From Bacillota bacterium (GTDB lineage Bacteria > Bacillota > DSM-12270 > Thermacetogeniales > Thermacetogeniaceae): 64,000 nt of DNA. The DNA lies in the NCBI GenBank assembly GCA_013177945.1, contig JABLXW010000014.1, forward strand, positions 1-64,000. Reading direction: 5' to 3'. Positions 1-64,000 of this stretch are shown piece by piece. A program made the translations under genes and the position numbers. Position 1 is the first letter of the stretch. Each line of letters starts with the position of its first letter. A model generated the notes under the pieces. It searched no databases and had not been told where the DNA came from. It was given only the letters and a program-made list of their open reading frames with translations.

Positions 1-235
1 AGGAGTGCAACGGAAGGTGTAAAGGACGTTATCAAGGGAGCTATCAATCTTTCAGTCCCCTTTTCGTCGGGGTTAGGAGTGCAACTGTATTTGATGAAGT
101 TAAGGCCAGTGTGGATATCCTTGCTTTCAGTCCCCTTTTCGTCGGGGTTAGGAGTGCAACCGTAACCGAAGAGATACCCAACGGCCAACCCCTGGCCGCT
201 TTCAGTCCCCTTTTCGTCGGGGTTAGGAGTGCAAC
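1..235 (-). CRISPR. CRISPR array, leader-proximal end (partial)
   Basis: Three complete identical 37-nt repeats (49-85, 124-160, 199-235) and the tail of a fourth (1-11) are separated by unique spacers of 37-38 nt (12-48, 86-123, 161-198). Read on the minus strand the repeat begins GTTGCACTCC and ends GGGGACTGAAAG. It holds a stem CCCC-GACGAAAA-GGGG followed by exactly 8 nt, ACTGAAAG, the usual length of a Cas6-generated crRNA 5' handle. This puts transcription on the minus strand, the same as the cas genes, with the newest spacer at 161-198. The array continues beyond the left edge, so its size is unknown. Confidence 0.97.
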
Positions 236-671
236 CGCATCAGGCCGGATGGTTCAAAGCCTTACCGTACAGGGGATCCCGCGGAATGTTGAACCGCCTT
301 CCAAGGTAAAAATTTCGAAGCGAAGAATTTTGCACAGAAATCTTCTCCTCATTCGAAGTTTCGAAAACGCATTTTGCCAAGCAACAACAGCATTTCCAGG
401 AACTTTTATGGCAGCTTTTGCACTGGTAGATGCCAGAAATTTCCTCCCAGGGCTCCTCTTTCGAAGACCTGACAGAACCGAAACATCACCGCTGTTAGAG
501 ACGCTAAAGGCATCCTCCAGGGTTCAAAGCGAAGGAACCGGCAAGAGCAGAACCTGGTTTTGTTTCCAATCTTAATCAAATATCTTCGCCACCGAAACCT
601 GTTTTCCTTTAATTCAAGATAGACAATTTATCCAGAGGATCTACGGAATTGACAAAAGCAGCGATTCGGGG
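236..671 (-). promoter_or_regulatory. CRISPR leader / intergenic region
   Basis: This 436-bp stretch separates the first repeat from csa1 and has no convincing gene. By the repeat orientation it is the leader side: the array promoter and integration signals should be here. A weak promoter-like pair on the minus strand, TTGTCA and GATAAA 17 bp apart, lies near 624-652. Assignment as leader is inferred from position and the 8-nt handle. Confidence 0.55.
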
Positions 672-1598
672 TCACCCCCCAGCGCAGCAAACCTGATAAA
701 AGGGGCAGGTACTGGGGCAGTCGCCGGCCAGGCCGGGGTCGATCTCTTCGGCCACGAAGCGCGCCTTCTCATCCCGCTCCTCAATAAACCACTGCCGCAG
801 TTCGTCGCTGATGATGTGGATGTCCCGCTTCACGATCAGCCGGTCACCTCTGAACTCCCCGTAAACGATGCACCCCAGATTCACCGGAAACTCGTAGAGG
901 GCCTCCATCACCAGGGCGTAGCCGGTGGTACCCAACCTGTGGAAATCCCGCGGCTCCCCAAACTTAAGGTCGAGGATCATCGGCTCGGAAAAGATAAAGG
1001 CATCTGTGCTCAAGCTGCCGCTTAAGCCCAGAAAGGCCCCGTTGAGCTTCTGCTCCACTACAACCGGAATCGTAAGGTTCGCAAGGGAGTCTTCCCCGAT
1101 GTAAGGGTGCCGGGTGAGCATTTCCTGGAGGCGGGAGAGCACCCGCGCTTTTTCGAAGCTGCACAGGATCTCTACTTTTCTGCACAGATCGGCCGCCTCC
1201 GCATCGGAAAGGCTCGCAAACTGGGGCGATACCGCCGGGGTGTACTTTTCGAGGGTCTCGCAGATTGCCCGGTAGTTCTCCGCTCCGTGGAGGTAAATCG
1301 CCCGCTTCGCAGTTACAAGAAGATCGGCCAGGATCTCGTGGAGAACCGCTCCCTGAATCATGGCAAGGTTAGGTTCTCCCTTGATTCCATGCACCCGGCG
1401 CAGGAAGACATCCCGGCCGGATGAGCAGTACTTGCCGGCCACCTCGTATAAAGCAAGCACCGCACCGTAGACGGGCTCCAGCGGGGGCTGGTGCCAGTTC
1501 CAGCCCCGCAACTCCTCGGCTACCCCTAACTCCCGCGCCTTCGGAAGGTAGTAGCGGAGGAGCTGCTTTCTCTCGTCATCAGCCAGAAAATACATCAT
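672..1598 (-). CDS. csa1: CRISPR-associated Cas4-family protein Csa1
   Basis: This 308-residue protein starts MMYFLADDERKQ and ends with a Cys cluster (CPSTCPFYQVCC), typical of Csa1, the Cas4-like PD-(D/E)XK nuclease of type I-A adaptation modules. A DLKFGEP segment near residue 225 resembles the catalytic D-x-K strand. The family takes part in prespacer processing with Cas1, Cas2 and Cas4, probably with an iron-sulfur cluster. The ATG at 1598 overlaps the cas4 stop by 4 bases (ATGA), so the two are translationally coupled; an upstream in-frame start would lie inside cas4. It is the last gene before the array. Csa1 is unusual beside a type I-B effector. Confidence 0.85.
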   Translation of the reverse strand: MMYFLADDERKQLLRYYLPKARELGVAEELRGWNWHQPPLEPVYGAVLALYEVAGKYCSSGRDVFLRRVHGIKGEPNLAMIQGAVLHEILADLLVTAKRAIYLHGAENYRAICETLEKYTPAVSPQFASLSDAEAADLCRKVEILCSFEKARVLSRLQEMLTRHPYIGEDSLANLTIPVVVEQKLNGAFLGLSGSLSTDAFIFSEPMILDLKFGEPRDFHRLGTTGYALVMEALYEFPVNLGCIVYGEFRGDRLIVKRDIHIISDELRQWFIEERDEKARFVAEEIDPGLAGDCPSTCPFYQVCCAGG

Positions 1599-2170
1599 CC
1601 CACATCCCCGCAGTAGTTTCGATACTCGCAGTCGGCGCACCGTCCCGCCCGCCGGGGCACGGCAGGAAACTGCTCCCGCTCTATAAGGCCGCGGATTGCC
1701 CCAAGGAGGCGTTTTGTATAGAGGCGGGCCTCAGGGGTAGCCTCCACATAGACGGCGCGCCCCAGAGGAATCAGGTAAATAAAGCCGCCCCGCACCGGGC
1801 GCCCGAGCCAGTCCTCCAGCAGGAGGGCATAAGCCAGAAGCTGGTACTTGTGGTTGACTGCCAGGCGGCATGTATTCTTGAAATCGACAGGGAAACTCCC
1901 CCGGGGAACTGTAATGTACATGTCAAGGACCCCCTCCAGCCCCAGGCGAGGTGAAAAGAGGTAGGTGTTAAAGAACCGCTTCCCTTCCGTAAGGCCGTAG
2001 GTACGCAACCGGCGGCGCCCCTCAAGCCTCGCCGTTTTCAGGTGCTCCTCTTTGCCGACCTCCATTTTGGGAGTCGTCTTTTTCTCCACCGGCAGGACAT
2101 AGGTAAAGTAGATGATCCGGGGGCAGTAAAGATACTGCTTGATGTCGCTCACCTTCAGGACGGGATCCAC
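1595..2170 (-). CDS. cas4: CRISPR-associated exonuclease Cas4
   Basis: Cas4 of 191 residues, a RecB-like PD-(D/E)XK exonuclease that trims prespacers and selects PAMs. It has the N-terminal SDIKQYLYCPRIIYF motif with the first cluster Cys, GLEGVLDMY and PVDFKNT nuclease strands, a QLLAYALLLED segment, and the C-terminal CADCEYRNYC trio of cysteines that completes the 4Fe-4S site. All key residues are present. It lies 91 bp after cas2 and overlaps csa1 by 4 bp, as in an adaptation operon cas1-cas2-cas4-csa1. Confidence 0.95.
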   Translation of the reverse strand: MDPVLKVSDIKQYLYCPRIIYFTYVLPVEKKTTPKMEVGKEEHLKTARLEGRRRLRTYGLTEGKRFFNTYLFSPRLGLEGVLDMYITVPRGSFPVDFKNTCRLAVNHKYQLLAYALLLEDWLGRPVRGGFIYLIPLGRAVYVEATPEARLYTKRLLGAIRGLIEREQFPAVPRRAGRCADCEYRNYCGDVG

Positions 2171-2261
2171 ATCGGGCCACCTCTCAAGGGCTCAAGGAGG
2201 ACCAGGAGCCGAAGAACAGAAACCGCCCGAGGCCGGCGGCAACCGGGAAGCCTGCTCACTG

Positions 2262-2564
2262 CTAAAAAACCAGCGGTCCTTTTTGCAAACCTGCCACCTG
2301 GCGGGAGAAAGAATCTGTCTCAGGAACCGCAACCTCAAGGATCAGAGAAATGTCCTTGTCGCAAACGGGGCAGATGAGGACCTTTCCCTCTTTGTCTCCC
2401 AGCACCCTGCGCAGGCGCTGCTGCAGTTCCTGGCGCCGGTTGTGGTTCAGCTCCCCGAAGAAGGCCGAATACTGGATGTGCACGAGACCGTAGTTTTTGC
2501 AGGTGTCGAAGACCCTGGTCCGGATCCGGTCATCGGGGATATCGTAAACAACAAGAGTCTTCAA
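2262..2564 (-). CDS. cas2: CRISPR-associated endoribonuclease Cas2
   Basis: Cas2 of about 100 residues with the canonical N-terminus KTLVVYDIPDD, where the first Asp is the conserved metal-binding residue. It forms the Cas1-Cas2 integrase. The TTG at 2564 is chosen because it gives the normal family N-terminus and has a GGGGGTGGG Shine-Dalgarno site just upstream; the longer frame would add a spurious hydrophobic extension. The last 20 or so residues (SRQVAGLQKGPLVF) extend slightly past the core. Confidence 0.92.
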   Translation of the reverse strand: MKTLVVYDIPDDRIRTRVFDTCKNYGLVHIQYSAFFGELNHNRRQELQQRLRRVLGDKEGKVLICPVCDKDISLILEVAVPETDSFSRQVAGLQKGPLVF

Positions 2565-2719
2565 GCTTCCCACCCCCAAGCCTTTTTTAGCCTGAGAATC
2601 TCTTGAAACCGGGAAAGCCAGACCGATTAAAAGGATTAGAAGAACCAACCGAAAAAGGACCAACCAATGAAGACAGGGGTTACCAGACCAAGTCTTCCGG
2701 AAACCAAAAAAGCCGCCAG

Positions 2720-3730
2720 CTACCAGCCGGCAATAAAGGGTCTGTACTTCCCCTCGCCCCTCAGGAAGGTGGCCACCCGCCTTGCCTGGCGCTGGATGAT
2801 GGACCTCAGCCTGTACTTCTTCCCCTCGTAATTCTCCTCGCCGTCGAGACGCTCCAGCACCCGCCTGGCAAGCTCGCGCCGGGTCTCTTCCGTGAGGCTC
2901 CCTTCTTCCTGGGCAAGCGTGGCGCCCCGGAGGATCATGCCGATTACTGTGCGGTCCACGGTGCAGGCGCGGAACTCCTCGGTCAGGTCGAGCACAAGGC
3001 TCGGCTTGCCGGGCCGGTCGGTGTGGAGAAAGCCGGCGAAAGGCTCCAGCCCCGCCAGCATGACCGCCCCCCAGACCTGGGAGTAAAGGATGCCGTAGCC
3101 GTAGTTCAGGGCGGAGTTCACGGGGTCCTCCGCACCCCGGCGCTCGCGCCCGGCGAACTCGATCTTTTGCCCGAGCAGGAGGCCCACCCCCTCCCAGTAA
3201 GCCTGGGCGGCACGGCCTTCGATGGAGAAGATGCTGCCCCGCGCCTCATCTACCGTTCCGCCGGAAATACCCTCCAGTTCTTTTTTGATTTCCTCTATTG
3301 CGGCGATCCGGGATGCCAACTCCTGGTAGAGGGCGGGATCGGAAGCCCGCCGGTACTTCCCGAAGTATTTCAAAACGTTTACCTGGTTCCGGAGCTTCCC
3401 GTCAACAAAGGCCAGCGCCAGGGCCAGCCCGCGGCCGTCGTTGTAGGCGAGGATCTGCTCCCTGCGGGTGATCACCGTACCGCTCAGCTGGGGGGAGGTC
3501 ACCTTGGCGTAGGGCTTGCCCGAAGGGGTGAGGAAGTTGATCTGGATTCCGTGCTGGATGCACTCGAGCACCACGTCAGAGGAAAAGGAAACCCCGCGTG
3601 AAGCAATGGTAAGGCAGGTGATGTCCCGGAAAGGGATCTCCCTCACCACCTTACCCTGCTCCTTGATGACCAGCCGCTCGCTTTTCTTTCCCAGGGTCGT
3701 CCCGAAGTTGATGATAAAGATTTCGGACAG
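2720..3730 (-). CDS. cas1: CRISPR-associated integrase Cas1, probable CTG start
   Basis: Cas1, the spacer-integration endonuclease. Conserved features are the N-terminal FGTTLGKKSERLVI hairpin, DPVNSALNYGYGILY with the catalytic Asn/Glu region, AGLEPFAGFLH with the catalytic His, and SLVLDLTEEFR with the catalytic Asp and Glu. An ATG/GTG start would begin at VREIPFRD and remove the first beta-strands. The frame is open upstream to a TGA, and the only plausible initiator giving full length (336 aa) is CTG at 3730, with GGGGGTGAG 5 nt ahead. A start at the internal GTGs near 3649 is possible but would shorten the conserved N-terminus. It is the first gene of the adaptation module. Confidence 0.9.
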   Translation of the reverse strand: MSEIFIINFGTTLGKKSERLVIKEQGKVVREIPFRDITCLTIASRGVSFSSDVVLECIQHGIQINFLTPSGKPYAKVTSPQLSGTVITRREQILAYNDGRGLALALAFVDGKLRNQVNVLKYFGKYRRASDPALYQELASRIAAIEEIKKELEGISGGTVDEARGSIFSIEGRAAQAYWEGVGLLLGQKIEFAGRERRGAEDPVNSALNYGYGILYSQVWGAVMLAGLEPFAGFLHTDRPGKPSLVLDLTEEFRACTVDRTVIGMILRGATLAQEEGSLTEETRRELARRVLERLDGEENYEGKKYRLRSIIQRQARRVATFLRGEGKYRPFIAGW

Positions 3731-3860
3731 CGCGCCTCACCCCCGAGGGCCCCACCGTACCGCCACCTAAACTTTAAGAATCCGGCCCGGCTTCCTTGAG
3801 GTCCTGGCTACTCTTTTGATCTGAGGTAGGAAGGAAGTTCAACTGCAATAACAAAGGCTG

Positions 3861-4217
3861 TCAGCCCAGCGTGTCCTTCGCGCCTTCACTGCTCTCAGGC
3901 TGCCCTCCCCGGCCGGCCCGGACAAGAGCCGACGTGTTCTCGGCAATGCGGAAGAAAACGATAATTGTCTCCATCCAAACCCGGCCGCCGATCACCCAGA
4001 GGAAAAAGAAGACCACCGCCCAGATCAGGCTGAAAAGGAAATTTCCAAGCCACCAGCTGAACTGCATCGTTCTCATCCCGCCCGTTGCGAGCATGCCCAG
4101 CGCTCCGATGGCCCCGATGGCGATCCACAGACCGTACTGCACAGGGATGATCTTCAGGGTGATGAAGGACGAAAAAGAAAAGTCGAAGAGCCGGGACCAG
4201 AAAGATTTTTCGGTCAT
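3861..4217 (-). CDS. DUF4282 membrane protein inside the cas locus
   Basis: A 118-residue protein with two strong membrane segments (about residues 28-46 and 55-82, the second ending in WAVVFFFLWVIGGRVWMET). The pattern LFDFSFSSFITLKIIPVQYGL matches DUF4282, a small membrane family of unknown function. ATG 4217 is preferred over the GTG 9 bp upstream because GGGAGGTG sits 6 nt ahead of it. It lies between cas3 and cas1 on the same strand and may be co-transcribed. DUF4282 is not a known Cas family, so a role in CRISPR is only a positional inference. Confidence 0.7.
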   Translation of the reverse strand: MTEKSFWSRLFDFSFSSFITLKIIPVQYGLWIAIGAIGALGMLATGGMRTMQFSWWLGNFLFSLIWAVVFFFLWVIGGRVWMETIIVFFRIAENTSALVRAGRGGQPESSEGAKDTLG

Positions 4218-4329
4218 TCGAGACACCTCCCTTTCGTTTGAAGCTATCTGGTATGGGTATTCGCCCGTGCCAGCAGAGCACCGGTCATCGGTAGTAAAAG
4301 CGAACTCTGGTCAAGAAAAAAGGCCTTCA

Positions 4330-6672
4330 TTAAGATGTCATACCTACCAACAGGCCCATCTCGGTGGTATACGGCACATCTACCACCCTGACGGGCCCCC
4401 GCTTTTCTTCTTCCACCAGTCCTTGTTGTCGTAGCGCACAGTATCGCCGCCAGGTAATGGGCACAAGAAGCTGGGCTGCTTCCAGTGGTTCGCCCGCACT
4501 CATGTGCTGCTGGTATTCACTTTCCAGGCAGGCCGGCAGTACCTCGATGCTGTCGAAAGCCTGGTAAAACATCTCTTCCAGCTCCTCGCTTGCATCAAAA
4601 GGACGCAGCGTTTCCAAACACGCCGCCATAAAATTATCGTAAGCCTCATCGTATTCTCTGGTCCAGCGCGCGGCAGCATCATCAGCGTAAATTCGGTCCA
4701 GCCAAGCCGTAATCATGCCTTCGTCGATCAGTTTTCCATCATTCTCCTTCAACACTTCTAGGGACCGCCGGACCAGGTCCGCAGCGTAAATTTGCTGCCC
4801 GTCGACCGGTTCGGTAAAAACATTGACCGGTGCCCACTCTCGACGCCGCCGCCGGTTAATACGGCCGAACCGCTGGATCAGAGCTTCGAGCGGCGCAGGA
4901 TCAGAGTACATAACATCCAGGTCAATGTCCAGGCTCACTTCAACTACCTGGGTGGCCACGACCACTACTGGCCTGCGCGCAGAAGAGCCCACACCCGAAG
5001 CATCTTGCACCACCTTTTCTTTGCACAGGCGATCCCGACCGTTGAAACGCCCGTGTAATAGAACCACCTCGGGCCGCCCGGCCAGCCGTCGCTCAAGTTC
5101 GCCGCACGCCCTCTGGGCGCGCTTAACCGTGTTGCAGCATACCAGAACACTCCGGCCTTCTAGAACTTCATGAGCAACCTGGTCCAGCCAGCGTTCTTCA
5201 AATAACTCACCTTCCCGGATTATCAACCGATGCCGTTGGAACGCCGCGAAGACCTCCGGCGCAGCCTCAATGACGTGAGCCGGGCCCAGGGCGGACGCAA
5301 GCCGCGCCCGCAGCAATCCAGGAAGGGTTGCCGACATCACAAAAAACCGCGCCCCGAAATGGTCCCGCAGATATTTCACTGTGGCCAGGATGGCCGCCAT
5401 TCTATTCGCTTCGTAAGCGTGTACCTCATCGAAGACAAAGGCTCCGCCAAAGAAGTCAGTGAGCAACGCTTCGTAACCCTTGATGCGATAAGGACCTTTC
5501 AACATCTGGTACGGGCTGAGCACCCGCACCGGGTAATAATGCAGACGAGCCAGGTTCTTTTCCCAGCGCGCGAGTCGCGCGGCCTCGCGCCGGTCGTAGT
5601 TATCCTCAAGTAGTCGGCGGTAGAGGGCGAGCACGCTGCGGCTATGCTCCAGCCCGACGCAGCCGGGAAAAGTTTTCTGCAGCCGGTCGTACATCGCATT
5701 CATGCTGGCCTGGTAAGGGAGGGTGTAAAAGAGGCGCGGCAACTTTCCGTCCTTTGCCTGCGTGCAAGCCCACAAGAGAGCCGCCTCGGTTTTCCCGCTC
5801 CCTGTGGGCGCCACTAAAATGGCCGAACCCTTTGCATGGAGGCAGGCCCGCTGGTGTGGGTAAATACTAGCCTCGGACAGACCCCATCGCGCCATCAGAT
5901 CATCGGGTTTAACCAGAGGCAACCCCGGTACGGCACCGGCATGCGCCGAAGCCGTATGATCGCTAATCGTCATGTGGCCCCGCAGCGCCAGGGCAGCCAT
6001 AACCAGGTTCTTCGGAGCAGTAAGCTGGCGCTCCCACCGGCGCAGGTCAAGCAGGCGGCTGCGGATACTTGCGGCGGCGTTGCGGCGGAAGACACCTACG
6101 GCTTCCTCTAGCGGAAGAAGTACAGGCTGGCGTACCGTGGAATGCAGGGAGAGTGACTTGATCCACGATGGGTAACACTCATGCAACCACCGCCAGAGCC
6201 CCACTAACACCAAGTCTTCAACATCGTCGGCCATAGATTCCAGAACTTCGGCATGCGCTTCACCGGGACCAAGATAGCGCATCGCGATTTCCACTGCATC
6301 CCTGTGGTGGAAAACTATGCCCGCTGCCACCCACACCGCTTCTTCCGCGCCAATGGTCTCGCCAAGCCAGTCGATGAACGCCAGCGAAAGCACCTCGTGC
6401 CGGTGCGCCCACCGGGGACCCTCGCGCAAAAAAGCCTGGAATCCGCGCGTTGCCTTGCCGAAATCGTGCAACCAGCAGGCCCAGAAAAGCGCCTCCCACA
6501 GACCAGGAAAGCCAACCACTTGCGGCAGGTCAGGCCGCAGGACAACCAGTTCGGAAAGCCTCTGCAATACCTGCCAGGTGTGCAAGGCGAGGCTTTCGCC
6601 AGGTTTGCCGTCCTCCACCGGGCTTTTCGCCCACACGTCATCCAGCCACGCCGGCCACAAGAGGTCGGTCAT
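4330..6672 (-). CDS. cas3: CRISPR-associated helicase/nuclease Cas3 (HD + DExH)
   Basis: A 780-residue Cas3 with both domains. The HD nuclease occupies about residues 15-230 (LALHTWQ, LHDFGKATRGFQ, GIVFHHRD). The SF2 helicase follows with Walker A APTGSGKTEAALL, the DEVH box VFDEVHAYE, SATLPG, and QVVEVSLDIDLDVMYSD / RFGRINRRRR for motifs V and VI. It is recruited by Cascade to unwind and degrade target DNA. ATG 6672 begins MTDLLWPAW and overlaps the end of cas5 by 35 bp; the longer frame adds residues lying wholly within cas5. HD and helicase are fused, as usual for I-B. Confidence 0.96.
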   Translation of the reverse strand: MTDLLWPAWLDDVWAKSPVEDGKPGESLALHTWQVLQRLSELVVLRPDLPQVVGFPGLWEALFWACWLHDFGKATRGFQAFLREGPRWAHRHEVLSLAFIDWLGETIGAEEAVWVAAGIVFHHRDAVEIAMRYLGPGEAHAEVLESMADDVEDLVLVGLWRWLHECYPSWIKSLSLHSTVRQPVLLPLEEAVGVFRRNAAASIRSRLLDLRRWERQLTAPKNLVMAALALRGHMTISDHTASAHAGAVPGLPLVKPDDLMARWGLSEASIYPHQRACLHAKGSAILVAPTGSGKTEAALLWACTQAKDGKLPRLFYTLPYQASMNAMYDRLQKTFPGCVGLEHSRSVLALYRRLLEDNYDRREAARLARWEKNLARLHYYPVRVLSPYQMLKGPYRIKGYEALLTDFFGGAFVFDEVHAYEANRMAAILATVKYLRDHFGARFFVMSATLPGLLRARLASALGPAHVIEAAPEVFAAFQRHRLIIREGELFEERWLDQVAHEVLEGRSVLVCCNTVKRAQRACGELERRLAGRPEVVLLHGRFNGRDRLCKEKVVQDASGVGSSARRPVVVVATQVVEVSLDIDLDVMYSDPAPLEALIQRFGRINRRRRREWAPVNVFTEPVDGQQIYAADLVRRSLEVLKENDGKLIDEGMITAWLDRIYADDAAARWTREYDEAYDNFMAACLETLRPFDASEELEEMFYQAFDSIEVLPACLESEYQQHMSAGEPLEAAQLLVPITWRRYCALRQQGLVEEEKRGPVRVVDVPYTTEMGLLVGMTS

Positions 6673-7393
6673 CGTACTCCCCCACAAAGGTATGGAAGAA
6701 CAGCCCAAGATGTGCCCCTTTTTCCTGAGGCGATGTGGGATCAATCCAGAAGGTTTCCTTCTCCATACCTTCGAACCTTATCAGTTCGTCCGAGTACACT
6801 CGCCGGTGCAGGACCACATACCGGGCAAAAGTCGGAGCACGCCCGTGATGGTAGTCGAGGAAGCGTGGCATGAGCACAACGTATCCCCTGCCGGTTTGCA
6901 GCGCCATTCGGTAGGGAGCCAGGGTATGTTCGAAATAGGCTCGTTCGGAGGTCTCCAACCGCACGACGCCAACCTGTGTATAGGCAAAAAGGTCCTGCGA
7001 CCTTCCCAGAACTACGGCATACCGTGGCGAACGAAAATAGGGCTCCCATTCCGGCCGGTTAAGGTAAAGGATAAGCCTGGGTCGGAAGAGAATTGCCCGC
7101 TTGAAAGGGTTGACCTGTCCTTCCAAAGCCTTTGGTATTCTACTCCCCGGAAGTTTACCGCCAGCTGGTACCAGTACATGCGTGTGTTCGACATCGTCAA
7201 ACCTCGCCAGGTAGGTAAAGTGGTAGGCAAATTGCACGCCTTCCGGCGCAACCCACTCTCCCAGGGCGCTGCATATATGTCCGTAAATTGTAGCCGGGGG
7301 CGGCATTTCAAACGTAGGCTGTACGCCCTGCATGAAGTGGGGGTAACGAAACGAGGTGGTAATCCCCTCAGCCACAATCTTCAGCACCTTCAT
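6638..7393 (-). CDS. cas5: CRISPR-associated protein Cas5 (type I-B)
   Basis: Cas5 of 251 residues, the Cascade subunit that caps the crRNA 5' handle. The N-terminal RAMP strand (MKVLKIVAEGITTSFRYPHF) and the following TFEMPPPATIYGHICSALGEW are the standard Cas5 Pro-rich signature. It lies 12 bp after cas7 and overlaps cas3. Its Cst1 and Cst2 partners point to the Cas5t branch. Confidence 0.92.
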   Translation of the reverse strand: MKVLKIVAEGITTSFRYPHFMQGVQPTFEMPPPATIYGHICSALGEWVAPEGVQFAYHFTYLARFDDVEHTHVLVPAGGKLPGSRIPKALEGQVNPFKRAILFRPRLILYLNRPEWEPYFRSPRYAVVLGRSQDLFAYTQVGVVRLETSERAYFEHTLAPYRMALQTGRGYVVLMPRFLDYHHGRAPTFARYVVLHRRVYSDELIRFEGMEKETFWIDPTSPQEKGAHLGLFFHTFVGEYDDRPLVAGVAG

Positions 7394-7405
7394 CGACTGT
7401 TCCCC

Positions 7406-8482
7406 CTACTCCATCCAGGAAGCAGCATTCGTCGGGTTCTTTAGCGCTTCAATCAGCGCCTTGAAGGCCTCCCGTGGATGACCGATTTTCACCCGTTGCC
7501 CTTCCAATGTGGCGGCAAAATCCTCAAGCTTCGCCCGCTCTTCATCGAGGTAGCCGCGCACCCAGCCCACATAGACATCCGAAAGGATTTCCTCCCGGAA
7601 CACGGCAAGCGCTTCTTTCAAAGCCTCCAGTTTCAGTTCCGGGAGGCCCCTGCCGGTTGCCCCCACGACGTAATGAAAAATATGGTTGCCTCCCTTAGTA
7701 ACGGCCATAATAACGAGGGGAGGGGCCACATCGGTGTAATGGAGAGTTTGTTTGGCGCCCCCGTTAAGGATGGCCATTCCTTCAAACAGAGTCGCCACTC
7801 GTTGAATCCGCTGCTCAAGTGGCAGTCGATACGCCTTTTCGCTTTCCAGGTGAATCAGTCCGGTCCGCCTGGCCTCTTCCATCCGGACGTCATCGAGATT
7901 CCGGAAGCCGGTCTTCTGCCGGTACCAAAAAGTACCGCTGGCTTTCAGATCTAGAGAAAAAAGACCCTTAAGCGTTGCCCGGTAGAACTGGTGTTCGTGC
8001 GGCACCGGGTCGCCTTCCTGCCGAGACATCACACCAAAGTCGCTCGTAGGTGTTACGGGCGCTAGAGAAACCAGCGTACTAACCCTGAAGGGCGCCGCCC
8101 TGGTAACGGTGTCGACCGTCTCTGTTTCGCCTGCGCGCGACTCGTCCGCCTCGCGTTTCGCCCTAGCCGACTCCCGTTTGGACGGGGCGCGCATGTACCC
8201 GAAGAGGTCATCGTCCCACCACCGGATAGGATTCGCGTCGGTGTAAGCGATTTTTTCCTCACGGTAAACCGGGGCTGCTACCCAGCCGAGACCAGATTTT
8301 TCTAATGTCGTCCGCAGCCAGTACCGGAAAGCCTGCGCCGAGACGTAAGGATAAATGCCTTCCCTGGTGCGAATTACTTTTACACCCACACTGTTGTCAT
8401 AGCGTTCGCCGGGAATATTGCCAAGATTGTTCAAAGCTGACGCGGGAGCATCGACCAAGAAAAGCCCGGTGACAAAAGCCAT
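7406..8482 (-). CDS. cas7: CRISPR-associated Cas7 (Cst2/DevR family)
   Basis: A 358-residue Cst2/DevR-type Cas7, the backbone subunit that polymerises along the crRNA. The N-terminal RAMP fold begins GLFLVDAPASALNNLG and continues with the family motif VGVKVIRTREGIYPYVSAQAFRYWLRT. A charged, low-complexity insert at about residues 100-122 is probably a surface loop. The ATG overlaps the cas8 stop by one base (TAATG), so the effector genes are coupled. Confidence 0.93.
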   Translation of the reverse strand: MAFVTGLFLVDAPASALNNLGNIPGERYDNSVGVKVIRTREGIYPYVSAQAFRYWLRTTLEKSGLGWVAAPVYREEKIAYTDANPIRWWDDDLFGYMRAPSKRESARAKREADESRAGETETVDTVTRAAPFRVSTLVSLAPVTPTSDFGVMSRQEGDPVPHEHQFYRATLKGLFSLDLKASGTFWYRQKTGFRNLDDVRMEEARRTGLIHLESEKAYRLPLEQRIQRVATLFEGMAILNGGAKQTLHYTDVAPPLVIMAVTKGGNHIFHYVVGATGRGLPELKLEALKEALAVFREEILSDVYVGWVRGYLDEERAKLEDFAATLEGQRVKIGHPREAFKALIEALKNPTNAASWME

Positions 8483-9978
8483 TAAAATCCCTCCTCTTTT
8501 TCTTCGGTGCTCTCTGCGGTTTCCGGCAGAACATCTATGTTCCTGCCTAACCAGCCGAGGTTGTAAAGCTGCTCAATCATCCGGATCAGTACGAGGTCGC
8601 GCGCCAGACGCCAATCCGGTCGCGCTACTTCATTTCCTTCCTCAAAAACCTGAATATACGGATCTAAGGTAATGAGCGGTGGATTGCCGCGTTTGACGTG
8701 GGCAAGATTAGCCTTGATCAGGGCGTTACGGAAAAGATCGTAGTTCCGCTCGCCGAAAAAGGCGGTAAAGAATCGCCGGTCGTTTTCGCCACTGACGTAA
8801 GCTGCCAGACGATCACCCAGATCCCGAATCTGCTCAATGCGCGCCTTATCCACGCCTATCACCTCCCTCAGCAAAAGTTCGGTCAGCTTCCATGAAACAA
8901 GGCTCGCCTCATCCCTTAACGAGTACAGCCGCCGCGGATCATCTTCCCGCTGGCTGCGCACCGGTATCCTCAACAAATAGCGGCGGACAAACAGCGGGGC
9001 ATTATCGGGCAGATGAAACAGGTCCTCGTACAGGAAATTCCGCCGCGGCTGGTCGCCACCCGGTTCGTCCGTTTCCTTCTTTTTTCTCTTTGCCGGAAGC
9101 ACCATTTGCCAGGCCCGTTCAGCGATCGCGTTCCATTCGCTCCGGTAGGTATCGCTTACCAGGGAGAAGAGAAAACCCGTTATTTCTAGCGGCAAATGAT
9201 AGATCTCCAGGGGCGGATTACGCTCGTCCAGCGGGTTCGATTGACCGCTATTGGTCAGGTGATAGGCCGTTACGGAGGATGGACGCCGATCCTGAGCTTC
9301 CTCCCATCGCCGCCGCTCGATTTCCAGCAGAGTCACGATGAGCAGCGTCTTCGCGGAAGATTTGGCCTCAGGCATCTTTTTATGCCCGGCTTTCTGGGCG
9401 AGGTCCAGCGCCCGGCGGTTGTACTCCAGAAAGGCCCTGGCAAAATCGTAAATGAGGTCGGGATTGTCCGAATGCACTGCCAGTAACCTGCCTCCACACT
9501 TTGCACAACCGAGCGGGAAAGCCTGCAGACACAGTATCGCCTTGGCGGCAACCGGCAATCCGGCATCGCCCCATGGATAAAAGTTAATGACGTCCTCACC
9601 TGTCAGTAGCGGGACATGCTGCCGGAAAGCACGTCCGGGAGGAAGCTTATCTGAAAAAGCAACCGCCGTCGCAGGTTCACCCGTAAAAACGCAGCGTTCC
9701 CCAGACGATCCCTCGCTGAGAGACCTCAGGAGCCTCCGGGCGTAATCTTTTCGTTTCTGAGGCTGTTTGGTAAAAGCTGGCTGGTTGAACCAGGCGTTGG
9801 TTGTAAAGGCAACGCCTAGGAAGGACTTGAGCGGCTCCCGCTGATATTCCCGCTCGATGAAATCCGCCACCGCCGCGAGGTCAGCTAGAGTAACCATGAC
9901 AGGGTCTCTTTTCCTTACGAATGCTGTAACCGTGGCCACCCCGACGTCGTACAACGGATGGCCAGTATACGAAAGCAT
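8482..9978 (-). CDS. cas8b: CRISPR-associated Cas8b1/Cst1 large subunit
   Basis: Cst1-type Cas8b of 498 residues, the large Cascade subunit that recognises the PAM and helps to recruit Cas3. Recognisable are the N-terminus SYTGHPLYDVGVATVTAF and the zinc-ribbon-like GCAKCGGRLLAVHSDNPDL (about 170-190). Cst1 with Cst2 and a Cas5t defines the Tneap variant of subtype I-B. The start has a strong GAGAGGAGGTG site. It heads the effector genes cas8b-cas7-cas5-cas3. Confidence 0.92.
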   Translation of the reverse strand: MLSYTGHPLYDVGVATVTAFVRKRDPVMVTLADLAAVADFIEREYQREPLKSFLGVAFTTNAWFNQPAFTKQPQKRKDYARRLLRSLSEGSSGERCVFTGEPATAVAFSDKLPPGRAFRQHVPLLTGEDVINFYPWGDAGLPVAAKAILCLQAFPLGCAKCGGRLLAVHSDNPDLIYDFARAFLEYNRRALDLAQKAGHKKMPEAKSSAKTLLIVTLLEIERRRWEEAQDRRPSSVTAYHLTNSGQSNPLDERNPPLEIYHLPLEITGFLFSLVSDTYRSEWNAIAERAWQMVLPAKRKKKETDEPGGDQPRRNFLYEDLFHLPDNAPLFVRRYLLRIPVRSQREDDPRRLYSLRDEASLVSWKLTELLLREVIGVDKARIEQIRDLGDRLAAYVSGENDRRFFTAFFGERNYDLFRNALIKANLAHVKRGNPPLITLDPYIQVFEEGNEVARPDWRLARDLVLIRMIEQLYNLGWLGRNIDVLPETAESTEEKEEGF

Positions 9979-10032
9979 GCTGTCACCTCCTCTCCACTGA
10001 AAAAACTTTTAAGTTTGCTTCAGGTCAAAGAT

Positions 10033-10462
10033 TCATGCATGTCCCTTTTCTGTTTCCTGACCGGTTTCTTCATCACTTGCCAGATCCATCTTTTTCACCG
10101 GCTTGACGTCACCGCCCGCCTCTCCGCCTAGCGGTTCCGCCTGCACCAGATCTCCTTTGTAGTGCCCCTCTGACCACACCTCGATATACAGCTGTTCGTT
10201 CGGGTCGTTGTCTGGCCCCATCACCGCCGCTACCCGGGCGGCGAATACCTCGCCTCTCGCGTACCGGTGGGCGAGGATGGCCGCCAGGGAGGCGCGCAGG
10301 TAGCCAAGCTGGACGCCCCAAGGAGCAACTACGGCCACGGCATGGGGATCGTGCCTGTCGAAAATAGCCTATGGCCCGTACCAGAAGCAGAAGATCCTCG
10401 CCCTCTGTGGGCCATTCGTCGATCATGCCATTCTGAACAATCTCTTTCAGGACGTCCAGCAC
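10033..10462 (-). pseudogene. HIRAN-domain protein, one frameshift
   Basis: Two adjacent frames join into one protein of about 142 residues if one base is removed from a 4-base A run at 10361-10364 (T run in the coding strand). The joined product reads EGEDLLLLVRAIGYF then DRHDPHAVAVVAPWGVQLGY, followed by a helix LRASLAAILAHRYARGE and a final strand. This is the HIRAN pattern (G-D-x-L-x-L, D-x-x-A-V-x-V, G-x-x-x-G-Y-L), a domain linked to DNA-end or damaged-DNA recognition. The C-terminal 40 residues are charged. The GTG at 10462 is preferred because AGGAGG lies 9 nt upstream. It sits between a membrane-protein gene and cas8b. The frameshift could be an indel error. Confidence 0.6.
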
Positions 10463-10483
10463 GAAAATCAGCCTCCTCACCAG

Positions 10484-10909
10484 TTAATCCTCGCCGCGCC
10501 CATGACACCAATCCGCCAGAAGCAGTGCCGCCAGAAGCCAGAGCAGGGGCGTTGAAATGCCGCCTGTACAACGATCGTCGGTTGCGCCTTCCCCTGTGTG
10601 GCCGCTCCAGGCAGACGCGAGAACGCCTATCAAGGCAAGCACTGCTCCCGTCCCGGTGAGGATCATCCAGAACCAGAAGGGCAGGCCGCACAGGGAGTGC
10701 AGGATGTAAGCAGGGATCGCCGCCAGGCCCAGGGCAAAGCCAAGCAAACCGAGGCCGGCAGCAACCAGCAGGGCAAGCAGCGCCAGCATGAGCAACAGGA
10801 CCGGGGAAAGCACAACCAGGGCGACCGCACCAAGCACCGCATAGCCGAAGGCGCGGACAGCCCATAACAGGCATTTTATGACTGTGGGCGAAAAAACGCC
10901 TGGCGCCAT
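10484..10909 (-). CDS. Hydrophobic membrane protein, unknown function
   Basis: About 141 residues with three to four membrane spans: a long Leu/Ala/Val-rich stretch (residues about 20-65), a second near ILHSLCGLPFWFWMILTGTG, then VLALIGVLASAW, and a final LLWLLAALLLADW. I do not recognise a family. ATG 10909 has AGGAG 7 nt upstream. It ends 22 bp before the HIRAN gene and lies after the WYL regulator, so these look like one unit with the cas effector genes. Confidence 0.6.
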   Translation of the reverse strand: MAPGVFSPTVIKCLLWAVRAFGYAVLGAVALVVLSPVLLLMLALLALLVAAGLGLLGFALGLAAIPAYILHSLCGLPFWFWMILTGTGAVLALIGVLASAWSGHTGEGATDDRCTGGISTPLLWLLAALLLADWCHGRGED

Positions 10910-10963
10910 ACCCACGCTCCTTTTTGCCGGCAGCGAGCGTTCTTTTCTCGCACCCTGCGCAGT

Positions 10964-11968
10964 TCATCTCCCGCTCGACGACCCCTCATATAATGCCACG
11001 ACGGCGCGGGCTTCGGCGGCCACTTCCTCCCGCAGGCTCTCTGGGGCGAGGACCTCGGCGTGGCTGCCGTACCCCATCACCCACCGCCTGACCTCCGCCA
11101 GGCCGCCGGTCCGGAAGCGGAGGATTAAACCGCCGTCCGGCAACTCTTCCACCGTCTGGGTGGCGTGCCAGCGCCGCTCCCGGATGTAGCGGGCCTGGTA
11201 GGCATCGAAGCGAACCGCAACCTCCACCGGCTCCTCCCCCCGCTCCAGCTGGAAGGCCTGCGCCATCCACTCCTCCAGGCGAAAGCCAGAGTCGCGGGTG
11301 AATCCGGAGGCCAGCACCTCCCAGCGGTCGACGCGGCCGGTATGGAAGGTGCGGTAGGCAGAGCGGAGGTGGTCGAAGGCGATCAGGTACCAGTCGCCGC
11401 CCCGGTTGTAGAGGTGGTAGGGGTCCACCACCCGCTCCTGCCAGCAGCCCCGGCTCGCGGTGTAGTAGTGGATCCGCACCTGGCGCCGCTCCTGGATCGC
11501 GCGGTGCAGGTCGAGGAGAAAATCCTCCCGCGCCCCCAGGGTGGGAAGGGAAGCAAAGGCATAGCACTCCCGCAGCTCCTCCAGGTTTACCTCCACCGGT
11601 GCCCTGAGGCTGCCTGTGATTTTGGCAACTGCCGAGCGCAGGGCGGCCTCAAAGGGAGTGCCCAGGCAGCGGCGCGCCGCCTCCACGCTCAGGAAGAAGG
11701 CAAGGAGCTCCCCTTCGGTGACCATGATGCTGGGCAGGACCCAGGTCGCATCGGTGTAGTACCACCCGCCGCGTCCCCGGTCGTAGGCAAGGGGAGCCCC
11801 GAGCCTGTCGACGAGGAACTGCCGGTCCTGGTAGATGGTGCGCTCACTCACCTCCAGCTCCAGGGCCAGGCTCCGGGCGTTGGGGTAGAGTCCTGCCCGC
11901 ACCCGGCGGTCGATCTCCATGATCCGCTCAAGCTGCTGCCTCCCGGACACGCTCCTTCTCCTCCCCAT
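10964..11968 (-). CDS. WYL-domain transcriptional regulator
   Basis: A 334-residue HTH-WYL protein. The N-terminal winged helix reads RRVRAGLYPNARSLALELEVSERTIYQDRQFL (quoted in parts: RSLALELEVSERTIYQD is the recognition region). The WYL domain has VRIHYYTASRG, DPYHLYNRGGDWYLIAFDH (the W-Y-L core) and a C-terminal WCX-like part ending in YGSHAEVLAPESLREEV. Such proteins often sit in CRISPR and other defence loci and repress or activate them in response to nucleotide ligands or ssDNA. Here it lies between cas6 and the effector genes, so control of this locus is likely. Confidence 0.9.
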   Translation of the reverse strand: MGRRRSVSGRQQLERIMEIDRRVRAGLYPNARSLALELEVSERTIYQDRQFLVDRLGAPLAYDRGRGGWYYTDATWVLPSIMVTEGELLAFFLSVEAARRCLGTPFEAALRSAVAKITGSLRAPVEVNLEELRECYAFASLPTLGAREDFLLDLHRAIQERRQVRIHYYTASRGCWQERVVDPYHLYNRGGDWYLIAFDHLRSAYRTFHTGRVDRWEVLASGFTRDSGFRLEEWMAQAFQLERGEEPVEVAVRFDAYQARYIRERRWHATQTVEELPDGGLILRFRTGGLAEVRRWVMGYGSHAEVLAPESLREEVAAEARAVVALYEGSSSGR

Positions 11969-12231
11969 CCCTCTATAAAACCAGAATGGCCAGAACGCCC
12001 CACTCCTTGCCAGGGCATCGGGCGTTGCCTTGCAGTCCGGCCAAGCTCAATGCTTGAACTTTTTGGCACCGGATAGACGCTCTGACAGAGCTCTGGCAGA
12101 GCAGCCGCCGGGAATCTCACGGCAGCGAGTTCGGGTTCGCTGTTTCCGAAACGGTTTGAAGCTGCAACCCCGGTTCGGCACTCTGACTTCAGTGTAGCAG
12201 AGGCCACTGCAGCCATTGTTCAGTCCGCGAC

Positions 12232-13221
12232 TCAGTCCGTAAAAATGCGCAATGCAAACTTTCCCTGGCCGAAGACCGTCCCCTTGCCCACGTGGATTAA
12301 TTCCCCGAGCAGGAGCAGGGGAAGGAAATCGCCAAGGGGCCCCTCGTAAACCGCCCTTCCTACAAAGCCCTCCAGGGGAACCCGCCGCGCCTGACGGGAG
12401 GAGTAGCGCCCAACCGTGACCCAGGAAGTCTCGTTCCGAACCAGGCGCACCTCCCCGGCGCGCCGGATAATGCCGGGGAAATCCGCTTCATAGGCGAAGC
12501 CGTGATAGAAGTAGCAGAGGGAGGAGACGCGGCGGAGCAGGCTCCGCACAACAGCGTGAAACTCCGGGGCGCGGATGGAGGCGCCTTCATGGGTGATCCG
12601 GGCGGGAGTGAGGAAGGTGGCCTCGATCCTCCGCAGGCCGTCAAGGGGGTATGCGGCGGCCCGGCTCCAGACATCTTCGGCCGCAACGGAGAGATCCCGG
12701 GGCCTTACAACCCGGTCCCCGCCGTGATAGACAACAGCGCTCACGCCGGTAAGGGGGTTGGCCGCGGCAATCTCTTCCAGGACAAAGGGCCTGCGCCCCT
12801 TTCCGATGCCGCGGCGGGAAAATTCATCAAGAGTCACGATAAAATAAGGAAGCAGGTTCCTTGCCTTCCCGAAAAGGATCAAAGCAAAGTCGAAGGCTTC
12901 ACCCGGATTGTAGGAGGTCCTGGGGTCAGGGGAGGGCTCCAGAACAAAGGGGCGGGGAATGGCATCAAAGCTGCGCAGGGCCTCGGACCCGGGCGGGGGT
13001 TCGCTTTCGAAGACCAGGGGGTAGGGGCAGTTGTGCTTCAAGGGGCACTCCTTGCACTCCCCGGCGCCGCCGGTGCAGACAAGGCGCCGGAAGGTCCCGG
13101 CAAAGCCTCCCCGGAAGGTGGAGCCCTTGTAGGGAGGAAGGAGAACGCCGTCCGCGCCGGCGCGGAAACGGATTTCGTAGCGGGCGAGGGCCAGGCCCTG
13201 CGGGCAAGGAACCAGAGTCAA
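12232..13221 (-). CDS. cas6: CRISPR endoribonuclease Cas6
   Basis: A RAMP protein of 329 residues, first of the cas genes. It cuts the pre-crRNA at the base of the repeat stem. It shows the four-Cys segment CTGGAGECKECPLKHNC (about 50-66) and PYPLVFE found in the Cas6 subfamily with an inserted zinc-like site, and the C-terminal Gly-rich loop HVGKGTVFGQGKF diagnostic of Cas6. The TTG at 13221 follows an AGGTG site. It is separated from the WYL gene by 263 bp without obvious coding content, so it may be transcribed separately. Confidence 0.93.
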   Translation of the reverse strand: MTLVPCPQGLALARYEIRFRAGADGVLLPPYKGSTFRGGFAGTFRRLVCTGGAGECKECPLKHNCPYPLVFESEPPPGSEALRSFDAIPRPFVLEPSPDPRTSYNPGEAFDFALILFGKARNLLPYFIVTLDEFSRRGIGKGRRPFVLEEIAAANPLTGVSAVVYHGGDRVVRPRDLSVAAEDVWSRAAAYPLDGLRRIEATFLTPARITHEGASIRAPEFHAVVRSLLRRVSSLCYFYHGFAYEADFPGIIRRAGEVRLVRNETSWVTVGRYSSRQARRVPLEGFVGRAVYEGPLGDFLPLLLLGELIHVGKGTVFGQGKFALRIFTD

Positions 13222-13863
13222 GAAAAAACACCTGCCCTTTTAAACAATTTCAAAACTTTAAGGAAAAATTTCAGGTAATGCCACCTGCATTTGTGATTAC
13301 CGGAAAGATCACCTCAGGCCGGGAGCGAAAGACGAGCGAAAGACGAATAGTGTCGAAAAAAGGCGAAAAGAAAAAGGCAGGGAATTCTCCCCCTGCCTGT
13401 TCGCATCCCTGCTTTTTGCCATCCTTTCGCAAGCATTTCTTTCCGGCCCTTTTCTCAATATTCTTTTTAATACTTTGAAGTGTTCTTTGAGGAGGTGTCG
13501 GGCTAATGGCATCCACTTCCTGACAAATATCCTGTTCAGGTATACTTGTTCGACACATACCGGCTATTTCCTGCTCATTTTTCATAAATTTTCAAGTTGC
13601 CCGAACTTTCAAGTTTCCCGCCTGCCTGCCCTCCTTTTGCTGATGAGATATTCAAGCATCTCCAGTGCAGCCGGATCAACGGTTCGCCTGACATCTTTCG
13701 GGTCCCTGATTCTGTCTTTGCGCGCAACCGATGGTCTGGAACACTGCAGAGAGGTGTCTCTGAATCGCGGCACCAGCACCACCCCTAAAATTTCATTAAA
13801 AAATCCTCAAAAACTTCATCAAAAAGAGCAGCCTAAACAACAACCCGCAATGCCAGCCTGCTC
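13222..13863. other. Non-coding interval upstream of cas6
   Basis: No gene is supported in these 642 bp. It contains a tandem 11-bp repeat, GAGCGAAAGAC at 13323-13333 and 13334-13344, the terminator described at 13360-13397, and AT-rich sequence next to cas6 that presumably holds its promoter. Open frames here are short and show no domain. Confidence 0.5.
13360..13397 (-). terminator. Intrinsic terminator after the macro-domain gene
   Basis: On the minus strand a 7-bp GGCAGGG/CCCTGCC stem (13391-13397 with 13376-13382) is followed by TTTTTCTTTTCGCCTTTTTT. It would end the XRE/macro transcript about 470 bp beyond the macro gene and before cas6. Confidence 0.6.
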
Positions 13864-14397
13864 CTACGGCAGGCACCGCGCCAGGGCCTGCTCGTGAATC
13901 TCCAGAGCTTCCTCGTCCCGGAGGACAAAGCGGATATGCCTGACCGACTTTAAGGAGGGAATTACTTCAGCTACCGCCCTGAAGGCCACTTCTGCCGCCT
14001 CCTCCATGGGATACCCGAACGCCCCTGTGGAAATGGCAGGAAAAGCCAGCGACGTTATTCCATGCTGATCGGCAAGCTTCAGGGCATTCCGGTAGCAATT
14101 GGCAAGCAGCTGGTCGGAGGGCCGGTCTACGCCGTAAACAGGCCCCAGGCAGTGGATGACGTAACGGTTGGGCAGGTTGTGCCCGCCGGTGATCACGGCC
14201 GTCCCCGGCCTGATCGGAGCCAGCGGCCGGCACTCTTCCTCCAGCCCCGGCCCGGCCGCCCGGTGGATCGCACCTGCCACCCCACCCCCGCGCCGGAGCT
14301 GGGCGTTGGCCGCGTTGACCACGGCGTCAAACCCTAATTGCCGGGTTATGTCCCCCAGAACACACTCGACCTTGACGCCCGATATCGTCTTCTCCAT
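13864..14397 (-). CDS. Macro-domain ADP-ribose hydrolase
   Basis: A 177-residue stand-alone macro domain related to O-acetyl-ADP-ribose deacetylases. Motifs are GDITRQLGFDAVVNAANAQL (the binding Asp and Asn), RRGGGVAGAIHRAAG, GTAVITGGHNLP, YVIHCLGPVYG, and FPAISTGAFGYPMEEAA, the phosphate loop. It binds ADP-ribose and probably reverses ADP-ribosylation. ATG 14397 has a very strong GGAGGAGG site. It lies 34 bp after the XRE gene. No DarT-like toxin is visible nearby, so a DarTG pair is not supported. Confidence 0.92.
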   Translation of the reverse strand: MEKTISGVKVECVLGDITRQLGFDAVVNAANAQLRRGGGVAGAIHRAAGPGLEEECRPLAPIRPGTAVITGGHNLPNRYVIHCLGPVYGVDRPSDQLLANCYRNALKLADQHGITSLAFPAISTGAFGYPMEEAAEVAFRAVAEVIPSLKSVRHIRFVLRDEEALEIHEQALARCLP

Positions 14398-14431
14398 CGC
14401 TTCCTCCTCCCCTCCCCTCGCTTTCAGGCCA

Positions 14432-14734
14432 TCAGTTGGGCGAGGCTGCGGCTTCCTCATGCCGGCAGCCCCCGAATCGAGAAGCGGCTTTTGCCTCATC
14501 CCGCCACCTTGCATAAATGATCTTATCGAACCCCAGCAAAAGATACTCTACCGAGACTTCCAGCAGCTGAGCAATGCGGCTCAGGAGCTCCTCTGTCAGA
14601 GGCTCGCTCCCTGATTCCACTCCTTCCCATACAACCGGAGAGACACCCGCCCTGTGTGCTGCCTCCGCGATGGACAGGCCCTGCTGCACTCTGTGTGCAC
14701 AAATGCGGATGCGGACCATCGGACTCAGCTCCAT
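14432..14734 (-). CDS. XRE-family HTH regulator
   Basis: A 100-residue protein with one Cro/C1-type helix-turn-helix at about residues 6-65: VQQGLSIAEAAHRAGVSPVV followed by EGVESGSEPLTEELLSRIAQLLEVSVEYLL. The C-terminal 35 residues have no recognisable domain. ATG 14734 follows GGGGGGTG. It is the first gene of a two-gene unit with the macro-domain hydrolase and probably controls it. Confidence 0.8.
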   Translation of the reverse strand: MELSPMVRIRICAHRVQQGLSIAEAAHRAGVSPVVWEGVESGSEPLTEELLSRIAQLLEVSVEYLLLGFDKIIYARWRDEAKAASRFGGCRHEEAAASPN

Positions 14735-15022
14735 CCTGTTCACCCCCCTGCCTGGTTTTCCCCCGCCGATCCCCTCGCCTGCCCGGCACCCTGACTTTCG
14801 CGAAACTTCTCCATGTCTTCCAGAAACTCCTTCTTCCGGCAACGGAAGAAAAGAAAAAGGTCGTGGTTTAAGATCGTGACACATCAGAAATGCCTGGTGG
14901 AATTTTTCTGCGAGTATAGCCAGACGTGTTACAACAAGTTAGAGCACTCGAAGTCAGAGCACTCATCACGGGGGCGAACAGGTAAAGATATTCCACAGGA
15001 CAATGCCCGCAAGAGTTCCAAA

Positions 15023-15433
15023 CTACGAGGTGCCCGCCGGTATGCATGTAAATCCCTGCTCGGAAAAATGTTTATCGAAAGCAAAAGCTTTTTTGATGCC
15101 CAGACGCCGCATGGTGGCAAAGCTGGCGCAATCAACCAGACTCAAATTTCTCCGGTTGGCGGTGAGCAGGGCGTTGGCGGCCTGCTGGTGAAGGGAATCA
15201 TCGATCCATTCCAACTGCAGGACGGGAAAAACGTCTTCATGAAAAGCCCTCACTGCCGCCATGCCTAACCGGTGCTGCGCCAGGGTATAGGTCTCCACCA
15301 GCACGTAACTGTTGCAGACAATGGCCTCGCGGGACTCCAGCAGTTCAGTCCATACTTTTTTTGCCGCTTCGTGGTTTTCGTCGTCGGCGTCCAGAACGGC
15401 CAGAAAAGCCGAGGTATCCACGTAAACACTCAT
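15023..15433 (-). CDS. vapC: PIN-domain toxin VapC
   Basis: A 136-residue PIN ribonuclease. Acidic metal ligands are visible at VYVDTSAFLAVLDADD (first Asp), LVETYTL (Glu), and the SLVDCASFATMRRLGIKKAFAFDKHF region (two Asp). VapC toxins cleave tRNA or rRNA when freed from the antitoxin. Its ATG overlaps the antitoxin stop by 4 bases (ATGA), the usual coupled arrangement. Confidence 0.92.
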   Translation of the reverse strand: MSVYVDTSAFLAVLDADDENHEAAKKVWTELLESREAIVCNSYVLVETYTLAQHRLGMAAVRAFHEDVFPVLQLEWIDDSLHQQAANALLTANRRNLSLVDCASFATMRRLGIKKAFAFDKHFSEQGFTCIPAGTS

Positions 15434-15678
15434 TTGTCAAAAGCCTCCGCAAGGTACCTGTCGTGGTTAGCCGCCAGATCTCCCGTACCGGAGCGGAAAC
15501 GGCCGGCAACAGCGGCAGCGCGCCGGATTCGTTCTGTTGGCTCCGGACCCACTGAAGAAGCAAGCGCCTGATCGATGCACCGGCGGATTAACTCGGCGAG
15601 GGAAACGCCTTCCGCGGCCGCCCGGACCTTCAAGGCGGCAACCTGCCGCTCGGTAAGCTGAATCTGAGTTCGCAGCAT
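15430..15678 (-). CDS. Ribbon-helix-helix antitoxin for VapC
   Basis: An 82-residue protein starting MLRTQIQLTERQVAALK, a CopG/Arc-type ribbon-helix-helix (strand RTQIQLT, helices to about residue 40), with a C-terminal toxin-binding tail ending DRYLAEAFDK. It should bind its own promoter and neutralise VapC. ATG 15678 is chosen because it begins the RHH strand; a longer frame upstream starts inside the promoter region. Confidence 0.85.
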   Translation of the reverse strand: MLRTQIQLTERQVAALKVRAAAEGVSLAELIRRCIDQALASSVGPEPTERIRRAAAVAGRFRSGTGDLAANHDRYLAEAFDK

Positions 15679-15709
15679 TTCTATCACTTCCAACAGCATG
15701 ATTGCATTT

Positions 15710-15738
15710 ATGATAACATTATGTCGGCCCGGTGTCAA
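15710..15738 (-). promoter_or_regulatory. vapBC promoter
   Basis: On the minus strand TTGACA (15733-15738) and TATCAT (15710-15715) are separated by exactly 17 bp. The start point would lie about 25 bp upstream of the antitoxin ATG. The TTATCATAAATG segment over the -10 could be the autoregulatory operator. Confidence 0.7.
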
Positions 15739-15804
15739 CGACTCTCTTTGGGGCAGTCTTGATATGGAAGACAGGAGAGTGCCGACCGGCTCTCGAGCGG
15801 GCGG

Positions 15805-16836
15805 CTATTTACGGGGAAGGCCCAGGTCGGGAGCGGCCGGAAACTGCTGTTGGTAGCTGTAAACAATCCGGGAGATTTCGGCGATGTTGCGGAAGCCGGT
15901 GTCCTCGTCAGGTATTCCCTTTGACATGACCACCAGGATGTAGGGGCGCCTGCCGAAGACGATCCCCATGTCGTCGGCGACTCCGTGGATGCTCCCTTCT
16001 TTATGAGCTACCTGCAGGTCGGCGGGGAGCCTTCCCGGCAGTCCGACATGGAAGATGGTATGGGAAAGGTCGTCGATGAGCCTCCCGCCCTCCCCCGGGT
16101 TCTCCATCGCGAACCTGGCAACCGCCTCCGCAAAAGCTCCCAGGTCCCGGGCCGTTGATGAGTCGCTTCCGTAAGGCCCGGTTGTTTCCGGGCCGATGCT
16201 CTGAATAAAATTCATGACATTTTCATAGCCCAGCGAGCGCACCAGCATGTTGTGGGCAATGTTGTCGCTGATCGTTATGGAAACAGTAGCCAGGCAGCGC
16301 AGGGAAAAGGTGTCTCCATCCCTTGCTGTATACTGGAGGGCTCCCGCTCCCCCCTGGTAGTCGGCCGCCGCCTGGTAGCGGACGCGGTCGTACCAGTGCA
16401 GTCTCCCCTCCGCCACCTGCCGGTACAGGTAAAGGACCACCGGCACCTTGATGCAGCTGGCCGGGGGAATGGGCACCCTCTCGTTGATCCCCCACACCTG
16501 ACCTGATGCCAGATCCTTAAAGTAAACGGCATAGATCCCCTCCAGCGTTCCCAGGTACCTGCCAACCTCCTGTTTGAGGGGCCCGTAATCCGGCCGGTCG
16601 AGCCAGGGCGGCAGGGGTTTGAACCGGGGGCCGGGCAGGCGCCCCTGCAGCAGGATCAGGAGCAGGACCAGGACTGCCAGGGAAGAGGCGATAATCAGCT
16701 TTTCGAATCCAAACCGCCCGGTGCCGGACCTCTCAGGAGTTCTTTTCAACGCAGACACGGTAGAGGGATCACCTGCTGCTTTCTCTTGCACCCTTCTAAC
16801 TTTCCTGCTTTCTATTAGCATCCCTCGCCGCAGCAA
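15805..16836 (-). CDS. Class A beta-lactamase-like serine hydrolase, membrane-anchored
   Basis: A 343-residue protein with a basic cytoplasmic N-terminus, one membrane anchor (LIIASSLAVLVLLLILLQG, about 47-65) and an extracytoplasmic beta-lactamase fold. The catalytic S-x-x-K is PPASCIKVPVV, the SDN loop is ISDNIAHNML, and the KTG equivalent is HKEGS. It may be a beta-lactamase or a D,D-peptidase-like cell-wall enzyme; the KEG variant and the retained membrane anchor are more common in the latter. It is transcribed alone. Confidence 0.85.
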   Translation of the reverse strand: MLRRGMLIESRKVRRVQEKAAGDPSTVSALKRTPERSGTGRFGFEKLIIASSLAVLVLLLILLQGRLPGPRFKPLPPWLDRPDYGPLKQEVGRYLGTLEGIYAVYFKDLASGQVWGINERVPIPPASCIKVPVVLYLYRQVAEGRLHWYDRVRYQAAADYQGGAGALQYTARDGDTFSLRCLATVSITISDNIAHNMLVRSLGYENVMNFIQSIGPETTGPYGSDSSTARDLGAFAEAVARFAMENPGEGGRLIDDLSHTIFHVGLPGRLPADLQVAHKEGSIHGVADDMGIVFGRRPYILVVMSKGIPDEDTGFRNIAEISRIVYSYQQQFPAAPDLGLPRK

Positions 16837-17297
16837 TTTTATTAGATCACCGTGTAGTTCCCCTCTTTAAACTACCGCGGCGGATGGGGCTGCGTTCGGC
16901 CCAGAAGACATGACCCAGGGGAGCAGGCTTCAGATCCGGTAAAAAACTTTAACCAATCAGATTTATTTCATCTGCTTCCTTGAAGTAACGTTTGATCTTT
17001 TACATTAAATTCACACAGAGGGGGCAGGCGACCATGCTTTTAGTATACCATCCAACGCTGAAAACCCCTATTAAGCAGAACCTTCTTATTTTGCTTGCAG
17101 TTATCGAATATTCTGTTCAGCACGGTAAAAACACCCGGCGGTAACCAAAATCAAACACCCCTGGTATACACTTTCCCTTAAAGAAAATGTGTCTCAGGCT
17201 TGACTTCCAAAAAAATTTTTTTGGATTACCTTTAGGGAAACATGGCTTGTATATCGGTAAATTCCATGATATACTTTGCTCAAAGGAAGGGATGCAA
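16837..17297. other. Intergenic region before the HTH-hicAB operon
   Basis: No gene is supported. The left part is the upstream side of the serine-hydrolase gene. The right part holds the promoter at 17247-17275 for the divergent HTH-hicA-hicB unit. Confidence 0.5.
17247..17275 (+). promoter_or_regulatory. Promoter of the HTH-hicAB operon
   Basis: TTGTAT (17247-17252) and TATACT (17270-17275) are 17 bp apart, 22 bp before the HTH start codon. Confidence 0.65.
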
Positions 17298-17528
17298 ATG
17301 ATTACGTGGAGACTCCATCTCAAGATGGCTGAAAAAAGAATGAAAATAATCGATCTTGCCAGGGTTACGGGGCTTGCTCCTGAAACCGTAAGCAAATATT
17401 ACCACGACAAAGGAATAACGGCGGTGGAGATGGATACCCTTGAGGCTTTCTGCAAAGCCCTGGACTGCCAGCCCGGGGACCTCCTGGTCTACGTCCCAGA
17501 CGGGGAGGAGAGCAGGCCTGAAGGTTAG
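17298..17528 (+). CDS. XRE-family HTH protein of the hicAB operon
   Basis: A 76-residue single-domain helix-turn-helix protein of the Cro/C1 (HTH_26) type: MAEKRMKIIDLARVTGLAPE then TVSKYYHDKGITAVEMDTLE and FCKALDCQPGDLLVYVP. GGAAGG is 7 nt before the ATG at 17298, preferred over the ATG 6 nt upstream. It overlaps hicA and probably represses the operon, giving HicAB a separate regulator. Confidence 0.88.
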   Translation: MITWRLHLKMAEKRMKIIDLARVTGLAPETVSKYYHDKGITAVEMDTLEAFCKALDCQPGDLLVYVPDGEESRPEG

Positions 17529-17718
17529 AGACGTGATCAGGATGCTGCGGGATGACGGCTGGTATCTGGCGAGGCAACGGGGCAGCCACCGGCAGTTCAA
17601 GCACCCCACGAAGCCCGGGCGGGTTACCATCGCAGGCCACCCGAACGACGACCTTGCCCCGGGGACACTGAACAGCATCCTCAAGCAGGCAAGACTGAAA
17701 AGGAGGCATGAGCATTGA
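17518..17718 (+). CDS. hicA: HicA toxin, probable CTG start
   Basis: HicA mRNA interferase of 66 residues: KVRDVIRMLRDDGWYLARQR, GSHRQFKHP with the catalytic His, GRVTIAGHPNDDLAPGTLNS and ILKQARL. The family normally begins Met-Lys-Val-x-Asp, and the residue before KVRDV here is encoded by CTG (17518), with GGGGAGGAG 7 nt upstream. No ATG/GTG/TTG restores that N-terminus; the GTG at codon 6 would remove part of the first helix. It overlaps the HTH gene by 11 bases and hicB by 4. Confidence 0.88.
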   Translation: MKVRDVIRMLRDDGWYLARQRGSHRQFKHPTKPGRVTIAGHPNDDLAPGTLNSILKQARLKRRHEH

Positions 17719-17924
17719 AGCGGTACCTCGTGGTGATTGAGAAAGCCGACGGCAATTATTCGGCCTACCTTCCCGATGTGCCCGGGTGTGTGGCCACCGG
17801 GAGGACGATCGAGGAGGTCAAACAGAACATTGGAGAGGCCCTGAAGATGCACCTGGAGGGCATTATCGAGGACGGCCTGCCCCTCCCGGAACCGAAGGCG
17901 GAGGGGGACTACATAACGGCCTGA
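17715..17924 (+). CDS. hicB: HicB antitoxin
   Basis: A 69-residue HicB with the partial RNase H-like fold [40 protein letters not shown] and [15 protein letters not shown]. It has no C-terminal DNA-binding domain, which fits the separate HTH gene upstream. It starts at TTG 17715, overlapping the hicA stop (TTGA), with AGGAGG about 9 nt ahead. Confidence 0.92.
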
Positions 17925-17925
17925 A

Positions 17926-18234
17926 ATGGGCGCAAGGTTGGCGTACCAGGGGCGAAAACCTTCGGGGGGTAATATAAAAGTTTTCCACCGGCGGTTTACG
18001 GCCCTCCAGCAGAAAGCGGAGGTTGAGCACCACAGGTTTCACGCCCTGCGCCACACCTTCGCTACACTGCTTTTAGAGGCAGGCGAAGAAATGAAAACGG
18101 TGCAGGAAATCCTCCGGCACACCCGCTTAAGCACTACGGCGGATATTTACGCCAAAGTTACCGAAAAGCTAAAAAAGAAGGCTGCAACCAGGATTAATAA
18201 TATCCTCTCCCAGAGAAAGAAGCAACCCGGTTAA
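17926..18234 (+). pseudogene. Tyrosine recombinase/integrase C-terminal remnant
   Basis: About 100 residues, of which the last 80 match the C-terminal catalytic part of phage-type integrases: [20 protein letters not shown] (H-x-x-R box), [13 protein letters not shown] (third conserved His/Arg box) and [15 protein letters not shown] with the nucleophilic Tyr. The N-terminal arm, core-binding domain and first catalytic Arg are missing, so this is a fragment. It ends 87 bp from the 3' end of a tRNA-Val gene, a classic integration position. Confidence 0.8.
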
Positions 18235-18252
18235 ACCGGGTTTCAATTTTTA
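18224..18252 (+). terminator. Intrinsic terminator after the integrase remnant
   Basis: AACCCGG (18224-18230) pairs with CCGGGTT (18236-18242), followed by TCAATTTTTATT. It overlaps the end of the integrase frame. Confidence 0.65.
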
Positions 18253-18320
18253 TTGTCGTAAGATTGTCGTAAAAGCAGGGTTCTGGGAACGCCTTCCATC
18301 CCCGGAACCCTTGATTTTCC

Positions 18321-18395
18321 TGGTGGGCGCGGCAGGGATTGAACCTGCGACCTCTTGAATGTGAGTCAAGCGCTCTCCCACTGAGCTACGCGCCC
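18321..18395 (-). tRNA. tRNA-Val (CAC)
   Basis: A 75-nt cloverleaf on the minus strand with acceptor GGGCGCG/CGCGCCC, discriminator A and an encoded CCA. The anticodon stem CTTGA/TCAAG encloses CTCACAT, giving anticodon CAC. The T-loop GGTTCAATCC is canonical. Confidence 0.95.
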
Positions 18396-18401
18396 CTGAT
18401 A

Positions 18402-18476
18402 TGGTGGGCCCACCCGGATTCGAACCAGGAACCTACCGGTTATGAGCCGGCTGCTCTGCCGTTGAGCTATGGGCCC
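18402..18476 (-). tRNA. tRNA-Met (CAT)
   Basis: A 75-nt cloverleaf with acceptor GGGCCCA/TGGGCCC, discriminator A and encoded CCA. The anticodon stem GCCGG/CCGGT encloses CTCATAA, anticodon CAT. Elongator Met is most likely, but a CAT tRNA can also be the lysidine-modified Ile2 species; initiator is unlikely because the acceptor is fully paired and the anticodon stem lacks the three G-C pairs of initiators. Confidence 0.85.
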
Positions 18477-18478
18477 TC

Positions 18479-18553
18479 TGGCTCCCCGGGCAGGATTCGA
18501 ACCTGCAACCCTCCGGTTAACAGCCGGATGCTCTACCGTTGAGCTACCGAGGA
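18479..18553 (-). tRNA. tRNA-Asn (GTT)
   Basis: A 75-nt cloverleaf with acceptor TCCTCGG/CCGGGGA, discriminator G and CCA. The anticodon stem TCCGG/CCGGA encloses CTGTTAA, anticodon GTT. It is first of a three-tRNA cluster (Asn-Met-Val), with spacers of 2 and 6 nt. Confidence 0.95.
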
Positions 18554-19034
18554 ACACCTGCGGCAATTACATTATACGACAACCGGCGGCCGGCGTCAAT
18601 GTTTTGCCTGCTCTTTATTGATTCTCGTTTCCGGTTGTTTTGTTTTTCTGGGGATTTTACTCACTTCCTTTGTTTCGGGCTTTTCACTTTCAGTTCCAGG
18701 TGTGAGGTTTTTCAGAAAAACCGAAGTCGAGTAAATTTTAAAGAGAAAAATGGGAGGGGTTGCAGAAGGAATCTATCATCTTTTAGCGAATGTTTGTATT
18801 TCAAAGGAAGGTATTTCAAGGAAGCAGGTATTGTGACACGGAGTCACAGGCAATTTGCGTAAACCAGAGCATTGGTTCAGGGAAGGCAGGAAAGGTTGCT
18901 TTAAGCGAGGAACGGAAATTTCAGGCGGTTCGGGAAATGGGACCATGAAGGTTCCGGGGAATTCCATGAAGGAACTTTCATGGTCTTCTTTTATTTTTAA
19001 TTTAAACAAAAGGTGACAGGAGGGGGTAAAAACG
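18554..19034 (+). other. Long untranslated region before the metal-transport operon
   Basis: No gene is supported in these 481 bp. Its right half is probably the 5' leader of the transport operon, because a strong hairpin with a T-run (18941-19000) lies only 35 bp before the first start codon. I could not match the upstream 150 bp to a riboswitch class I know. Confidence 0.45.
18941..19000 (+). terminator. Terminator/attenuator hairpin before the metal ABC operon
   Basis: GACCATGAAGGTTCC (18941-18955) pairs with GGAACTTTCATGGTC (18971-18985) over 15 bp with one G-T wobble, followed by TTCTTTTATTTTT. Because it lies in the presumed leader of the operon on the same strand, it could act as an attenuator. 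A direct repeat of CCATGAAGG on both sides of the loop offers an alternative pairing. Confidence 0.6.
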
Positions 19035-19889
19035 GTGAAAATTAGAAAGTTTCATTTTCTAGTTGTTTTCCTCGTCCTCGGTTGCTTGCTTTGGTTAGCA
19101 GGTGGGTGTACCCCAAAAGAGCAGGAGAAGCTGAGTGTTGCCACAGGGACCTCTCTAATTGCAGCAATTGTCGAGGAGGTCGGAGGGGATCGGGTTGAAG
19201 TCACCAACATCGTTCCTCCTGGTGCTTGCCCTGGTCATTTTGATCTCAAGCCAAGTGATGTTCAGAAACTGGCCACCGCCAAGCTGTTTCTGCGCCACGA
19301 GTGGCAGGGCAGCATGTTCACCCAGGATTTGATTAATTCCGTCCACAACGAGGATCTGGTTGTGGTTCCGGTGGCAGTAGAAGGCAACTGGATGGCACCT
19401 CCAGTGCAGAAAGAGGCGGTTGAAAAAATTGCCGAAATCTTGATCGAAAACGATCCGGCCAACAGGTCTTACTACGAAGAAAACAAAAAGAGACTGATTT
19501 CTTCTATAGAAGCGAAGGAAAGAGAAATTCGCGCCAAGCTCCAGGCTGCCAATGTCAGTAACATTAAAGTTATGTGCTCTAGTATGCAGGAGGGCTTTCT
19601 CAAGTGGGCTGGCTTTAATGTGGTTGCCACCTATGGGCGCCCTGAGGAGTTCACCCCGCAAACGATCCAGGAGTTGATTAACAAAGGAAAGCAGGAGGGT
19701 GTCAAACTCGTGGTTGACAACCTGCAGAGCGGCCCAGACGCTGGTAAAGGGATCGCCAAAGAACTGGGGGCTGTCCAGGTTACGATTTCTAATTTCCCAG
19801 GAGCTTTGCCGCAAACAGACACCTGGGCTGCTGCAGTCGAGAAAAATGTGGAGCTGCTGTTGGATGCGGTCAGGCAAATCAAAATCTAA
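19035..19889 (+). CDS. Metal ABC transporter substrate-binding lipoprotein (ZnuA/TroA type)
   Basis: A 284-residue cluster A-I binding protein. The signal peptide ends with lipobox LAGGC (Cys about 25). The metal-site region GACPGHFDLKPSDVQKLATA corresponds to the D-P-H-x-Y-x-P-x-P-S-D motif with the first His, and LRHEWQGSMF supplies the second. The third site is CSSMQEGFLKWAGF, where the usual His is Cys or absent, so metal preference may differ from Zn/Mn. GTG 19035 has GGAGGGGG upstream. It is followed by its ATPase and permease. Confidence 0.88.
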   Translation: MKIRKFHFLVVFLVLGCLLWLAGGCTPKEQEKLSVATGTSLIAAIVEEVGGDRVEVTNIVPPGACPGHFDLKPSDVQKLATAKLFLRHEWQGSMFTQDLINSVHNEDLVVVPVAVEGNWMAPPVQKEAVEKIAEILIENDPANRSYYEENKKRLISSIEAKEREIRAKLQAANVSNIKVMCSSMQEGFLKWAGFNVVATYGRPEEFTPQTIQELINKGKQEGVKLVVDNLQSGPDAGKGIAKELGAVQVTISNFPGALPQTDTWAAAVEKNVELLLDAVRQIKI

Positions 19890-19935
19890 TATAGGGTAAG
19901 TGGGTTCCTTTCCTCACTGGATGAAGGTGTCAGGT

Positions 19936-20682
19936 ATGGCACAAGCATCACAAAATAATGTGGTTATCAGAATAAAAGATGCTGTTGTTTCTTATCGAGA
20001 GGATGTTGCCCTAAAGGGTGTTTCCCTATCAGTAAAAAGGGGTGAGCTGGTAGGAATTATTGGTCCCAACGGAGCGGGGAAGACCACTCTGCTTACTCTG
20101 ATCAACGGTCTTGCCAAACTGCTCCGGGGTGAGGTAGAAGTTCTCGGGTACTCGCTGAATAGCGGCTGTTCAGCTTCTCTCCGCAAACTTGTTGGCTATG
20201 TGCCCCAGTTGCCAAACATTGATCCCCGGATGCCGATCAACGCCAGGGAGGTAGTAATGATAGGCCGCTACGGGCGTTTGGGGTTGCTGCGCCGTCCAAC
20301 CTCGCATGACTGGGAGATCGTCGACAAAATGCTGGAATTGGTAGGGATGAGCCACCTGGCCTTACGCCCTATCGGCCACCTCTCGGGGGGTGAGCAGCAG
20401 CGCGTAGCCATTGCTCGTGCCCTTGCCCAGGAGCCGGAAATACTTTTGCTCGATGAACCTACAGCTTCCCTTGACCGCAGGGCACGAATCAGCATAATGT
20501 CGTTGGTCGAAGAAATTCACCGCTCGCGCTGCCTGACCACCCTGATGGTGACCCATGAGCTGAAAACGGCAGCAGCGGTTTGCGATAGGCTCGTTTTAAT
20601 GAAAGAAGGGCGTATTTGGGCTCAAGGTAAGCCATCAGAAGTCCTGCAGGAAGAGTTGTTAGACCTCCTCTACGGTGGTTAA
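19936..20682 (+). CDS. Metal ABC transporter ATP-binding protein
   Basis: A 248-residue ATPase of the ZnuC/TroB type with Walker A GPNGAGKTTLL, Q-loop YVPQLPNIDPRMP, signature LSGGEQQRVAIARAL, Walker B ILLLDEPTASLD and switch His in VTHELKTA. ATG 19936 (MAQASQ) has GAAGGTG upstream; an upstream GTG at 19900 would add 12 residues. It lies 46 bp after the binding protein. Confidence 0.93.
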   Translation: MAQASQNNVVIRIKDAVVSYREDVALKGVSLSVKRGELVGIIGPNGAGKTTLLTLINGLAKLLRGEVEVLGYSLNSGCSASLRKLVGYVPQLPNIDPRMPINAREVVMIGRYGRLGLLRRPTSHDWEIVDKMLELVGMSHLALRPIGHLSGGEQQRVAIARALAQEPEILLLDEPTASLDRRARISIMSLVEEIHRSRCLTTLMVTHELKTAAAVCDRLVLMKEGRIWAQGKPSEVLQEELLDLLYGG

Positions 20683-20722
20683 AACATCATGAAAAACACG
20701 GTTGGGAAGGGGAAGGAAAGCG

Positions 20723-20876
20723 ATGATGGCCGGAAAACTCTCCACCATAAAGGATGTGTTTGGCCAAGAGCCATTTATCGATGTTCAGCCATTATATTGA
20801 AACAAAAGATATTTTCCTGGATCTGGAGTGGAATCTGACCGCTTTCACCGGCGTGAAGAAAGGGGATAGGGTGTAA
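20723..20876 (+). other. Possible small gene, broken or of two frames
   Basis: A strong GGGAAGGGGAAGG site precedes ATGATG, which opens a 25-codon frame ending at 20800 (MMAGKLSTIKDVFGQEPFID and five more). Another frame continues without stop to TAA at 20874-20876, coding FSHYIETKDIFLDLEWNLTA and ending VKKGDRV. Together they look like one 50-residue protein with a frameshift near 20782, but I recognise no family. It fills the 214-bp gap between the ATPase and permease genes. Confidence 0.35.
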
Positions 20877-20896
20877 TCAGTCTGGATCTCTCTATC

Positions 20897-21739
20897 TTGG
20901 GTTACCAGTTCATGCAAAATGCAATCCTGGCCGGTTTACTGGGTGGAATAGCCTGTTCTCTCCTTGGCGTCTTTGTGGTGACTATGAATCTTTCCTTTAT
21001 CGGAGTTGCCATTGCCCATGCCGCCTTTGCTGGTGCTCTTTGCGGGGCGTGGCTGGGTTTCAGTCCCCAGCTTGGGTCGTTTGTCTTTAGTTTGGTGGGT
21101 GCTGCGATTATCGGACCCCTTGCCGATCGGGGGGAATTTAATCCTGACACACCTATCGGAATTGTTTTTTCAATTACGATGGGACTTGCTTTCATGTTTA
21201 TGGGTTTGCTTCCTGGACCGAAGACTCAGGCCCTCGAACTCCTTTGGGGGAGCATTCTTACGGTGAGTGACCTTGACCTGGTTTTGCTGGTTGTCGTTGC
21301 CTTTGTTGTTTTGGCTCTGGTGGTGCTCTTTTATAAAGAAATCCAGGCTGTGATATTTCATCGGGAGGTCGCTTTAGCTGTTGGTATTCCTGCTAACCTA
21401 ATTTTTTACGCCCTGCTTTTTTTGACAGGTTCAGCTATTACTGCTTCTTTACGCAGCATTGGCGGATTGCTCATTTTCAACTTAATTCTTAATCCTGCTG
21501 CCGCAGCTTACCAGCTCACGTATGACCTTAAAAAGATGTTTGTTCTCTCTGGCATCTTTGGGGTTGCTTCCTGTTGGCTGGGGTTGCTGCTATCACATCT
21601 CTTTGATCTCCCAAGTGGTGCCACAATTGTAATGGTTGCAGCAGGAATTTTTGTGTTGTGCAGCATCTTTTCTCCGAAACGGAAAGTAAAACAGTGGGGA
21701 GGTGAGCCGGTTGACCGAGGAACTCAGGCAATTTTTTAA
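20897..21739 (+). CDS. Metal ABC transporter permease
   Basis: A permease of the ZnuB/TroC (ABC-3) family, about 280 residues with eight predicted membrane segments, from FMQNAILAGLLGGIACSLLG to the final IVMVAAGIFVLCSIF. Conserved family segments are FIGVAIAHAAFAG and RSIGGLLIFNLILNPAAAAY. The start is uncertain: TTG 20897 has no good ribosome site, while the frame is open upstream to 20868 and CTG 20882 has GATAGGGTG 8 nt ahead. It overlaps the methyltransferase gene. Confidence 0.9.
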   Translation: MGYQFMQNAILAGLLGGIACSLLGVFVVTMNLSFIGVAIAHAAFAGALCGAWLGFSPQLGSFVFSLVGAAIIGPLADRGEFNPDTPIGIVFSITMGLAFMFMGLLPGPKTQALELLWGSILTVSDLDLVLLVVVAFVVLALVVLFYKEIQAVIFHREVALAVGIPANLIFYALLFLTGSAITASLRSIGGLLIFNLILNPAAAAYQLTYDLKKMFVLSGIFGVASCWLGLLLSHLFDLPSGATIVMVAAGIFVLCSIFSPKRKVKQWGGEPVDRGTQAIF

Positions 21740-22313
21740 TGAAAAAGCCCGTATTTGGGATCAGCTTATGGAACCGGAAACGCGTGAGCGCTTAGCTGAA
21801 ATCATCAAGGAATTGGCGATCAAACCGGGTAGCAGAGTTCTTGATGTAGGAACAGGCACAGGGGTTCTCCTTCCATTTTTGGTAGAGGCAGTGGGGCCCA
21901 CGGGAAGTATTGTCGCCCTCGATATTGCTGAAGAGATGCTTGCCCGGGCGCGGGCTAAAAATGGGGACAGAAACATTGAGTATGTTTTGGGAGACATAAC
22001 CTCCACACCTTTTCAGGAAGGGACCTTTGATGAGATCATCTGTAACAACACCTTCCCTCATCTGCGCGACAAGTCTGCCGCTCTCAGGGAAATGGCTCGG
22101 ATTTTAAGACCAGGTGGCAGGGTGGTTATCTGCCATCCAAAGAGCCGTGAGGCAGTGAACGAGTTGCACAGGTCCATTGGTGGGGTTGTTGCCAATGATC
22201 TCCTTCCTGAGGATGGGGAGATGCGGAAGCTGCTTGAAGAAAACGGATTTGTGCAGATAAGCATCACTAATTCACCTGAAAGGTACCTGGTTACAGCCTG
22301 CAAGCCCTGCTGA
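21711..22313 (+). CDS. Class I SAM-dependent methyltransferase
   Basis: A 200-residue protein with the Rossmann methyltransferase motifs VLDVGTGTGVLLPFL (I), IVALDIAEEMLARA (II), DITSTPFQEGTFDEIICNNTF (III-IV) and ILRPGGRVVICHPK (V). The substrate is unknown. TTG 21711 is preferred because GGGGAGGTG lies 6 nt ahead; the GTG inside that site is unlikely. It overlaps the permease end by 29 bp, so it belongs to the operon. Possible roles are small-molecule, metallophore or metalloid methylation. Confidence 0.88.
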   Translation: MTEELRQFFNEKARIWDQLMEPETRERLAEIIKELAIKPGSRVLDVGTGTGVLLPFLVEAVGPTGSIVALDIAEEMLARARAKNGDRNIEYVLGDITSTPFQEGTFDEIICNNTFPHLRDKSAALREMARILRPGGRVVICHPKSREAVNELHRSIGGVVANDLLPEDGEMRKLLEENGFVQISITNSPERYLVTACKPC

Positions 22314-22409
22314 GGTTGGCTTTTTCGAGGTGTAAGACCAAGGAGAAGGAATTTTTGAGGATTTGGAGAATTAAGAAGAAAAAGGTTGCTTGGTGATTGA
22401 AAATAGAGC

Positions 22410-22490
22410 GTGAAACTTGAAGTGTACTGGCGCCACGAAGGTGTCGCATTCTTCCAGAAGGAAGAGCCTTGGTGGTTTTTTGCTTTTTAG
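22410..22490 (+). CDS. Possible 26-residue small protein
   Basis: A GTG-initiated frame codes for MKLEVYWRHEGVAFFQKEEP and ends WWFFAF. It is rich in aromatic residues. The only ribosome-site candidate is weak. It lies in the 211-bp gap between the methyltransferase and TrmO-like genes. No family is recognised. Confidence 0.25.
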   Translation: MKLEVYWRHEGVAFFQKEEPWWFFAF

Positions 22491-22524
22491 AGGGCGTTTA
22501 TGCGCGTTTTGAGGAGGTGATTTT

Positions 22525-22965
22525 TTGGAACTGGTGCCTGTTGGGGTGATTCACAGCCCTTATCGGGAGAAGTCGGAAGCACCTAACCAGGGGCGTTTTT
22601 CCGAGGAAACCGTAGAACTGGAAATCTACCCCCAGTTTGCCGATGCTCTCAAGGACATAGACAAGGCTGAGTACCTGATTGTTCTTTACTGGTGCCACCA
22701 GGCGCGGCGGGATGTTCTCCAGACGCGGACACCTTTTGGTCCAGAACTGCGGGGTGTTTTTGCCTGCCGCTCACCAGCTCGCCCCAATCCAATCGCCTTT
22801 TGTGTTGCCAAACTACTGGAAGTTAAGGGAAACAGGTTGCTGGTGCGGGGCGTAGACGCTATTGATGGCAGCCCTTTACTGGACCTCAAACCTTACTCTT
22901 CTGACCTTGACAGCATCGAAAACGCCCGCATCGGCTGGTTCAAGCGCGGTGTTTTAGCAAGGTAA
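22525..22965 (+). CDS. TrmO/TsaA-like methyltransferase domain protein
   Basis: A 146-residue protein of the TsaA (VirR/YaeB) beta-barrel family: VPVGVIHSPYREKSEAP, IVLYWCHQARRDVLQTR, GVFACRSPARPNPIAFCVAK and GVDAIDGSPLLDLKPY. The family includes TrmO, which methylates t6A37 of tRNA with SAM. E. coli-type TrmO is longer (about 235 aa); short forms occur in archaea and clostridia and may act on other substrates. TTG 22525 has GAGGAGGTG. It sits between a metal ABC system and a dipeptide/nickel-type ABC system. Confidence 0.9.
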   Translation: MELVPVGVIHSPYREKSEAPNQGRFSEETVELEIYPQFADALKDIDKAEYLIVLYWCHQARRDVLQTRTPFGPELRGVFACRSPARPNPIAFCVAKLLEVKGNRLLVRGVDAIDGSPLLDLKPYSSDLDSIENARIGWFKRGVLAR

Positions 22966-22997
22966 CTCTTCAGGATATTTTTGAGGAGGGAGAGTTT

Positions 22998-24620
22998 ATG
23001 TATTGGGGCTTTTGCAGATCTAGATGGAAGGGCTTTGGACGGCTCTTGGCACTGGGAACTGTCTTGAGCCTGCTCGTTTTTGCTGTTGCAGGCTGTGGTG
23101 CCGAGAAGGCGTCCCAGGAAGCGGCTCCCAGTAGTGAAAGAATTGCCGTTTACACAGTTGCTGATTCCACAGGAGACTGGGGTTTCCCTTCACCTTATGC
23201 CCACTATTCACGGGGGCCGGGTTATGTGCGGATGAGCTTTATTTTCGATACCCTCGTTTGGAAGGATGACAAGGGTTATGTTTCTGCTCTCGCCGAGAGC
23301 TGGGAGTACCTCAAGGATGAAAACGCTTACATCTTTAAACTGAGGAAAGATGTGACCTGGCATGATGGAGAAAAGTTCACCGCCAGAGATGTGGTGTTTA
23401 CCTTCAACTACATCAAGGAGCACCCTTATCAATGGGTTGATTCCAGTGTTGTCGAAAAGGCCGAGGCTGTGGATGATTACACTGTGAAGGTTTACTTGAG
23501 CAAACCTTATGCTCCGTTTGTGGATAATGTAGCCTGCACCCTGCCCATTCTTCCTGAGCATGTCTGGAAAGATGTCCAAAATCCGGAGCAGTTCCAGGAA
23601 GAGAAAGCACTGATTGGGACCGGGCCTTTTAAGCTCGTTGACTACAATAAAGCCCAGGGCACTTATCTTTACGAGGCCTACGATGACTACTACCTGGGCA
23701 AACCAAAGGTCAAGCAGCTGAAGTTCGTTAAAGTAAGTGAGGAAATGGCTGCCAGTGCCTTGAAGCAGAAGCAGGTCAATGCTGCGAGCATCCCCCCTGA
23801 GCTTGTGGATGAGATGAAAAAAGAGGGGTTCACAATTTTGGAGGGCGCCCACGACTGGAACGCTAAGCTGATGATCAACCACAAGAAGCCGCCGCTCAAT
23901 GACAAACGGTTCAGGCAGGCCCTTGCTTACGCCATCGACAGAGAGCAGATCGTTTCTACTTGCCTCCGGGGGCACGGCCTGGCAGGGAGCCCAGGGCTTC
24001 TTCCTCCAGACAACCCCTGGTTTAGTCCAGAGACAGAGCAATACCCCTACAATCCTGCAAAAGCGCAAGAGCTCTTGGAGAGTCTGGGCTATGTGAAGAA
24101 GGGCAGCTACTATCAGAAAGATGGAAAAGTGCTCGAACTTGAGCTCCTTGTTGCCGGCGGGGCCGGTTCTCCTGGAGAACGGGAAGGAGAGATGATCAAG
24201 CAGCAGCTGGAGAAGGTGGGGATCAAAGTCAATTTGCGGAGCCTGGATTCGAAGACCCTGGACAGTCTGGTTAATGAGTGGAAGTTCGACCTCGCCTTGA
24301 GCGGCCACGGTGGGCTTGGAGGAGATCCGGACACCTTGAGCAGGTCGATTATCGGTCAGGGCTTCAACAGTGCCAGATACACCAGCAACGAGACTCTGGT
24401 GAGCCTGCTCAAGAAGCAGCAGCAGGAAATGAACAAAGAGGAGCGCAAGAAACTCATTGCAGAAATCCAGAAAGTATACGCCGAGGAGGTTCCTGCGCTG
24501 ACGGTCTACTATCCGACCTGGTATTGGGCCCATGACGGCAAAGTAGAGCTTTTCTACACCTGGCAGGGGATCGCCGTTGGAGTTCCTATTCCCTTGAACA
24601 AGCTGGCTTTTGTTAAGTAG
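22998..24620 (+). CDS. ABC transporter family 5 substrate-binding lipoprotein
   Basis: A 540-residue DppA/NikA-type binding lipoprotein. The signal peptide ends VAGC (Cys 33). Family landmarks are FIFDTLVWKDDKGYVSALAE, KDVTWHDGEKFTARDVVFTF, YTVKVYLSKPYAPFVDNVAC, GTGPFKLVDY, and INHKKPPLNDKRFRQALAYA. Ligand cannot be read from sequence: dipeptides, nickel complexes or metallophores are possible. It follows TrmO by 32 bp and precedes both permeases and the ATPase. Confidence 0.93.
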   Translation: MYWGFCRSRWKGFGRLLALGTVLSLLVFAVAGCGAEKASQEAAPSSERIAVYTVADSTGDWGFPSPYAHYSRGPGYVRMSFIFDTLVWKDDKGYVSALAESWEYLKDENAYIFKLRKDVTWHDGEKFTARDVVFTFNYIKEHPYQWVDSSVVEKAEAVDDYTVKVYLSKPYAPFVDNVACTLPILPEHVWKDVQNPEQFQEEKALIGTGPFKLVDYNKAQGTYLYEAYDDYYLGKPKVKQLKFVKVSEEMAASALKQKQVNAASIPPELVDEMKKEGFTILEGAHDWNAKLMINHKKPPLNDKRFRQALAYAIDREQIVSTCLRGHGLAGSPGLLPPDNPWFSPETEQYPYNPAKAQELLESLGYVKKGSYYQKDGKVLELELLVAGGAGSPGEREGEMIKQQLEKVGIKVNLRSLDSKTLDSLVNEWKFDLALSGHGGLGGDPDTLSRSIIGQGFNSARYTSNETLVSLLKKQQQEMNKEERKKLIAEIQKVYAEEVPALTVYYPTWYWAHDGKVELFYTWQGIAVGVPIPLNKLAFVK

Positions 24621-24631
24621 GGGATCTGAGT

Positions 24632-25603
24632 GTGAAAAGAGCGAGGACTGCGGCAAGCTACTTGATCGCCTTTTTCCTGATCATCGTGCTCAACTTTTTG
24701 CTACCGCGGTTGATGCCTGGGGACCCCCTGATGGCGATTTATGGGGAAGAGGCTTTGATTGCCATGACCCCGGAGCTGAAGGCAGAGCTCATCCAGCGGT
24801 TTTCTCTCAACAAGCCGCTGGATGAGCAGTTCATCTCTTACCTTCTGGCGCTTCTGCGCGGAGATCTGGGTTATTCTTATTACTACAATGCCCCGGTGTT
24901 TAAGGTGATCATTGGCTCTCTTCCCTGGACACTTCTTCTGGTGGGGCTTGCAGTGCTGATTTCCAGTGCTCTCGGCATTGTTTTGGGGATCGAGGCCGGC
25001 TACCGCCGCGGCCGCACTGTGGACAAGGCTTTACTGGCTGGTTTGATGTTTTTGAGCGGGTTCCCCGACTTTTTTGTGGGCATCTTGCTGCTTCTGCTCT
25101 TCGGGGTGGCCTTAGGAGTGGTGCCTCTAGCAGGTGCTGTCACTCCTTATGCCGGAAAAACCGGGGTCAGCCTCATTCTTGACGTCCTCCACCACTTGGT
25201 GCTTCCTTTGTTTGCCCTTGTTCTCGTGCGCCTTACAGGAACCTACCTGTTGACCAGGAATACGATGATTACCACCCTCGGGGAAGCCTTTATCCTCACT
25301 GCGAAGGCGAAGGGTTGCCAGGAAAGGGTGATCAGGTACAGGCACGCCGGGAAGAACTCGCTATTGCCAGTGGTCACGGCCACGGGCCTTCAGCTCGCCC
25401 ATTCGGTTACCGGGGCCTTGTTTATCGAGATCATTTTTTCTTATCCTGGGGTGGGTTCGCTGCTTTACAATTCTCTGCTGACCCGTGATTATCCCCTGAT
25501 GCAGGGGATCCTCCTGGTGACGACGGTGGTGATCCTGGCCACAAATTATCTGGTGGATCTGCTGTACACTAAACTCGACCCTCGGGTTGCCTATGCTCGC
25601 TAG
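24632..25603 (+). CDS. Dipeptide/nickel-type ABC permease (DppB-like)
   Basis: A 323-residue inner-membrane permease with six predicted spans and the N-terminal segment FLLPRLMPGDPLMAIYGEEA typical of DppB/OppB/NikB. The EAA-like loop includes MITTLGEAFILTAKAKG. GTG 24632 follows a GGGGATCTGA site, 11 bp after the binding protein. Confidence 0.93.
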   Translation: MKRARTAASYLIAFFLIIVLNFLLPRLMPGDPLMAIYGEEALIAMTPELKAELIQRFSLNKPLDEQFISYLLALLRGDLGYSYYYNAPVFKVIIGSLPWTLLLVGLAVLISSALGIVLGIEAGYRRGRTVDKALLAGLMFLSGFPDFFVGILLLLLFGVALGVVPLAGAVTPYAGKTGVSLILDVLHHLVLPLFALVLVRLTGTYLLTRNTMITTLGEAFILTAKAKGCQERVIRYRHAGKNSLLPVVTATGLQLAHSVTGALFIEIIFSYPGVGSLLYNSLLTRDYPLMQGILLVTTVVILATNYLVDLLYTKLDPRVAYAR

Positions 25604-25618
25604 GGGGCAGGGGTTGCT

Positions 25619-26473
25619 GTGCATATCAACTACTGGCAGGAGATCAAAAAGGACAACTTTGGAAAATTGGGGCTGGTGCTGCTCACCCTGATGGTGGTTC
25701 TTGCCCTTCTGGCTCCACTGCTTACCAGATACCAGCCTCACACTTATACTGGTTCTGTTTTCGCGCCCCCGTCCTGGCAGCATCCGCTGGGGACCAATGA
25801 TGTCGGACAGGACATCTGGGCAAGGCTTCTCTACGGGGCACGCACCTCACTAACGGTCGGCTGTGGAGTTGCCCTGTTTTCTGCACTGATCAGCGTCCTG
25901 GTTGGATGCACCGCGGCGCTTTTCGGAGGAGTTTACGACCGCCTGGTGATGCGGCTGGTGGACGCCATGATTGTCGTTCCTCCGGTGATCGTAGTCATCC
26001 TGGTGGCAGCTTACCTGCGCCCCAACATCTTGCTGATGGTCGTGTTGCTCTCTTCCTTCCTCTGGCCCGGGGGTGCCCGGGTCGTCAGGGCCCAGACCCT
26101 GTCTTTGAAAGAAAGGATGCATGTGGCCGCAGCCCGCACTTTTGGGGCTGGCTGGGTTCATCTCCTCTCCCACCACATTATCCCTGATCTGGGTCCTGTA
26201 ATTTTGGCCACGATGATCCATGATGCCCGGAGGGCAGTTTTCATGGAGGCGGGACTTTCCTTCCTGGGCATCTCTGACCCCACTGTCGTCAGTTGGGGAA
26301 AAATGATGCAGCATGCTTTGAGGTTTTCTTACCTTGATGTCTGGAAGTGGTGGCTCTTGCCCCCAGGTTTTGCCCTTTCCTTGACGATCAGTGCCTTGAC
26401 TTTTCTCGGTTATGCACTTGAGAAGGCCTTAAATCCACGCTTGCGCGAAGGAGTTAGCCATGCTGGAGATTAA
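25619..26473 (+). CDS. Dipeptide/nickel-type ABC permease (DppC-like)
   Basis: A 284-residue DppC/OppC/NikC permease with HPLGTNDVGQDIWARLLYGA near residue 58, the hallmark of this subunit, and an EAA loop LKERMHVAAARTFGAGWVHL. GTG start with GGGGGCAGGGG upstream. Its end overlaps the ATPase gene by 14 bp. Confidence 0.93.
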   Translation: MHINYWQEIKKDNFGKLGLVLLTLMVVLALLAPLLTRYQPHTYTGSVFAPPSWQHPLGTNDVGQDIWARLLYGARTSLTVGCGVALFSALISVLVGCTAALFGGVYDRLVMRLVDAMIVVPPVIVVILVAAYLRPNILLMVVLLSSFLWPGGARVVRAQTLSLKERMHVAAARTFGAGWVHLLSHHIIPDLGPVILATMIHDARRAVFMEAGLSFLGISDPTVVSWGKMMQHALRFSYLDVWKWWLLPPGFALSLTISALTFLGYALEKALNPRLREGVSHAGD

Positions 26474-28376
26474 AAATCTAAAAGTGTCCTACGATGGGCT
26501 GACTGTGCTTAAAGGGATCGACCTGACCTTGAACAAGGGTGAGTCTCTTGCCATTATCGGGGAGACAGGTGCCGGCAAGACCACCCTTGCCCTGAGCATT
26601 CTTGGCCTCGTCGAGGGTCGCTGCACCGGAGAGATCCTTTTCCATGGGAAAAACCTTCTCGCCTTACCTGAGGAAGAACTGCGGAGCCTGCGCGGCAGGC
26701 AGATCGCCATGGTCTTCCAGAACATCGAGGATGCCTTGCACCCCCTTTACACCATCACCCAGCAGGTAGTGGAAGCGATCCTGGTGCACGGGGAAAAAGA
26801 CAAGGATTTTGCCAGGGAACGTGCCCGGCAGCTGCTCGCCCAAGTTGGCCTCGATGAAAGGCGGGCTGAGGCCTACCCTCACCAACTGAGTGGGGGAGAA
26901 AAGCAAAGAGCCCTCCTTTGCATCGCTCTGGCCAATAACCCTGAGGTCCTGATTCTCGATGAACCGACCGCCGCCCTTGATGCCCTCACCAAGGCCGAGA
27001 TCATCGCTCTGCTTAGAGAAGTAACGAGGGACAAGGCCACCCTGGTGATCACTCACGACATCGCTGCTGCCGCCAAACTGGCGGAGAGGATCGCTGTTTT
27101 GTATGGGGGCAGGATCCTCGAGATGGGTCCTACTGCTGAACTGCTGGAGTTTCCCATGCACCCCTACACCAGAGGGCTTTTGCGCTCTTATCCCAATATG
27201 ACGACAACCAAGGACCTCCAGGGGATACCTGGAAGGATGTCCCACAGGGTTGATGGCTGTCCTTTCCACCCCAGGTGCACCCAAAGGATAGCTGTCTGCC
27301 AGCAGCAGGTTCCGGAACTCCAAAAGAAGAACAGCAGGTTCCTTGCCTGTCACCGCGGCGGGATCACCCCCCTGCTGGAGGTGAGGAACCTCAGCAAGAG
27401 TTTCGGCAAGGTTGAGGTGCTGCACGATGTCGACCTCACCCTTTACGAGGGGGAGACTCTCGCCCTCGTCGGGGAGAGCGGCTCCGGAAAGACCACCCTG
27501 GCGAAGACGATCATGGGCTTGTTCAAGGCTGAGCAGGGAGAAGTCTTTCTCGAAGGTGAAAAGGTGCTCCAGAGAAAAAAGAGATTTTACGAGCGCGTCC
27601 AGATGGTTTTCCAGAACCCTGGGGAGTCAATCAGCCACCGGATGAACGTTCACCAAGCTGTCAAGGAGCCGCTTGATATCCACGGTTGGGGCAGTGAATC
27701 GGAAAAGCTGGAAAAAGTGCGAAAAGTTTTAGATGAGGTGGAATTACCTGCAGATGACGAGTTTCTGAAGAAGTACCCCCATCACTTGAGCGGTGGAGAA
27801 GCCCAGAGAGTGGCTATTGCCCGTGCCCTGGTGCTGGACCCGAAACTGATTATTGCTGATGAACCGACGTCTGCGCTTGATGCCAGTGTCCAGGCGAAAA
27901 TATTGAGACTCCTCCTCGACCTCCAGGAGAAGAGGGGGCTGGCTCTGCTTTTGATCACCCATGACCTTGCTCTTGCCAGGAAGGTCAGTGACCGCATGGC
28001 AGTAATGCTCCTGGGCTCGATCATGGAAGAGGGTCCGACCAGCGAAGTCGTCGCCAACCCTCTCCATCCTTACACCAAGTGCCTGGTGGAAGCGGCACCC
28101 GCGCTTTCAAGAGAAGTTTCTGAACCGCTGAGAGCCACCCGAGGGGTAGAAATCCGTGAAGGAGTTGCCCGGTTATCCTCAGGTGGAGTTCTGAGTCCTC
28201 CGCACCGAAGCTCGACTGGTATCTTCGTTAAGGGCAACTCTAAAGCCGCCAGCAGGCAGTCCTGCCCTTTTGTCCAGCGCTGTCCTCATCCCTTGCCCAG
28301 GTGTTACCGGGAAAAACCGGAGATAAAAGCCTGCTCGGTCCACCGGGTGGCCTGCTTCCGCGAATTCCAGGTTTAA
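26460..28376 (+). CDS. Fused tandem ABC ATPase (DppD-DppF type)
   Basis: A 638-residue protein carrying two complete ATPases that are normally separate. Half 1 (1-295): GETGAGKTTLALSI, LSGGEKQRALL, ILDEPTAALD and a C-terminal CPFHPRCTQRIAVC. Half 2 (300-638): GESGSGKTTLAKTIMG, LSGGEAQRVAIARAL, IADEPTSALD and CPFVQRCPHPLPRC. The Cys-rich tails are the oligopeptide-transporter C-terminal region. One polypeptide therefore powers the two permeases. It closes the operon. Confidence 0.95.
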   Translation: MLEIKNLKVSYDGLTVLKGIDLTLNKGESLAIIGETGAGKTTLALSILGLVEGRCTGEILFHGKNLLALPEEELRSLRGRQIAMVFQNIEDALHPLYTITQQVVEAILVHGEKDKDFARERARQLLAQVGLDERRAEAYPHQLSGGEKQRALLCIALANNPEVLILDEPTAALDALTKAEIIALLREVTRDKATLVITHDIAAAAKLAERIAVLYGGRILEMGPTAELLEFPMHPYTRGLLRSYPNMTTTKDLQGIPGRMSHRVDGCPFHPRCTQRIAVCQQQVPELQKKNSRFLACHRGGITPLLEVRNLSKSFGKVEVLHDVDLTLYEGETLALVGESGSGKTTLAKTIMGLFKAEQGEVFLEGEKVLQRKKRFYERVQMVFQNPGESISHRMNVHQAVKEPLDIHGWGSESEKLEKVRKVLDEVELPADDEFLKKYPHHLSGGEAQRVAIARALVLDPKLIIADEPTSALDASVQAKILRLLLDLQEKRGLALLLITHDLALARKVSDRMAVMLLGSIMEEGPTSEVVANPLHPYTKCLVEAAPALSREVSEPLRATRGVEIREGVARLSSGGVLSPPHRSSTGIFVKGNSKAASRQSCPFVQRCPHPLPRCYREKPEIKACSVHRVACFREFQV

Positions 28377-28651
28377 ATCCTGAATTCCGCTTAATCATCA
28401 TCAACAGGGAGGCATTCACACAGCCTTCGCCTCGGCCGGCCGGGAGCTTTCCCGGAGCGCCAGGCCCAGCATGAGCGCGGGCACCCTTCGGCCTCCCGGC
28501 CGCCCGCGGCAGCGACCAGCGGAAGAAAAAAATACCTCAAATTTCTGAAAGCCGGGAGGCAACTCCGCACACCCCCCGAGATCCTGGAATATATTACACT
28601 GTAAGAAAACATTTTTGTTAATAAAAGACTTCAAGTGGAGGGGGATGGCCG

Positions 28652-29083
28652 GTGACGACGCTCGACCAAATCATCAGGCTCTTGAACTTGGATCTCTCCT
28701 GGGAGTATGCCGCCATGATCCAGTACATCCAGCACGCCAGCATGTTGACGGGGCCCGAATACACCGCGATCATCCAGGAAGAGCTCCAGCACGCCCAGGC
28801 AGAGCACGAACATGCCGTGATGCTCGCCACCAAGATCCAGTACCTGGGTGGAGTGCCCACGGTTTCGGTTGCGGAAATCAAAACATCCCTGGACAACGCA
28901 GAAATGCTCAGACAGGACCTGCAGGCGGAGATAGATGCCCTCACCAGATACAGACAGCGCATCGAACAGCTTGAGGCAATGCATTTATACGACGTGGCCC
29001 TGATGATCAGGCAAATAGCTCTGGTAGAGCAAGAGCACATCATTAACCTGGAAAAAGCCCTCGGGATTCGCAAGGTCCGTTAA
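28652..29083 (+). CDS. Ferritin-like / bacterioferritin-family protein
   Basis: A 143-residue four-helix protein. Helix 1 has LLNLDLSWEYAAMIQYIQHA (metal-ligand Glu in WEYAA), helix 2 has IIQEELQHAQAEHEHAVMLA (E-x-x-H), and the last helix has ALVEQEHIINLEKAL (E-x-x-H). These are the di-iron ligands of ferritin-like proteins. The length fits a short bacterioferritin/Dps-like member for iron storage or peroxide detoxification. GTG 28652 follows GGAGGGGG. Transcribed alone. Confidence 0.85.
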   Translation: MTTLDQIIRLLNLDLSWEYAAMIQYIQHASMLTGPEYTAIIQEELQHAQAEHEHAVMLATKIQYLGGVPTVSVAEIKTSLDNAEMLRQDLQAEIDALTRYRQRIEQLEAMHLYDVALMIRQIALVEQEHIINLEKALGIRKVR

Positions 29084-29128
29084 AACAGGTCCTGCACCCT
29101 TCTTTCACGACCTCACCCGAGGTCTTTT

Positions 29129-30379
29129 TTAGGACCAAAAGGAGTTCAAGGGGCGGCGGGCAGCCACCCATGCCACGATTCTGGCTGCGAACCAGGCCGC
29201 CAGGACGATCAGCAGGGGGGTGAAAGGAAACATATAGCGGTTCAGAGGAATAAAAGCAAGCTGCAAAACGGTCATCACAACAACAACCGCAGCCGGCCAC
29301 CGCAGGCGGGGGCAAAACCATGCGGCAATGATCCCGGAGAGCCCCCCAAACAACAAAAGCCTGTGCAGGACGTTTGCAAGCCCCCCAAGATACGGCAACC
29401 CTCCCCAGGGCCTCAGCCACAGCCAGGACAGTTTCCCAACCGTAAACCAGGCGATCCAGAGGCGGGGCTCCGTCTTCAGGCCGTGCAAGATGCGCTGCAG
29501 GCCCACCTGAAACTGCTTTTCGGGTGGAACGTTTTCAATGATCGAGGGGCCGTGGTGGTCGTAGGGATCGTAAGGATCTGTTCCACGCAAAAAGGGATTC
29601 CCGGTTTGGGTGGCGAAGGGAATGAATGCATGGAAATTTACATAATTACGAATTCCCCAGGGGAGCATGACGAGGATGAAGCCGCACAGGGCGGCAAGGA
29701 AAAACCTGGCAGGAAACCTCCGGGAATTTAAAAAATAAATAAGATAGGGCATAACGAGGAGAGGGGCCACCGCGGGGCGAATCAGAACCGTCAACCCCAA
29801 CACCAGCCCTGCCGCTCCGTGCCAGCGCCAGGAGCTTCGTTCCGGAGCCTGCTCCAAAATAAGCTGAACCAGATAAACATAACCGGTAAGAAATAAGGTA
29901 AAAAGAGGCTCGGTCAAGATCCTGCGATTCGCCCAGATAAACGGCGGGTAGACGGCGGCGCAGCCGGCCGCGAAGAGCCCCCCGGCCCGGCCTCCCACCC
30001 GATGCCCCAGGCGAAACACAAACCAGACAACACCCAGGCTCAAAAGCGCCTGGACGACCCGGACAACAGGCAAGGGACTGGCACCAGGAGACACAAGGCC
30101 AGTAACCAGGTAAACCAGCGCCAGAAATAAGGGGTAACCCGGTGTGACGAAGGCGTTCGGTTCGTTGGTAAAGGCCGCCGGGTGCTCATAGTTATAGCCC
30201 AACACTCCCTTTTCAAGCAGCTGCACCGTTGTGACATGGTAGCCGATTTCGTCATGCGTAAGCGTGCGGGGCCCGGAAACAATTAAAAAGTGAAGGCGTA
30301 AGAAGAGAGCAAGTGCAAAGATCAGGAAAAGCAAAACCCTCTCCCCGGCCTGGGAATTCTTTTTAAAGCCAGACACCAT
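29129..30379 (-). CDS. Glycosyltransferase family 39-like membrane protein
   Basis: A 416-residue polytopic membrane protein with about ten spans. The first loop carries GPRTLTHDEIGYHVTTVQLL, the D-E motif typical of GT-C (ArnT/PMT-like) glycosyltransferases that use polyprenyl-phosphate sugars. FVTPGYPLFLALVY and the later RILTEPLFTLFL also fit. Probable role: adding sugars to envelope polymers or proteins. Its start overlaps the end of the upstream gene by 17 bp, so the two are co-expressed. Confidence 0.85.
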   Translation of the reverse strand: MVSGFKKNSQAGERVLLFLIFALALFLRLHFLIVSGPRTLTHDEIGYHVTTVQLLEKGVLGYNYEHPAAFTNEPNAFVTPGYPLFLALVYLVTGLVSPGASPLPVVRVVQALLSLGVVWFVFRLGHRVGGRAGGLFAAGCAAVYPPFIWANRRILTEPLFTLFLTGYVYLVQLILEQAPERSSWRWHGAAGLVLGLTVLIRPAVAPLLVMPYLIYFLNSRRFPARFFLAALCGFILVMLPWGIRNYVNFHAFIPFATQTGNPFLRGTDPYDPYDHHGPSIIENVPPEKQFQVGLQRILHGLKTEPRLWIAWFTVGKLSWLWLRPWGGLPYLGGLANVLHRLLLFGGLSGIIAAWFCPRLRWPAAVVVVMTVLQLAFIPLNRYMFPFTPLLIVLAAWFAARIVAWVAARRPLNSFWS

Positions 30380-32675
30380 CCTTCACCCTTCCCTTTCCTC
30401 CCGTTCTTCCTGTTTCTCTAACCGGCGGCTCTCCCACCTGCCTTTGTTTTTCGGGCGCGAGGAGGAGAAAAAACAAAGGAACCAGCAAAAAGACTAAAAT
30501 ATTGCAGGCCGCTGTAACCCCGGAATCGTTGAACAAGAGGGCCGCCAGCGCTCCCATCCCCAGGCCGGAAAAACCGCTCTTGAGGCAAGGCCTTTCCTGC
30601 CCGAGCGCCCGCGCCTCTTTCCTGAAAAGAACCAGCACCACACCAAGGGAAAGGATCTGCAGAATCAGGGTGGTCCCCCAGGGTGAACGGGAGATCAAAT
30701 GCCAGTTTGCGGCAGCTTTCCGGAGGAGGATCTGCCCGATTAAAGTAAAATCACCCGAAACTAAAAATTCCGCGGCCTTCGCGACATGGGATTTCGCCTG
30801 AAAAGGAAAATAAATGTTCAAGGAGATTAAAATCCCGACCCCGAGCAGAGAAAAAACTCCTAAAAAAAGAAGCAATGTTTTCAGGCCCGCCTTTTTCTCC
30901 CCGAAGCGCGCGCTCAAAAAGGCGGAGCCAAAAGCCACCAGCGCGGCAAGAGTGCCTCCCGCGTTGGCGCCCAGGTCGGGGGCCGCAAAAAAATAGACAA
31001 GTCCGGCATAAAATAACCCCGCCAGGTAAAGGAAGAGCCGGCCCCTTTTGCCACCCCCCCACCGGTCCAGAAATACCGTCCCCAGGAGAAGGGCGGACCC
31101 GATCAGCACTCCCATGTACTCGTTCCCAATTCCGTAGAAGCGCCCTCCCGCCAGGGGGTCAAAACCTAAAACGGCAAATCTCATAAGCTGAGACCCCCGG
31201 GCAACATCAAGGATGACCGGCAGCGAATTGACCAGCCCTAAAACCAGAAACAGATGCGCCTGGTTTTTGAGCCGGGAAACGGCAAGGGTGACCAGAAAAA
31301 TTAAACTCAAGCATAAAACAAGCGCCGGTGCCGGTGAAAGGGGGCCGCAAAGGGGAAGCAGGAGAAAAATGAAAGGGAAGATTAAAAGAGCAATCAGCAG
31401 GGGCGCCCCCCAGGCAACCCTTTCTTCCGGGGGCTGCCCATTTGCAGCCGGACAGCTTCGTTTCCAAAACACCCAGAGGCAGAAGGATACAAAAGCAAGC
31501 AAAACAACCTGGGTATACCGCAAATAAATAGAGAGCAAGGGGGGACGCGTCGCCGAACTCCCGGCAAGAGCTAGAAAGAGCCGGCCCAAATCCGGGCGCG
31601 GCCCCGGTGCGCCGGAGATAGGAGTGCCGATCACCGTTCCGGTTGCGTCTACCACATTTAAATGGGACAAAACGGTCGCGGCAAGGTCGTAGTTGGCAAC
31701 CAGCCCGGGCGTCCGGGTAGTGGGGGAGGTGAGGGTGCTGCCCGGGGGGATTGCCCCCCCTGCAATAACCAGCGGAGCTATTTTTTCGCCATTTGCCACC
31801 GCTTCGGCAGGGGGTAAGGGAGCGACAAGCATGACCAGGGTGTTTTTATCCAGATAAGGAAGGAGCTTTTCAATAAAGGCATCAACCCTCTTCAACGCCT
31901 GCCGACGGGCGGCCGCGGCCTGCTCCGGGAGCATCTTATTTTCATACTGGGAAAGTCGAACCAGATCCCCGGTTTCCACCACGATGAAGTCGGCCATTTC
32001 CCGGAGAGCCTTGAGTTTTTGCAGCAGCCTGGAGTAATCCGTCCGCCAGCCAAAAGGCGCCAGGGGATCGAATATAAGCAAATCGTTGCTGACATCCCCG
32101 GCATCCACAAGTCCCCGCGCGTCCATTGCGAGGAGAGCCGCCCAGCGCTCCGCCCGCTCCGTTTTGTTGTCCGATGTTCCAATTACAGCGGTTTTCTTCT
32201 TCGCCCGGTGGAGGGATTCTCCGAGCGCCCCCGGGCAAACAGAGTGGTCCAGGCTGTTATTGCTCTCAAGCAGGGCGCCCGGCGCAAGGTGAACAACAGC
32301 GCCCGGCGGCGCCCGGAAACCGGTGTTCCGGAAATAAACATCCCCCGCCTTCACGCCGGGCTCGGGTTCCTCCGAGGTATTGAAATTTTCCCCGGCGGTT
32401 TGGGGGGCGGCGGCCGGTGTTCCCGCACCCAGAGTTAAATAAGCATCGGGTTCTTTGAGCAACCCCGCCGTTTTCACAATCATCAAACCGGTGCCTCCGC
32501 GCCTCATCAATTGCTCGATGTGGGGAAGGTCTAAATCCTGAAAATCCTGATAACTTACCCGGTTTACAAGCACGATGATTACCTGCCGGGGGGGGACTCC
32601 CCCGGCCGCGTCCGGCCCGGCGAAAACGCTTAAAAAAAGCGCGAGCAAGGCAGCAAAAAAGAAAGTTCTTTTCAA
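30363..32675 (-). CDS. Alkaline-phosphatase-fold membrane protein
   Basis: About 770 residues: signal peptide, an extracytoplasmic domain of about 380 residues, then about ten membrane segments. The outer domain resembles the alkaline phosphatase/sulfatase superfamily: VIIVLVNRVSYQDFQDLDLP then LMRRGGTGLMIVKTAG at the N-terminus, VETGDLVRLSQYE, and TTRTPGLVANYDLAATVLSH as the late motif. It may transfer or remove phospho-groups on envelope polymers. TTG 32675 is chosen (CGGAG 8 nt upstream, clean signal peptide KRTFFFAALLALFLSVFAG). Confidence 0.75.
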   Translation of the reverse strand: MKRTFFFAALLALFLSVFAGPDAAGGVPPRQVIIVLVNRVSYQDFQDLDLPHIEQLMRRGGTGLMIVKTAGLLKEPDAYLTLGAGTPAAAPQTAGENFNTSEEPEPGVKAGDVYFRNTGFRAPPGAVVHLAPGALLESNNSLDHSVCPGALGESLHRAKKKTAVIGTSDNKTERAERWAALLAMDARGLVDAGDVSNDLLIFDPLAPFGWRTDYSRLLQKLKALREMADFIVVETGDLVRLSQYENKMLPEQAAAARRQALKRVDAFIEKLLPYLDKNTLVMLVAPLPPAEAVANGEKIAPLVIAGGAIPPGSTLTSPTTRTPGLVANYDLAATVLSHLNVVDATGTVIGTPISGAPGPRPDLGRLFLALAGSSATRPPLLSIYLRYTQVVLLAFVSFCLWVFWKRSCPAANGQPPEERVAWGAPLLIALLIFPFIFLLLPLCGPLSPAPALVLCLSLIFLVTLAVSRLKNQAHLFLVLGLVNSLPVILDVARGSQLMRFAVLGFDPLAGGRFYGIGNEYMGVLIGSALLLGTVFLDRWGGGKRGRLFLYLAGLFYAGLVYFFAAPDLGANAGGTLAALVAFGSAFLSARFGEKKAGLKTLLLFLGVFSLLGVGILISLNIYFPFQAKSHVAKAAEFLVSGDFTLIGQILLRKAAANWHLISRSPWGTTLILQILSLGVVLVLFRKEARALGQERPCLKSGFSGLGMGALAALLFNDSGVTAACNILVFLLVPLFFLLLAPEKQRQVGEPPVRETGRTGGKGRVKDGVWL

Positions 32676-32783
32676 CCTTAACACTCCGCACTTTCCGGAT
32701 AAAGGCCAACAAAGAAATATTCGGCGCGGGGAGCCTTTTTCCCTGCCGGCCCGGGACCGCACCCCTCACCAGGAATAACTGTA

Positions 32784-32812
32784 TTGCTCCCGTGTCGCGG
32801 TCAGGGTATAAT
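32784..32812 (+). promoter_or_regulatory. Promoter of the ABC exporter operon
   Basis: TTGCTC (32784-32789) and a perfect TATAAT (32807-32812) are 17 bp apart, 52 bp before the ATPase start codon. Confidence 0.75.
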
Positions 32813-32864
32813 ATACCTGTTCACAACGGGTGGCAAAAAAGCGGCGAAAGGATAAGACAGCCGG

Positions 32865-33587
32865 ATGATTGAGCTTACACAGGTTTCCAAGACCTACGCC
32901 AGGGGACAGGTCAAAGCTGTAGACAACGTCAGCATGACCGTGAAGCCGGGAGAAATCTTTGGCTTCCTGGGGCCAAACGGGGCAGGAAAGACCACAACCA
33001 TCAAGATGATCGCAGGCCTGCTGCGCCCCGATGCAGGAAAAATAAAAGTAGCCGGGATTGACATCTCAGAGGATCCCCTTGCAGCCAAACAGCAAATCGG
33101 TTATGTTCCGGATCAGCCCCGGGTTTACGAAAGGCTGACGGGGATCGAATTTTTAAATTTCCTCGGCGATGTCTACCGGGTGCCGGCGGAAATCCGGCGG
33201 GAACGCCTTGCTTATTATCTCAAGATTTTTGAGCTTGAAGAGGCAATCGGAGATTTAATCCAGGGCTATTCCCACGGGATGAAGCAGAAACTCGTCCTCA
33301 CCGGGGCGCTCCTCCACAACCCGCCGGTCTGGCTCATGGACGAGCCGATGGTCGGGCTCGATCCCCGCTCCGCCTTTATGCTCAAAGACCTGATGGCAGA
33401 CCACTGCCGCCAGGGGCACACGGTCTTCTTTTCCACCCACATCCTGGAAGTGGCGGAACGGCTCTGCGACCGGATTGCCATCATCAACAAAGGGCGGATC
33501 ATCGCCTGCGGCACCCTTGAGGAAATTAAAGAGCACCGTGAGAAAGAGACACTGGAAAACATCTTCCTGGAGCTGACGGAGCGATGA
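32865..33587 (+). CDS. ABC transporter ATP-binding protein
   Basis: A 240-residue ATPase with GPNGAGKTTTIKMIAGLLRP, a Q-loop YVPDQPRVYERLTG, signature GYSHGMKQKLVLTGAL (degenerate S-H-G-M-K-Q), Walker B VWLMDEPMVGLDP and switch His FFSTHILE. This belongs to the exporter or drug-type subgroup with two-component systems. Its stop overlaps the permease start. Confidence 0.92.
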   Translation: MIELTQVSKTYARGQVKAVDNVSMTVKPGEIFGFLGPNGAGKTTTIKMIAGLLRPDAGKIKVAGIDISEDPLAAKQQIGYVPDQPRVYERLTGIEFLNFLGDVYRVPAEIRRERLAYYLKIFELEEAIGDLIQGYSHGMKQKLVLTGALLHNPPVWLMDEPMVGLDPRSAFMLKDLMADHCRQGHTVFFSTHILEVAERLCDRIAIINKGRIIACGTLEEIKEHREKETLENIFLELTER

Positions 33588-35248
33588 GGCCTTTTCTGTC
33601 CCTCTTGAATATTAGCTTTCGCAGCTACTACGGCATCTCTGCAATGAAGCAAAAGTACCTGAAAGAGAAGCGGGAGTTATGGCAGCCGATCCTGGCGGTG
33701 CTCGGCCTGGGGTTCGGCGGTTACGTCCTCCTCTCTCTGTACTTTTTAGTCTCCCGGGGGCTTTACATTGGAGGCAAAATGCTGGGAGAACCGGCGCTGG
33801 GCCTGGAACTCGCTCTTCTCGCCAGCGGTTTTCTCATCTTCTTCTTCGGCATCAGTTCCGTCATCGCCACCCTTTATTTCAGCGACGACGCTCCTCTGCT
33901 GGTTTCCCTGCCGCTTAAGCCCTTTCAGGTTTTGGCCGCGAAGTTCGCGCTCGTCATGACCAACCAGTACCTGGTGCTCGCCTTCCTTTTAGCCCCTCCT
34001 CTCGTCATTTTCGGCAAAGGGGAGGGACTGAGTTTGCTTTATGTGATTGTGGCGGTGCTTGTCTTTCTCTTCTTTCCGGCAATCCCCCTGGCTCCTGCGG
34101 CGGCCCTGGCCGTCGCCCTCATGAGCCGCGCCGCCAGCAAACACCTGAAGGACCTCTTTACGATACTCACCTACCTCTTTTTAATCACCTTCGGAATCGG
34201 CCTGCAGTTCTTTATGCAGTCCCTTCCCAAGGGGCGGGAAATGGCTTCCCTCCAGGAACTCTTGAGGACACAAGGAGCGCTCCTGAAAATGGTGGGGCGG
34301 AGCTTCCCCCCGGCCGTGTGGGCAACCAAAGCTCTCGCCGCCCCCGGCACCGGCGAAGGGTTCCTGAGCCTGGGGTTTTTCCTTGCGTTGACAGCCGCTC
34401 TGCTGGCTGTGATGCTGCTCCTGGGAGAACGGTTTTTCTACCGGGGTTTGCTTGAAGGCGAGGAGATCACCCGCAGGCACCGTGTTAAACAGAGCTTCCA
34501 CGCCCTGTGGAAGGCGGCGTCTCCTATGAAGGCCCTTGCGCTCCGCGAGCACCGGCTTTTCCTCCGCACACCTGTCTATTTGATGAACGTCCTGCCGGTT
34601 GCGGTGATCGTGCCTGTGATCACATTCATCCCTCTGTTTACCCAGAAAGAAACAATACCGGTAGCAAGAATTGCCCTTTTCCTGGCGGAACACCCCTATG
34701 TCAAGCTGGTAATTTCGGCAATCACCACCTTTATCGCCGGGACGCTCCCTCTGGCCGCCTCTGCTCTTTCCCGCGAGGGGCGCCTTTTCTACCTTTCGCA
34801 GTTGATCCCGGTCAGCCCGAAAGACCAGGTAAGGGCCAAGTTCTGGTACATTCTCGGGGTTAATTTCCTTTGCTCCCTTCCTTTTTTCATTCTAGCTGTG
34901 ATTGTCACCCGTTTGCAGCTGCTCGACACCCTGCTACTGGGAACTCTTGCTCTGGCGGCAACTGCAGCCGTGACATCCCTGGGAATCCTGATCGACCTCC
35001 TGCACCCCTATTTCGACTGGGACAATCCCCAGCGGGCCGTCAAGAGCAACCTGAACGTCCTTTTCGCAATGCTAACCACCATTTTGTTTCTGGGCGTTCT
35101 GGCAGCATTAAGTGCAGACCTTGCCTTCAGAGTCCCGTGGTGGCCGGGCTCCCTCATCCTGCTGGCGCTGCTCGGCGCGGCCGCGGCAGGCCTCTACCGC
35201 GGGCTGCTGTTCCTGGCAGACAAACGTTACCGGGAGCTCGAACTTTAA
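33584..35248 (+). CDS. ABC exporter permease, large membrane protein
   Basis: A 554-residue protein with about twelve predicted membrane spans, overlapping the ATPase gene by 4 bp. The architecture (paired halves with a central soluble linker HRVKQSFHALWKAASPMKAL) resembles the putative ABC exporter permeases of Bacillota. Substrate unknown. Confidence 0.82.
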   Translation: MRPFLSLLNISFRSYYGISAMKQKYLKEKRELWQPILAVLGLGFGGYVLLSLYFLVSRGLYIGGKMLGEPALGLELALLASGFLIFFFGISSVIATLYFSDDAPLLVSLPLKPFQVLAAKFALVMTNQYLVLAFLLAPPLVIFGKGEGLSLLYVIVAVLVFLFFPAIPLAPAAALAVALMSRAASKHLKDLFTILTYLFLITFGIGLQFFMQSLPKGREMASLQELLRTQGALLKMVGRSFPPAVWATKALAAPGTGEGFLSLGFFLALTAALLAVMLLLGERFFYRGLLEGEEITRRHRVKQSFHALWKAASPMKALALREHRLFLRTPVYLMNVLPVAVIVPVITFIPLFTQKETIPVARIALFLAEHPYVKLVISAITTFIAGTLPLAASALSREGRLFYLSQLIPVSPKDQVRAKFWYILGVNFLCSLPFFILAVIVTRLQLLDTLLLGTLALAATAAVTSLGILIDLLHPYFDWDNPQRAVKSNLNVLFAMLTTILFLGVLAALSADLAFRVPWWPGSLILLALLGAAAAGLYRGLLFLADKRYRELEL

Positions 35249-35273
35249 ACCCCCAACAGGCTAAAAGCTCCCC

Positions 35274-35696
35274 TTAATCATTTATGCCATAAGTTTTTAG
35301 ATATGTGCGCACCGCCGTAAGGAAACTGCCCGCATCCTGCAGCATTTCCTGAGCGTCAGCTTCTTCCACCTCAGCCAATTCCTCATAATCTCCCCGTTGC
35401 CTATGTTCAAAACCCCGATGCAATATTTTACTAAGTTCCTTGGGAAACAGTCCTGTTTTTACAAAGTGGCGGTCAAAAAGGGCAATCGCACCGCTGTGCT
35501 TCGAAGCTCCGGCATCAATTGTGAGAAGAAGCGCAAGAACGGCATAGAACATCGAATAATAGGCCCGGTTAATAATGCTGCGCAGGCTTCCGGCATGTTC
35601 AGCAAGTTTCCGCGCATCATCAAGTGCTTCCTGGGCCTGTCGAAGCCGGTAAGCAATAAGTGCGATTTTCTTCTCGGCTTCCTTATGATCGCTCAT
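35274..35696 (-). CDS. HEPN-domain protein (pair 1)
   Basis: A 140-residue HEPN protein with helical segments RLRQAQEALDDARKLAEHAG and RSIINRAYYSMFYAVLALLL. The R-x4-6-H equivalent is unclear; NRAYYSMFY is the family signature of the DUF86/HEPN branch that pairs with minimal nucleotidyltransferases. The start codon overlaps the MNT stop (ATGA). By family knowledge the pair is a type VII-like toxin-antitoxin: HEPN RNase silenced by AMPylation or oligoadenylylation. Confidence 0.85.
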   Translation of the reverse strand: MSDHKEAEKKIALIAYRLRQAQEALDDARKLAEHAGSLRSIINRAYYSMFYAVLALLLTIDAGASKHSGAIALFDRHFVKTGLFPKELSKILHRGFEHRQRGDYEELAEVEEADAQEMLQDAGSFLTAVRTYLKTYGIND

Positions 35697-36016
35697 ACCG
35701 GAACACCCTCTTTCTGGATGGTTTTGTAAAGTGGGGAGGCTGAAAGGGGGCCTTTTTTTACGGCATAATGGGAAAAAAGGATCGGCGCGATTACAATATC
35801 ATTTTCAAAACCGACTTCCCAGAGCACTTCGCTGATAAAACGGCGCTGTTCGGAAGTTAAGAAATCGGTTTCGATGTAAATATCCAGGTCAGATTCCTTC
35901 GTGGCATTACCACGTGCACGCGATCCAAATACCCGTACTTCGAAAACAGGAATCTTTTCCATGAGCTTCTCCTTGATCTTGCGTGCGATCAATAAATCTT
36001 TTTTCCTCACATTCAC
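35693..36016 (-). CDS. Minimal nucleotidyltransferase (MNT) antitoxin (pair 1)
   Basis: A 107-residue nucleotidyltransferase with the signature VRVFGSRARGNATKESDLDI, giving the G-S-x(10)-D-x-D active site, and a third acidic residue in GFENDIVIAP. It starts at GTG 36016. It precedes and overlaps the HEPN gene. Confidence 0.9.
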   Translation of the reverse strand: MNVRKKDLLIARKIKEKLMEKIPVFEVRVFGSRARGNATKESDLDIYIETDFLTSEQRRFISEVLWEVGFENDIVIAPILFSHYAVKKGPLSASPLYKTIQKEGVPV

Positions 36017-36185
36017 CCACCCCTTATTTAAATTTTCTTGTTAATTTTCTGCAAGGAAAAACCCCCATGCCTTCTCCCAATCAACTTTTCCAGATTTTCT
36101 ACACCCCCATGATAGCATAGGACCAAGACAGGAACAAACGTTTACGGCGGGGCAATTAAAGTAGTTTTTTAACCATTCCGGATGT

Positions 36186-36191
36186 TATAAT
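36186..36191 (+). promoter_or_regulatory. Probable -10 of the antiporter operon
   Basis: A perfect TATAAT lies 38 bp before the khtT-like start. A convincing -35 is not seen at 17 bp; a T-rich segment (36165-36170) lies 15 bp upstream. Confidence 0.45.
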
Positions 36192-36229
36192 AGTCTGTAA
36201 CAACGCGCTTGTTAACAGGAGGTATGGAT

Positions 36230-36739
36230 GTGGCCCAGATTAAAGAAGCGGAACTACCGGGGCTGGGAAAAAAGTACATGGTCGAATTGGAAAGCGGCGA
36301 ACGGCTCGGTATCGTTATCTACGACGAAGGAAACCGGGAGCTGTTCTACTTCGCGCCAGAAGAAGGAGAGCCTGCGTGTTCCGTGGCTCTCACCGACCAG
36401 GAGGCACGGCAGGTTGGTTCGATTATCAGCGGAGCATTCTACCAGCCCAAACTGCTTGAAAAGCTCGAAACAGCAATTGCCGATTTGCACATCGAGTGGC
36501 TTAAGGTAGCACCCCAGGCGTCGGTTGTGGGCAAAACCATCGGGGAACTCGGCCTGCGCAAGAACCTCGGGGTAACAGTGATCGCCGTCATTGAAGAGGC
36601 AGACAGAAAAAAAAGGAAATGCGCAACCATTAATCCCGGGCCTGCTTTTACCTTCGCTCCCGGACAGGTCGTCGTCGTCGCCGGCCGGGGAGACGCCGTT
36701 GCTCAGTTCGAAAGGATGGTGACGGGCGAAGGAGGGTAG
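36230..36739 (+). CDS. KhtT-like antiporter regulatory subunit (TrkA_C)
   Basis: A 169-residue soluble protein. The C-terminal half (about 82-165) is a TrkA_C/RCK_C domain: APQASVVGKTIGELGLRKNL, GVTVIAVIEEADR and FTFAPGQVVVVAGRGDAVAQ. The N-terminal half is a beta-rich KhtT-like domain. It should gate the neighbouring antiporter, possibly by binding c-di-AMP as known for KhtT. GTG 36230 is chosen because AGGAGG lies 6 nt ahead; the ATG at 36224 is too close. Confidence 0.85.
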   Translation: MAQIKEAELPGLGKKYMVELESGERLGIVIYDEGNRELFYFAPEEGEPACSVALTDQEARQVGSIISGAFYQPKLLEKLETAIADLHIEWLKVAPQASVVGKTIGELGLRKNLGVTVIAVIEEADRKKRKCATINPGPAFTFAPGQVVVVAGRGDAVAQFERMVTGEGG

Positions 36740-36742
36740 GAC

Positions 36743-37960
36743 ATGGCGGATAGCATTGCCAATCTTACCGCATCATTTGTTATCATCAGCGCAGCTGTCC
36801 TGCTGGCGCGCAAGTTCCGCTTTTCCGCCTTGCCCCTGCTCATCCTCCTTGGCATTCTGTGCGGCCCCCACGCGCCCCACGGCTCCTGGTTCGACCTGCG
36901 CCTGGTCAAACCTACCGAATCCATGGCTTTACTGAGCCGGTTGGGCGTTCTTCTGCTCCTCTTTTATCTCGGATTGGAATTCTCGGCAAGCCGGGTCATC
37001 CGGGGGGGCATTACCCTTGCCAAGGGAGGCAGCATCTACGTCTCCCTGAACTTTTTGCGGGGCATTGCGCTCGGGTGGCTGTTTTTTTACTCCTGGCCGG
37101 AAACACTTGTCGTGGCCGGCATTACAACCATCTCCAGCAGCGCCATCGTTACCAAACTGCTGGTAGATCTGAAACGCACCGCCAACCCCGAAACGGAGCT
37201 GATTCTCGGCATCCTGGTATTCGAGGACGCATTCATCGCGGTTTACCTTTCCCTGCTTTCGGGATATCTTCTGGCAACGCAAACTTCGCTGCTGATCGGG
37301 CTTTCCGGCAGCCTGATTACGGTGGCCTTTATTTTGGGGCTGCTTTTTCTGGGCCGACGTATGGGTCCGCACCTGGACCGCTGGTTAAATATCCGGAGCG
37401 GCGAGCCTTTCATTGTGGTAACCTTCACGCTGCTCCTGGTTATGTCCTACTTAGCGGAAAAGATACACGTGGCTGAAGCCGTGGGCGCTTTGCTTATGGG
37501 CCTCGTCCTGGCCGAAACCTCCCACGCAAAACGCCTCATTCAAATGGTGATACCCATGCGCGATCTCTTTGGCTCCGTTTTCTTCTTCACCTTTGGCATG
37601 AGCATCGACTACCGGACCTTAGCGCCAGCCTTCTGGCTCGCCCTGATAGCCGTTCTGGCCACGGTGGCAGGCAACCTTGCGGCCGGCTGGGCAAGCGCCC
37701 GGGTGTGCGGGTACCGCGGGCAGGCGGCAGCAACCGTCGCCTGCACCATTATCGCTCGCGGCGAGTTTGCCGTCCTCGTTTCAAAGATCGCAGCGGACAG
37801 CGGTGTATCCTGGATTCTGCAGCCGTTTGCCGCTCTCTACATATTGATTCTTGCCCTGCTCAGCCCGGGGCTGGCCAAAAATTCGCGGTGGATCTACGAG
37901 ACACTGTTGAGGGCTTTGAAAAACAAAGCGCGTATGGGAGAACGTGCCGTCGCCAAATAA
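36743..37960 (+). CDS. KhtU/KefB-like K+/H+ antiporter
   Basis: A 405-residue CPA2-family antiporter with about twelve spans. Landmarks are LLLFYLGLEFSASRVIRGG, ISSSAIVTKLLVDLKRTANP, LVFEDAFIAVYLSLLSGY (Glu-Asp pair) and TIIARGEFAVLVSKIAADSG. It lies 3 bp after the regulatory subunit. Probable role: potassium efflux and pH homeostasis. Confidence 0.9.
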   Translation: MADSIANLTASFVIISAAVLLARKFRFSALPLLILLGILCGPHAPHGSWFDLRLVKPTESMALLSRLGVLLLLFYLGLEFSASRVIRGGITLAKGGSIYVSLNFLRGIALGWLFFYSWPETLVVAGITTISSSAIVTKLLVDLKRTANPETELILGILVFEDAFIAVYLSLLSGYLLATQTSLLIGLSGSLITVAFILGLLFLGRRMGPHLDRWLNIRSGEPFIVVTFTLLLVMSYLAEKIHVAEAVGALLMGLVLAETSHAKRLIQMVIPMRDLFGSVFFFTFGMSIDYRTLAPAFWLALIAVLATVAGNLAAGWASARVCGYRGQAAATVACTIIARGEFAVLVSKIAADSGVSWILQPFAALYILILALLSPGLAKNSRWIYETLLRALKNKARMGERAVAK

Positions 37961-38043
37961 AGTTTGACTCCCACGTCTACTGCATGATGTATATGACCTT
38001 TGGCTGCGAACCAGGCCGCCAGGACAATCAGGGGAGTGAGCAG

Positions 38044-38461
38044 TTATTCGGTTCCCGGCAGGGTAACGAAACCCATCTGAACAAAGTGGTGATCGAAAGC
38101 CAGGGCCGTCGTGAGCTGCATTTCCCTCATCACAACAAAGCTGGTACAGTCTGTAAAAGGAGAACTCCTTATCATCGCACCTTTTAAACATTTCCCACGC
38201 CTTCTGCCATAGCTCCCGGGTGATGGATACCGTCTTGACCACCTTGCTGGCGAGAATGACCTGGCCGAATTCCACCGCAGGCTTATGCCCGACCCGCACC
38301 CGGAGAAGGGTGAGGGTTTCATCCAAAACGTAATCGGTGGTATAAATCAGCCCAACTTTCCGGCTTATTTCTTCCCAGCATGCCCGTGCAGGGATGTGGT
38401 TGACATCCCCGCGGTGGTAGATGGCGCACCACCCCGATGTGTCGACAAACAGGGGCTTCAA
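38044..38461 (-). pseudogene. vapC: VapC PIN toxin, one frameshift
   Basis: The N-terminal frame gives MKPLFVDTSGWCAIYHRGDV, DYVLDETLTLLRVR (acidic ligands) and RELWQKAWEMFKRCDDKEFS. The reading then shifts: the C-terminus FTDCTSFVVMREMQLTTALA followed by FDHHFVQMGFVTLPG is in the other frame. One extra base in the A run at 38155-38158 explains this. Restored length is about 138 residues. The shifted product lacks the last catalytic Asp and would be inactive. It overlaps the antitoxin start. A real inactivation or an indel error are both possible. Confidence 0.82.
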
Positions 38462-38712
38462 CTCTTGCGGCCCACCTTTCCGTAAAGGTAAGAATCATGC
38501 CCGGTTGAAAGATCCCGGTCCCTCCCTTCAACCCGGCCGGCCAGGCCCCAAACCGGGTCGTCAGGCTTGGGAATCGCGGCCTCTGTTTCATCGAGGTAAC
38601 GCTGAAGGGCTTCCCGGATCTGTTCGGCCATTGATTTACCACTCTCTACCGCCCTGTCTCGGAGGCGCCGGTGCAATTCCTCCGGCAGATAAATCTGGGT
38701 GCGAATATTCAT
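38458..38712 (-). CDS. Ribbon-helix-helix antitoxin
   Basis: An 84-residue protein with an Arc/CopG-type RHH: NIRTQIYLPEELHRRLRDRA and SGKSMAEQIREALQRYLDE, followed by a toxin-binding tail ending DSYLYGKVGRKS. It overlaps the frameshifted vapC. Upstream, TGTATATTATACA-like sequence (38768-38780) is a near-perfect palindrome that may be its operator. Confidence 0.88.
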   Translation of the reverse strand: MNIRTQIYLPEELHRRLRDRAVESGKSMAEQIREALQRYLDETEAAIPKPDDPVWGLAGRVEGRDRDLSTGHDSYLYGKVGRKS

Positions 38713-38890
38713 AGTTATCCACCTCTGCTGTATATATTATTAATTCTGCTATACATTAATGTTATCCATGTATAATATACAGCACAATACCCGCACAGGC
38801 AACCGGGCCAAAGGTTGTTCTGCTCTGCAACCTGCCAGAAAGGGCAGACCAGGGTCAAGGAGCAGAAACAAATTCCAACAAGGCAGGGGC

Positions 38891-38934
38891 TCAAAAGAAA
38901 GCCTGCCGGGTCCAGCAGGGAAAACCCGGCAGGC
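38891..38934 (-). terminator. Intrinsic terminator after glnK
   Basis: On the minus strand GCCTGCCGGGT (38924-38934) pairs with ACCCGGCAGGC (38901-38911), an 11-bp stem, followed by TTTCTTTTGA. It ends the amtB-glnK transcript. Confidence 0.8.
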
Positions 38935-38970
38935 GGGCAGGGGAGGATAAGCCTAGAAATTTCCCTGGAA

Positions 38971-39309
38971 CTAAAGGGCAGATTCCCCGGCTTCTCTGGT
39001 TCGAATCCGGACTGCGTTCGCGACGGGGTAGATAAAGATTTTACCATCGCCAATCTCGCCTGTTTGGGCTGCCTCACAGATCAGTTGAACAACCTGCTCT
39101 ACCTCTTCATCTTTTAAAACAACTTCAACTTTCACCTTCGGCAGCAGATTAATGGGGGTTTCCACGCCCCGGTACACCTCTGTCCAGCCCCGCTGGGAGC
39201 CACACCCCATTACCTGGGAAACAGTCATACCGTGGTGGCCAAACCTGTCGAGGGTCTCCTTGACCTTGTCCAGTCTGTCGGGCCTGATGATGCACTCCAG
39301 CTTGGTCAC
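38971..39309 (-). CDS. glnK: PII signalling protein GlnK
   Basis: A 112-residue PII protein. It shows the N-terminal LECIIRPDRLDKVKETL, T-loop RGWTEVYRGVETPINLLPKV, and the C-terminal GEIGDGKIFIYPVANAVRIR. It lies directly after amtB and should bind AmtB to block ammonium uptake when nitrogen is plentiful. Residue 51, the uridylylated Tyr of enteric PII, is Thr here, so control must rest on ATP/ADP/2-oxoglutarate binding. GTG start with AGGAGGG upstream. Confidence 0.95.
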   Translation of the reverse strand: MTKLECIIRPDRLDKVKETLDRFGHHGMTVSQVMGCGSQRGWTEVYRGVETPINLLPKVKVEVVLKDEEVEQVVQLICEAAQTGEIGDGKIFIYPVANAVRIRTREAGESAL

Positions 39310-39330
39310 TTTTTCTTACCCTCCTTTGCC

Positions 39331-40647
39331 TTAGAAAATGTGGTCGTAGGCACGTTCTCCGTGCATGGGGAGATCGAGTCCTCTAATCTCCTCCTCGGCG
39401 GTTGCCCGGAGTTTTACGACGGCACCCACCACTTTCAGGAGCACGAAAGTGGCGACCGCAGCAAACAACCAACTCGCCATCACACCGACGAACTGCACCC
39501 AGAGCTGGCCCGGGTTCCCAAAGAAGAGGCCGTTGGCGCCAGCCGGGTTGATGGCCCTGGAAGCAAACAACCCGGTGGCAAGGGCGCCCCAGGTGCCGCC
39601 AATTCCGTGTACACCAAAGACATCCAAAGAATCATCGTAACCAAGTCTGACCTTCAAAACACTCACCGCAAGGTAGCAAACCACACCGGCCACAAGACCG
39701 ATCACCACTGCCGGTACTACGCCTACGTAACCCGAGGCCGGAGTAATGGCCACAAGGCCGGCCACACACCCGCTGGCAGCCCCCAGTACGGTGGGCTTCC
39801 CGTGATGAATCCACTCCGTAAATACCCAGGCCAGGGCCGCAGCGGCGGCCGAGGTATTGGTTACCACAAAGGCACTGGCGGCCAGCCCGTTTGCCGAAAG
39901 GGCGCTTCCGGCATTGAAGCCGAACCAGCCGAACCAGAGAAGGGCTGCCCCCAGCACCGTCATAGGAAGGTCGTGGGGAACCATCGGTTCACTCCTGTAG
40001 CCCAAGCGTCTGCCTAAAACAAGGGCCGTGATCAAACCCGAAACTCCAGAGCTGATATGAACAACAGTGCCCCCGGCAAAATCAAGGGCTCCTAGATTGC
40101 GAAGCCAGCCGCCGACTCCCCACACCCAGTGCGCCAGCGGGTCGTAGATAAAGGTGGTCCACAGCAGAGTGAAGACGAGAAAGGCTGGAAAACGCATCCT
40201 TTCTGCAAAAGATCCCGTGATTAAAGCTGCAGTAATAACGGCAAACATCAGCTGAAAAGCCATAAAGGCCAGGTGGGGGATCGTCGCGGCATAGTCAGGA
40301 TTAGGATCCAGGCCTACCCCCTTCAAGCCCAGCCAGGAAAGTTGTCCCAGCAAGTGCATTTTATCGGGGCCGAAAGCCAGGCTGTAGCCAAAAAGCACCC
40401 ACTGGACGGAAACCAGACAGATGATAATGAAGCTCTGCATGATGGTGCTCAAAACATTCTTACGCCGCACCATCCCGCCGTAAAAGAGCGCCAGGCCCGG
40501 TGTCATCAACATCACCAGGGCAGCAGAGAGCAGCACAAAAGTAGTATCACCTGTATCTACAGGGGATCCGTTAGCCCAGGCTAAACCGGAGGCCCCTAGC
40601 CAAAAGAGAAGCAAGAAAAATCCAGCCTGAATCAACCGTCTGAGCAT
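39331..40647 (-). CDS. amtB: Ammonium transporter AmtB
   Basis: A 438-residue Amt with a cleavable signal peptide (IQAGFFLLLFWLGASGLAWA) and eleven spans. Family motifs: LVMLMTPGLALFYGGMVRRK, DFAGGTVVHISSGVSGL with the first pore His, GLVAITPASGYVGVVPA and FGVHGIGGTWGALATGLFAS with the second pore His. ATG 40647 is preferred to the TTG at 40677 because GAGGGGG lies ahead and the signal peptide follows. First gene of amtB-glnK, 21 bp before glnK, with a long leader. Confidence 0.96.
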   Translation of the reverse strand: MLRRLIQAGFFLLLFWLGASGLAWANGSPVDTGDTTFVLLSAALVMLMTPGLALFYGGMVRRKNVLSTIMQSFIIICLVSVQWVLFGYSLAFGPDKMHLLGQLSWLGLKGVGLDPNPDYAATIPHLAFMAFQLMFAVITAALITGSFAERMRFPAFLVFTLLWTTFIYDPLAHWVWGVGGWLRNLGALDFAGGTVVHISSGVSGLITALVLGRRLGYRSEPMVPHDLPMTVLGAALLWFGWFGFNAGSALSANGLAASAFVVTNTSAAAAALAWVFTEWIHHGKPTVLGAASGCVAGLVAITPASGYVGVVPAVVIGLVAGVVCYLAVSVLKVRLGYDDSLDVFGVHGIGGTWGALATGLFASRAINPAGANGLFFGNPGQLWVQFVGVMASWLFAAVATFVLLKVVGAVVKLRATAEEEIRGLDLPMHGERAYDHIF

Positions 40648-40956
40648 AAAAACAACCCCCTCAAGTATTTTCAGCAACCCTGCAATTAATATTGAGGCAG
40701 AATTATTGAGGCAAGCCGTAATTCACCACCCCCTTCTCCCAAACAGGCCAGAAACGCAAAAGGCCCCTGCCTTCGGGAACTGCCTCGTTCCCAAAACAGG
40801 GGCCTCGCTGCCTTGCCGGTTCCGCAGCCCTGCGGACGCCCGGCCCGATCTTTTTGCGGCAGAGCCGGGAAACGGTGCGGGAACGCAAAATCCCCGCATT
40901 TTTGCGGGGACTTCCTCATCCCGGGTCCGGCGCCTGCGCCGCAACATCTTCGTTTG
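40648..40956 (-). ncRNA. Structured attenuator leader of amtB-glnK
   Basis: A roughly 300-nt leader on the minus strand. In order: hairpin P1, CGGC/GCCG around a hexaloop (40928-40941); a conserved segment GGGATGAGGAAGTCCCCG; P2, CCCCGCA/TGCGGGG (40892-40909); P3 CCGGC/GCCGG; P4 TCCGCA/TGCGGA; then an intrinsic terminator, AGGCCCCTG/CAGGGGCCT (40761-40805) with TTTTGCGTTT. Positions 40805-40930 are nearly identical to 43252-43377 before nifH (126 nt, two mismatches). It looks like a regulated transcription attenuator; ligand or binding protein unknown. Confidence 0.75.
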
Positions 40957-40961
40957 TCTTT

Positions 40962-41020
40962 ATTTTACATGAGTCTCTCAAAAATACAACCCCTTTGGGA
41001 AAAGTATTTTGTATACTTTT
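40962..41020 (-). promoter_or_regulatory. amtB promoter with upstream palindrome
   Basis: On the minus strand -35 TTGTAT (40984-40989) and -10 TAAAAT (40962-40967) are 16 bp apart. Twelve bp upstream of the -35 lies the palindrome AAGTAT-N5-ATACTT (41002-41018), whose arms extend to 8 bp (41000-41020). The same palindrome precedes nifH, the EAL gene and glnA. The position, centred near -56, fits an activator site. Confidence 0.7.
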
Positions 41021-41038
41021 TAATCATCATCCTAATGC

Positions 41039-41772
41039 TTAAAAAATGTCCCCCCGTAAAACCCTCTCGACGTTCTGCAGGAAGCGCTCGCGCCAGGGTC
41101 GCATCTTTCTCCATTGCGCCCGGGTCTCCCGAAGCAGTGCCTCAGCGGCCCCGAGCCCGCCAAAAGCCGCCAGCTCATCCGCGTAAACCCGGGCCCATTC
41201 TTCTATCATCTCCGGCGTCACCTCTAGGTGAAACTGAAGCGCCCAGGCGTAACCCCCCGCGTAAATGCCCCATAGACAAACGCCTGGTTGCTGCAGGTTT
41301 CGCCCCTGGCAAGCAAAAACGCTCCGTCTGGTAAACTAAAAGTATCTTCATGCCATTGGAAAACGTCGAACTCCGGAGGCATTCCGGCGAAAAGGGGAAC
41401 AACCCGGCCTGCCGGAGTCAGGCGGACCGGGTACCAGCCGATCTCCTTGACCGGATTCGGCCTTACATTTGCTCCCAGCGCCCGGGCGATCAGCTGACCA
41501 CCCAGGCAGATCCCCAGCGTCGGCAGCCGTAGTGATACCGCCTTCTTTATTAACTCCTGCACCTGAAAAAGATAGGGGAAGGTTTCTTCTTCATCGGCTC
41601 CCATCGGCCCGCCCAGAATTACAAAGGCATCATAATTCCCAAGGCTTTCCGGCAGGGCTGCACCGGCCTGGTCCATACATCTGACGTCAAGCACCCATCC
41701 TTTCCGGCAGAGCACATCCTCTAATAACCCTGGCCCCTCACAGGCCACGTGCTGCACCACCAATGCCCGCAA
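41039..41772 (-). pseudogene. Class I glutamine amidotransferase, one frameshift
   Basis: The first frame (from TTG 41772) codes RALVVQHVACEGPGLLEDVL, FVILGGPMGADEE, and the nucleophile region TLGICLGGQLIARALGA with the catalytic Cys, then ends early. The second frame continues GGYAWALQFHLEVTPEMIEE with the catalytic His-x-Glu. One missing base in the C6 run at 41253-41258 explains the break. The intact gene would be a stand-alone GATase1 of about 240 residues (GMP-synthase-like). The first-frame product lacks the catalytic His. Confidence 0.85.
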
Positions 41773-41949
41773 AAAAATCCCTCCCTTCTTCTGTCCATAT
41801 TACACGGTCTCGAAACCGCAAGGGCCTTAAGACCTTGCTTGCCAGCTGTTCTTCGCAGCAGCAGTGGGTCACCAGAACAAAAGGGATCCTCCACTCCCGG
41901 TTCAGTGCTTTCAGCTCCTGCTGCAGGTCTTCCCGCAGGCCCCTTCACA
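41738..41949 (-). pseudogene. ABC-ATPase C-terminal fragment (ModC-like)
   Basis: Directly after the nifI2 stop the minus strand reads LREDLQQELKALNREWRIPF, VLVTHCCCEEQLASKVL and ends at TGA 41740. This is the post-Walker-B part of an ABC ATPase, with the switch-His box VTH and E-x-x-L-A, closest in style to ModC. No Walker A, signature or Walker B precedes it, so it is the tail left after a deletion. It overlaps the start of the amidotransferase gene. Confidence 0.6.
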
Positions 41950-42310
41950 AAATTGCTGCCGTGCCCCGCTCCTGGGTGCGGATCCGTACCGCGTCCTCTA
42001 CCGGGCAGACGAAAACCCGTCCGTCGCCGATTTCACCCGTCCGGTTGACCTTGATGATGGCACCCACAACCAGGAGAACGTCCTCATCATCGACGACGAG
42101 AGAAATCAGCCGCTTTGGAACGTACTTCATGCTCCCCTGCTGGCTCAGCACTTCCGGCGAAACCTGGAACGATACCTCCCCTGCAAGACCCTTTTGCTTC
42201 CCCCGGCCCAGCACCCTCCAGGCGGTCAGGGCCGGAAAACCCAGTGCCGCCAGAACTTCTTTCGTCCTGGTCATCTTGTTAGACCGGATGATGGCAATGA
42301 TTTCCTTCAA
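41945..42310 (-). CDS. nifI2: Nitrogen-fixation PII protein NifI2
   Basis: A 121-residue PII-like protein: KEIIAIIRSNKMTRTKEVLA, RGKQKGLAGEVSFQVSPEVL with the elongated T-loop typical of NifI2, and GEIGDGRVFVCPVEDAVRIR. NifI1 and NifI2 together switch off nitrogenase by binding dinitrogenase in archaea and clostridia. No nifD or nifK follows, so the target is absent from this locus. Confidence 0.92.
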   Translation of the reverse strand: MKEIIAIIRSNKMTRTKEVLAALGFPALTAWRVLGRGKQKGLAGEVSFQVSPEVLSQQGSMKYVPKRLISLVVDDEDVLLVVGAIIKVNRTGEIGDGRVFVCPVEDAVRIRTQERGTAAIL

Positions 42311-42346
42311 CCTGGCTCCCTCCTTCCAAAACCGTTCAACCTTCTC

Positions 42347-42646
42347 TTACAACCCCTTGCTTCCAGTCCTCACCGTGTAGGCCTCCTCCACCGGGCTGAT
42401 GAAAATCTTCCCGTCTCCGAAGTGGCCGGTGTAGGCAGCCCGGCTGATAATCTCCACAATTTCCTCTACATTTTCGTCTTCGGCGACCAGCATCAACATT
42501 GTCTTAATGTCGCGAGCCTGGATCCCCTTCTGCTTGCCCCGGCCGATAACGTCCATTTTCGTCAGGGCAACGTACCCTGCTCCGGCGAGGGCGTCTGCCA
42601 CATCTTCGGCCTTTTCAGGTCGCACGATCGCACGAATCATTTTCAT
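42347..42646 (-). CDS. nifI1: Nitrogen-fixation PII protein NifI1
   Basis: A 99-residue PII-like protein: KMIRAIVRPEKAEDVADALA, GRGKQKGIQARDIKTMLML with the short T-loop of NifI1, and GHFGDGKIFISPVEEAYTVR. It lies between the truncated nifH and nifI2, the canonical order. ATG 42646 has AGGAGG ahead. Confidence 0.92.
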   Translation of the reverse strand: MKMIRAIVRPEKAEDVADALAGAGYVALTKMDVIGRGKQKGIQARDIKTMLMLVAEDENVEEIVEIISRAAYTGHFGDGKIFISPVEEAYTVRTGSKGL

Positions 42647-42659
42647 CAGGTTCAACCTC

Positions 42660-43399
<740 letters not shown>

Positions 43400-43405
43400 T
43401 AAAAC

Positions 43406-43463
43406 TTTATAACACGTCCGATGAGAAGATGCAATCCCTTTTGCGTAAGTATTATGTATACTT
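43406..43463 (-). promoter_or_regulatory. nifH promoter with upstream palindrome
   Basis: On the minus strand -35 TTGCAT (43429-43434) and -10 TATAAA (43406-43411) are 17 bp apart. The palindrome AAGTAT-N5-ATACTT (43447-43463) lies exactly 12 bp upstream of the -35, as at amtB and glnA. No sigma-54 promoter is visible, which is notable for nif. Confidence 0.72.
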
Positions 43464-43503
43464 TTTTGGCTGCATCATCCACTCCACCCCGCCTGCTTTG
43501 TGG

Positions 43504-44706
43504 TCACGGGACTCTTTCTTCTGCTCCGGCGAACCCCTCGGAATCAGCCTCCAGGTCAATAAACAGAAAGCGGTCGGCGCCCAGAGGATAAACGAACGTG
43601 CGAACGGGCCGGCACGATTCCAGATCCAGATACGCGGCTGAGAGGACCCCTTGCCTTTTCCGGGCGGCTTCGACCACGTACGGGAAAAAATATGGCCTCC
43701 AGCACCAGTTGCGCCCGACGTACCCGTACTGCGGAAGCCAGTTACCCGTGCCGTTTTTGACGTAGTTGGGCGTTTTCTGATACCCGTAACTGTCACAAAC
43801 ATAAACCCTGATCCACGATGGGGGCGCAGCGCGAAGCAACTGACTGAGGCATTCGTCCAGACGGTCGGCAGCGCCCGACACATCGTTCAACAGCGCGTTC
43901 ATCTGCGCGGCGATCTCCAGCTCGCCAGTCCAGCGTTTAACCTTTCCGCTCACGTAACGATCCAATTCTCGGGCGATCAAATCCGCCAGACTATCCTCGG
44001 GCAGCAGTTCCGGTTGTGGCGGAGCCAAGAAATAACCCTGAAAATACCGGACGCCGGCATCAAGCCCTGCCAGGAACTGCTCTTCGGTCTCTACGCCCTC
44101 CAGCACCAGGTTTAAGCCTGTTTCGTGGGCAAAAAGGCCAAGAACTTTCAGCAGGGAGCAGAAGAGCGCTTTGTTACTGGTATCTCCTGGTAACGCGGTG
44201 CTGATCTTTAAAAAGTCCGGCTTGAGGACAAAAATCCTTTCAAGGTTGTTAAATTCAAGCCCGAAGTCGTCGAGCGCAACTTTGCAACCGGCTTCGCGGT
44301 ATCTGCCAGCGAGTTCGGCCAGATCCTTTGGGGCCACGGAAGCTCCCGCCTCGCTTATTTCAATCACGATCCGGTCACCTGATATACCATACGTTTGCAG
44401 GTAGTCGACGGTCGGCAGGCGTTCGGCGCGGCCAAGAAACGGGTAAACCCACTGCGGCTGGATATTCAGAAATACTTTGGCTCCGATACCCGCAGCAGCT
44501 ACCTGCTCCAGGGCTTTCTGCCGTATCAGGCGGTCGGCCTTAACCTTGGCGCGCTCGGGAACTGCCGGATCGTGGAAAAAGGGCCCGAGGCTGTAAACAC
44601 CACCTGGTGTCTGTACCCGGCCCAGCACTTCGTAACCGGCTATTTTTCCCGCATCCACCGCTATTATCGGTTGAAAGAAAGGGACTATCGCATCGTCCTC
44701 CGGCAA
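43504..44706 (-). CDS. EAL-domain c-di-GMP phosphodiesterase (YkuI-like)
   Basis: A 400-residue protein. The EAL domain (about 5-240) has GYEVLGR (EVL in place of EAL), FLNIQPQW, IVIEISEAG, VALDDFGLEFNNLERI, DFLKIS, LVLEGVETEEQF and YFQGYFLAPPQ, so the metal-binding and catalytic residues are kept. The C-terminal 160 residues resemble the YkuI_C PAS-like sensor domain, including QYGYVGRNWCWRPYFFPYV. It should degrade c-di-GMP. TTG 44706 follows GGGGGAGGGGG. Its promoter and leader resemble those of amtB and nifH, linking it to nitrogen control. Confidence 0.9.
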   Translation of the reverse strand: MPEDDAIVPFFQPIIAVDAGKIAGYEVLGRVQTPGGVYSLGPFFHDPAVPERAKVKADRLIRQKALEQVAAAGIGAKVFLNIQPQWVYPFLGRAERLPTVDYLQTYGISGDRIVIEISEAGASVAPKDLAELAGRYREAGCKVALDDFGLEFNNLERIFVLKPDFLKISTALPGDTSNKALFCSLLKVLGLFAHETGLNLVLEGVETEEQFLAGLDAGVRYFQGYFLAPPQPELLPEDSLADLIARELDRYVSGKVKRWTGELEIAAQMNALLNDVSGAADRLDECLSQLLRAAPPSWIRVYVCDSYGYQKTPNYVKNGTGNWLPQYGYVGRNWCWRPYFFPYVVEAARKRQGVLSAAYLDLESCRPVRTFVYPLGADRFLFIDLEADSEGFAGAEERVP

Positions 44707-44965
44707 GTTAATCCCACGCCCCCTCCCCCGTTCCGTTCACGGCGAGGTCTGCTCCCGACCCCCACCGGCCTGCCCTCCGATCCGCAGATAGTCTACGTTT
44801 CCTCACCCTGCGGGTAACGGCTCACCGGTCCAGCCGCCGTGCGGCCCCCAGCATCACGCTTGTTATCATTCGTAAAACGAGGGGAAAAGCAAAGCCCCCG
44901 TACTGTTTTTACGGGGACCTCCTCATCCCGAAGCCCGACTGCTTCGCCGAAATACTTTAGTTTTC
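44707..44965 (-). ncRNA. Short attenuator-like leader of the EAL gene
   Basis: A diverged, shortened relative of the amtB/nifH leaders. P1 is CGGC/GTCG with hexaloop GAAGCA (44936-44949). The conserved segment is GGGATGAGGAGGTCCCCG. P2 is CCCCGTA/TACGGGG (44896-44916), where a C-G pair of the long form is T-A: a compensatory change. P2 is followed by GCTTTGCTTTTCCCC, so it could act directly as a weak terminator. P3, P4 and the distal terminator are not found. Confidence 0.65.
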
Positions 44966-44971
44966 TAATTA

Positions 44972-45029
44972 TTTTTACACGAGTCTCTCAAAAATACAAC
45001 CCCTTTGGGAAAAAGTATTTTGTATACTT
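44972..45029 (-). promoter_or_regulatory. EAL-gene promoter with upstream palindrome
   Basis: -35 TTGTAT (44994-44999) and -10 TAAAAA (44972-44977) are 16 bp apart on the minus strand. The palindrome AAGTAT-N5-ATACTT (45013-45029) lies 13 bp upstream of the -35. The stretch from the palindrome to the -10 is nearly identical to that of amtB, pointing to a duplicated promoter. Confidence 0.65.
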
Positions 45030-45197
45030 TTAACTCCTCCGTCGGCACCCTCAGTCTGATGTCCTTCAATTAGAAGTTATCCTGGAGTATTGCAAAAATG
45101 CAAAGAGCATCATGATAAGGTTGGTTTTAGAAAAAGTCCGGATTTCCGCAAAGTGCCTTTTAACACGCAATTTTTTTTGGAGAAGGATAGAAAAGGT
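45030..45197. other. Intergenic stretch upstream of the EAL promoter
   Basis: Nothing is supported in this AT-rich interval between the EAL control region and the 3' end of the Uma2 gene. No clear terminator was found. Confidence 0.4.
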
Positions 45198-45773
45198 TCA
45201 GAGCGCGGCGAAGATCTCTTTTGCTTCTGCCTCAAACCCCTGCAAAACAAGGGATTTAACCTTTCCCTCCGCTTCGACCCTCTGGTTCAGGGAAAATTTA
45301 CCCTCCTGCCCCACATATACTTCAACACTTTTGTCTTCGGGATCCACAATCCAGTATTCTTTCACTCCGTGGGCGGCATAGGTCCTCGCCTTTTTCTTTA
45401 AATCGTAATAGGCGGTGGAGGGAGATAAAATCTCGATTACCAGATCGGGAGCGCCGTTGATTCTGGCAGGCTCGATGATCTGGAACCTGTCTTTCGCAAC
45501 AAAAACAATGTCAGGCTGGTAAGTTTCCTTTTCTTCGAAATAGACATCTATGGGTGCAGAAAAAACCATACCCAGGTTCTTCGCAGTAATAAAAGCAAAA
45601 ATCCACCCTCCCAAGCGCATAGAAATAGCTTGATGATAAGTTGTCGGCGACGGAGTCATCACCAGCTTGCCTCCTATGAGCTGGTAGGGAGCCCCCTCGG
45701 GCAGCAGGGCGTAATCCTCATAGGTATAAACTTCTTTCTGGGGAATTTTGATCTCTCCCGGCGACAGGCTCAT
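45198..45773 (-). CDS. Uma2-family (DUF820) putative endonuclease
   Basis: A 191-residue Uma2/DUF820 protein with the restriction-endonuclease-like fold: YTYEDYALLPEGAPYQLIGG, MTPSPTTYHQAISMRLGGWI, YQPDIVFVAKD (active-site Asp), APDLVIEILSPST (Asp/Glu) and KARTYAAHGVKEYWIVDPED with the catalytic Lys. The cellular role of the family is unclear; it is frequent in cyanobacteria and Clostridia. ATG 45773 follows GGTGGTGG. Confidence 0.92.
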   Translation of the reverse strand: MSLSPGEIKIPQKEVYTYEDYALLPEGAPYQLIGGKLVMTPSPTTYHQAISMRLGGWIFAFITAKNLGMVFSAPIDVYFEEKETYQPDIVFVAKDRFQIIEPARINGAPDLVIEILSPSTAYYDLKKKARTYAAHGVKEYWIVDPEDKSVEVYVGQEGKFSLNQRVEAEGKVKSLVLQGFEAEAKEIFAAL

Positions 45774-46062
45774 CAAAGATCCACCACCCTTCTGTGCTTA
45801 CACATATTTTAACACGAATTTTTCCTTTCAGGAAAGCTTTTCATTAAGTGGTCCGGGATAAGCCCAAATCTTTCTTCAATAAGTGGCAGGCTCTTGCGCT
45901 CCCACCCCGCCTCCCTTCTGGTCACGTTTTTGTGATGATGAGCATAATTATAGAAGAAGAGGTGGCAACGGCGCCATGAGTTTTCTGCAAAACGAGGGCG
46001 CCGCTTACTTTTATCCAGACCCAACCGCCGTTCAATTTTCTTATCCAGAGGAGTTGAGTGAG

Positions 46063-47909
46063 ATGTGCGGAATCGCAGGCTGGATCGACCGGGAAAGAGA
46101 CCTCACCCGGGAACTCCCGGTTCTCGAAAAGATGAGGGAAAGCCTGGCGCACCGGGGGCCCGATGCCGCAGGGATGTGGGTCTCGCCCGCGGCCGCCCTG
46201 GTGCACCGCCGCCTGATTGTGGTGGACCCGCAGGGAGGGGAGCAGCCCATGGTGCGGAGGCGCGGCGAGCGCTGCTGCGTCATCACCTACAACGGCGAAC
46301 TGTACAACACCAGGGAGTTGCGCCGCGAACTGGAGGCGCTGGGGCATGTTTTTCGCGGCTACTCGGACACCGAGGTGCTGCTGGCCTCTTACGTGGAATG
46401 GGGGAGGGAGTGCGTGGCGCGCCTCAACGGGATCTTCGCCTTCGCCATCTGGGACGAGGCCGACCAGAGCCTGTTCTTAGCGCGCGACCGCCTGGGGGTG
46501 AAGCCCCTCTTCTACTGCCGGCAGGGGAACGCCTTCCTCTTCGGGTCGGAGCTGAAAGCGCTCCTCGCCCACCCCCATGGTCAGGCCAGAGATCGATGCC
46601 GAAGGCCTGGCCGAAATCCTGGTCATGGGCCCCGGTCGGACGCCGGGGCACGGGGTTTTCCGCGGGGTTAAAGAACTCAAGCCCGGCTGGTGCCTGGTCT
46701 GGAACCGCTACGGAATCCGCGCGCAGCAGTACTGGAGGCTTGAGAGCCAGCCGCACCGGGACGACCCGGAAACCACCGCAGCCAGGATCCGCTCCCTCCT
46801 GGAGGATACGGTCGAGCGGCAGCTGGTTTCCGACGTCCCGGTCTGCGCCCTCCTTTCGGGCGGCCTTGATTCCAGCGCCATCACGGCCCTTGCCGCCCGC
46901 GCCTGCGAGCAGAAGGGCCTTGGGCCCCTTGACACCTACTCTGTGGATTATGTCGACCAAGGCCGCTACTTCCGTGCGAACCTGTACGAGCGGGACGCCG
47001 ACCTTCCCTGGGCGGAAAAGGTCTCTGCCCGGTTGGGGACACGCCACCACCACATCACCATCGGGACAGATGAACTGGCGGAAGCCCTCGAAGCAGCCCT
47101 CCGCGCCCGCGACCTGCCCGGCATGGCCGACATCGACGCCTCCCTCTACCTTTTCTGCAGGGAAATCAAAAAGGGGGCTACTGTTGCCGTCTCCGGGGAA
47201 GCGGCAGATGAGATCTTCGGCGGCTACCCCTGGTTTTACCGTGAGGACAGCCTGAACTGCGGCACCTTTCCCTGGAACCGGATGCTCCCCGAACGGATGC
47301 GCCTCTTCTCCCCCGAACTCCGCGCCAGAATCCGGCCTGAGGAGTACCTTGCCGAACGGTACCGTGAGGCCATCGCAGAGGTGCCCCGCCTGCCGGGGGA
47401 GGATCCCTTTGAGGCCCGGATGCGGGAGATGCTGTACCTGAACATCACCAGGTTCATGCCGATCCTCCTCGAGCGCAAAGATCGGATGAGCATGGCGGTC
47501 GGCCTCGAGGTGCGGGTTCCTTACTGCGACCACCGCCTGGTGGAGTACGCCTGGAACATCCCCTGGAGGATGAAAACCTGCGGCCGGAGAGAAAAAGGGA
47601 TCCTGGCGCCGCGCCCTGAAGGGGCTGCTGCCGGAGGAGGTGCTTGCAAGGCGGAAAAGCCCGTACCCCAAGACCCACCACCCCGCCTACCTGGAGGCGG
47701 TCCGCGCCCGCGCCCGGGAGATCCTGAGCGACCCAAACTCCCCGCTCCTCCCTCTGCTCAACGCGGCGGCGGTGCGGGAGGTGGTGGATTCCGGCGCCCG
47801 GGAGTTCGACCCGGCCTGGTTCAGCCAGCTCATGGGGGGCGCCCAGCTTCTCGCCTACCTCGTCCAGCTGGACATGTGGCTGCGGGAATACCGTGTAGCG
47901 ATCACCTGA
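46063..47909 (+). pseudogene. asnB: Asparagine synthetase (glutamine-hydrolysing), two frameshifts
   Basis: Three frames join into one AsnB of about 614 residues. Segment 1 (46063 to about 46576) is the class II amidotransferase: MCGIAGWIDRERDLT with nucleophile Cys2, SLAHRGPDAAG, TYNGELYNTRELR and DRLGVKPLFY. Segment 2 (to about 47605) is the synthetase: VCALLSGGLDSSAITALAA (P-loop), EAADEIFGGYPWFY, KDRMSMAVGLEVRVPYCDH. Segment 3 (to 47909) is the C-terminus LARRKSPYPKTHHPAYLEAV. Each break is a one-base gain: the C5 run at 46572-46576 and GG at 47605-47606. AGAGGAG precedes the ATG. Confidence 0.9.
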
Positions 47910-48051
47910 ACTCCAAAGGAACACCCGGCTCGGCAGCCCCTTGCTTCAACTCCCCAGGCTGCCGAAAACAGGTAATACTGCCCATTACCAACGATCGCTC
48001 CCGAAGAGTTTTTCCCGTCCCATGTCACACTCTGAATCTGTGATAAGTCCC

Positions 48052-48591
48052 TTAACCGGTTTCCCCAACGGGCAGAAGCTGATAGATTGCAAAGCCATCT
48101 TTCCGGAAGGCCATGTTAAAACATTTCCCGTCAGGTGATACCTGAAACATCTCCCCCGTGCTCAGGTTTGGCGGATACTCCTTCGGACGCTCTTTTTCCA
48201 GGGTGACCCGGTACTCACTCTTCCTGGCCAGGTCGCGGGAGAAAACCACAACGTAGAAGTCGCTAGTTCCCATCAGGCTGGCCGGTTTAACGCCAACATA
48301 AATATTTCCTTTCTGATCGCTGCCCCGGTAGAAAACATTCACGCCTTCCCTCTCGAAAATTGGGACAGTGAAATCGTAAGCTTTTAACTTTACCTGCCAG
48401 GGCCCCTCCCGAGTATCAATTTCGTAAAAGGGAGTATCTTTATAAATCCCGGCGTAGCGCTCGCTTTTAACTCCAAGCAATTTTCCTTCGGCATCGACAA
48501 CGGCTGCGAAAGGCGCCTGATCCAGCCCGTTACCCCACCCCTCGGGCGGAGCATCGCGGCGAACCATAAAAAGAGACCTCTTTTTCCACAT
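48052..48591 (-). CDS. Hypothetical soluble protein
   Basis: A 179-residue protein without signal peptide or membrane segment: MWKKRSLFMVRRDAPPEGW, then a beta-rich body (VNVFYRGSDQKGNIYVGVKP, SDFYVVVFSRDLARKSEYRV) and an end ENP-like MAFRKDGFAIYQLLPV. No family recognised. GGAGGTG is 8 nt before the ATG, so it is probably expressed. Confidence 0.65.
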   Translation of the reverse strand: MWKKRSLFMVRRDAPPEGWGNGLDQAPFAAVVDAEGKLLGVKSERYAGIYKDTPFYEIDTREGPWQVKLKAYDFTVPIFEREGVNVFYRGSDQKGNIYVGVKPASLMGTSDFYVVVFSRDLARKSEYRVTLEKERPKEYPPNLSTGEMFQVSPDGKCFNMAFRKDGFAIYQLLPVGETG

Positions 48592-48923
48592 TTTTTCTTC
48601 ACCTCCAAAGATTAACCACCGCTACCGACGGCATTGAAGTAAAACATATAGGGACCAGGATCCCTGGACCAGTACCAACCGGGTATAAGTTCTTCCTTAA
48701 CGCCATTATTCGAACTGCTTGAATGAATATCTAGGGAAGCTACCAGAAAACTTGACGGCTGCAATTTCGCCGAATTAGGAAAAAATAGGGGGCCTCACAA
48801 ATAAGGAGACAAAATCGGGAATCCATGGGTCGGTGGAGGGAATGAGGGGGCAGGCAGTCCGGGCTCAGGGAGGCGGCAAAAAACCTCCCGCTCTATCGGA
48901 ATGGGAGGATCGCTTTTGCCCGA
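48592..48923. other. Intergenic interval, nothing recognised
   Basis: No gene, promoter with good boxes or terminator was identified in these 332 bp. Short frames here lack ribosome sites. Confidence 0.45.
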
Positions 48924-49364
48924 TCAAAACGCCTGGCGGGGCCTGCCGCGCCCCCCGGGCTGCTCAAGTTTTTGCGCCACAAAGGCCACCGCTTCCGCCG
49001 CCAGCCTGACAGCCTCCTGGGCCGCCTCCTGGTTGTACACCTGGGCCGGGATGCCGTCCGGAAGCCCGTTGGGATACCGGGTTGGAATATAGTAACCGTC
49101 CAGCACAGACCAGCGCCGCACTTTGTCTTTGAACTCTCCATCCAGCTCAACCGCCTCTGCGCCCAGTCTGGCAATGGAGTGCCCCAAGACGACTTCCAGC
49201 CCCTGGGCGTAGAGAAAAGCCTTCAAGACCTTCTCCGCGATCTGCTGGGAGAGAAAGCAGGCCAGGTAGTAGCCCCCCCTCTGGGCCAAATCCTCTGCCC
49301 ACTTCAGATCTTCCCGGGCCTGCTCCAGCCACCTCAAACCTTCTTCCAGGCTACTCCTGCGCAT
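48924..49364 (-). CDS. HEPN-domain protein (pair 2)
   Basis: A 146-residue HEPN protein: SSLEEGLRWLEQAREDLKWA, GGYYLACFLSQQIAEKVLKA (the conserved helix), GHSIARLGAEAVELDG, then LDGYYIPTRYPNGLPDGIPA, typical of the HEPN branch found beside MNT genes. ATG 49364 lies inside the MNT gene end. By family knowledge it is an RNase toxin or nucleic-acid-binding partner of the MNT protein. Confidence 0.88.
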   Translation of the reverse strand: MRRSSLEEGLRWLEQAREDLKWAEDLAQRGGYYLACFLSQQIAEKVLKAFLYAQGLEVVLGHSIARLGAEAVELDGEFKDKVRRWSVLDGYYIPTRYPNGLPDGIPAQVYNQEAAQEAVRLAAEAVAFVAQKLEQPGGRGRPRQAF

Positions 49365-49698
49365 ACAGCACAATCTCCTCATCCTGGATTTTTTTAAAAA
49401 AGCCCCTGCTTTTAAGGGCTTCCAGCTCCGCCGGAGTGTAACAGAGAATGTCGCAGTCCACCGGAAGCTCTAGAAGCCCATAAATCCGACGCAGCCGGGT
49501 CACAAAGTCCTCCTCCGTATCCATCACCACCAGAACGTCCAGGTCGGTGAGAAGGTCCCTGCTCCCCCGCGCGTAAGAGCCGAAGACGCTGATTTTCTTC
49601 ACTTCCGGAAGGGAAGAAAGGGTGCGGACCAAACTCTTGAGCGCCTCCCTGAGGCTGGCCGAGTATTTTTTCCTCCTGGCCGCCAGATCTGGAGCCAT
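49351..49698 (-). CDS. Minimal nucleotidyltransferase (pair 2)
   Basis: A 115-residue MNT: SSLPEVKKISVFGSYARGSR and DLLTDLDVLVVMDTEEDF give the G-S-Y-x-R-G...D-x-D active site, and LPVDCDILCYTPAELEAL holds the third acid. ATG 49698 (MAPDLAARRKKY) is preferred over far-upstream starts because GCAGGTGA precedes it. It overlaps the HEPN gene by 14 bp. The gene order, MNT before HEPN, matches pair 1 at 35.3-36.0 kb. Confidence 0.88.
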   Translation of the reverse strand: MAPDLAARRKKYSASLREALKSLVRTLSSLPEVKKISVFGSYARGSRDLLTDLDVLVVMDTEEDFVTRLRRIYGLLELPVDCDILCYTPAELEALKSRGFFKKIQDEEIVLYAQE

Positions 49699-49929
49699 GC
49701 CGGTCACCTGCCCCGCCAGTTCCTGGGCACTTCGCAAATCCTGATGGCCGGCGATTTTTGCCTGAACGAAGTTTACACTGTTTCCGGCCCAGAACAAGCA
49801 AAATATCCGGCACCAGGACTTCTCCCCAAGTTTATTATTCTCTCGAATGGATAATATTTTTAATGTTTGATAAATCGGTTTATCTGGTTTCAAAAATTAG
49901 GTTAACTTTCCAGATATTATTGATTCAGA

Positions 49930-50157
49930 CTAAAGCAAAAAACAGGGATTTAGTGATCTTTTCCAGGGAGGTCGCGTCGCTGCCGCCCCGGTGACCCTGA
50001 TCGTAGACCGCTGCCTGGCCCAGGTGCTTGTGGCGAGGACGACGCAGATGATGAGGCTCAGCCCGAGAACGGCGGCGGAAATAATGAGCTGCGGGCACCT
50101 GTTTTCGGCATTCTGGCAGGTCAGCCTTGTTCGGTACCACCTCCGCCCGCGCTGCAC
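49930..50157 (-). pseudogene. Possible N-terminal fragment of a SIMPL-type protein
   Basis: A frame reads ENRCPQLIISAAVLGLSLII then CVVLATSTWARQRSTIRVTG and then loses similarity. A short N-terminus, one membrane anchor and an S-T-I-R-V-T-G-A strand resemble the start of SIMPL (DUF541) proteins, whose body is missing. Overlaps the end of dam. Weak evidence; may be chance. Confidence 0.3.
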
Positions 50158-51002
50158 CCGTAGTTCCTGATCACCAGTTCAGCCACCGGCCGCCTTTTGT
50201 CGGCCCGGCAGTTGATCGCCCTCTTCGCCCAGACCGTGCGAACATCATACCCCTGGTACAGGTCTCTAACGAGCGGCGTATCAGAATTTGAGAGCATGAC
50301 GAAACACCCGCGCCGGTCAAGCTCGCGGAAAACCCCGGCCAGCCGCCGCTGGTCCTCTTCCCCGAAGGCATCTGCGGTGTACTCCGTGAAATTCGCCGTC
50401 CCGGATAGGGGATTGTAAGGGGGGTCGAAGTAAACAAAATCTCCCGGCCGGGCAAAATCAAGCACTCTGCTGAAATCGTCAAGGAGGACCTCGGCCCTCC
50501 TGAGAGCAGCGCTCACGAGGTGGAGGTTCTCTTCATCCACTATTTTGGGGTTCTTGTAGCGCCCGAACGGAACATTGTGCCTTCCCTGCCTGTTCACGCG
50601 CCAGAGGCCGTTGTAAGCGGTCCTGTTGAGGAAGAGAAAGCGCGATGCCCGCGCCACCGGATCCAGCTTCTCAGGGTCGAGGGCCCGCACCTGGTAGTAG
50701 TAGCTGGCCTCGTTTTTGTGCCCTTGCGCATGGAAGATAAGCTTCTCCAGATGGTCGCGCACAACAATGTAGAAGTTAATGAGCTCTGGGTTATTATCGA
50801 TCAGCACGGCCTTGTCAGGGAGAAGGTGGAAGAAAACGGCCCCACCCCCCACGAAGGGCTCATGGTAGATCCCAAACCTCTCGGGAAACAAGGGCTCAAA
50901 CTGGGGGATGAGCTGCCCCTTGCCTCCCGCCCATTTGACTGGGGGCTTGGGCCTCGCTCTTTTTTCAAACAAAACCGTATCCACCAGGCATCGCCTCACC
51001 AT
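50121..51002 (-). CDS. dam: DNA adenine methyltransferase (Dam family)
   Basis: A 293-residue alpha-class N6-adenine methyltransferase. SAM motif PPVKWAGGKGQLIPQFEPLF, YHEPFVGGGAVFFHL, NNPELINFYIVVRDH, FLFLNRTAYNGLWRVNRQGR (target recognition) and catalytic DPPY in FVYFDPPYNPL. Recognition site cannot be read (often GATC). No restriction enzyme gene is adjacent, so it is an orphan in this window. It is flanked by gene fragments on both sides. Confidence 0.93.
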   Translation of the reverse strand: MVRRCLVDTVLFEKRARPKPPVKWAGGKGQLIPQFEPLFPERFGIYHEPFVGGGAVFFHLLPDKAVLIDNNPELINFYIVVRDHLEKLIFHAQGHKNEASYYYQVRALDPEKLDPVARASRFLFLNRTAYNGLWRVNRQGRHNVPFGRYKNPKIVDEENLHLVSAALRRAEVLLDDFSRVLDFARPGDFVYFDPPYNPLSGTANFTEYTADAFGEEDQRRLAGVFRELDRRGCFVMLSNSDTPLVRDLYQGYDVRTVWAKRAINCRADKRRPVAELVIRNYGCSAGGGGTEQG

Positions 51003-51265
51003 CAGATGAAGGCCGTGGAGGGCACTTCAAGCTGCCGGCCGGAGCCAGCCTTTCTGGCCTCTTTTTCGGCATACATCCTGGCATCCGCAACCGTGAGGAG
51101 GGAATCCACATCTTTACCATCCTCAGGGTAATAGGCCAGCCCCACAGAAAAGCTAACCATCACGCCCTGAAAAGAAGCCAGCTCCGCGCTCAGGTTCCTT
51201 TCGAGCCTCAACCTGAACTTCTCCAGAGGCGGCCCCTGGTTTATGAAAAGGCAACCAGGCTTTCT
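51002..51265 (-). pseudogene. GGDEF-domain C-terminal fragment
   Basis: An open frame codes FINQGPPLEKFRLRLERNLS, VMVSFSVGLAYYPEDGKDVD and LLTVADARMYAEKEARKAGS. This is the last third of a diguanylate cyclase domain. The GG(D/E)EF motif and everything before it are missing. Its end overlaps the dam start. It could be the trace of a deleted c-di-GMP synthase. Confidence 0.7.
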
Positions 51266-51456
51266 GTTTAATCTTTGACAAATTTTTCTCGATTCCTGCC
51301 GGAAATAAAAACGAGGAGCGAGGTGAACGTCGCGGAGACGACAAACACCGCCATGGCGCGCCTGCGCAGCGCCAGGGCCGGCCGGTTGAACGGCAGCCGG
51401 TGAGAAAGCGGCCGGCTGCCGCGGCAGGCCGGTTGGAGTGCGGCCTGAATGCGAAG

Positions 51457-53685
51457 TCAGGACCTGTTAAGGATCTGGTAGAGGGCAGAGGCTCCCTCCG
51501 CACGCGTCAGGCCGGACCCGGGGTCGAAGCCTTTGTTTAAATCGAAGATTCCGAGCCCCGCGGCCAGGGCCAGGCAACCCTGCTCGGAGGCCGGCAGACC
51601 TGCCAGACCTGGGGGCAGGGACCAGATGCTGGCAAGTCCTGCCACCTCGTCCCAGCCCAGAGCGCGCACCACCAGGCGGGCCAGCGCAAGCTTGCTCAAG
51701 TCTTCCCGGGGCGAGTACTGCTCGCCGGGCTTCAGAATGCCGAGCATCAGGGCCTGGCGGCAGGCCTTTTCAAACTCCCGGTCAGGATCGGAGGCAGGCC
51801 GCGGCTGCCAGCCGGAAGCCCGCACCAGCCAGATTAAAAAGTCGCGCTGCGAAAGCCTTGCCTCCGGGTGAAAGGCGGCTTCGAACACCGGGATAATCCT
51901 GGCTTTCGCCAGCAGGTTTACGGCACCGGCAGCGGGGTGTCCGGAGAGGTCGGAAAAGGCCATCTGGTCCGCACCCTGCTTTGGCTGGAAGTCGTAATCC
52001 AGCCCTGTTCCCTGAAAGGCATCGACATAGACAGGGGATTTGCCTGTGTCTAAAGCGTAGACGAGGCGAATGGGGCGATCCTCTGGCGGCTGGTACGGAG
52101 TGGGAAAATCCCGCCGGTAGCACAAAACGAGAGAACCGCCCGCAAGAAAGACATTTTCTGCCTGCTCCCTGCTGATCACTCCCCGCGCCTCTGGGAACTT
52201 CATCTCCCACCAGTTGAGCCGGTAGCTTGTAATCTTCCCCTGAACGGCATCGACGTAGATCTGGACGCCATTCCCCCTGAAGGGGATGCCGTTCACAAGG
52301 CGCGCCGCCGTAAAGCCGTAGGCCACCGGCTTCGGCTTCACCTGCCCGGGCTCAGACGCAGCAGGTTTATGCACAGGATAGGGACCGGGCACCGGGGCGA
52401 CGCGCAGCTCCTCAAGTTCTCCTAAATAGCTGCCCGCGACTCTGGCAAGGAAGCGGGAGGCCATATCCCGCGCCCCGGCTTCGGTGATGCGGGGTTCCCC
52501 GGTCGGCTCCGGGCCGGGGCCGGAGAGGTTAAAGCTGACGACCTGCCCTTTTCCGGCCTCAACGCCTACGTTGAGAGACCTTTCTTCATCTTTGTTCCGC
52601 CAGTAGAAGTTCCAGACCTTCTGCCCTGAAAAGTATTCCTGCTGCAGGCTGGAACTTTCAAGGTCAAAGCCGGGGGGAATCTCGATCTGGGAGCGTGCAA
52701 GATCAAGGGCCTTTTCCCTGCTGATGAGCTTTTCCATCTCGGCCAGGGCTGCCTGTTCGGCCGGTGTGAGCGGTGCACTTTTCATTGCCCTGTGCTCCCC
52801 GCCGCCGGCTCCGCCCATTTCGAATCCGTAATAATCGAAATGCCGCTCGGGTTTTAAAATTTCGCCGCTTCTGGCATCGATCATCAATTCACGGGCTTCA
52901 GGGGCAAAAACCAGCCGCGCCGGGGCGTCTCTCTCTTCACCCTGGCGGAAGTAGGCGAGCCGGACCCCGGCGTTTTTCCGCCACAATGCCGCTGCCTGGT
53001 CGGGAGCGATGAGATCTTTTGCCTCCGGAAACTCTAACCGGCCGTCCCAGTTGAAGTGGAAGCTCCGGACCTCGCCCGTATTCGCGTCAACCTCGACGCT
53101 GGCGGAGTTTTCCGGAAAGGGGATGCCGCCCACCATCCGCACAAAGTTAAAGGAGTAAACAGGCGGCATCCCGTCCCGCAGGCTGACATAAGGAAAAGAG
53201 GACCCGTCTTCCGAATCAAGTTTAAGATCCTTCACATAATTCGGTAAAACCCGTTTGAGAAACTCCCCGGCCTTCACCACGGCATCGGCGCGGCTCAGCT
53301 TGGGAAAGCCGCGCCTCGCGGTTCCGGGAGCTGGGGTTTTCCACTGGTCCAGCGACCACAGTTCCCCTGTTTCGGCATTTATCCGGGCATAAATGCTGTC
53401 TGAATCAGGGTGCTCATCGCTGCTCCAGTGCAGTTCCCAGAAAACCCCCTGTTTCTCATCTTCACTGTAGCCCGGTTGGAAATTTTTGTACTCTTCGGGG
53501 ATGCGGACGAACTGCTTTGCGAGCGCGATCGCCTCTTCCAGCGTGATCCTGGCTCCCTTGACCCTGGCAGCCTGCGCTCCCGGAGCCTCCCCGCCGCAAG
53601 CCGGTACCGCCCATCCCAGCGCGCTTCCGCCCAGCATAACAACAGCCAACCAGAGAGCTACCCACCGCCTGGCCCAAACTCTCAC
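51457..53685 (-). CDS. Secreted PepSY/YcdB-like protein with SLH domains
   Basis: A 742-residue exported protein. The signal peptide ends near GSALGWAVPACGG. Two copies of a YcdB/YcdC-type region follow (about 35-330 and 325-570), each with PepSY-like halves: FWELHWSSDEHPDSDSIYAR, VYSFNFVRMVGGIPFPENSA and, in copy 2, YGFTAARLVNGIPFRGNGVQ. The C-terminal 150 residues hold S-layer homology repeats (FSDLSGHPAAGAVNLLAKAR; GLTRAEGASALYQILNRS), which bind the cell wall. GTG 53685 is chosen because AGGAGAGG precedes it and the signal peptide then starts directly. Confidence 0.85.
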   Translation of the reverse strand: MRVWARRWVALWLAVVMLGGSALGWAVPACGGEAPGAQAARVKGARITLEEAIALAKQFVRIPEEYKNFQPGYSEDEKQGVFWELHWSSDEHPDSDSIYARINAETGELWSLDQWKTPAPGTARRGFPKLSRADAVVKAGEFLKRVLPNYVKDLKLDSEDGSSFPYVSLRDGMPPVYSFNFVRMVGGIPFPENSASVEVDANTGEVRSFHFNWDGRLEFPEAKDLIAPDQAAALWRKNAGVRLAYFRQGEERDAPARLVFAPEARELMIDARSGEILKPERHFDYYGFEMGGAGGGEHRAMKSAPLTPAEQAALAEMEKLISREKALDLARSQIEIPPGFDLESSSLQQEYFSGQKVWNFYWRNKDEERSLNVGVEAGKGQVVSFNLSGPGPEPTGEPRITEAGARDMASRFLARVAGSYLGELEELRVAPVPGPYPVHKPAASEPGQVKPKPVAYGFTAARLVNGIPFRGNGVQIYVDAVQGKITSYRLNWWEMKFPEARGVISREQAENVFLAGGSLVLCYRRDFPTPYQPPEDRPIRLVYALDTGKSPVYVDAFQGTGLDYDFQPKQGADQMAFSDLSGHPAAGAVNLLAKARIIPVFEAAFHPEARLSQRDFLIWLVRASGWQPRPASDPDREFEKACRQALMLGILKPGEQYSPREDLSKLALARLVVRALGWDEVAGLASIWSLPPGLAGLPASEQGCLALAAGLGIFDLNKGFDPGSGLTRAEGASALYQILNRS

Positions 53686-53922
53686 AGGTTTCCTCTCCTT
53701 TCGCAGCTTTTCGGGTTCTCCCACCCGCAATTTGCCTTCCTTATTACTTACTACTTACATTTTACTTGCTGCTTACATCTCTTTTTGATTCTAACAGATC
53801 AGGACGACGGTGTATATGTAATATTTGCCTGATATTTGCCTGCAAGAAAATGCGGCATAACCCTGGCTAGCTTTCAACAAGGTAGATTCAGCCGGAGACG
53901 GCTTTGAGGAAGCAGGCGAAGG
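53686..53922. other. Intergenic region between the SLH gene and the glnA control region
   Basis: Contains a run of related TTACTTACTACTTACATTTTAC-like words (53746-53777, quoted in part), an AT-rich stretch that probably includes the SLH-gene promoter. Nothing else is recognised. Confidence 0.4.
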
Positions 53923-53980
53923 AAGTATTATGTATACTTTTAATAATTCGGTTGACAGGTTGACCTGCTCCGATTAATAT
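53923..53980 (+). promoter_or_regulatory. glnA promoter with upstream palindrome
   Basis: TTGACA (53952-53957) and TAATAT (53975-53980) are 17 bp apart. The palindrome AAGTAT-TATGT-ATACTT (53923-53939) lies exactly 12 bp upstream of the -35. The 17-bp sequence is identical to that before nifH. Confidence 0.8.
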
Positions 53981-53984
53981 TAAG

Positions 53985-54224
53985 ATGTGAGCTGAATAGC
54001 GCAGGCAGGCAAGGTTGTCTGCCCGGAGCAGCAAGGGTAACGGAGCCCTCCTGATGGAGGGCTTTTCATTTTGGGGCAATGGGGCTCCTGCTTTTCTGCA
54101 GGGGCCCTTTTCAATTAGCCGGCAGGGGGTGAAAGACGGGATACCGCCTTAAAATCTGGAGCTGAAGGGGCTCAAAACACGCGGGTATTGACTCCGAATT
54201 GACTCAGAAAGGGGAGGGTTTCAA
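53985..54224 (+). ncRNA. glnA leader with two tandem terminators
   Basis: A 240-nt leader. First a 9-bp hairpin GGCAGGCAA/TTGTCTGCC (54004-54023). Then terminator 1, AGCCCTCC-TGAT-GGAGGGCT followed by TTTCATTTT (54044-54072). Then terminator 2, GGGCTCCTGC/GCAGGGGCCC with TTTTC (54082-54111). Both lie between a consensus promoter and glnA on the same strand, so attenuation of glnA is likely. The primary sequence differs from the amtB/nifH leaders and does not show the conserved residues of the glutamine riboswitch that I know. Confidence 0.7.
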
Positions 54225-55661
54225 ATGACACCGGAGGAAGTACTGGCTTTTGTAAAGGAAAAGGGAATCGCGTTCGTCGACCTGAAGTTTAACGACCTGC
54301 CGGGTCTCTGGCAGCACTTTACCATGCCTGTGAGCGAGCTTACGGAGCTTGACGACCTTGAGGGAAACGGAATCTTCCACGAGGGGGTTGGATTCGACGG
54401 TTCCAGCATCCGCGGCTTTCAGGAAATCCAGGAAAGCGACATGATCCTGATTCCGGACCCGAATACCGCGGTAATCGACCCCATCTGCAAGGCTCCCACG
54501 CTCTCGATCATCTGCGACATCTACGACCCGCTTACGCGCCGGCCCTACACCCGCGACCCCAGGTACGTGGCCAAGAAGGCAGAAGACTATCTGAAATCAA
54601 CAGGGATCGCGGATGTCAGCTACTGGGGCCCCGAGATGGAGTTTTTCATCTTCGACGACATCCGCTTCGACCAGGATGTGAACTACGGCTACTACTACAT
54701 CGATTCCATCGAAGGAGAATGGAACACCGGCCGGGTGGAGAACCCCAACCTCGGCTACAAGGCCCGTTACAAGGAGGGCTACTTTCCGGTGCCGCCCCAC
54801 GACTCCCACCAGGACCTGCGCAGCGAGATGGTCGCCGCCTTGCTCGAAGTCGGGATCGGGGTCGAGGTGCACCACCACGAGGTGGCAAGCGGCGGCCAGG
54901 CCGAGATCGACATGAAGTTCGACAGCCTGACCAGGATGGGCGACAAGTGCATGATGTACAAGTACATCGTGAAAAACATCGCGAGGCGCCACAACAAGGT
55001 CGTCACCTTTATGCCGAAGCCCTTGTTCCAGGACAACGGCTCCGGGATGCACACCCACCAGTCCCTGTGGAAAGATGGCGTGAACCTGTTTTACGACCCC
55101 AAGGGATATGCCTTAACCAGCAAAATTGCCAGGTATTACATCGGGGGTTTGCTGAAGCACGCTCCGGCGCTGATGGCCTTCTGCGCCCCGACGACCAACT
55201 CCTACAAGCGGCTCGTTCCGGGCTTTGAGGCCCCCGTCTACCTCGCCTACTCGATGCGGAACCGGAGCGCTGCCGTCCGGATTCCCGTTTACACGGCAAA
55301 TCCTAAATCCAAGCGGATCGAGTTCCGCCCCCCGGACTGCACCTGCAATCCCTATCTGGCGTTTGCGGCAATGCTCATGGCGGGCCTGGACGGGATTGAA
55401 AACGAAATCGACCCGGGAGAGCCCGTTGACAAAAACATTTACGAATTAAACGAAAAGGAGGCCGGCAGCCTGAAGACCGTTCCCGCCTCCCTGGAAGAGG
55501 CGATCAATGCCCTGGAGAAGGACCACGACTTCCTGCTGAAAGGGAACGTCTTCACCCTGGACCTCCTCGACGTCTGGATCAGGTACAAGCGGGAGCGGGA
55601 GATCGACGCCGTCAGGCTCCGCCCGCACCCTTACGAGTTTCACCTCTACTTCGACCTGTAG
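54225..55661 (+). CDS. glnA: Glutamine synthetase type I
   Basis: A 478-residue GlnA, ATP-dependent synthesis of glutamine from glutamate and ammonium. Visible: [77 protein letters not shown]-type ATP site (in [11 protein letters not shown]), and [20 protein letters not shown]. The length fits the GSI-beta class, and a Tyr is present in [13 protein letters not shown] where adenylylation occurs in beta enzymes. AGGGGAGGG precedes the ATG. It is probably co-transcribed with nadE (19 bp gap). Confidence 0.97.
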
Positions 55662-55680
55662 TTTCAAGGGGGAAGGAACT

Positions 55681-57474
55681 TTGCGCCTGGCCCTGGCCCA
55701 GATTAACCCCACAGTTGGCGACCTCTCGGGCAACTGCCGCAAGATCACGTCTTTCATCAACCGGGCGGCCGAAGCAGGGGCGGATCTCGTCTGCTTCCCC
55801 GAGCTCGCCCTGACCGGGTACCCCCCGGAGGACCTGCTGCTCAGGTCTGACTTTCTGGCAGCCAACCGGAAGCATCTCGAGGATCTGGCAGCTTTCACGA
55901 AAAGTTTCGATCCTGTAGTAGTCGTGGGATTCGTCGATCTGGAAGAAGGAGAGGTCTTCAACGCCGCGGCCGTAATTCACCGGGGCTCCCTCAAAGGAAT
56001 TTACCATAAAATTTTTCTTCCGAACTACGGAGTGTTCGACGAAAAGCGCTACTTCCAGAGCGGTTCCCGCGGACTTGTCTTCACCTTTGCCGGTGCAAAC
56101 ATCGGGGTCACCATCTGCGAGGACATCTGGCACCCGGTGGGGCCTGCGGTCCTGGAGGCCCGCCAGGCCAGGGCGCAGGTGCTCTTGAACTTAAGCGCTT
56201 CACCCTACCACCGGGGGAAACAGCGGCAGCGGGAAAAGATGCTCTCCGTGAGGGCCGCGGACCAGATCGCCTGCCTCGCTTATGTCAACCTCGTGGGCGC
56301 CCAGGATGAGCTTGTCTTCGACGGCAACAGCATGGTCTTTGATGAGCAGGGCAGCCTCGTCGCGCGGGCGGCAGCCTTTCGGGAAGACCTGCTGGTTGTG
56401 GATCTGCAAACCGAGAGGGTGCTCCGCACCCGCTTTCACGACCTGCGCCACCGGGAGTTTAAAATGTTTGCGGGGGTTCAGGGAGAGGTGCAGCAAATCT
56501 TCATCTCCCCCTCTTCCTCAAAAACGCACCCGCTCCCGGCAGGCCCCGGCCCGGCCCGGGCAGAAAGCAAAACAGCACCAGAGCCCAATGCTGCCTCAGG
56601 CCTTTCCCATGATGCCGCGGAGGAGGCAGAGATCTACGCAGCCCTGGTCCTGGGGGTTAAAGATTATGTCAACAAGAACGGTTTCTCAAGAGTCTTTGTG
56701 GGCCTGAGCGGCGGGATCGACTCCTCCCTTACCGCGGCAATTGCGGTGGACGCCCTGGGCCCGGATCGGGTGACGGGGATCTTCATGCCCTCCCCCTACA
56801 CCTCACGGGAAAGCCGCGAAGACGCAAGGCAGCTGGCGGCCAACCTGAAAATCAACTTCCTCGAAATCCCGATCCAGGAGATCTGCGAAGCTTACCTCGC
56901 CGTCCTCGGGCGGGCCTTTGGCGCTCCGCCCGGCGACATCACCGCCCAGAACCTCCAGGCGCGCATCCGGGGGAACATTCTCATGGCGCTCACCAACCAG
57001 TACGGAGGAATCGTCCTCACCACCGGGAACAAAAGCGAGCTCAGCGTGGGTTACGCCACCCTTTACGGGGACATGGCAGGAGGCTTCGCCGTTTTAAAAG
57101 ACGTTCCGAAGACCCTCGTTTACCGACTCTCCCGCTACCGCAACCGGCTTGCAGGATGGGAAATCATCCCCCGGCGCGTCCTGGAAAAGGCGCCCAGCGC
57201 GGAGCTGAAACCGGGGCAGAAGGACGAGGACGACCTGCCACCCTACAACGTGCTCGACCAGATCGTCGAAAAGTACGTGGAGGGGGATTTGGGCCCGGAG
57301 GAGATCGCCGCAGAGGGCTACACGCGGGACCTGGTTCGGAGGGTAATCGACATGATCGACCAGAGCGAGTACAAGCGCAGGCAGGCGCCTCCCGGCGTGA
57401 AGATCACCCCCCGCGCCTTCGGGAAGGACCGGCGGATGCCGGTTACCAACAGGTTCCGGGTAACCGAGACATAA
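55681..57474 (+). CDS. nadE: Glutamine-dependent NAD+ synthetase
   Basis: A 597-residue two-domain enzyme. The N-terminal nitrilase-type amidase (1-270) has CFPELALTGYPPEDLLLRSD (Glu), YHKIFLPNYGVFDEKRYF (Lys) and GVTICEDIWHP (Cys). A linker of about 40 Pro/Ala-rich residues follows. The synthetase domain (about 310-597) has VGLSGGIDSSLTAAIAVDAL (P-loop) and TGNKSELSVGYATLYGDMAG. It amidates deamido-NAD with ammonia from glutamine. TTG 55681 follows GGGGGAAGG. Linkage to glnA supplies glutamine. Confidence 0.96.
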   Translation: MRLALAQINPTVGDLSGNCRKITSFINRAAEAGADLVCFPELALTGYPPEDLLLRSDFLAANRKHLEDLAAFTKSFDPVVVVGFVDLEEGEVFNAAAVIHRGSLKGIYHKIFLPNYGVFDEKRYFQSGSRGLVFTFAGANIGVTICEDIWHPVGPAVLEARQARAQVLLNLSASPYHRGKQRQREKMLSVRAADQIACLAYVNLVGAQDELVFDGNSMVFDEQGSLVARAAAFREDLLVVDLQTERVLRTRFHDLRHREFKMFAGVQGEVQQIFISPSSSKTHPLPAGPGPARAESKTAPEPNAASGLSHDAAEEAEIYAALVLGVKDYVNKNGFSRVFVGLSGGIDSSLTAAIAVDALGPDRVTGIFMPSPYTSRESREDARQLAANLKINFLEIPIQEICEAYLAVLGRAFGAPPGDITAQNLQARIRGNILMALTNQYGGIVLTTGNKSELSVGYATLYGDMAGGFAVLKDVPKTLVYRLSRYRNRLAGWEIIPRRVLEKAPSAELKPGQKDEDDLPPYNVLDQIVEKYVEGDLGPEEIAAEGYTRDLVRRVIDMIDQSEYKRRQAPPGVKITPRAFGKDRRMPVTNRFRVTET

Positions 57475-57574
57475 TTATCTCAGCTTCCTTATCCCTTGAT
57501 CGGTACCCTCTGAGTCGCCTTTCGGAAAAATGCAACTTCAGAGGCAGGCAACCCTTATTAAAGAAGAAATTCTT

Positions 57575-58327
57575 TTATGCTGGCAGATCGTCATGGTTAT
57601 GGATGGTACTGAAAAAAATTTTTATGTTCAGTAGATCGTTTGGATTAAACAAAGGTTTGATTCCGTACCAGGTTAATCCCAAACTTAAGATCAGGAGTGG
57701 CGTAAGAACAGTAGGGAATATAAGCAGTAAATGCAGAAGATCAGGTAAAGGATTTAACTTGTTCCAGGCATAATTTGCGTTGAAAGCCCTGCCGAGGAAG
57801 AAATGAACCCACCCATAACAGGCAGTGAGGAAATCAATCAGCTCTGTTCTTGATACTTTTTCTTTAGATTTTATATTCCAGAGAAAAGCTAAGATAAAAA
57901 CAGAGGCTAAAATCAAGAAAAATATAAGGAAGAGTACAGTAAAATTTTTAGATAAATTAAAATAATCACGATATATATAAGACATTAGAAACTCTTCAGG
58001 GGTTGATCCTGCCTGGTAATACCTTTGGCGTCGTAATGTGTAAGCAGCAGCTGCATTGTTGTAAAGATAGAGGATACCACTTGTTCCTGTAAAAACGGCT
58101 ACCGTATCAAGAAATCTAATGCGATAAGTATATTTATTGCGGAGCACCAGCAATGTTAACGCGCTTGCAGAAAGGCCAAACAAAAAGGTAAGACCTGCAT
58201 CATAATAGACCAAGTAGGGCAGGATAAAAAAAAGGAACTGGACTCCCATAAAATTGAGAATATGAAAAAAGCTGCTGTCCAACTCATTAAATTTTGTTTT
58301 TACTGATACTGTAATACCCCCGCTCAT
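57575..58327 (-). CDS. Hypothetical membrane protein
   Basis: A 250-residue protein with about six membrane segments (for example MGVQFLFFILPYLVYYDAG, FTVLFLIFFLILASVFILAF, LLIFPTVLTPLLILSLGLTW). No family recognised. It is more AT-rich than its neighbours, as are the next two genes, which may indicate a transferred region. Confidence 0.6.
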   Translation of the reverse strand: MSGGITVSVKTKFNELDSSFFHILNFMGVQFLFFILPYLVYYDAGLTFLFGLSASALTLLVLRNKYTYRIRFLDTVAVFTGTSGILYLYNNAAAAYTLRRQRYYQAGSTPEEFLMSYIYRDYFNLSKNFTVLFLIFFLILASVFILAFLWNIKSKEKVSRTELIDFLTACYGWVHFFLGRAFNANYAWNKLNPLPDLLHLLLIFPTVLTPLLILSLGLTWYGIKPLFNPNDLLNIKIFFSTIHNHDDLPA

Positions 58328-58372
58328 ACAAAATTGTCAGCATTATTCGGAGCCTTTGCTAGAAACCGGGGA

Positions 58373-58816
58373 TCAATCAAAACTCTCCTCTCTGGTTCTC
58401 ACCAGGTTCTCCAACCAGGTGCATATCCCGAAGAAAATGGTATTAATTACGATTGGTTGGCTGCCCTCTGCAAAGACACAATATGTGCTATAATACGAGG
58501 AAGGACATCTACAGCTTCTTTGTGCTTGAACCTTAACTTTACTTCCTGTGGAGTTTTCTTCTTTCTCTGCTCGGACATAGTAGTAGTACCATCTATTATA
58601 AGTGAAATTATTTGCATTAGCACACCCAACACAAAAGTCTAACTCATTGCTGTTGCCAGAAAGGCGAGTGTCGAGACAGGCATCAGGTTGATTTGTTTCC
58701 CAATATCCTGTGTAATCCTTGCAATATGCCTTCCCGTCATAGTTATAATAGAATACCGTTTCATAGCTGGTAAACCAACCATTACAAGTCCCCCATGTAA
58801 GTATTTCTGCTGGCAA
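58373..58816 (-). CDS. Cys/Tyr-rich hypothetical protein, possibly truncated
   Basis: A 147-residue frame rich in Cys, Tyr and Asn: TCNGWFTSYETVFYYNYDGK, AYCKDYTGYWETNQPDACLD, ELDFCVGCANANNFTYNRWY. This looks like an extracytoplasmic disulfide-rich domain, but no signal peptide is present: TTG 58816 is the first start, and the frame is open upstream only to a TAG 30 bp before. It may be the body of a secreted protein whose N-terminus is lost. No family recognised. Confidence 0.4.
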   Translation of the reverse strand: MPAEILTWGTCNGWFTSYETVFYYNYDGKAYCKDYTGYWETNQPDACLDTRLSGNSNELDFCVGCANANNFTYNRWYYYYVRAEKEENSTGSKVKVQAQRSCRCPSSYYSTYCVFAEGSQPIVINTIFFGICTWLENLVRTREESFD

Positions 58817-58849
58817 GAAGATTTTAGGAACAGGAACGAATGTCTATAA

Positions 58850-59347
58850 TCAGTTTTCATGTAAGTTTCGCATGGATTGAGCCATTTTAATGATCTCGTC
58901 TTTAGAAACACCTGTAAAGTTTAACACATAGTTAACTTCTTCCCCGTTTGCTTTTTCAGTCCATACCAGGATTCCACAGGGTTTACCATCTGTGATGCGA
59001 TAATCAAACCGTCCCGGGTAACCTCTTATAGTTACTTTTTCTACTTTCGCCTCACCAAAGTCTCCCCTTTCACCTATTGAGAAATCAATGCGGTCATCGC
59101 CGCGGACATATCTCACTGTTAGCTCTATAACGTCGGGATTGGCCGTTGGCTTGCCGTATGCATCGATAATATAAGGGGCAACCTTGAAGCCCGGCGGGAG
59201 GTAGCCAGGTCTCAGGATAGGGAAATTAGTGGCCTTTTTAAGCTGGTTATAAGCTTCGCCCTCGTCGGTTAAAGGTTTTAAAGGTCTTAGAGCGGTTTTA
59301 ACGAGTTCACCAGGTTCCAGTGATAAAGTATTAGTAGTGGGGAGCAT
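58850..59347 (-). CDS. DUF4367-like protein, probably truncated at its N-terminus
   Basis: A 165-residue frame resembling the DUF4367 C-terminal domain: NQLKKATNFPILRPGYLPPG, ELTVRYVRGDDRIDFSIGE, YRITDGKPCGILVWTEKANG and FTGVSKDEIIKMAQSMRNL. Members usually carry an N-terminal membrane anchor, which is absent, and no ribosome site precedes ATG 59347. Confidence 0.55.
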   Translation of the reverse strand: MLPTTNTLSLEPGELVKTALRPLKPLTDEGEAYNQLKKATNFPILRPGYLPPGFKVAPYIIDAYGKPTANPDVIELTVRYVRGDDRIDFSIGERGDFGEAKVEKVTIRGYPGRFDYRITDGKPCGILVWTEKANGEEVNYVLNFTGVSKDEIIKMAQSMRNLHEN

Positions 59348-59445
59348 TGGGAGTGTTTACGGTTACGGCCGCGAGGTCGTATTTCCCCGAGAAGGGCACC
59401 TGCAGCAGATAGGGCATGGTGAGCTGAATGAAATTGTGGCGCCGC
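59346..59445 (-). pseudogene. C-terminal remnant of an unknown protein
   Basis: A frame ending at TAA 59348-59346 codes RHNFIQLTMPYLLQVPFSGK and YDLAAVTVNTPNAPHY, with no start upstream. The codon pattern and GC content differ from the AT-rich neighbours, so it looks like a gene end left at a junction. Confidence 0.35.
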
Positions 59446-59722
59446 GAATCTGCCGCGAATCTTAAAGAAAAAGAAGGAGATTCTAGTTTTTTATTGTATA
59501 TTATATAAAAACTAGGAGCGAGTTAACTGTACTACTATACGGAACGATTTCATAGCGTACTTCTGAAATACTGCATCAAAACAAAAACAATGGGCAAAAC
59601 ATATAAAAATGAACGATATGTTTCATTATATGGAACGTTTTATTCATTTTTATAAAAATTTCGAATATACCTCTTGACAAAAATGAATTCTCGTTTTATA
59701 ATGTGGGAAGGAAGTGTTAAAA
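59446..59722 (+). promoter_or_regulatory. AT-rich control region upstream of the IclR gene
   Basis: No gene is present. TTGACA (59674-59679) and TATAAT (59697-59702) 17 bp apart form a perfect consensus promoter. Upstream are repeated GGAACG words, TATACGGAACGATTTCATA (59536-59554) and ATATGGAACGTTTTAT (59626-59641). Similar words recur after the IclR gene and may be regulator sites. Confidence 0.7.
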
Positions 59723-60526
59723 TTGACGCATAAAGTAGAGATGCAGAAAACAGAAGCCAGGAAAAACCTTTACCAGGTACAGTCCGTAGAAAGAGCCATT
59801 GGCATCTTAAAAGCCATATGCGCAAGCCATTTCGATATGGGGATCACAGAGCTCAGCAGAGAGCTCAACCTGAGCAAAAGCACCGTTCACAGGCTAATTA
59901 CAACCCTCGAAGCTCACGGCTTTGTGCAGCAGGTTTCAAACAGCGGCAAATATCGACCCGGCTGGAAATTATTTGAGATCGCCCAAGAAGTGCCCAGAAG
60001 GATGGGGCTTGACTCAACGGCCAAGACGTATCTCCAGAAATTATGCCAGGAAACCGGAGAAACGGCAATTCTCGCCATATTAGACGGAACGGAAACTATT
60101 TACATCGATAAGGTTGAAACCAACCACATCTTAAAGATGGAAATTAAGATTGGTTCCCGTTTGCCGGCATACTGCACTGCCTTGGGAAAAGCCCTGTTGT
60201 GCGAATTATCGGCAGAAGAATTGGAAGAGTTATACCGGGGAAAAGAATTCAAGCAATACACCATAAACACCATCTCTTCTCTGGAACAATTGCGCCAGGA
60301 GCTGGAAAACGTCAGAATAAGGCAGTATGCCATAGACGACGAAGAGTTGAGCATCGGTTTTCGATGCGTCGGCGCTCCCGTCCGCGATGTATCGGGGCGC
60401 ATCATAGCAGCCATAAGCATTGCCGGCCCCTCTTGTCGCCTCACCAAAACCAGGCTAATGGAAGTGTATCCTACCGTCATGAGCATCGCATCAGAACTCT
60501 CCGCCGCACTGGGGTACCAAAAATAA
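59723..60526 (+). CDS. IclR-family transcriptional regulator
   Basis: A protein of about 267 residues. The N-terminal winged helix (20-80) reads VERAIGILKAICASHFDMGI, TELSRELNLSKSTVHRLITT and EAHGFVQQVSNSGKYRPGWK. The IclR effector domain follows with SRLPAYCTALGKALLCELSA and SIGFRCVGAPVRDVSGRIIA, then AISIAGPSCRLTK. TTG 59723 is preferred because GGAAGGAA lies 9 nt ahead; GTG 59714 abuts that site. It likely controls the catabolic genes downstream; effector unknown. Confidence 0.93.
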   Translation: MTHKVEMQKTEARKNLYQVQSVERAIGILKAICASHFDMGITELSRELNLSKSTVHRLITTLEAHGFVQQVSNSGKYRPGWKLFEIAQEVPRRMGLDSTAKTYLQKLCQETGETAILAILDGTETIYIDKVETNHILKMEIKIGSRLPAYCTALGKALLCELSAEELEELYRGKEFKQYTINTISSLEQLRQELENVRIRQYAIDDEELSIGFRCVGAPVRDVSGRIIAAISIAGPSCRLTKTRLMEVYPTVMSIASELSAALGYQK

Positions 60527-60549
60527 TTCACTTTTTCCATATTTTTTAT

Positions 60550-60581
60550 CTGTGATTATTGGAACAAGGTTCCGTAATATG
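60550..60581 (+). promoter_or_regulatory. Candidate IclR operator
   Basis: The interrupted palindrome ATTATTGGAAC-aag-GTTCCGTAAT (about 60555-60576) is followed by another ATATGGAAC. The GGAAC words match those upstream of the IclR gene. It lies 130 bp before the amidohydrolase start, where a promoter is expected. Confidence 0.5.
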
Positions 60582-60713
60582 GAACAAAAGTTGTCGAAAT
60601 AAACAATCTGGGATAAGGAGGGTGATAGCACAAAACGTATCAGAAAACAAATGAATCAAGTTAGTGTCATGCGGTTTTGTTGCATCGAAAAGAAAAAGAA
60701 AGGAGAAATTTCC

Positions 60714-61457
60714 ATGCCGATCGTTGATGCTCACGTTCATTTGGGTCCATGTCGTGTCTTTGGCTGGGAATGCACAGAAGAACAGATTATTTCTTCGATG
60801 GAACGGAACGGGGTGGACATCTCCATAGTTCAGCCCTTCCCCGGCGCCCCTGACCCGATTAAAATCCACGACGATATTGCCAGGCTGGCCCAAAAGTATC
60901 CCGGCAGAATTTTCGGCATCGCCAGCATCAACCCCCACCAGGACGAAAAAGTGGTTTATCAGGAGCTCGTCCGCTGCATCAAGGAGCTCGGGTTTGTGGC
61001 CGTTAAATGCCACACCATCGGACATGCCCTAATGCCTCCGGCAAAAGACGCCGACATCCTCTTCGAAACCGCCAGGGAATTAAAGGTCCCCGTGATGATT
61101 CACAACGCCTCCTTCGGCATCCCCTTCTCTTTGCCCTCCCTGGTGATTCCGAGGGCCAAGCAGTATCCGGATGTGCCCATCGTTATGGCCCACGCGGGAG
61201 CCTGCACCCTGACACCCGAGGCCATTTTCATCGCCGGTGAGTTCAAAAACCTCTACCTCGAAACATCCTGGTGCATGACCCCTGACATCAAATGGGCCAT
61301 CGACTATTTAGGGGCCGACCGGGTCATGATGGGATCCGATTCGCCGGAAAACCTGGATGCGGAAATGGCCAAGTACAGGGTGATTGACATCACCGAGGAA
61401 CAACGACGCAAGGCTTTGGGCGAGACTGCCGTAAACGTCTTCAAACTTAGAATTTGA
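60714..61457 (+). CDS. Amidohydrolase family 2 (TIM-barrel metal hydrolase/decarboxylase)
   Basis: A 247-residue protein with PIVDAHVHLGPCRVFGWECT (metal H-x-H), FGIASINPHQDEKVVYQELV, GFVAVKCHTIGHALMPP, PVMIHNASFGIPF (His), IVMAHAGACTLTPEA (His) and RVMMGSDSPENLDAEM (catalytic Asp). This is the amidohydrolase_2 family, which includes decarboxylases of the ACMSD type. The first structural gene after iclR. AAAGGAG precedes ATG 60714. Confidence 0.9.
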   Translation: MPIVDAHVHLGPCRVFGWECTEEQIISSMERNGVDISIVQPFPGAPDPIKIHDDIARLAQKYPGRIFGIASINPHQDEKVVYQELVRCIKELGFVAVKCHTIGHALMPPAKDADILFETARELKVPVMIHNASFGIPFSLPSLVIPRAKQYPDVPIVMAHAGACTLTPEAIFIAGEFKNLYLETSWCMTPDIKWAIDYLGADRVMMGSDSPENLDAEMAKYRVIDITEEQRRKALGETAVNVFKLRI

Positions 61458-61489
61458 TTTCCCGGTCTACCAGCCATCGCAAAAAGCAG

Positions 61490-61560
61490 GGCAAATAAAA
61501 ACAAAAAAGGAGAAACATAGGAAGCAAGGAGTTCACCGAGCAACCTGTGTTTCTCCTCCA
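61490..61560. other. Long hairpin between amidohydrolase and panB-like genes
   Basis: GGAGAAACATAGG (about 61509-61521) pairs with CCTGTGTTTCTCC (about 61543-61555). The minus-strand transcript of this hairpin would be followed by TTTTTTGTTTTTATTT, so it resembles a terminator for antisense transcription although the flanking genes are on the plus strand. On the plus strand it could protect or process mRNA. Confidence 0.45.
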
Positions 61561-61633
61561 AAAAAATGGCCTACTGTAAGGATAGCAAAGAAAAACCTTT
61601 TAGTCAAAAGAAATTGACGAAGGGGAGAAAATC

Positions 61634-62494
61634 GTGGAAAAAGTTACGATCCCATACCTCAGGGAAAAAGCAAAAACCGGAAAGCCGATAACGATGATGA
61701 CAGCATACGACCACCTTATGGCCCAGCTGGAAGACGAGGCAGGAATCGAAATAATTCTCGTTGGGGATTCGCTCTACATGACCGTACTCGGCCACGATTC
61801 AACGCTTCCGGCCCGCATGGATACCATGATCGAGCACGCAGAAGCCGTACGGCGGGGCGCCCCTCGCGCCTTTGTCATCGGAGACATGCCCTACATGTCA
61901 TACCAGATCAGCATTGAGGAGGCTATTCGCAACGCCGGCAGGTTCATGAAAGAGGCCAGGGTGGACGGCATTAAGCTGGAAGGCGGCCGGGAAGTGGCCG
62001 AAACCATCCAGGCGCTGACCAGGGCAACCATTCCCGTCATGGGGCACCTGGGGTTGACGCCGCAATCCATTTCCATGCTCGGGGGCTTCAAGGCCCAGGG
62101 CAGAAGCCTGGAGGCGGCCGAAAGAATCATCGAAGATGCCAAGATCTTAGAGGAAGCGGGAGCATTTGCCATTCTCCTTGAAGCAATCCCGGCCGAAGTA
62201 GGCAAGATCATCACCAAACGCAGCAACATACCCATCATCGGCATCGGAGCGGGCCCCTACTGCCACGGCCAGCTGCTCATCGTGCAGGACATGCTCGGCT
62301 TATACAAGAGCTTTGTCCCCAAATTCGTCAAACAATACTGCAACCTCTACGACATCATCAAAGAAGCCTTCAAAAACTACGTCCAGGATGTGGAGTCAAG
62401 AGCCTTCCCGGAGCTGAACAGACACTGTTACAAAATGGAGGAGCAAGACAGGCAAGAACTCTACCGGAGGTATTCCACGGAGTTGTCTTCATGA
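61634..62494 (+). CDS. PanB-like ketopantoate hydroxymethyltransferase / aldolase
   Basis: A 286-residue PanB-family TIM barrel: ITMMTAYDHLMAQLEDEAGI, ILVGDSLYMTVLGHDSTLPA (metal Asp), MIEHAEAVRRGAPRAFVIGD, VDGIKLEGGREVAETIQAL, PVMGHLGLTPQSISMLGGF and IPIIGIGAGPYCHGQLLIVQ. PanB normally adds a hydroxymethyl group from methylene-tetrahydrofolate. Here it is not with panC/panD but in an IclR operon with a hydrolase and a tautomerase, so a catabolic or other one-carbon role is likely. GTG start; GAAGGGGAG upstream. Confidence 0.88.
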   Translation: MEKVTIPYLREKAKTGKPITMMTAYDHLMAQLEDEAGIEIILVGDSLYMTVLGHDSTLPARMDTMIEHAEAVRRGAPRAFVIGDMPYMSYQISIEEAIRNAGRFMKEARVDGIKLEGGREVAETIQALTRATIPVMGHLGLTPQSISMLGGFKAQGRSLEAAERIIEDAKILEEAGAFAILLEAIPAEVGKIITKRSNIPIIGIGAGPYCHGQLLIVQDMLGLYKSFVPKFVKQYCNLYDIIKEAFKNYVQDVESRAFPELNRHCYKMEEQDRQELYRRYSTELSS

Positions 62495-62521
62495 GCAGAA
62501 CTTCAAAAGGGGGAGAAACGA

Positions 62522-63007
62522 ATGAAATCTTACCTCTTCAAGCTGAGCATCGTTGCCGGCATCTTGTGCGGGATATACGTCTTTCTCTATCAATACTTTC
62601 CGATTAAAAACCTGATCTGGATGACGTTTGTCGCCCTCCCCATATATTTCGGGGCCGGCGCGAAACGGGAGGAGTTTCCCCACTACCTGGTCAGTTCCGC
62701 CGTCGGCATCATCTGGGGATTCATCTATCTGAAATTAATCGGACTGCTGGTCGGCGCAGGATTGAACGCCAACCTGGCCCTGCTCCTGGTGGTGGGCGTC
62801 GTGACTCTGGTGATGTGCGCCATCCACCTCTGCCTCACCGCCAACACCTGGGCCAACAAGCTCCCCATCATGTTCGGCACCGTAGCCAGCATGTTTTCCC
62901 AAAACGGACAGGCCCCGGGGAGCATCTTCCTAACCCTGGCCGGCGGGCTCGTGCTGGCCCTGGCGATCATGGAAGTAACCAATCTATGGGCAAAACCCGA
63001 AGCCTGA
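62522..63007 (+). CDS. DUF1097 membrane protein
   Basis: A 161-residue protein with five membrane segments: SIVAGILCGIYVFLYQYFP, MTFVALPIYFGAG, LVSSAVGIIWGFIYLKLIG, NLALLLVVGVVTLVMCAIHL and IFLTLAGGLVLALAIMEV. The pattern matches DUF1097, an inner-membrane family of unknown function. Possibly the transporter of this pathway. GGGGGAGAAACG precedes the ATG; 27 bp after panB. Confidence 0.8.
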   Translation: MKSYLFKLSIVAGILCGIYVFLYQYFPIKNLIWMTFVALPIYFGAGAKREEFPHYLVSSAVGIIWGFIYLKLIGLLVGAGLNANLALLLVVGVVTLVMCAIHLCLTANTWANKLPIMFGTVASMFSQNGQAPGSIFLTLAGGLVLALAIMEVTNLWAKPEA

Positions 63008-63110
63008 ATCCGTCCCCTCGGTCGCCAGGGCCCGCCGGGCCCCTAAAAAAGGCGTAATCCCGTTGCAGCATAACGGGAAAAATTAAAACAAAAAAAGGAG
63101 CGTGAGGAGC

Positions 63111-63299
63111 ATGCCGTTCATCAACATCCGCATCTTCGAGGGGCACCCCAAGGACCGCAAGGCGAGGATTGCCGAAAAAATAACAGAGGTGGTCCATCAG
63201 GAAACCGGAGTTCCCAAAGAATACATCTGGATTACATTCCAGGACATCCCTCCAGACGAGTGGGCCATCGGCGGTAAAATGTGCGGAAAAACGGAGTAA
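63111..63299 (+). CDS. 4-oxalocrotonate tautomerase family enzyme
   Basis: A 62-residue tautomerase: MPFINIRIFEGHPKDRKARI with the catalytic Pro exposed as residue 1 after Met removal, then KITEVVHQETGVPKEYIWIT and DIPPDEWAIGGKM. It interconverts enol and keto acids. GGAG lies 7 nt ahead of the ATG. Its place in the operon suggests a keto-acid intermediate. Confidence 0.92.
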   Translation: MPFINIRIFEGHPKDRKARIAEKITEVVHQETGVPKEYIWITFQDIPPDEWAIGGKMCGKTE

Positions 63300-63389
63300 A
63301 CGGGTTTCGGCTCATGATCCGGGTGGAGAGGCCTAGAAGCCCCTCCACCCGAAACACCCCCTCCCATCACAGAAAGGTGCTTGTGAGAC

Positions 63390-64000
63390 ATGGAAATCGT
63401 CCGGGATGTCAAGATCGATCTCACAATGGACGACCTGCTCCGGGTGCACGGCGTCGGGCAGGCAAAAAACAAGATCAACAAAAAGGCGCTGGACAACTAC
63501 CGGCAGCTTTTAGACGAGGCGCTTAATCTCATCGATCCCGTCTACATCTACCGTTCCCTTTCGGTTGCCGAAGTCGGAGAAAACCATCTCACCGTGGAAA
63601 CCGGCCACAGGTTCGGGGTCCACATCATGGCAAAGTTGATGCGCACGGCAACCAGGGTTTACTTCATGTGCTGCACCATCGGTCCCCGCCTGGAGCAGCG
63701 CGTGGCGGAATACCGAGCGAACGGTTTTCCTGCAAAAGCGTATATCCTCGACAGTATCGGCTCCCTGGCCGTAGACATGCTCGCCCTGGAAGGATGCAGG
63801 ATGGTTGAGGAGATCGCCGAGGCGGAGGGCCTGTCTTCCAGTGTAGCTTTAAGTCCCGGTTATCTGGGGTGGGAATTAACCGATCAACGAAAGCTGTTCC
63901 AAATCCTGGAGCCTTCTAAAATCGGGGTTTCGCTAACCGATACGTGCATCATGACGCCTCTAAAGTCTACGACCCAGGCCATTGGATTGGGACCGGGATT
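63390..64000 (+). CDS. MetH activation-domain-like protein (partial)
   Basis: At least 203 residues, cut by the window edge. The C-terminal part matches the SAM-binding activation domain of B12-dependent methionine synthase: SVALSPGYLGWELTDQRKLF, ILEPSKIGVSLTDTCIMTPL and KSTTQAIGLGPG. The middle has RTATRVYFMCCTIGPRLEQR and AYILDSIGSLAVDMLALEG, typical of stand-alone corrinoid-activation or DUF4445-linked proteins. It suggests a corrinoid methyltransferase system to the right. ATG 63390 follows AGAAAGGTG. Confidence 0.85.
   Translation, partial: MEIVRDVKIDLTMDDLLRVHGVGQAKNKINKKALDNYRQLLDEALNLIDPVYIYRSLSVAEVGENHLTVETGHRFGVHIMAKLMRTATRVYFMCCTIGPRLEQRVAEYRANGFPAKAYILDSIGSLAVDMLALEGCRMVEEIAEAEGLSSSVALSPGYLGWELTDQRKLFQILEPSKIGVSLTDTCIMTPLKSTTQAIGLGPG

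Follow-up and report, generated by a model that had tools for sequence, protein, structure and literature searches.

The window, by which we mean the whole 64,000 nt stretch analysed, carries on its minus strand a gene (43504..44706) for a protein with EAL and YkuI_C domains (Pfam 1.5e-33 and 1.8e-27 respectively), a putative c-di-GMP phosphodiesterase, and this gene stands behind a leader element at 44951-44885. Read along the minus strand, the element consists of a hairpin, P1 (UUCGGC-GAAGCA-GUCGGG; 44934..44951), which has a hexaloop with G at position 4 (G4) and is placed by alignment A1 and by covariation; a linker of 4 nt, CUUC (44933-44930); a second hairpin, P2 (GGGAU-GAGGAG-GUCCC; 44914..44929), again with a G4 hexaloop and assigned from alignment and folding as the predicted antiterminator; and then CCGUAAAAACAGUACGGGGGC and UUUGCUUUU. 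An intrinsic terminator, GUCCCCGUA...UACGGGGGC followed by UUUGCUUUU (44885..44918, minus strand), is indicated by its folding energy of -15.3 kcal/mol and by the pair counts given below.

A predicted promoter, read from the sequence, lies at 44972..44999 (minus strand), with a -35 element TTGTAT (44999-44994), a spacer of 16 nt and a -10 element TAAAAA (44977-44972), and its layout is common to two further leaders in the window, those of amt (TTGTAT-16-TAAAAT) and nifH (TTGCAT-17-TATAAA). Upstream of the promoter is a palindrome, AAGTATACAAAATACTT (45013..45029, minus strand), which is a candidate DNA-binding site. When at most one mismatch is allowed the palindrome AAGTATACNNNATACTT has four copies in the 2.7 Mb genome, all of them exact, and three of the four stand at the EAL, nifH and amt leaders. 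The fourth, at 53923-53939 (-), is without an ANTAR leader behind it; the closest ORF (51457-53730) gives no NCBIfam match.

The two sister leaders are on the same strand. In the nifH leader the corresponding element, which we call element A (43329..43390), comprises P1 at 43390-43373, P2 at 43369-43354 and a terminator at 43359-43329, and in the amt leader (40882..40943) these parts lie at 40943-40926, 40922-40907 and 40912-40882; they score 60.0 and 51.6 bits respectively against our covariance model R1, of which both sequences are themselves members. A search of the whole genome with R1 (E <=0.01) finds no copy beyond the three leaders. The amt gene (39331..40677, minus strand; ammonium transporter, PF00909 6.9e-135) is followed by a PII gene recognised from its reading frame (38971-39309), and nifH (42660..43139, minus strand) by the PII-type genes nifI1 and nifI2, as judged from TIGR01287 and the translations. 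The nifH ORF is truncated; it has only 159 aa and matches positions 1-145 of the 275 in TIGR01287, and there is no nifDK beside nifH-nifI1-nifI2, both PF00148 matches of the genome being on another contig, C20; either a decayed nif cluster or an assembly error would account for this. A glutamine amidotransferase class I ORF (41224-41772, minus strand) likewise has an apparent frameshift near its 3' end, with the C-terminal part in another frame.

The preliminary description of this DNA had placed a third, shorter leader copy before the EAL gene, and it is indeed there, on the minus strand. It took the element to consist of P1, a conserved unpaired segment that recurs in the copies, and a second hairpin CCCCGTA/TACGGGG. 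The segment does recur, near-identical rather than identical: the 18-mer GGGATGAGGAGGTCCCCG is exact at 44929-44912, has one mismatch in the amt leader (40922-40905) and two in the nifH leader (43369-43352). The window holds one further match with <=3 mismatches, in a coding region (3121-3138), against a chance expectation of 0.12 matches, and no shuffle reached 4. Matches with two mismatches elsewhere in the genome were set aside, as a reversed control pattern gives similar counts. The segment is, however, not unpaired, being itself the true P2, another hexaloop hairpin and a competitor of the terminator, and it is the terminator that had been described as P2. The minimal element proposed earlier was thus right in substance, as it is a complete ANTAR-type module, although its parts were misread and are P1, P2 and an overlapping terminator.

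Folding provides further insight into this competition. The 3' arm of P2, GUCCC, is also the 5' arm of the terminator, which is followed by a U-rich tract, and because the arm is shared only one of the two structures can form. When the RNA is folded only as far as the end of P2, the P2 hairpin (5 bp, -6.1 kcal/mol) forms in all three copies in the window, and when the complete leader is folded the terminator forms instead; the overlap is also seen in most of the other leaders folded. For P1, the hexaloop hairpin described earlier is real, but the register probably meant, GAAGC-AGTCGG-GCTTC, lies 5 nt off the one favoured by the comparative alignment, UUCGGC-GAAGCA-GUCGGG. This alternative (loop AGUCGG, lacking G4) is thermodynamically favoured in the EAL copy, where it is slightly more stable, and we dropped it on comparative grounds.

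For the comparison we built model R1 from 17 leaders, starting from a degenerate pattern search. In P1 four pairs are changed on both sides, a value that none of 500 shuffles equalled, and the covariation score exceeds that of every shuffle and is the best among slid controls, although these values come from an alignment fitted to the model and are hence biased toward structure; in the unfitted alignment three pairs are changed on both sides, with 12 of 500 shuffles as high. The distal hairpin reads CCCCGTA/TACGGGG in the EAL leader and CCCCGCA/TGCGGGG in the amt and nifH copies, and the exchange of C-G for T-A with pairing kept, from which selection on RNA structure had been proposed, is real and falls in the terminator stem. 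Among 21 sequences this pair is U-A in 7, A-U in 4, U-G in 3 and C-G in 2, and the covariation score of the terminator is reached by 6 of 500 shuffles. Selection on structure is therefore borne out in the larger alignment, where a lack of covariation would have spoken against it and where both P1 and the terminator covary. P2 shows no pair changed on both sides, three of its five pairs being invariant and two varying only from G-C to G-U, so that its pairing is suggested by the likeness of its loop to that of P1 and by analogy rather than proved by covariation. P2 is probably so nearly invariant because two competing structures constrain its sequence.

In the amt and nifH leaders the distal hairpins make up a further attenuator, distinct from the first, which we call element B. 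It consists of a hairpin B1 of the form CCGC-ANRGNN-GCGG, about 45 nt, and then a second terminator tipped by GGAAC-RARGNN-GUUCC. In the nifH leader (43204..43284, minus strand; apical hexaloop AAAGUA) and the amt leader (40756..40837, minus strand) it scores 95.4 and 94.6 bits against a second model, R2, of which both sequences are again members. Five pairs are changed on both sides (2 of 500 shuffles as high) and the covariation score is equalled by 0 of 500 shuffles; the B1 loops of the sister leaders have A at position 1 (A1) in 13 of 15 cases and G4 in all 15. With R2, element B is found in 11 of the 399 genomes, each of which carries an ANTAR protein. It has no match in the EAL leader up to E 0.5, in agreement with the earlier statement that the distal hairpins are absent there, and element B was not seen in the two leaders before genes for MCP-domain proteins.

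These features invite comparison with the ANTAR RNAs of eutP in E. faecalis, nasF in Klebsiella and amiE in Pseudomonas (Ramesh et al. 2012, PMC3369931), which share with the EAL leader two short hairpins with 6 nt loops and G4, a short linker, a second hairpin overlapping an intrinsic terminator, a context of nitrogen genes and an ANTAR protein encoded in the genome. The definition calls for hairpins of at least 3 bp, and P1 and P2 have 6 and 5 bp; both loops of the EAL leader carry G4, P2 and the terminator are mutually exclusive, and the genome encodes an ANTAR protein. Unlike in these RNAs, the P2 of the EAL leader has U-G as its closing pair, the gene behind it encodes a c-di-GMP phosphodiesterase, and loop position 1 is A or G in the relatives rather than a fixed A. 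The published definition has A1 and G4 kept in both loops (PMC3369931), whereas the EAL leader has G at position 1 of each loop; P1 and P2 both follow the pattern RARGNN, and the two hexaloop hairpins with their short linker recur across the 17 leader sequences, with G4 invariant in both loops of all of them. In the EutV crystal structure A1 makes no specific protein contact (PMC8934654), although changes at A1 reduced induction in vivo. As A1 is lacking here while G4 is invariant, as A1 is free of specific contacts and as the B1 loops mostly do carry it, we file the leader as a purine-1/G4 variant outside the strict A1/G4 definition; it would act in the manner of ANTAR antiterminators, and its assignment to this type of attenuator is well supported. 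The rule in this lineage is suggested to be R1/G4, and not A1/G4 (R1 here denoting a purine at position 1), and searches made on that basis could find elements that the published model may miss.

The distribution of the leaders in relatives agrees with a role for an ANTAR protein. The R1 module is present in 9 of the 20 genomes analysed from the family, the only ones in its class, and the leaders occur in 9 of 13 ANTAR-positive against 0 of 7 ANTAR-negative family genomes (Fisher p=0.0047, relatedness ignored), four ANTAR-positive genomes giving no R1 match. Among 399 genomes sampled across the phylum, convincing R1 matches outside the family are found only in G117 and G163, both of which carry an ANTAR protein; weak matches in G138 and G356 were rejected, as inspection revealed no module. 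The genes behind the leaders, some of them named from reading the translation alone, are mostly nitrogen genes and comprise amt, nifH with nifI genes, PII, EAL-YkuI_C, an MCP-domain protein, glutamine amidotransferase class I, and amino-acid permease-like, aminotransferase-like and substrate-binding proteins. A fragment of the MCP-like protein of G004 has no Pfam match; the homologue of this protein in G011 has one. DUF1646 transporter genes also occur behind element A or B leaders, beside amt, in G004 and G011 (L258 5497-6609, minus strand; L259 3580-4611, plus strand). At one locus (L038; G001:C33:22500-25500) two element A leaders stand in tandem before nifH, 256 nt apart, and each comes with a palindrome and a promoter-like sequence of its own.

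We conclude, with a probability of roughly 0.88, that the stretch 44951-44885 of the minus strand attenuates transcription in a protein-dependent way and belongs to the ANTAR dual-hexaloop type, as a purine-1/G4 variant. The basis for this is computational and comprises the hairpins and the way they overlap, conservation, covariation within P1 and within the terminator, co-occurrence with ANTAR proteins, and the gene contexts. A metabolite-binding riboswitch, in which P1 and the conserved segment would form the aptamer and the distal hairpin a terminator expression platform, would also explain why a conserved segment adjoins a terminator in three leaders from a single gene cluster, but we consider it improbable, as that segment is itself a hairpin with a RARGNN loop like that of P1, the element is only about 38 nt long, and the leaders co-occur with ANTAR proteins. 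Nor does Rfam point to a riboswitch: at the gathering threshold the whole window yields three tRNAs and no other match, and at a permissive threshold the best match around the EAL leader is far below its family cut-off.

It is about equally improbable that the hairpin simply ends transcription of the upstream Uma2 gene (45198-45776) and has no role for the EAL gene. It does lie on the same strand, some 280 nt past the stop codon of Uma2, but a promoter and a palindrome common to the other two leaders stand between, and a different genus (G004) also has the P1/P2 module conserved in front of its EAL gene. Slightly less probable still is the action at these hairpins of some other RNA-binding protein, such as CsrA via GGA/GAGG motifs: the P2 loop of the EAL copy does contain a GGA-like sequence, but in relatives this loop reads, for example, GAGGCA, AAGGUA or GAAGGG, so that GGA is not fixed, whereas G4 and the length of 6 nt are.

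For the ANTAR-type attenuator we propose a mechanism modelled on EutV (PMC8934654, PMC3369931), in which protein binding, antitermination, the signal that induces it and the sense of the nitrogen response are inferred. By default the terminator would fold and transcription would stop before the EAL gene. An active ANTAR protein, most likely the only one of this genome, would bind the hexaloops of P1 and P2 during their synthesis, its dimer taking the two loops in turn; P2, stabilised when bound, would sequester the terminator's 5' arm, and RNA polymerase could continue.

That protein (C12:76901-77059, E 5.2e-25) is a REC-ANTAR protein encoded directly upstream of glnA, and it aligns over its full length with EutV (6wsh/6ww6, E 4.9e-31). 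The EutV residues Arg142, Lys149, Glu160 and Tyr164, which contact G4, and Met172, which plugs the loop (PMC8934654), are conserved in the alignment, the EutV chain numbering running 2 ahead of that in the paper. Four of the 11 RNA-touching residues (Arg168, Asn173, Arg175 and Arg177), which make backbone or ribose contacts, are not. The protein resembles the response regulators EutV and Rv1626 (PDB 6ww6, 1s8n) in its order of REC, coiled coil and ANTAR domains (111-118 bits over the full length), but unlike them the glnA-linked receiver is without the acidic pair (VDD to VAA); the receivers of G003, G004, G011 and G015 moreover have Glu in place of the phospho-acceptor Asp. Because of these losses, phosphorylation of the receiver is unlikely, judging from its sequence. 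Such degenerate-receiver, glnA-linked ANTAR regulators are seen at L056 1090-1683, with orthologues at L061, L067, L072 and L065. Our guess is that the inducing signal derives from GlnA or PII.

Predictions of ANTAR RNAs at amt, PII and nif genes date from 2012: according to PMC3369931 (Figure 9), predicted regulons in Desulfotomaculum acetoxidans, D. reducens and Pelobacter carbinolicus have, as here, several attenuators per genome at amt, PII, nitrogenase and glutamate synthase genes, with 13 attenuators in 6 transcription units, or about two per unit, in D. acetoxidans. In contrast to those regulons, for which the text consulted names no EAL or chemotaxis gene, the EAL gene stands here behind a leader of its own, and the layout of element B, conserved in its own right, places a hexaloop at the terminator tip.

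Since one switch stands before the EAL gene, amt-glnK and nifH-nifI1-nifI2, we propose that the EAL gene belongs to the same nitrogen regulon as these operons, at the probability given above, which applies jointly to this membership and the whole attenuator explanation. The leaders at EAL, amt and nifH, formerly unexplained, would then form one nitrogen antitermination regulon with a likely protein partner named. In G000, the genome of the window, and in G004, which belong to two genera, the EAL gene stands behind its own leader, and the two proteins are 84% identical; the EAL-YkuI_C gene is found within or next to nitrogen operons of four families. In G163 element B, amt, glnK and EAL follow on one strand; in G117 EAL and MCP genes lie beside nifH in divergent orientation, EAL being about 2 kb from the nifH leader; and in G066 the order is glnK, amt, EAL, and upstream of glnK R2 gives a weak match (21 bits) that does no more than suggest an element like B. 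When one genome per species was scanned with the EAL protein, the matches were mostly generic EAL proteins, none of them closely related and linked to nitrogen genes, and the scan was not used. A literature search, most subscription papers being outside its reach, found no paper linking ANTAR leaders with EAL genes, and a c-di-GMP phosphodiesterase is an unexpected target for which we found no earlier report in an ANTAR regulon. There is perhaps an even chance that in this lineage the glnA-linked ANTAR protein, with its degenerate and probably phosphorylation-independent receiver, controls, besides ammonium transport and nif genes, both EAL-YkuI_C and the chemotaxis (MCP-domain) protein, nitrogen status thereby setting the c-di-GMP level and motility by transcription antitermination via relaxed purine-1/G4 hexaloops; this offers a testable link from nitrogen status to c-di-GMP.

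Between terminator A and element B many leaders (for example L040, L042 and L051) share a conserved stretch of the type CGAATGATAAATCAAGCG, which is doubled in L042 and is also present in the window 3' of the EAL terminator, at about 44880-44840 (minus strand); the ANTAR elements do not account for such stretches.
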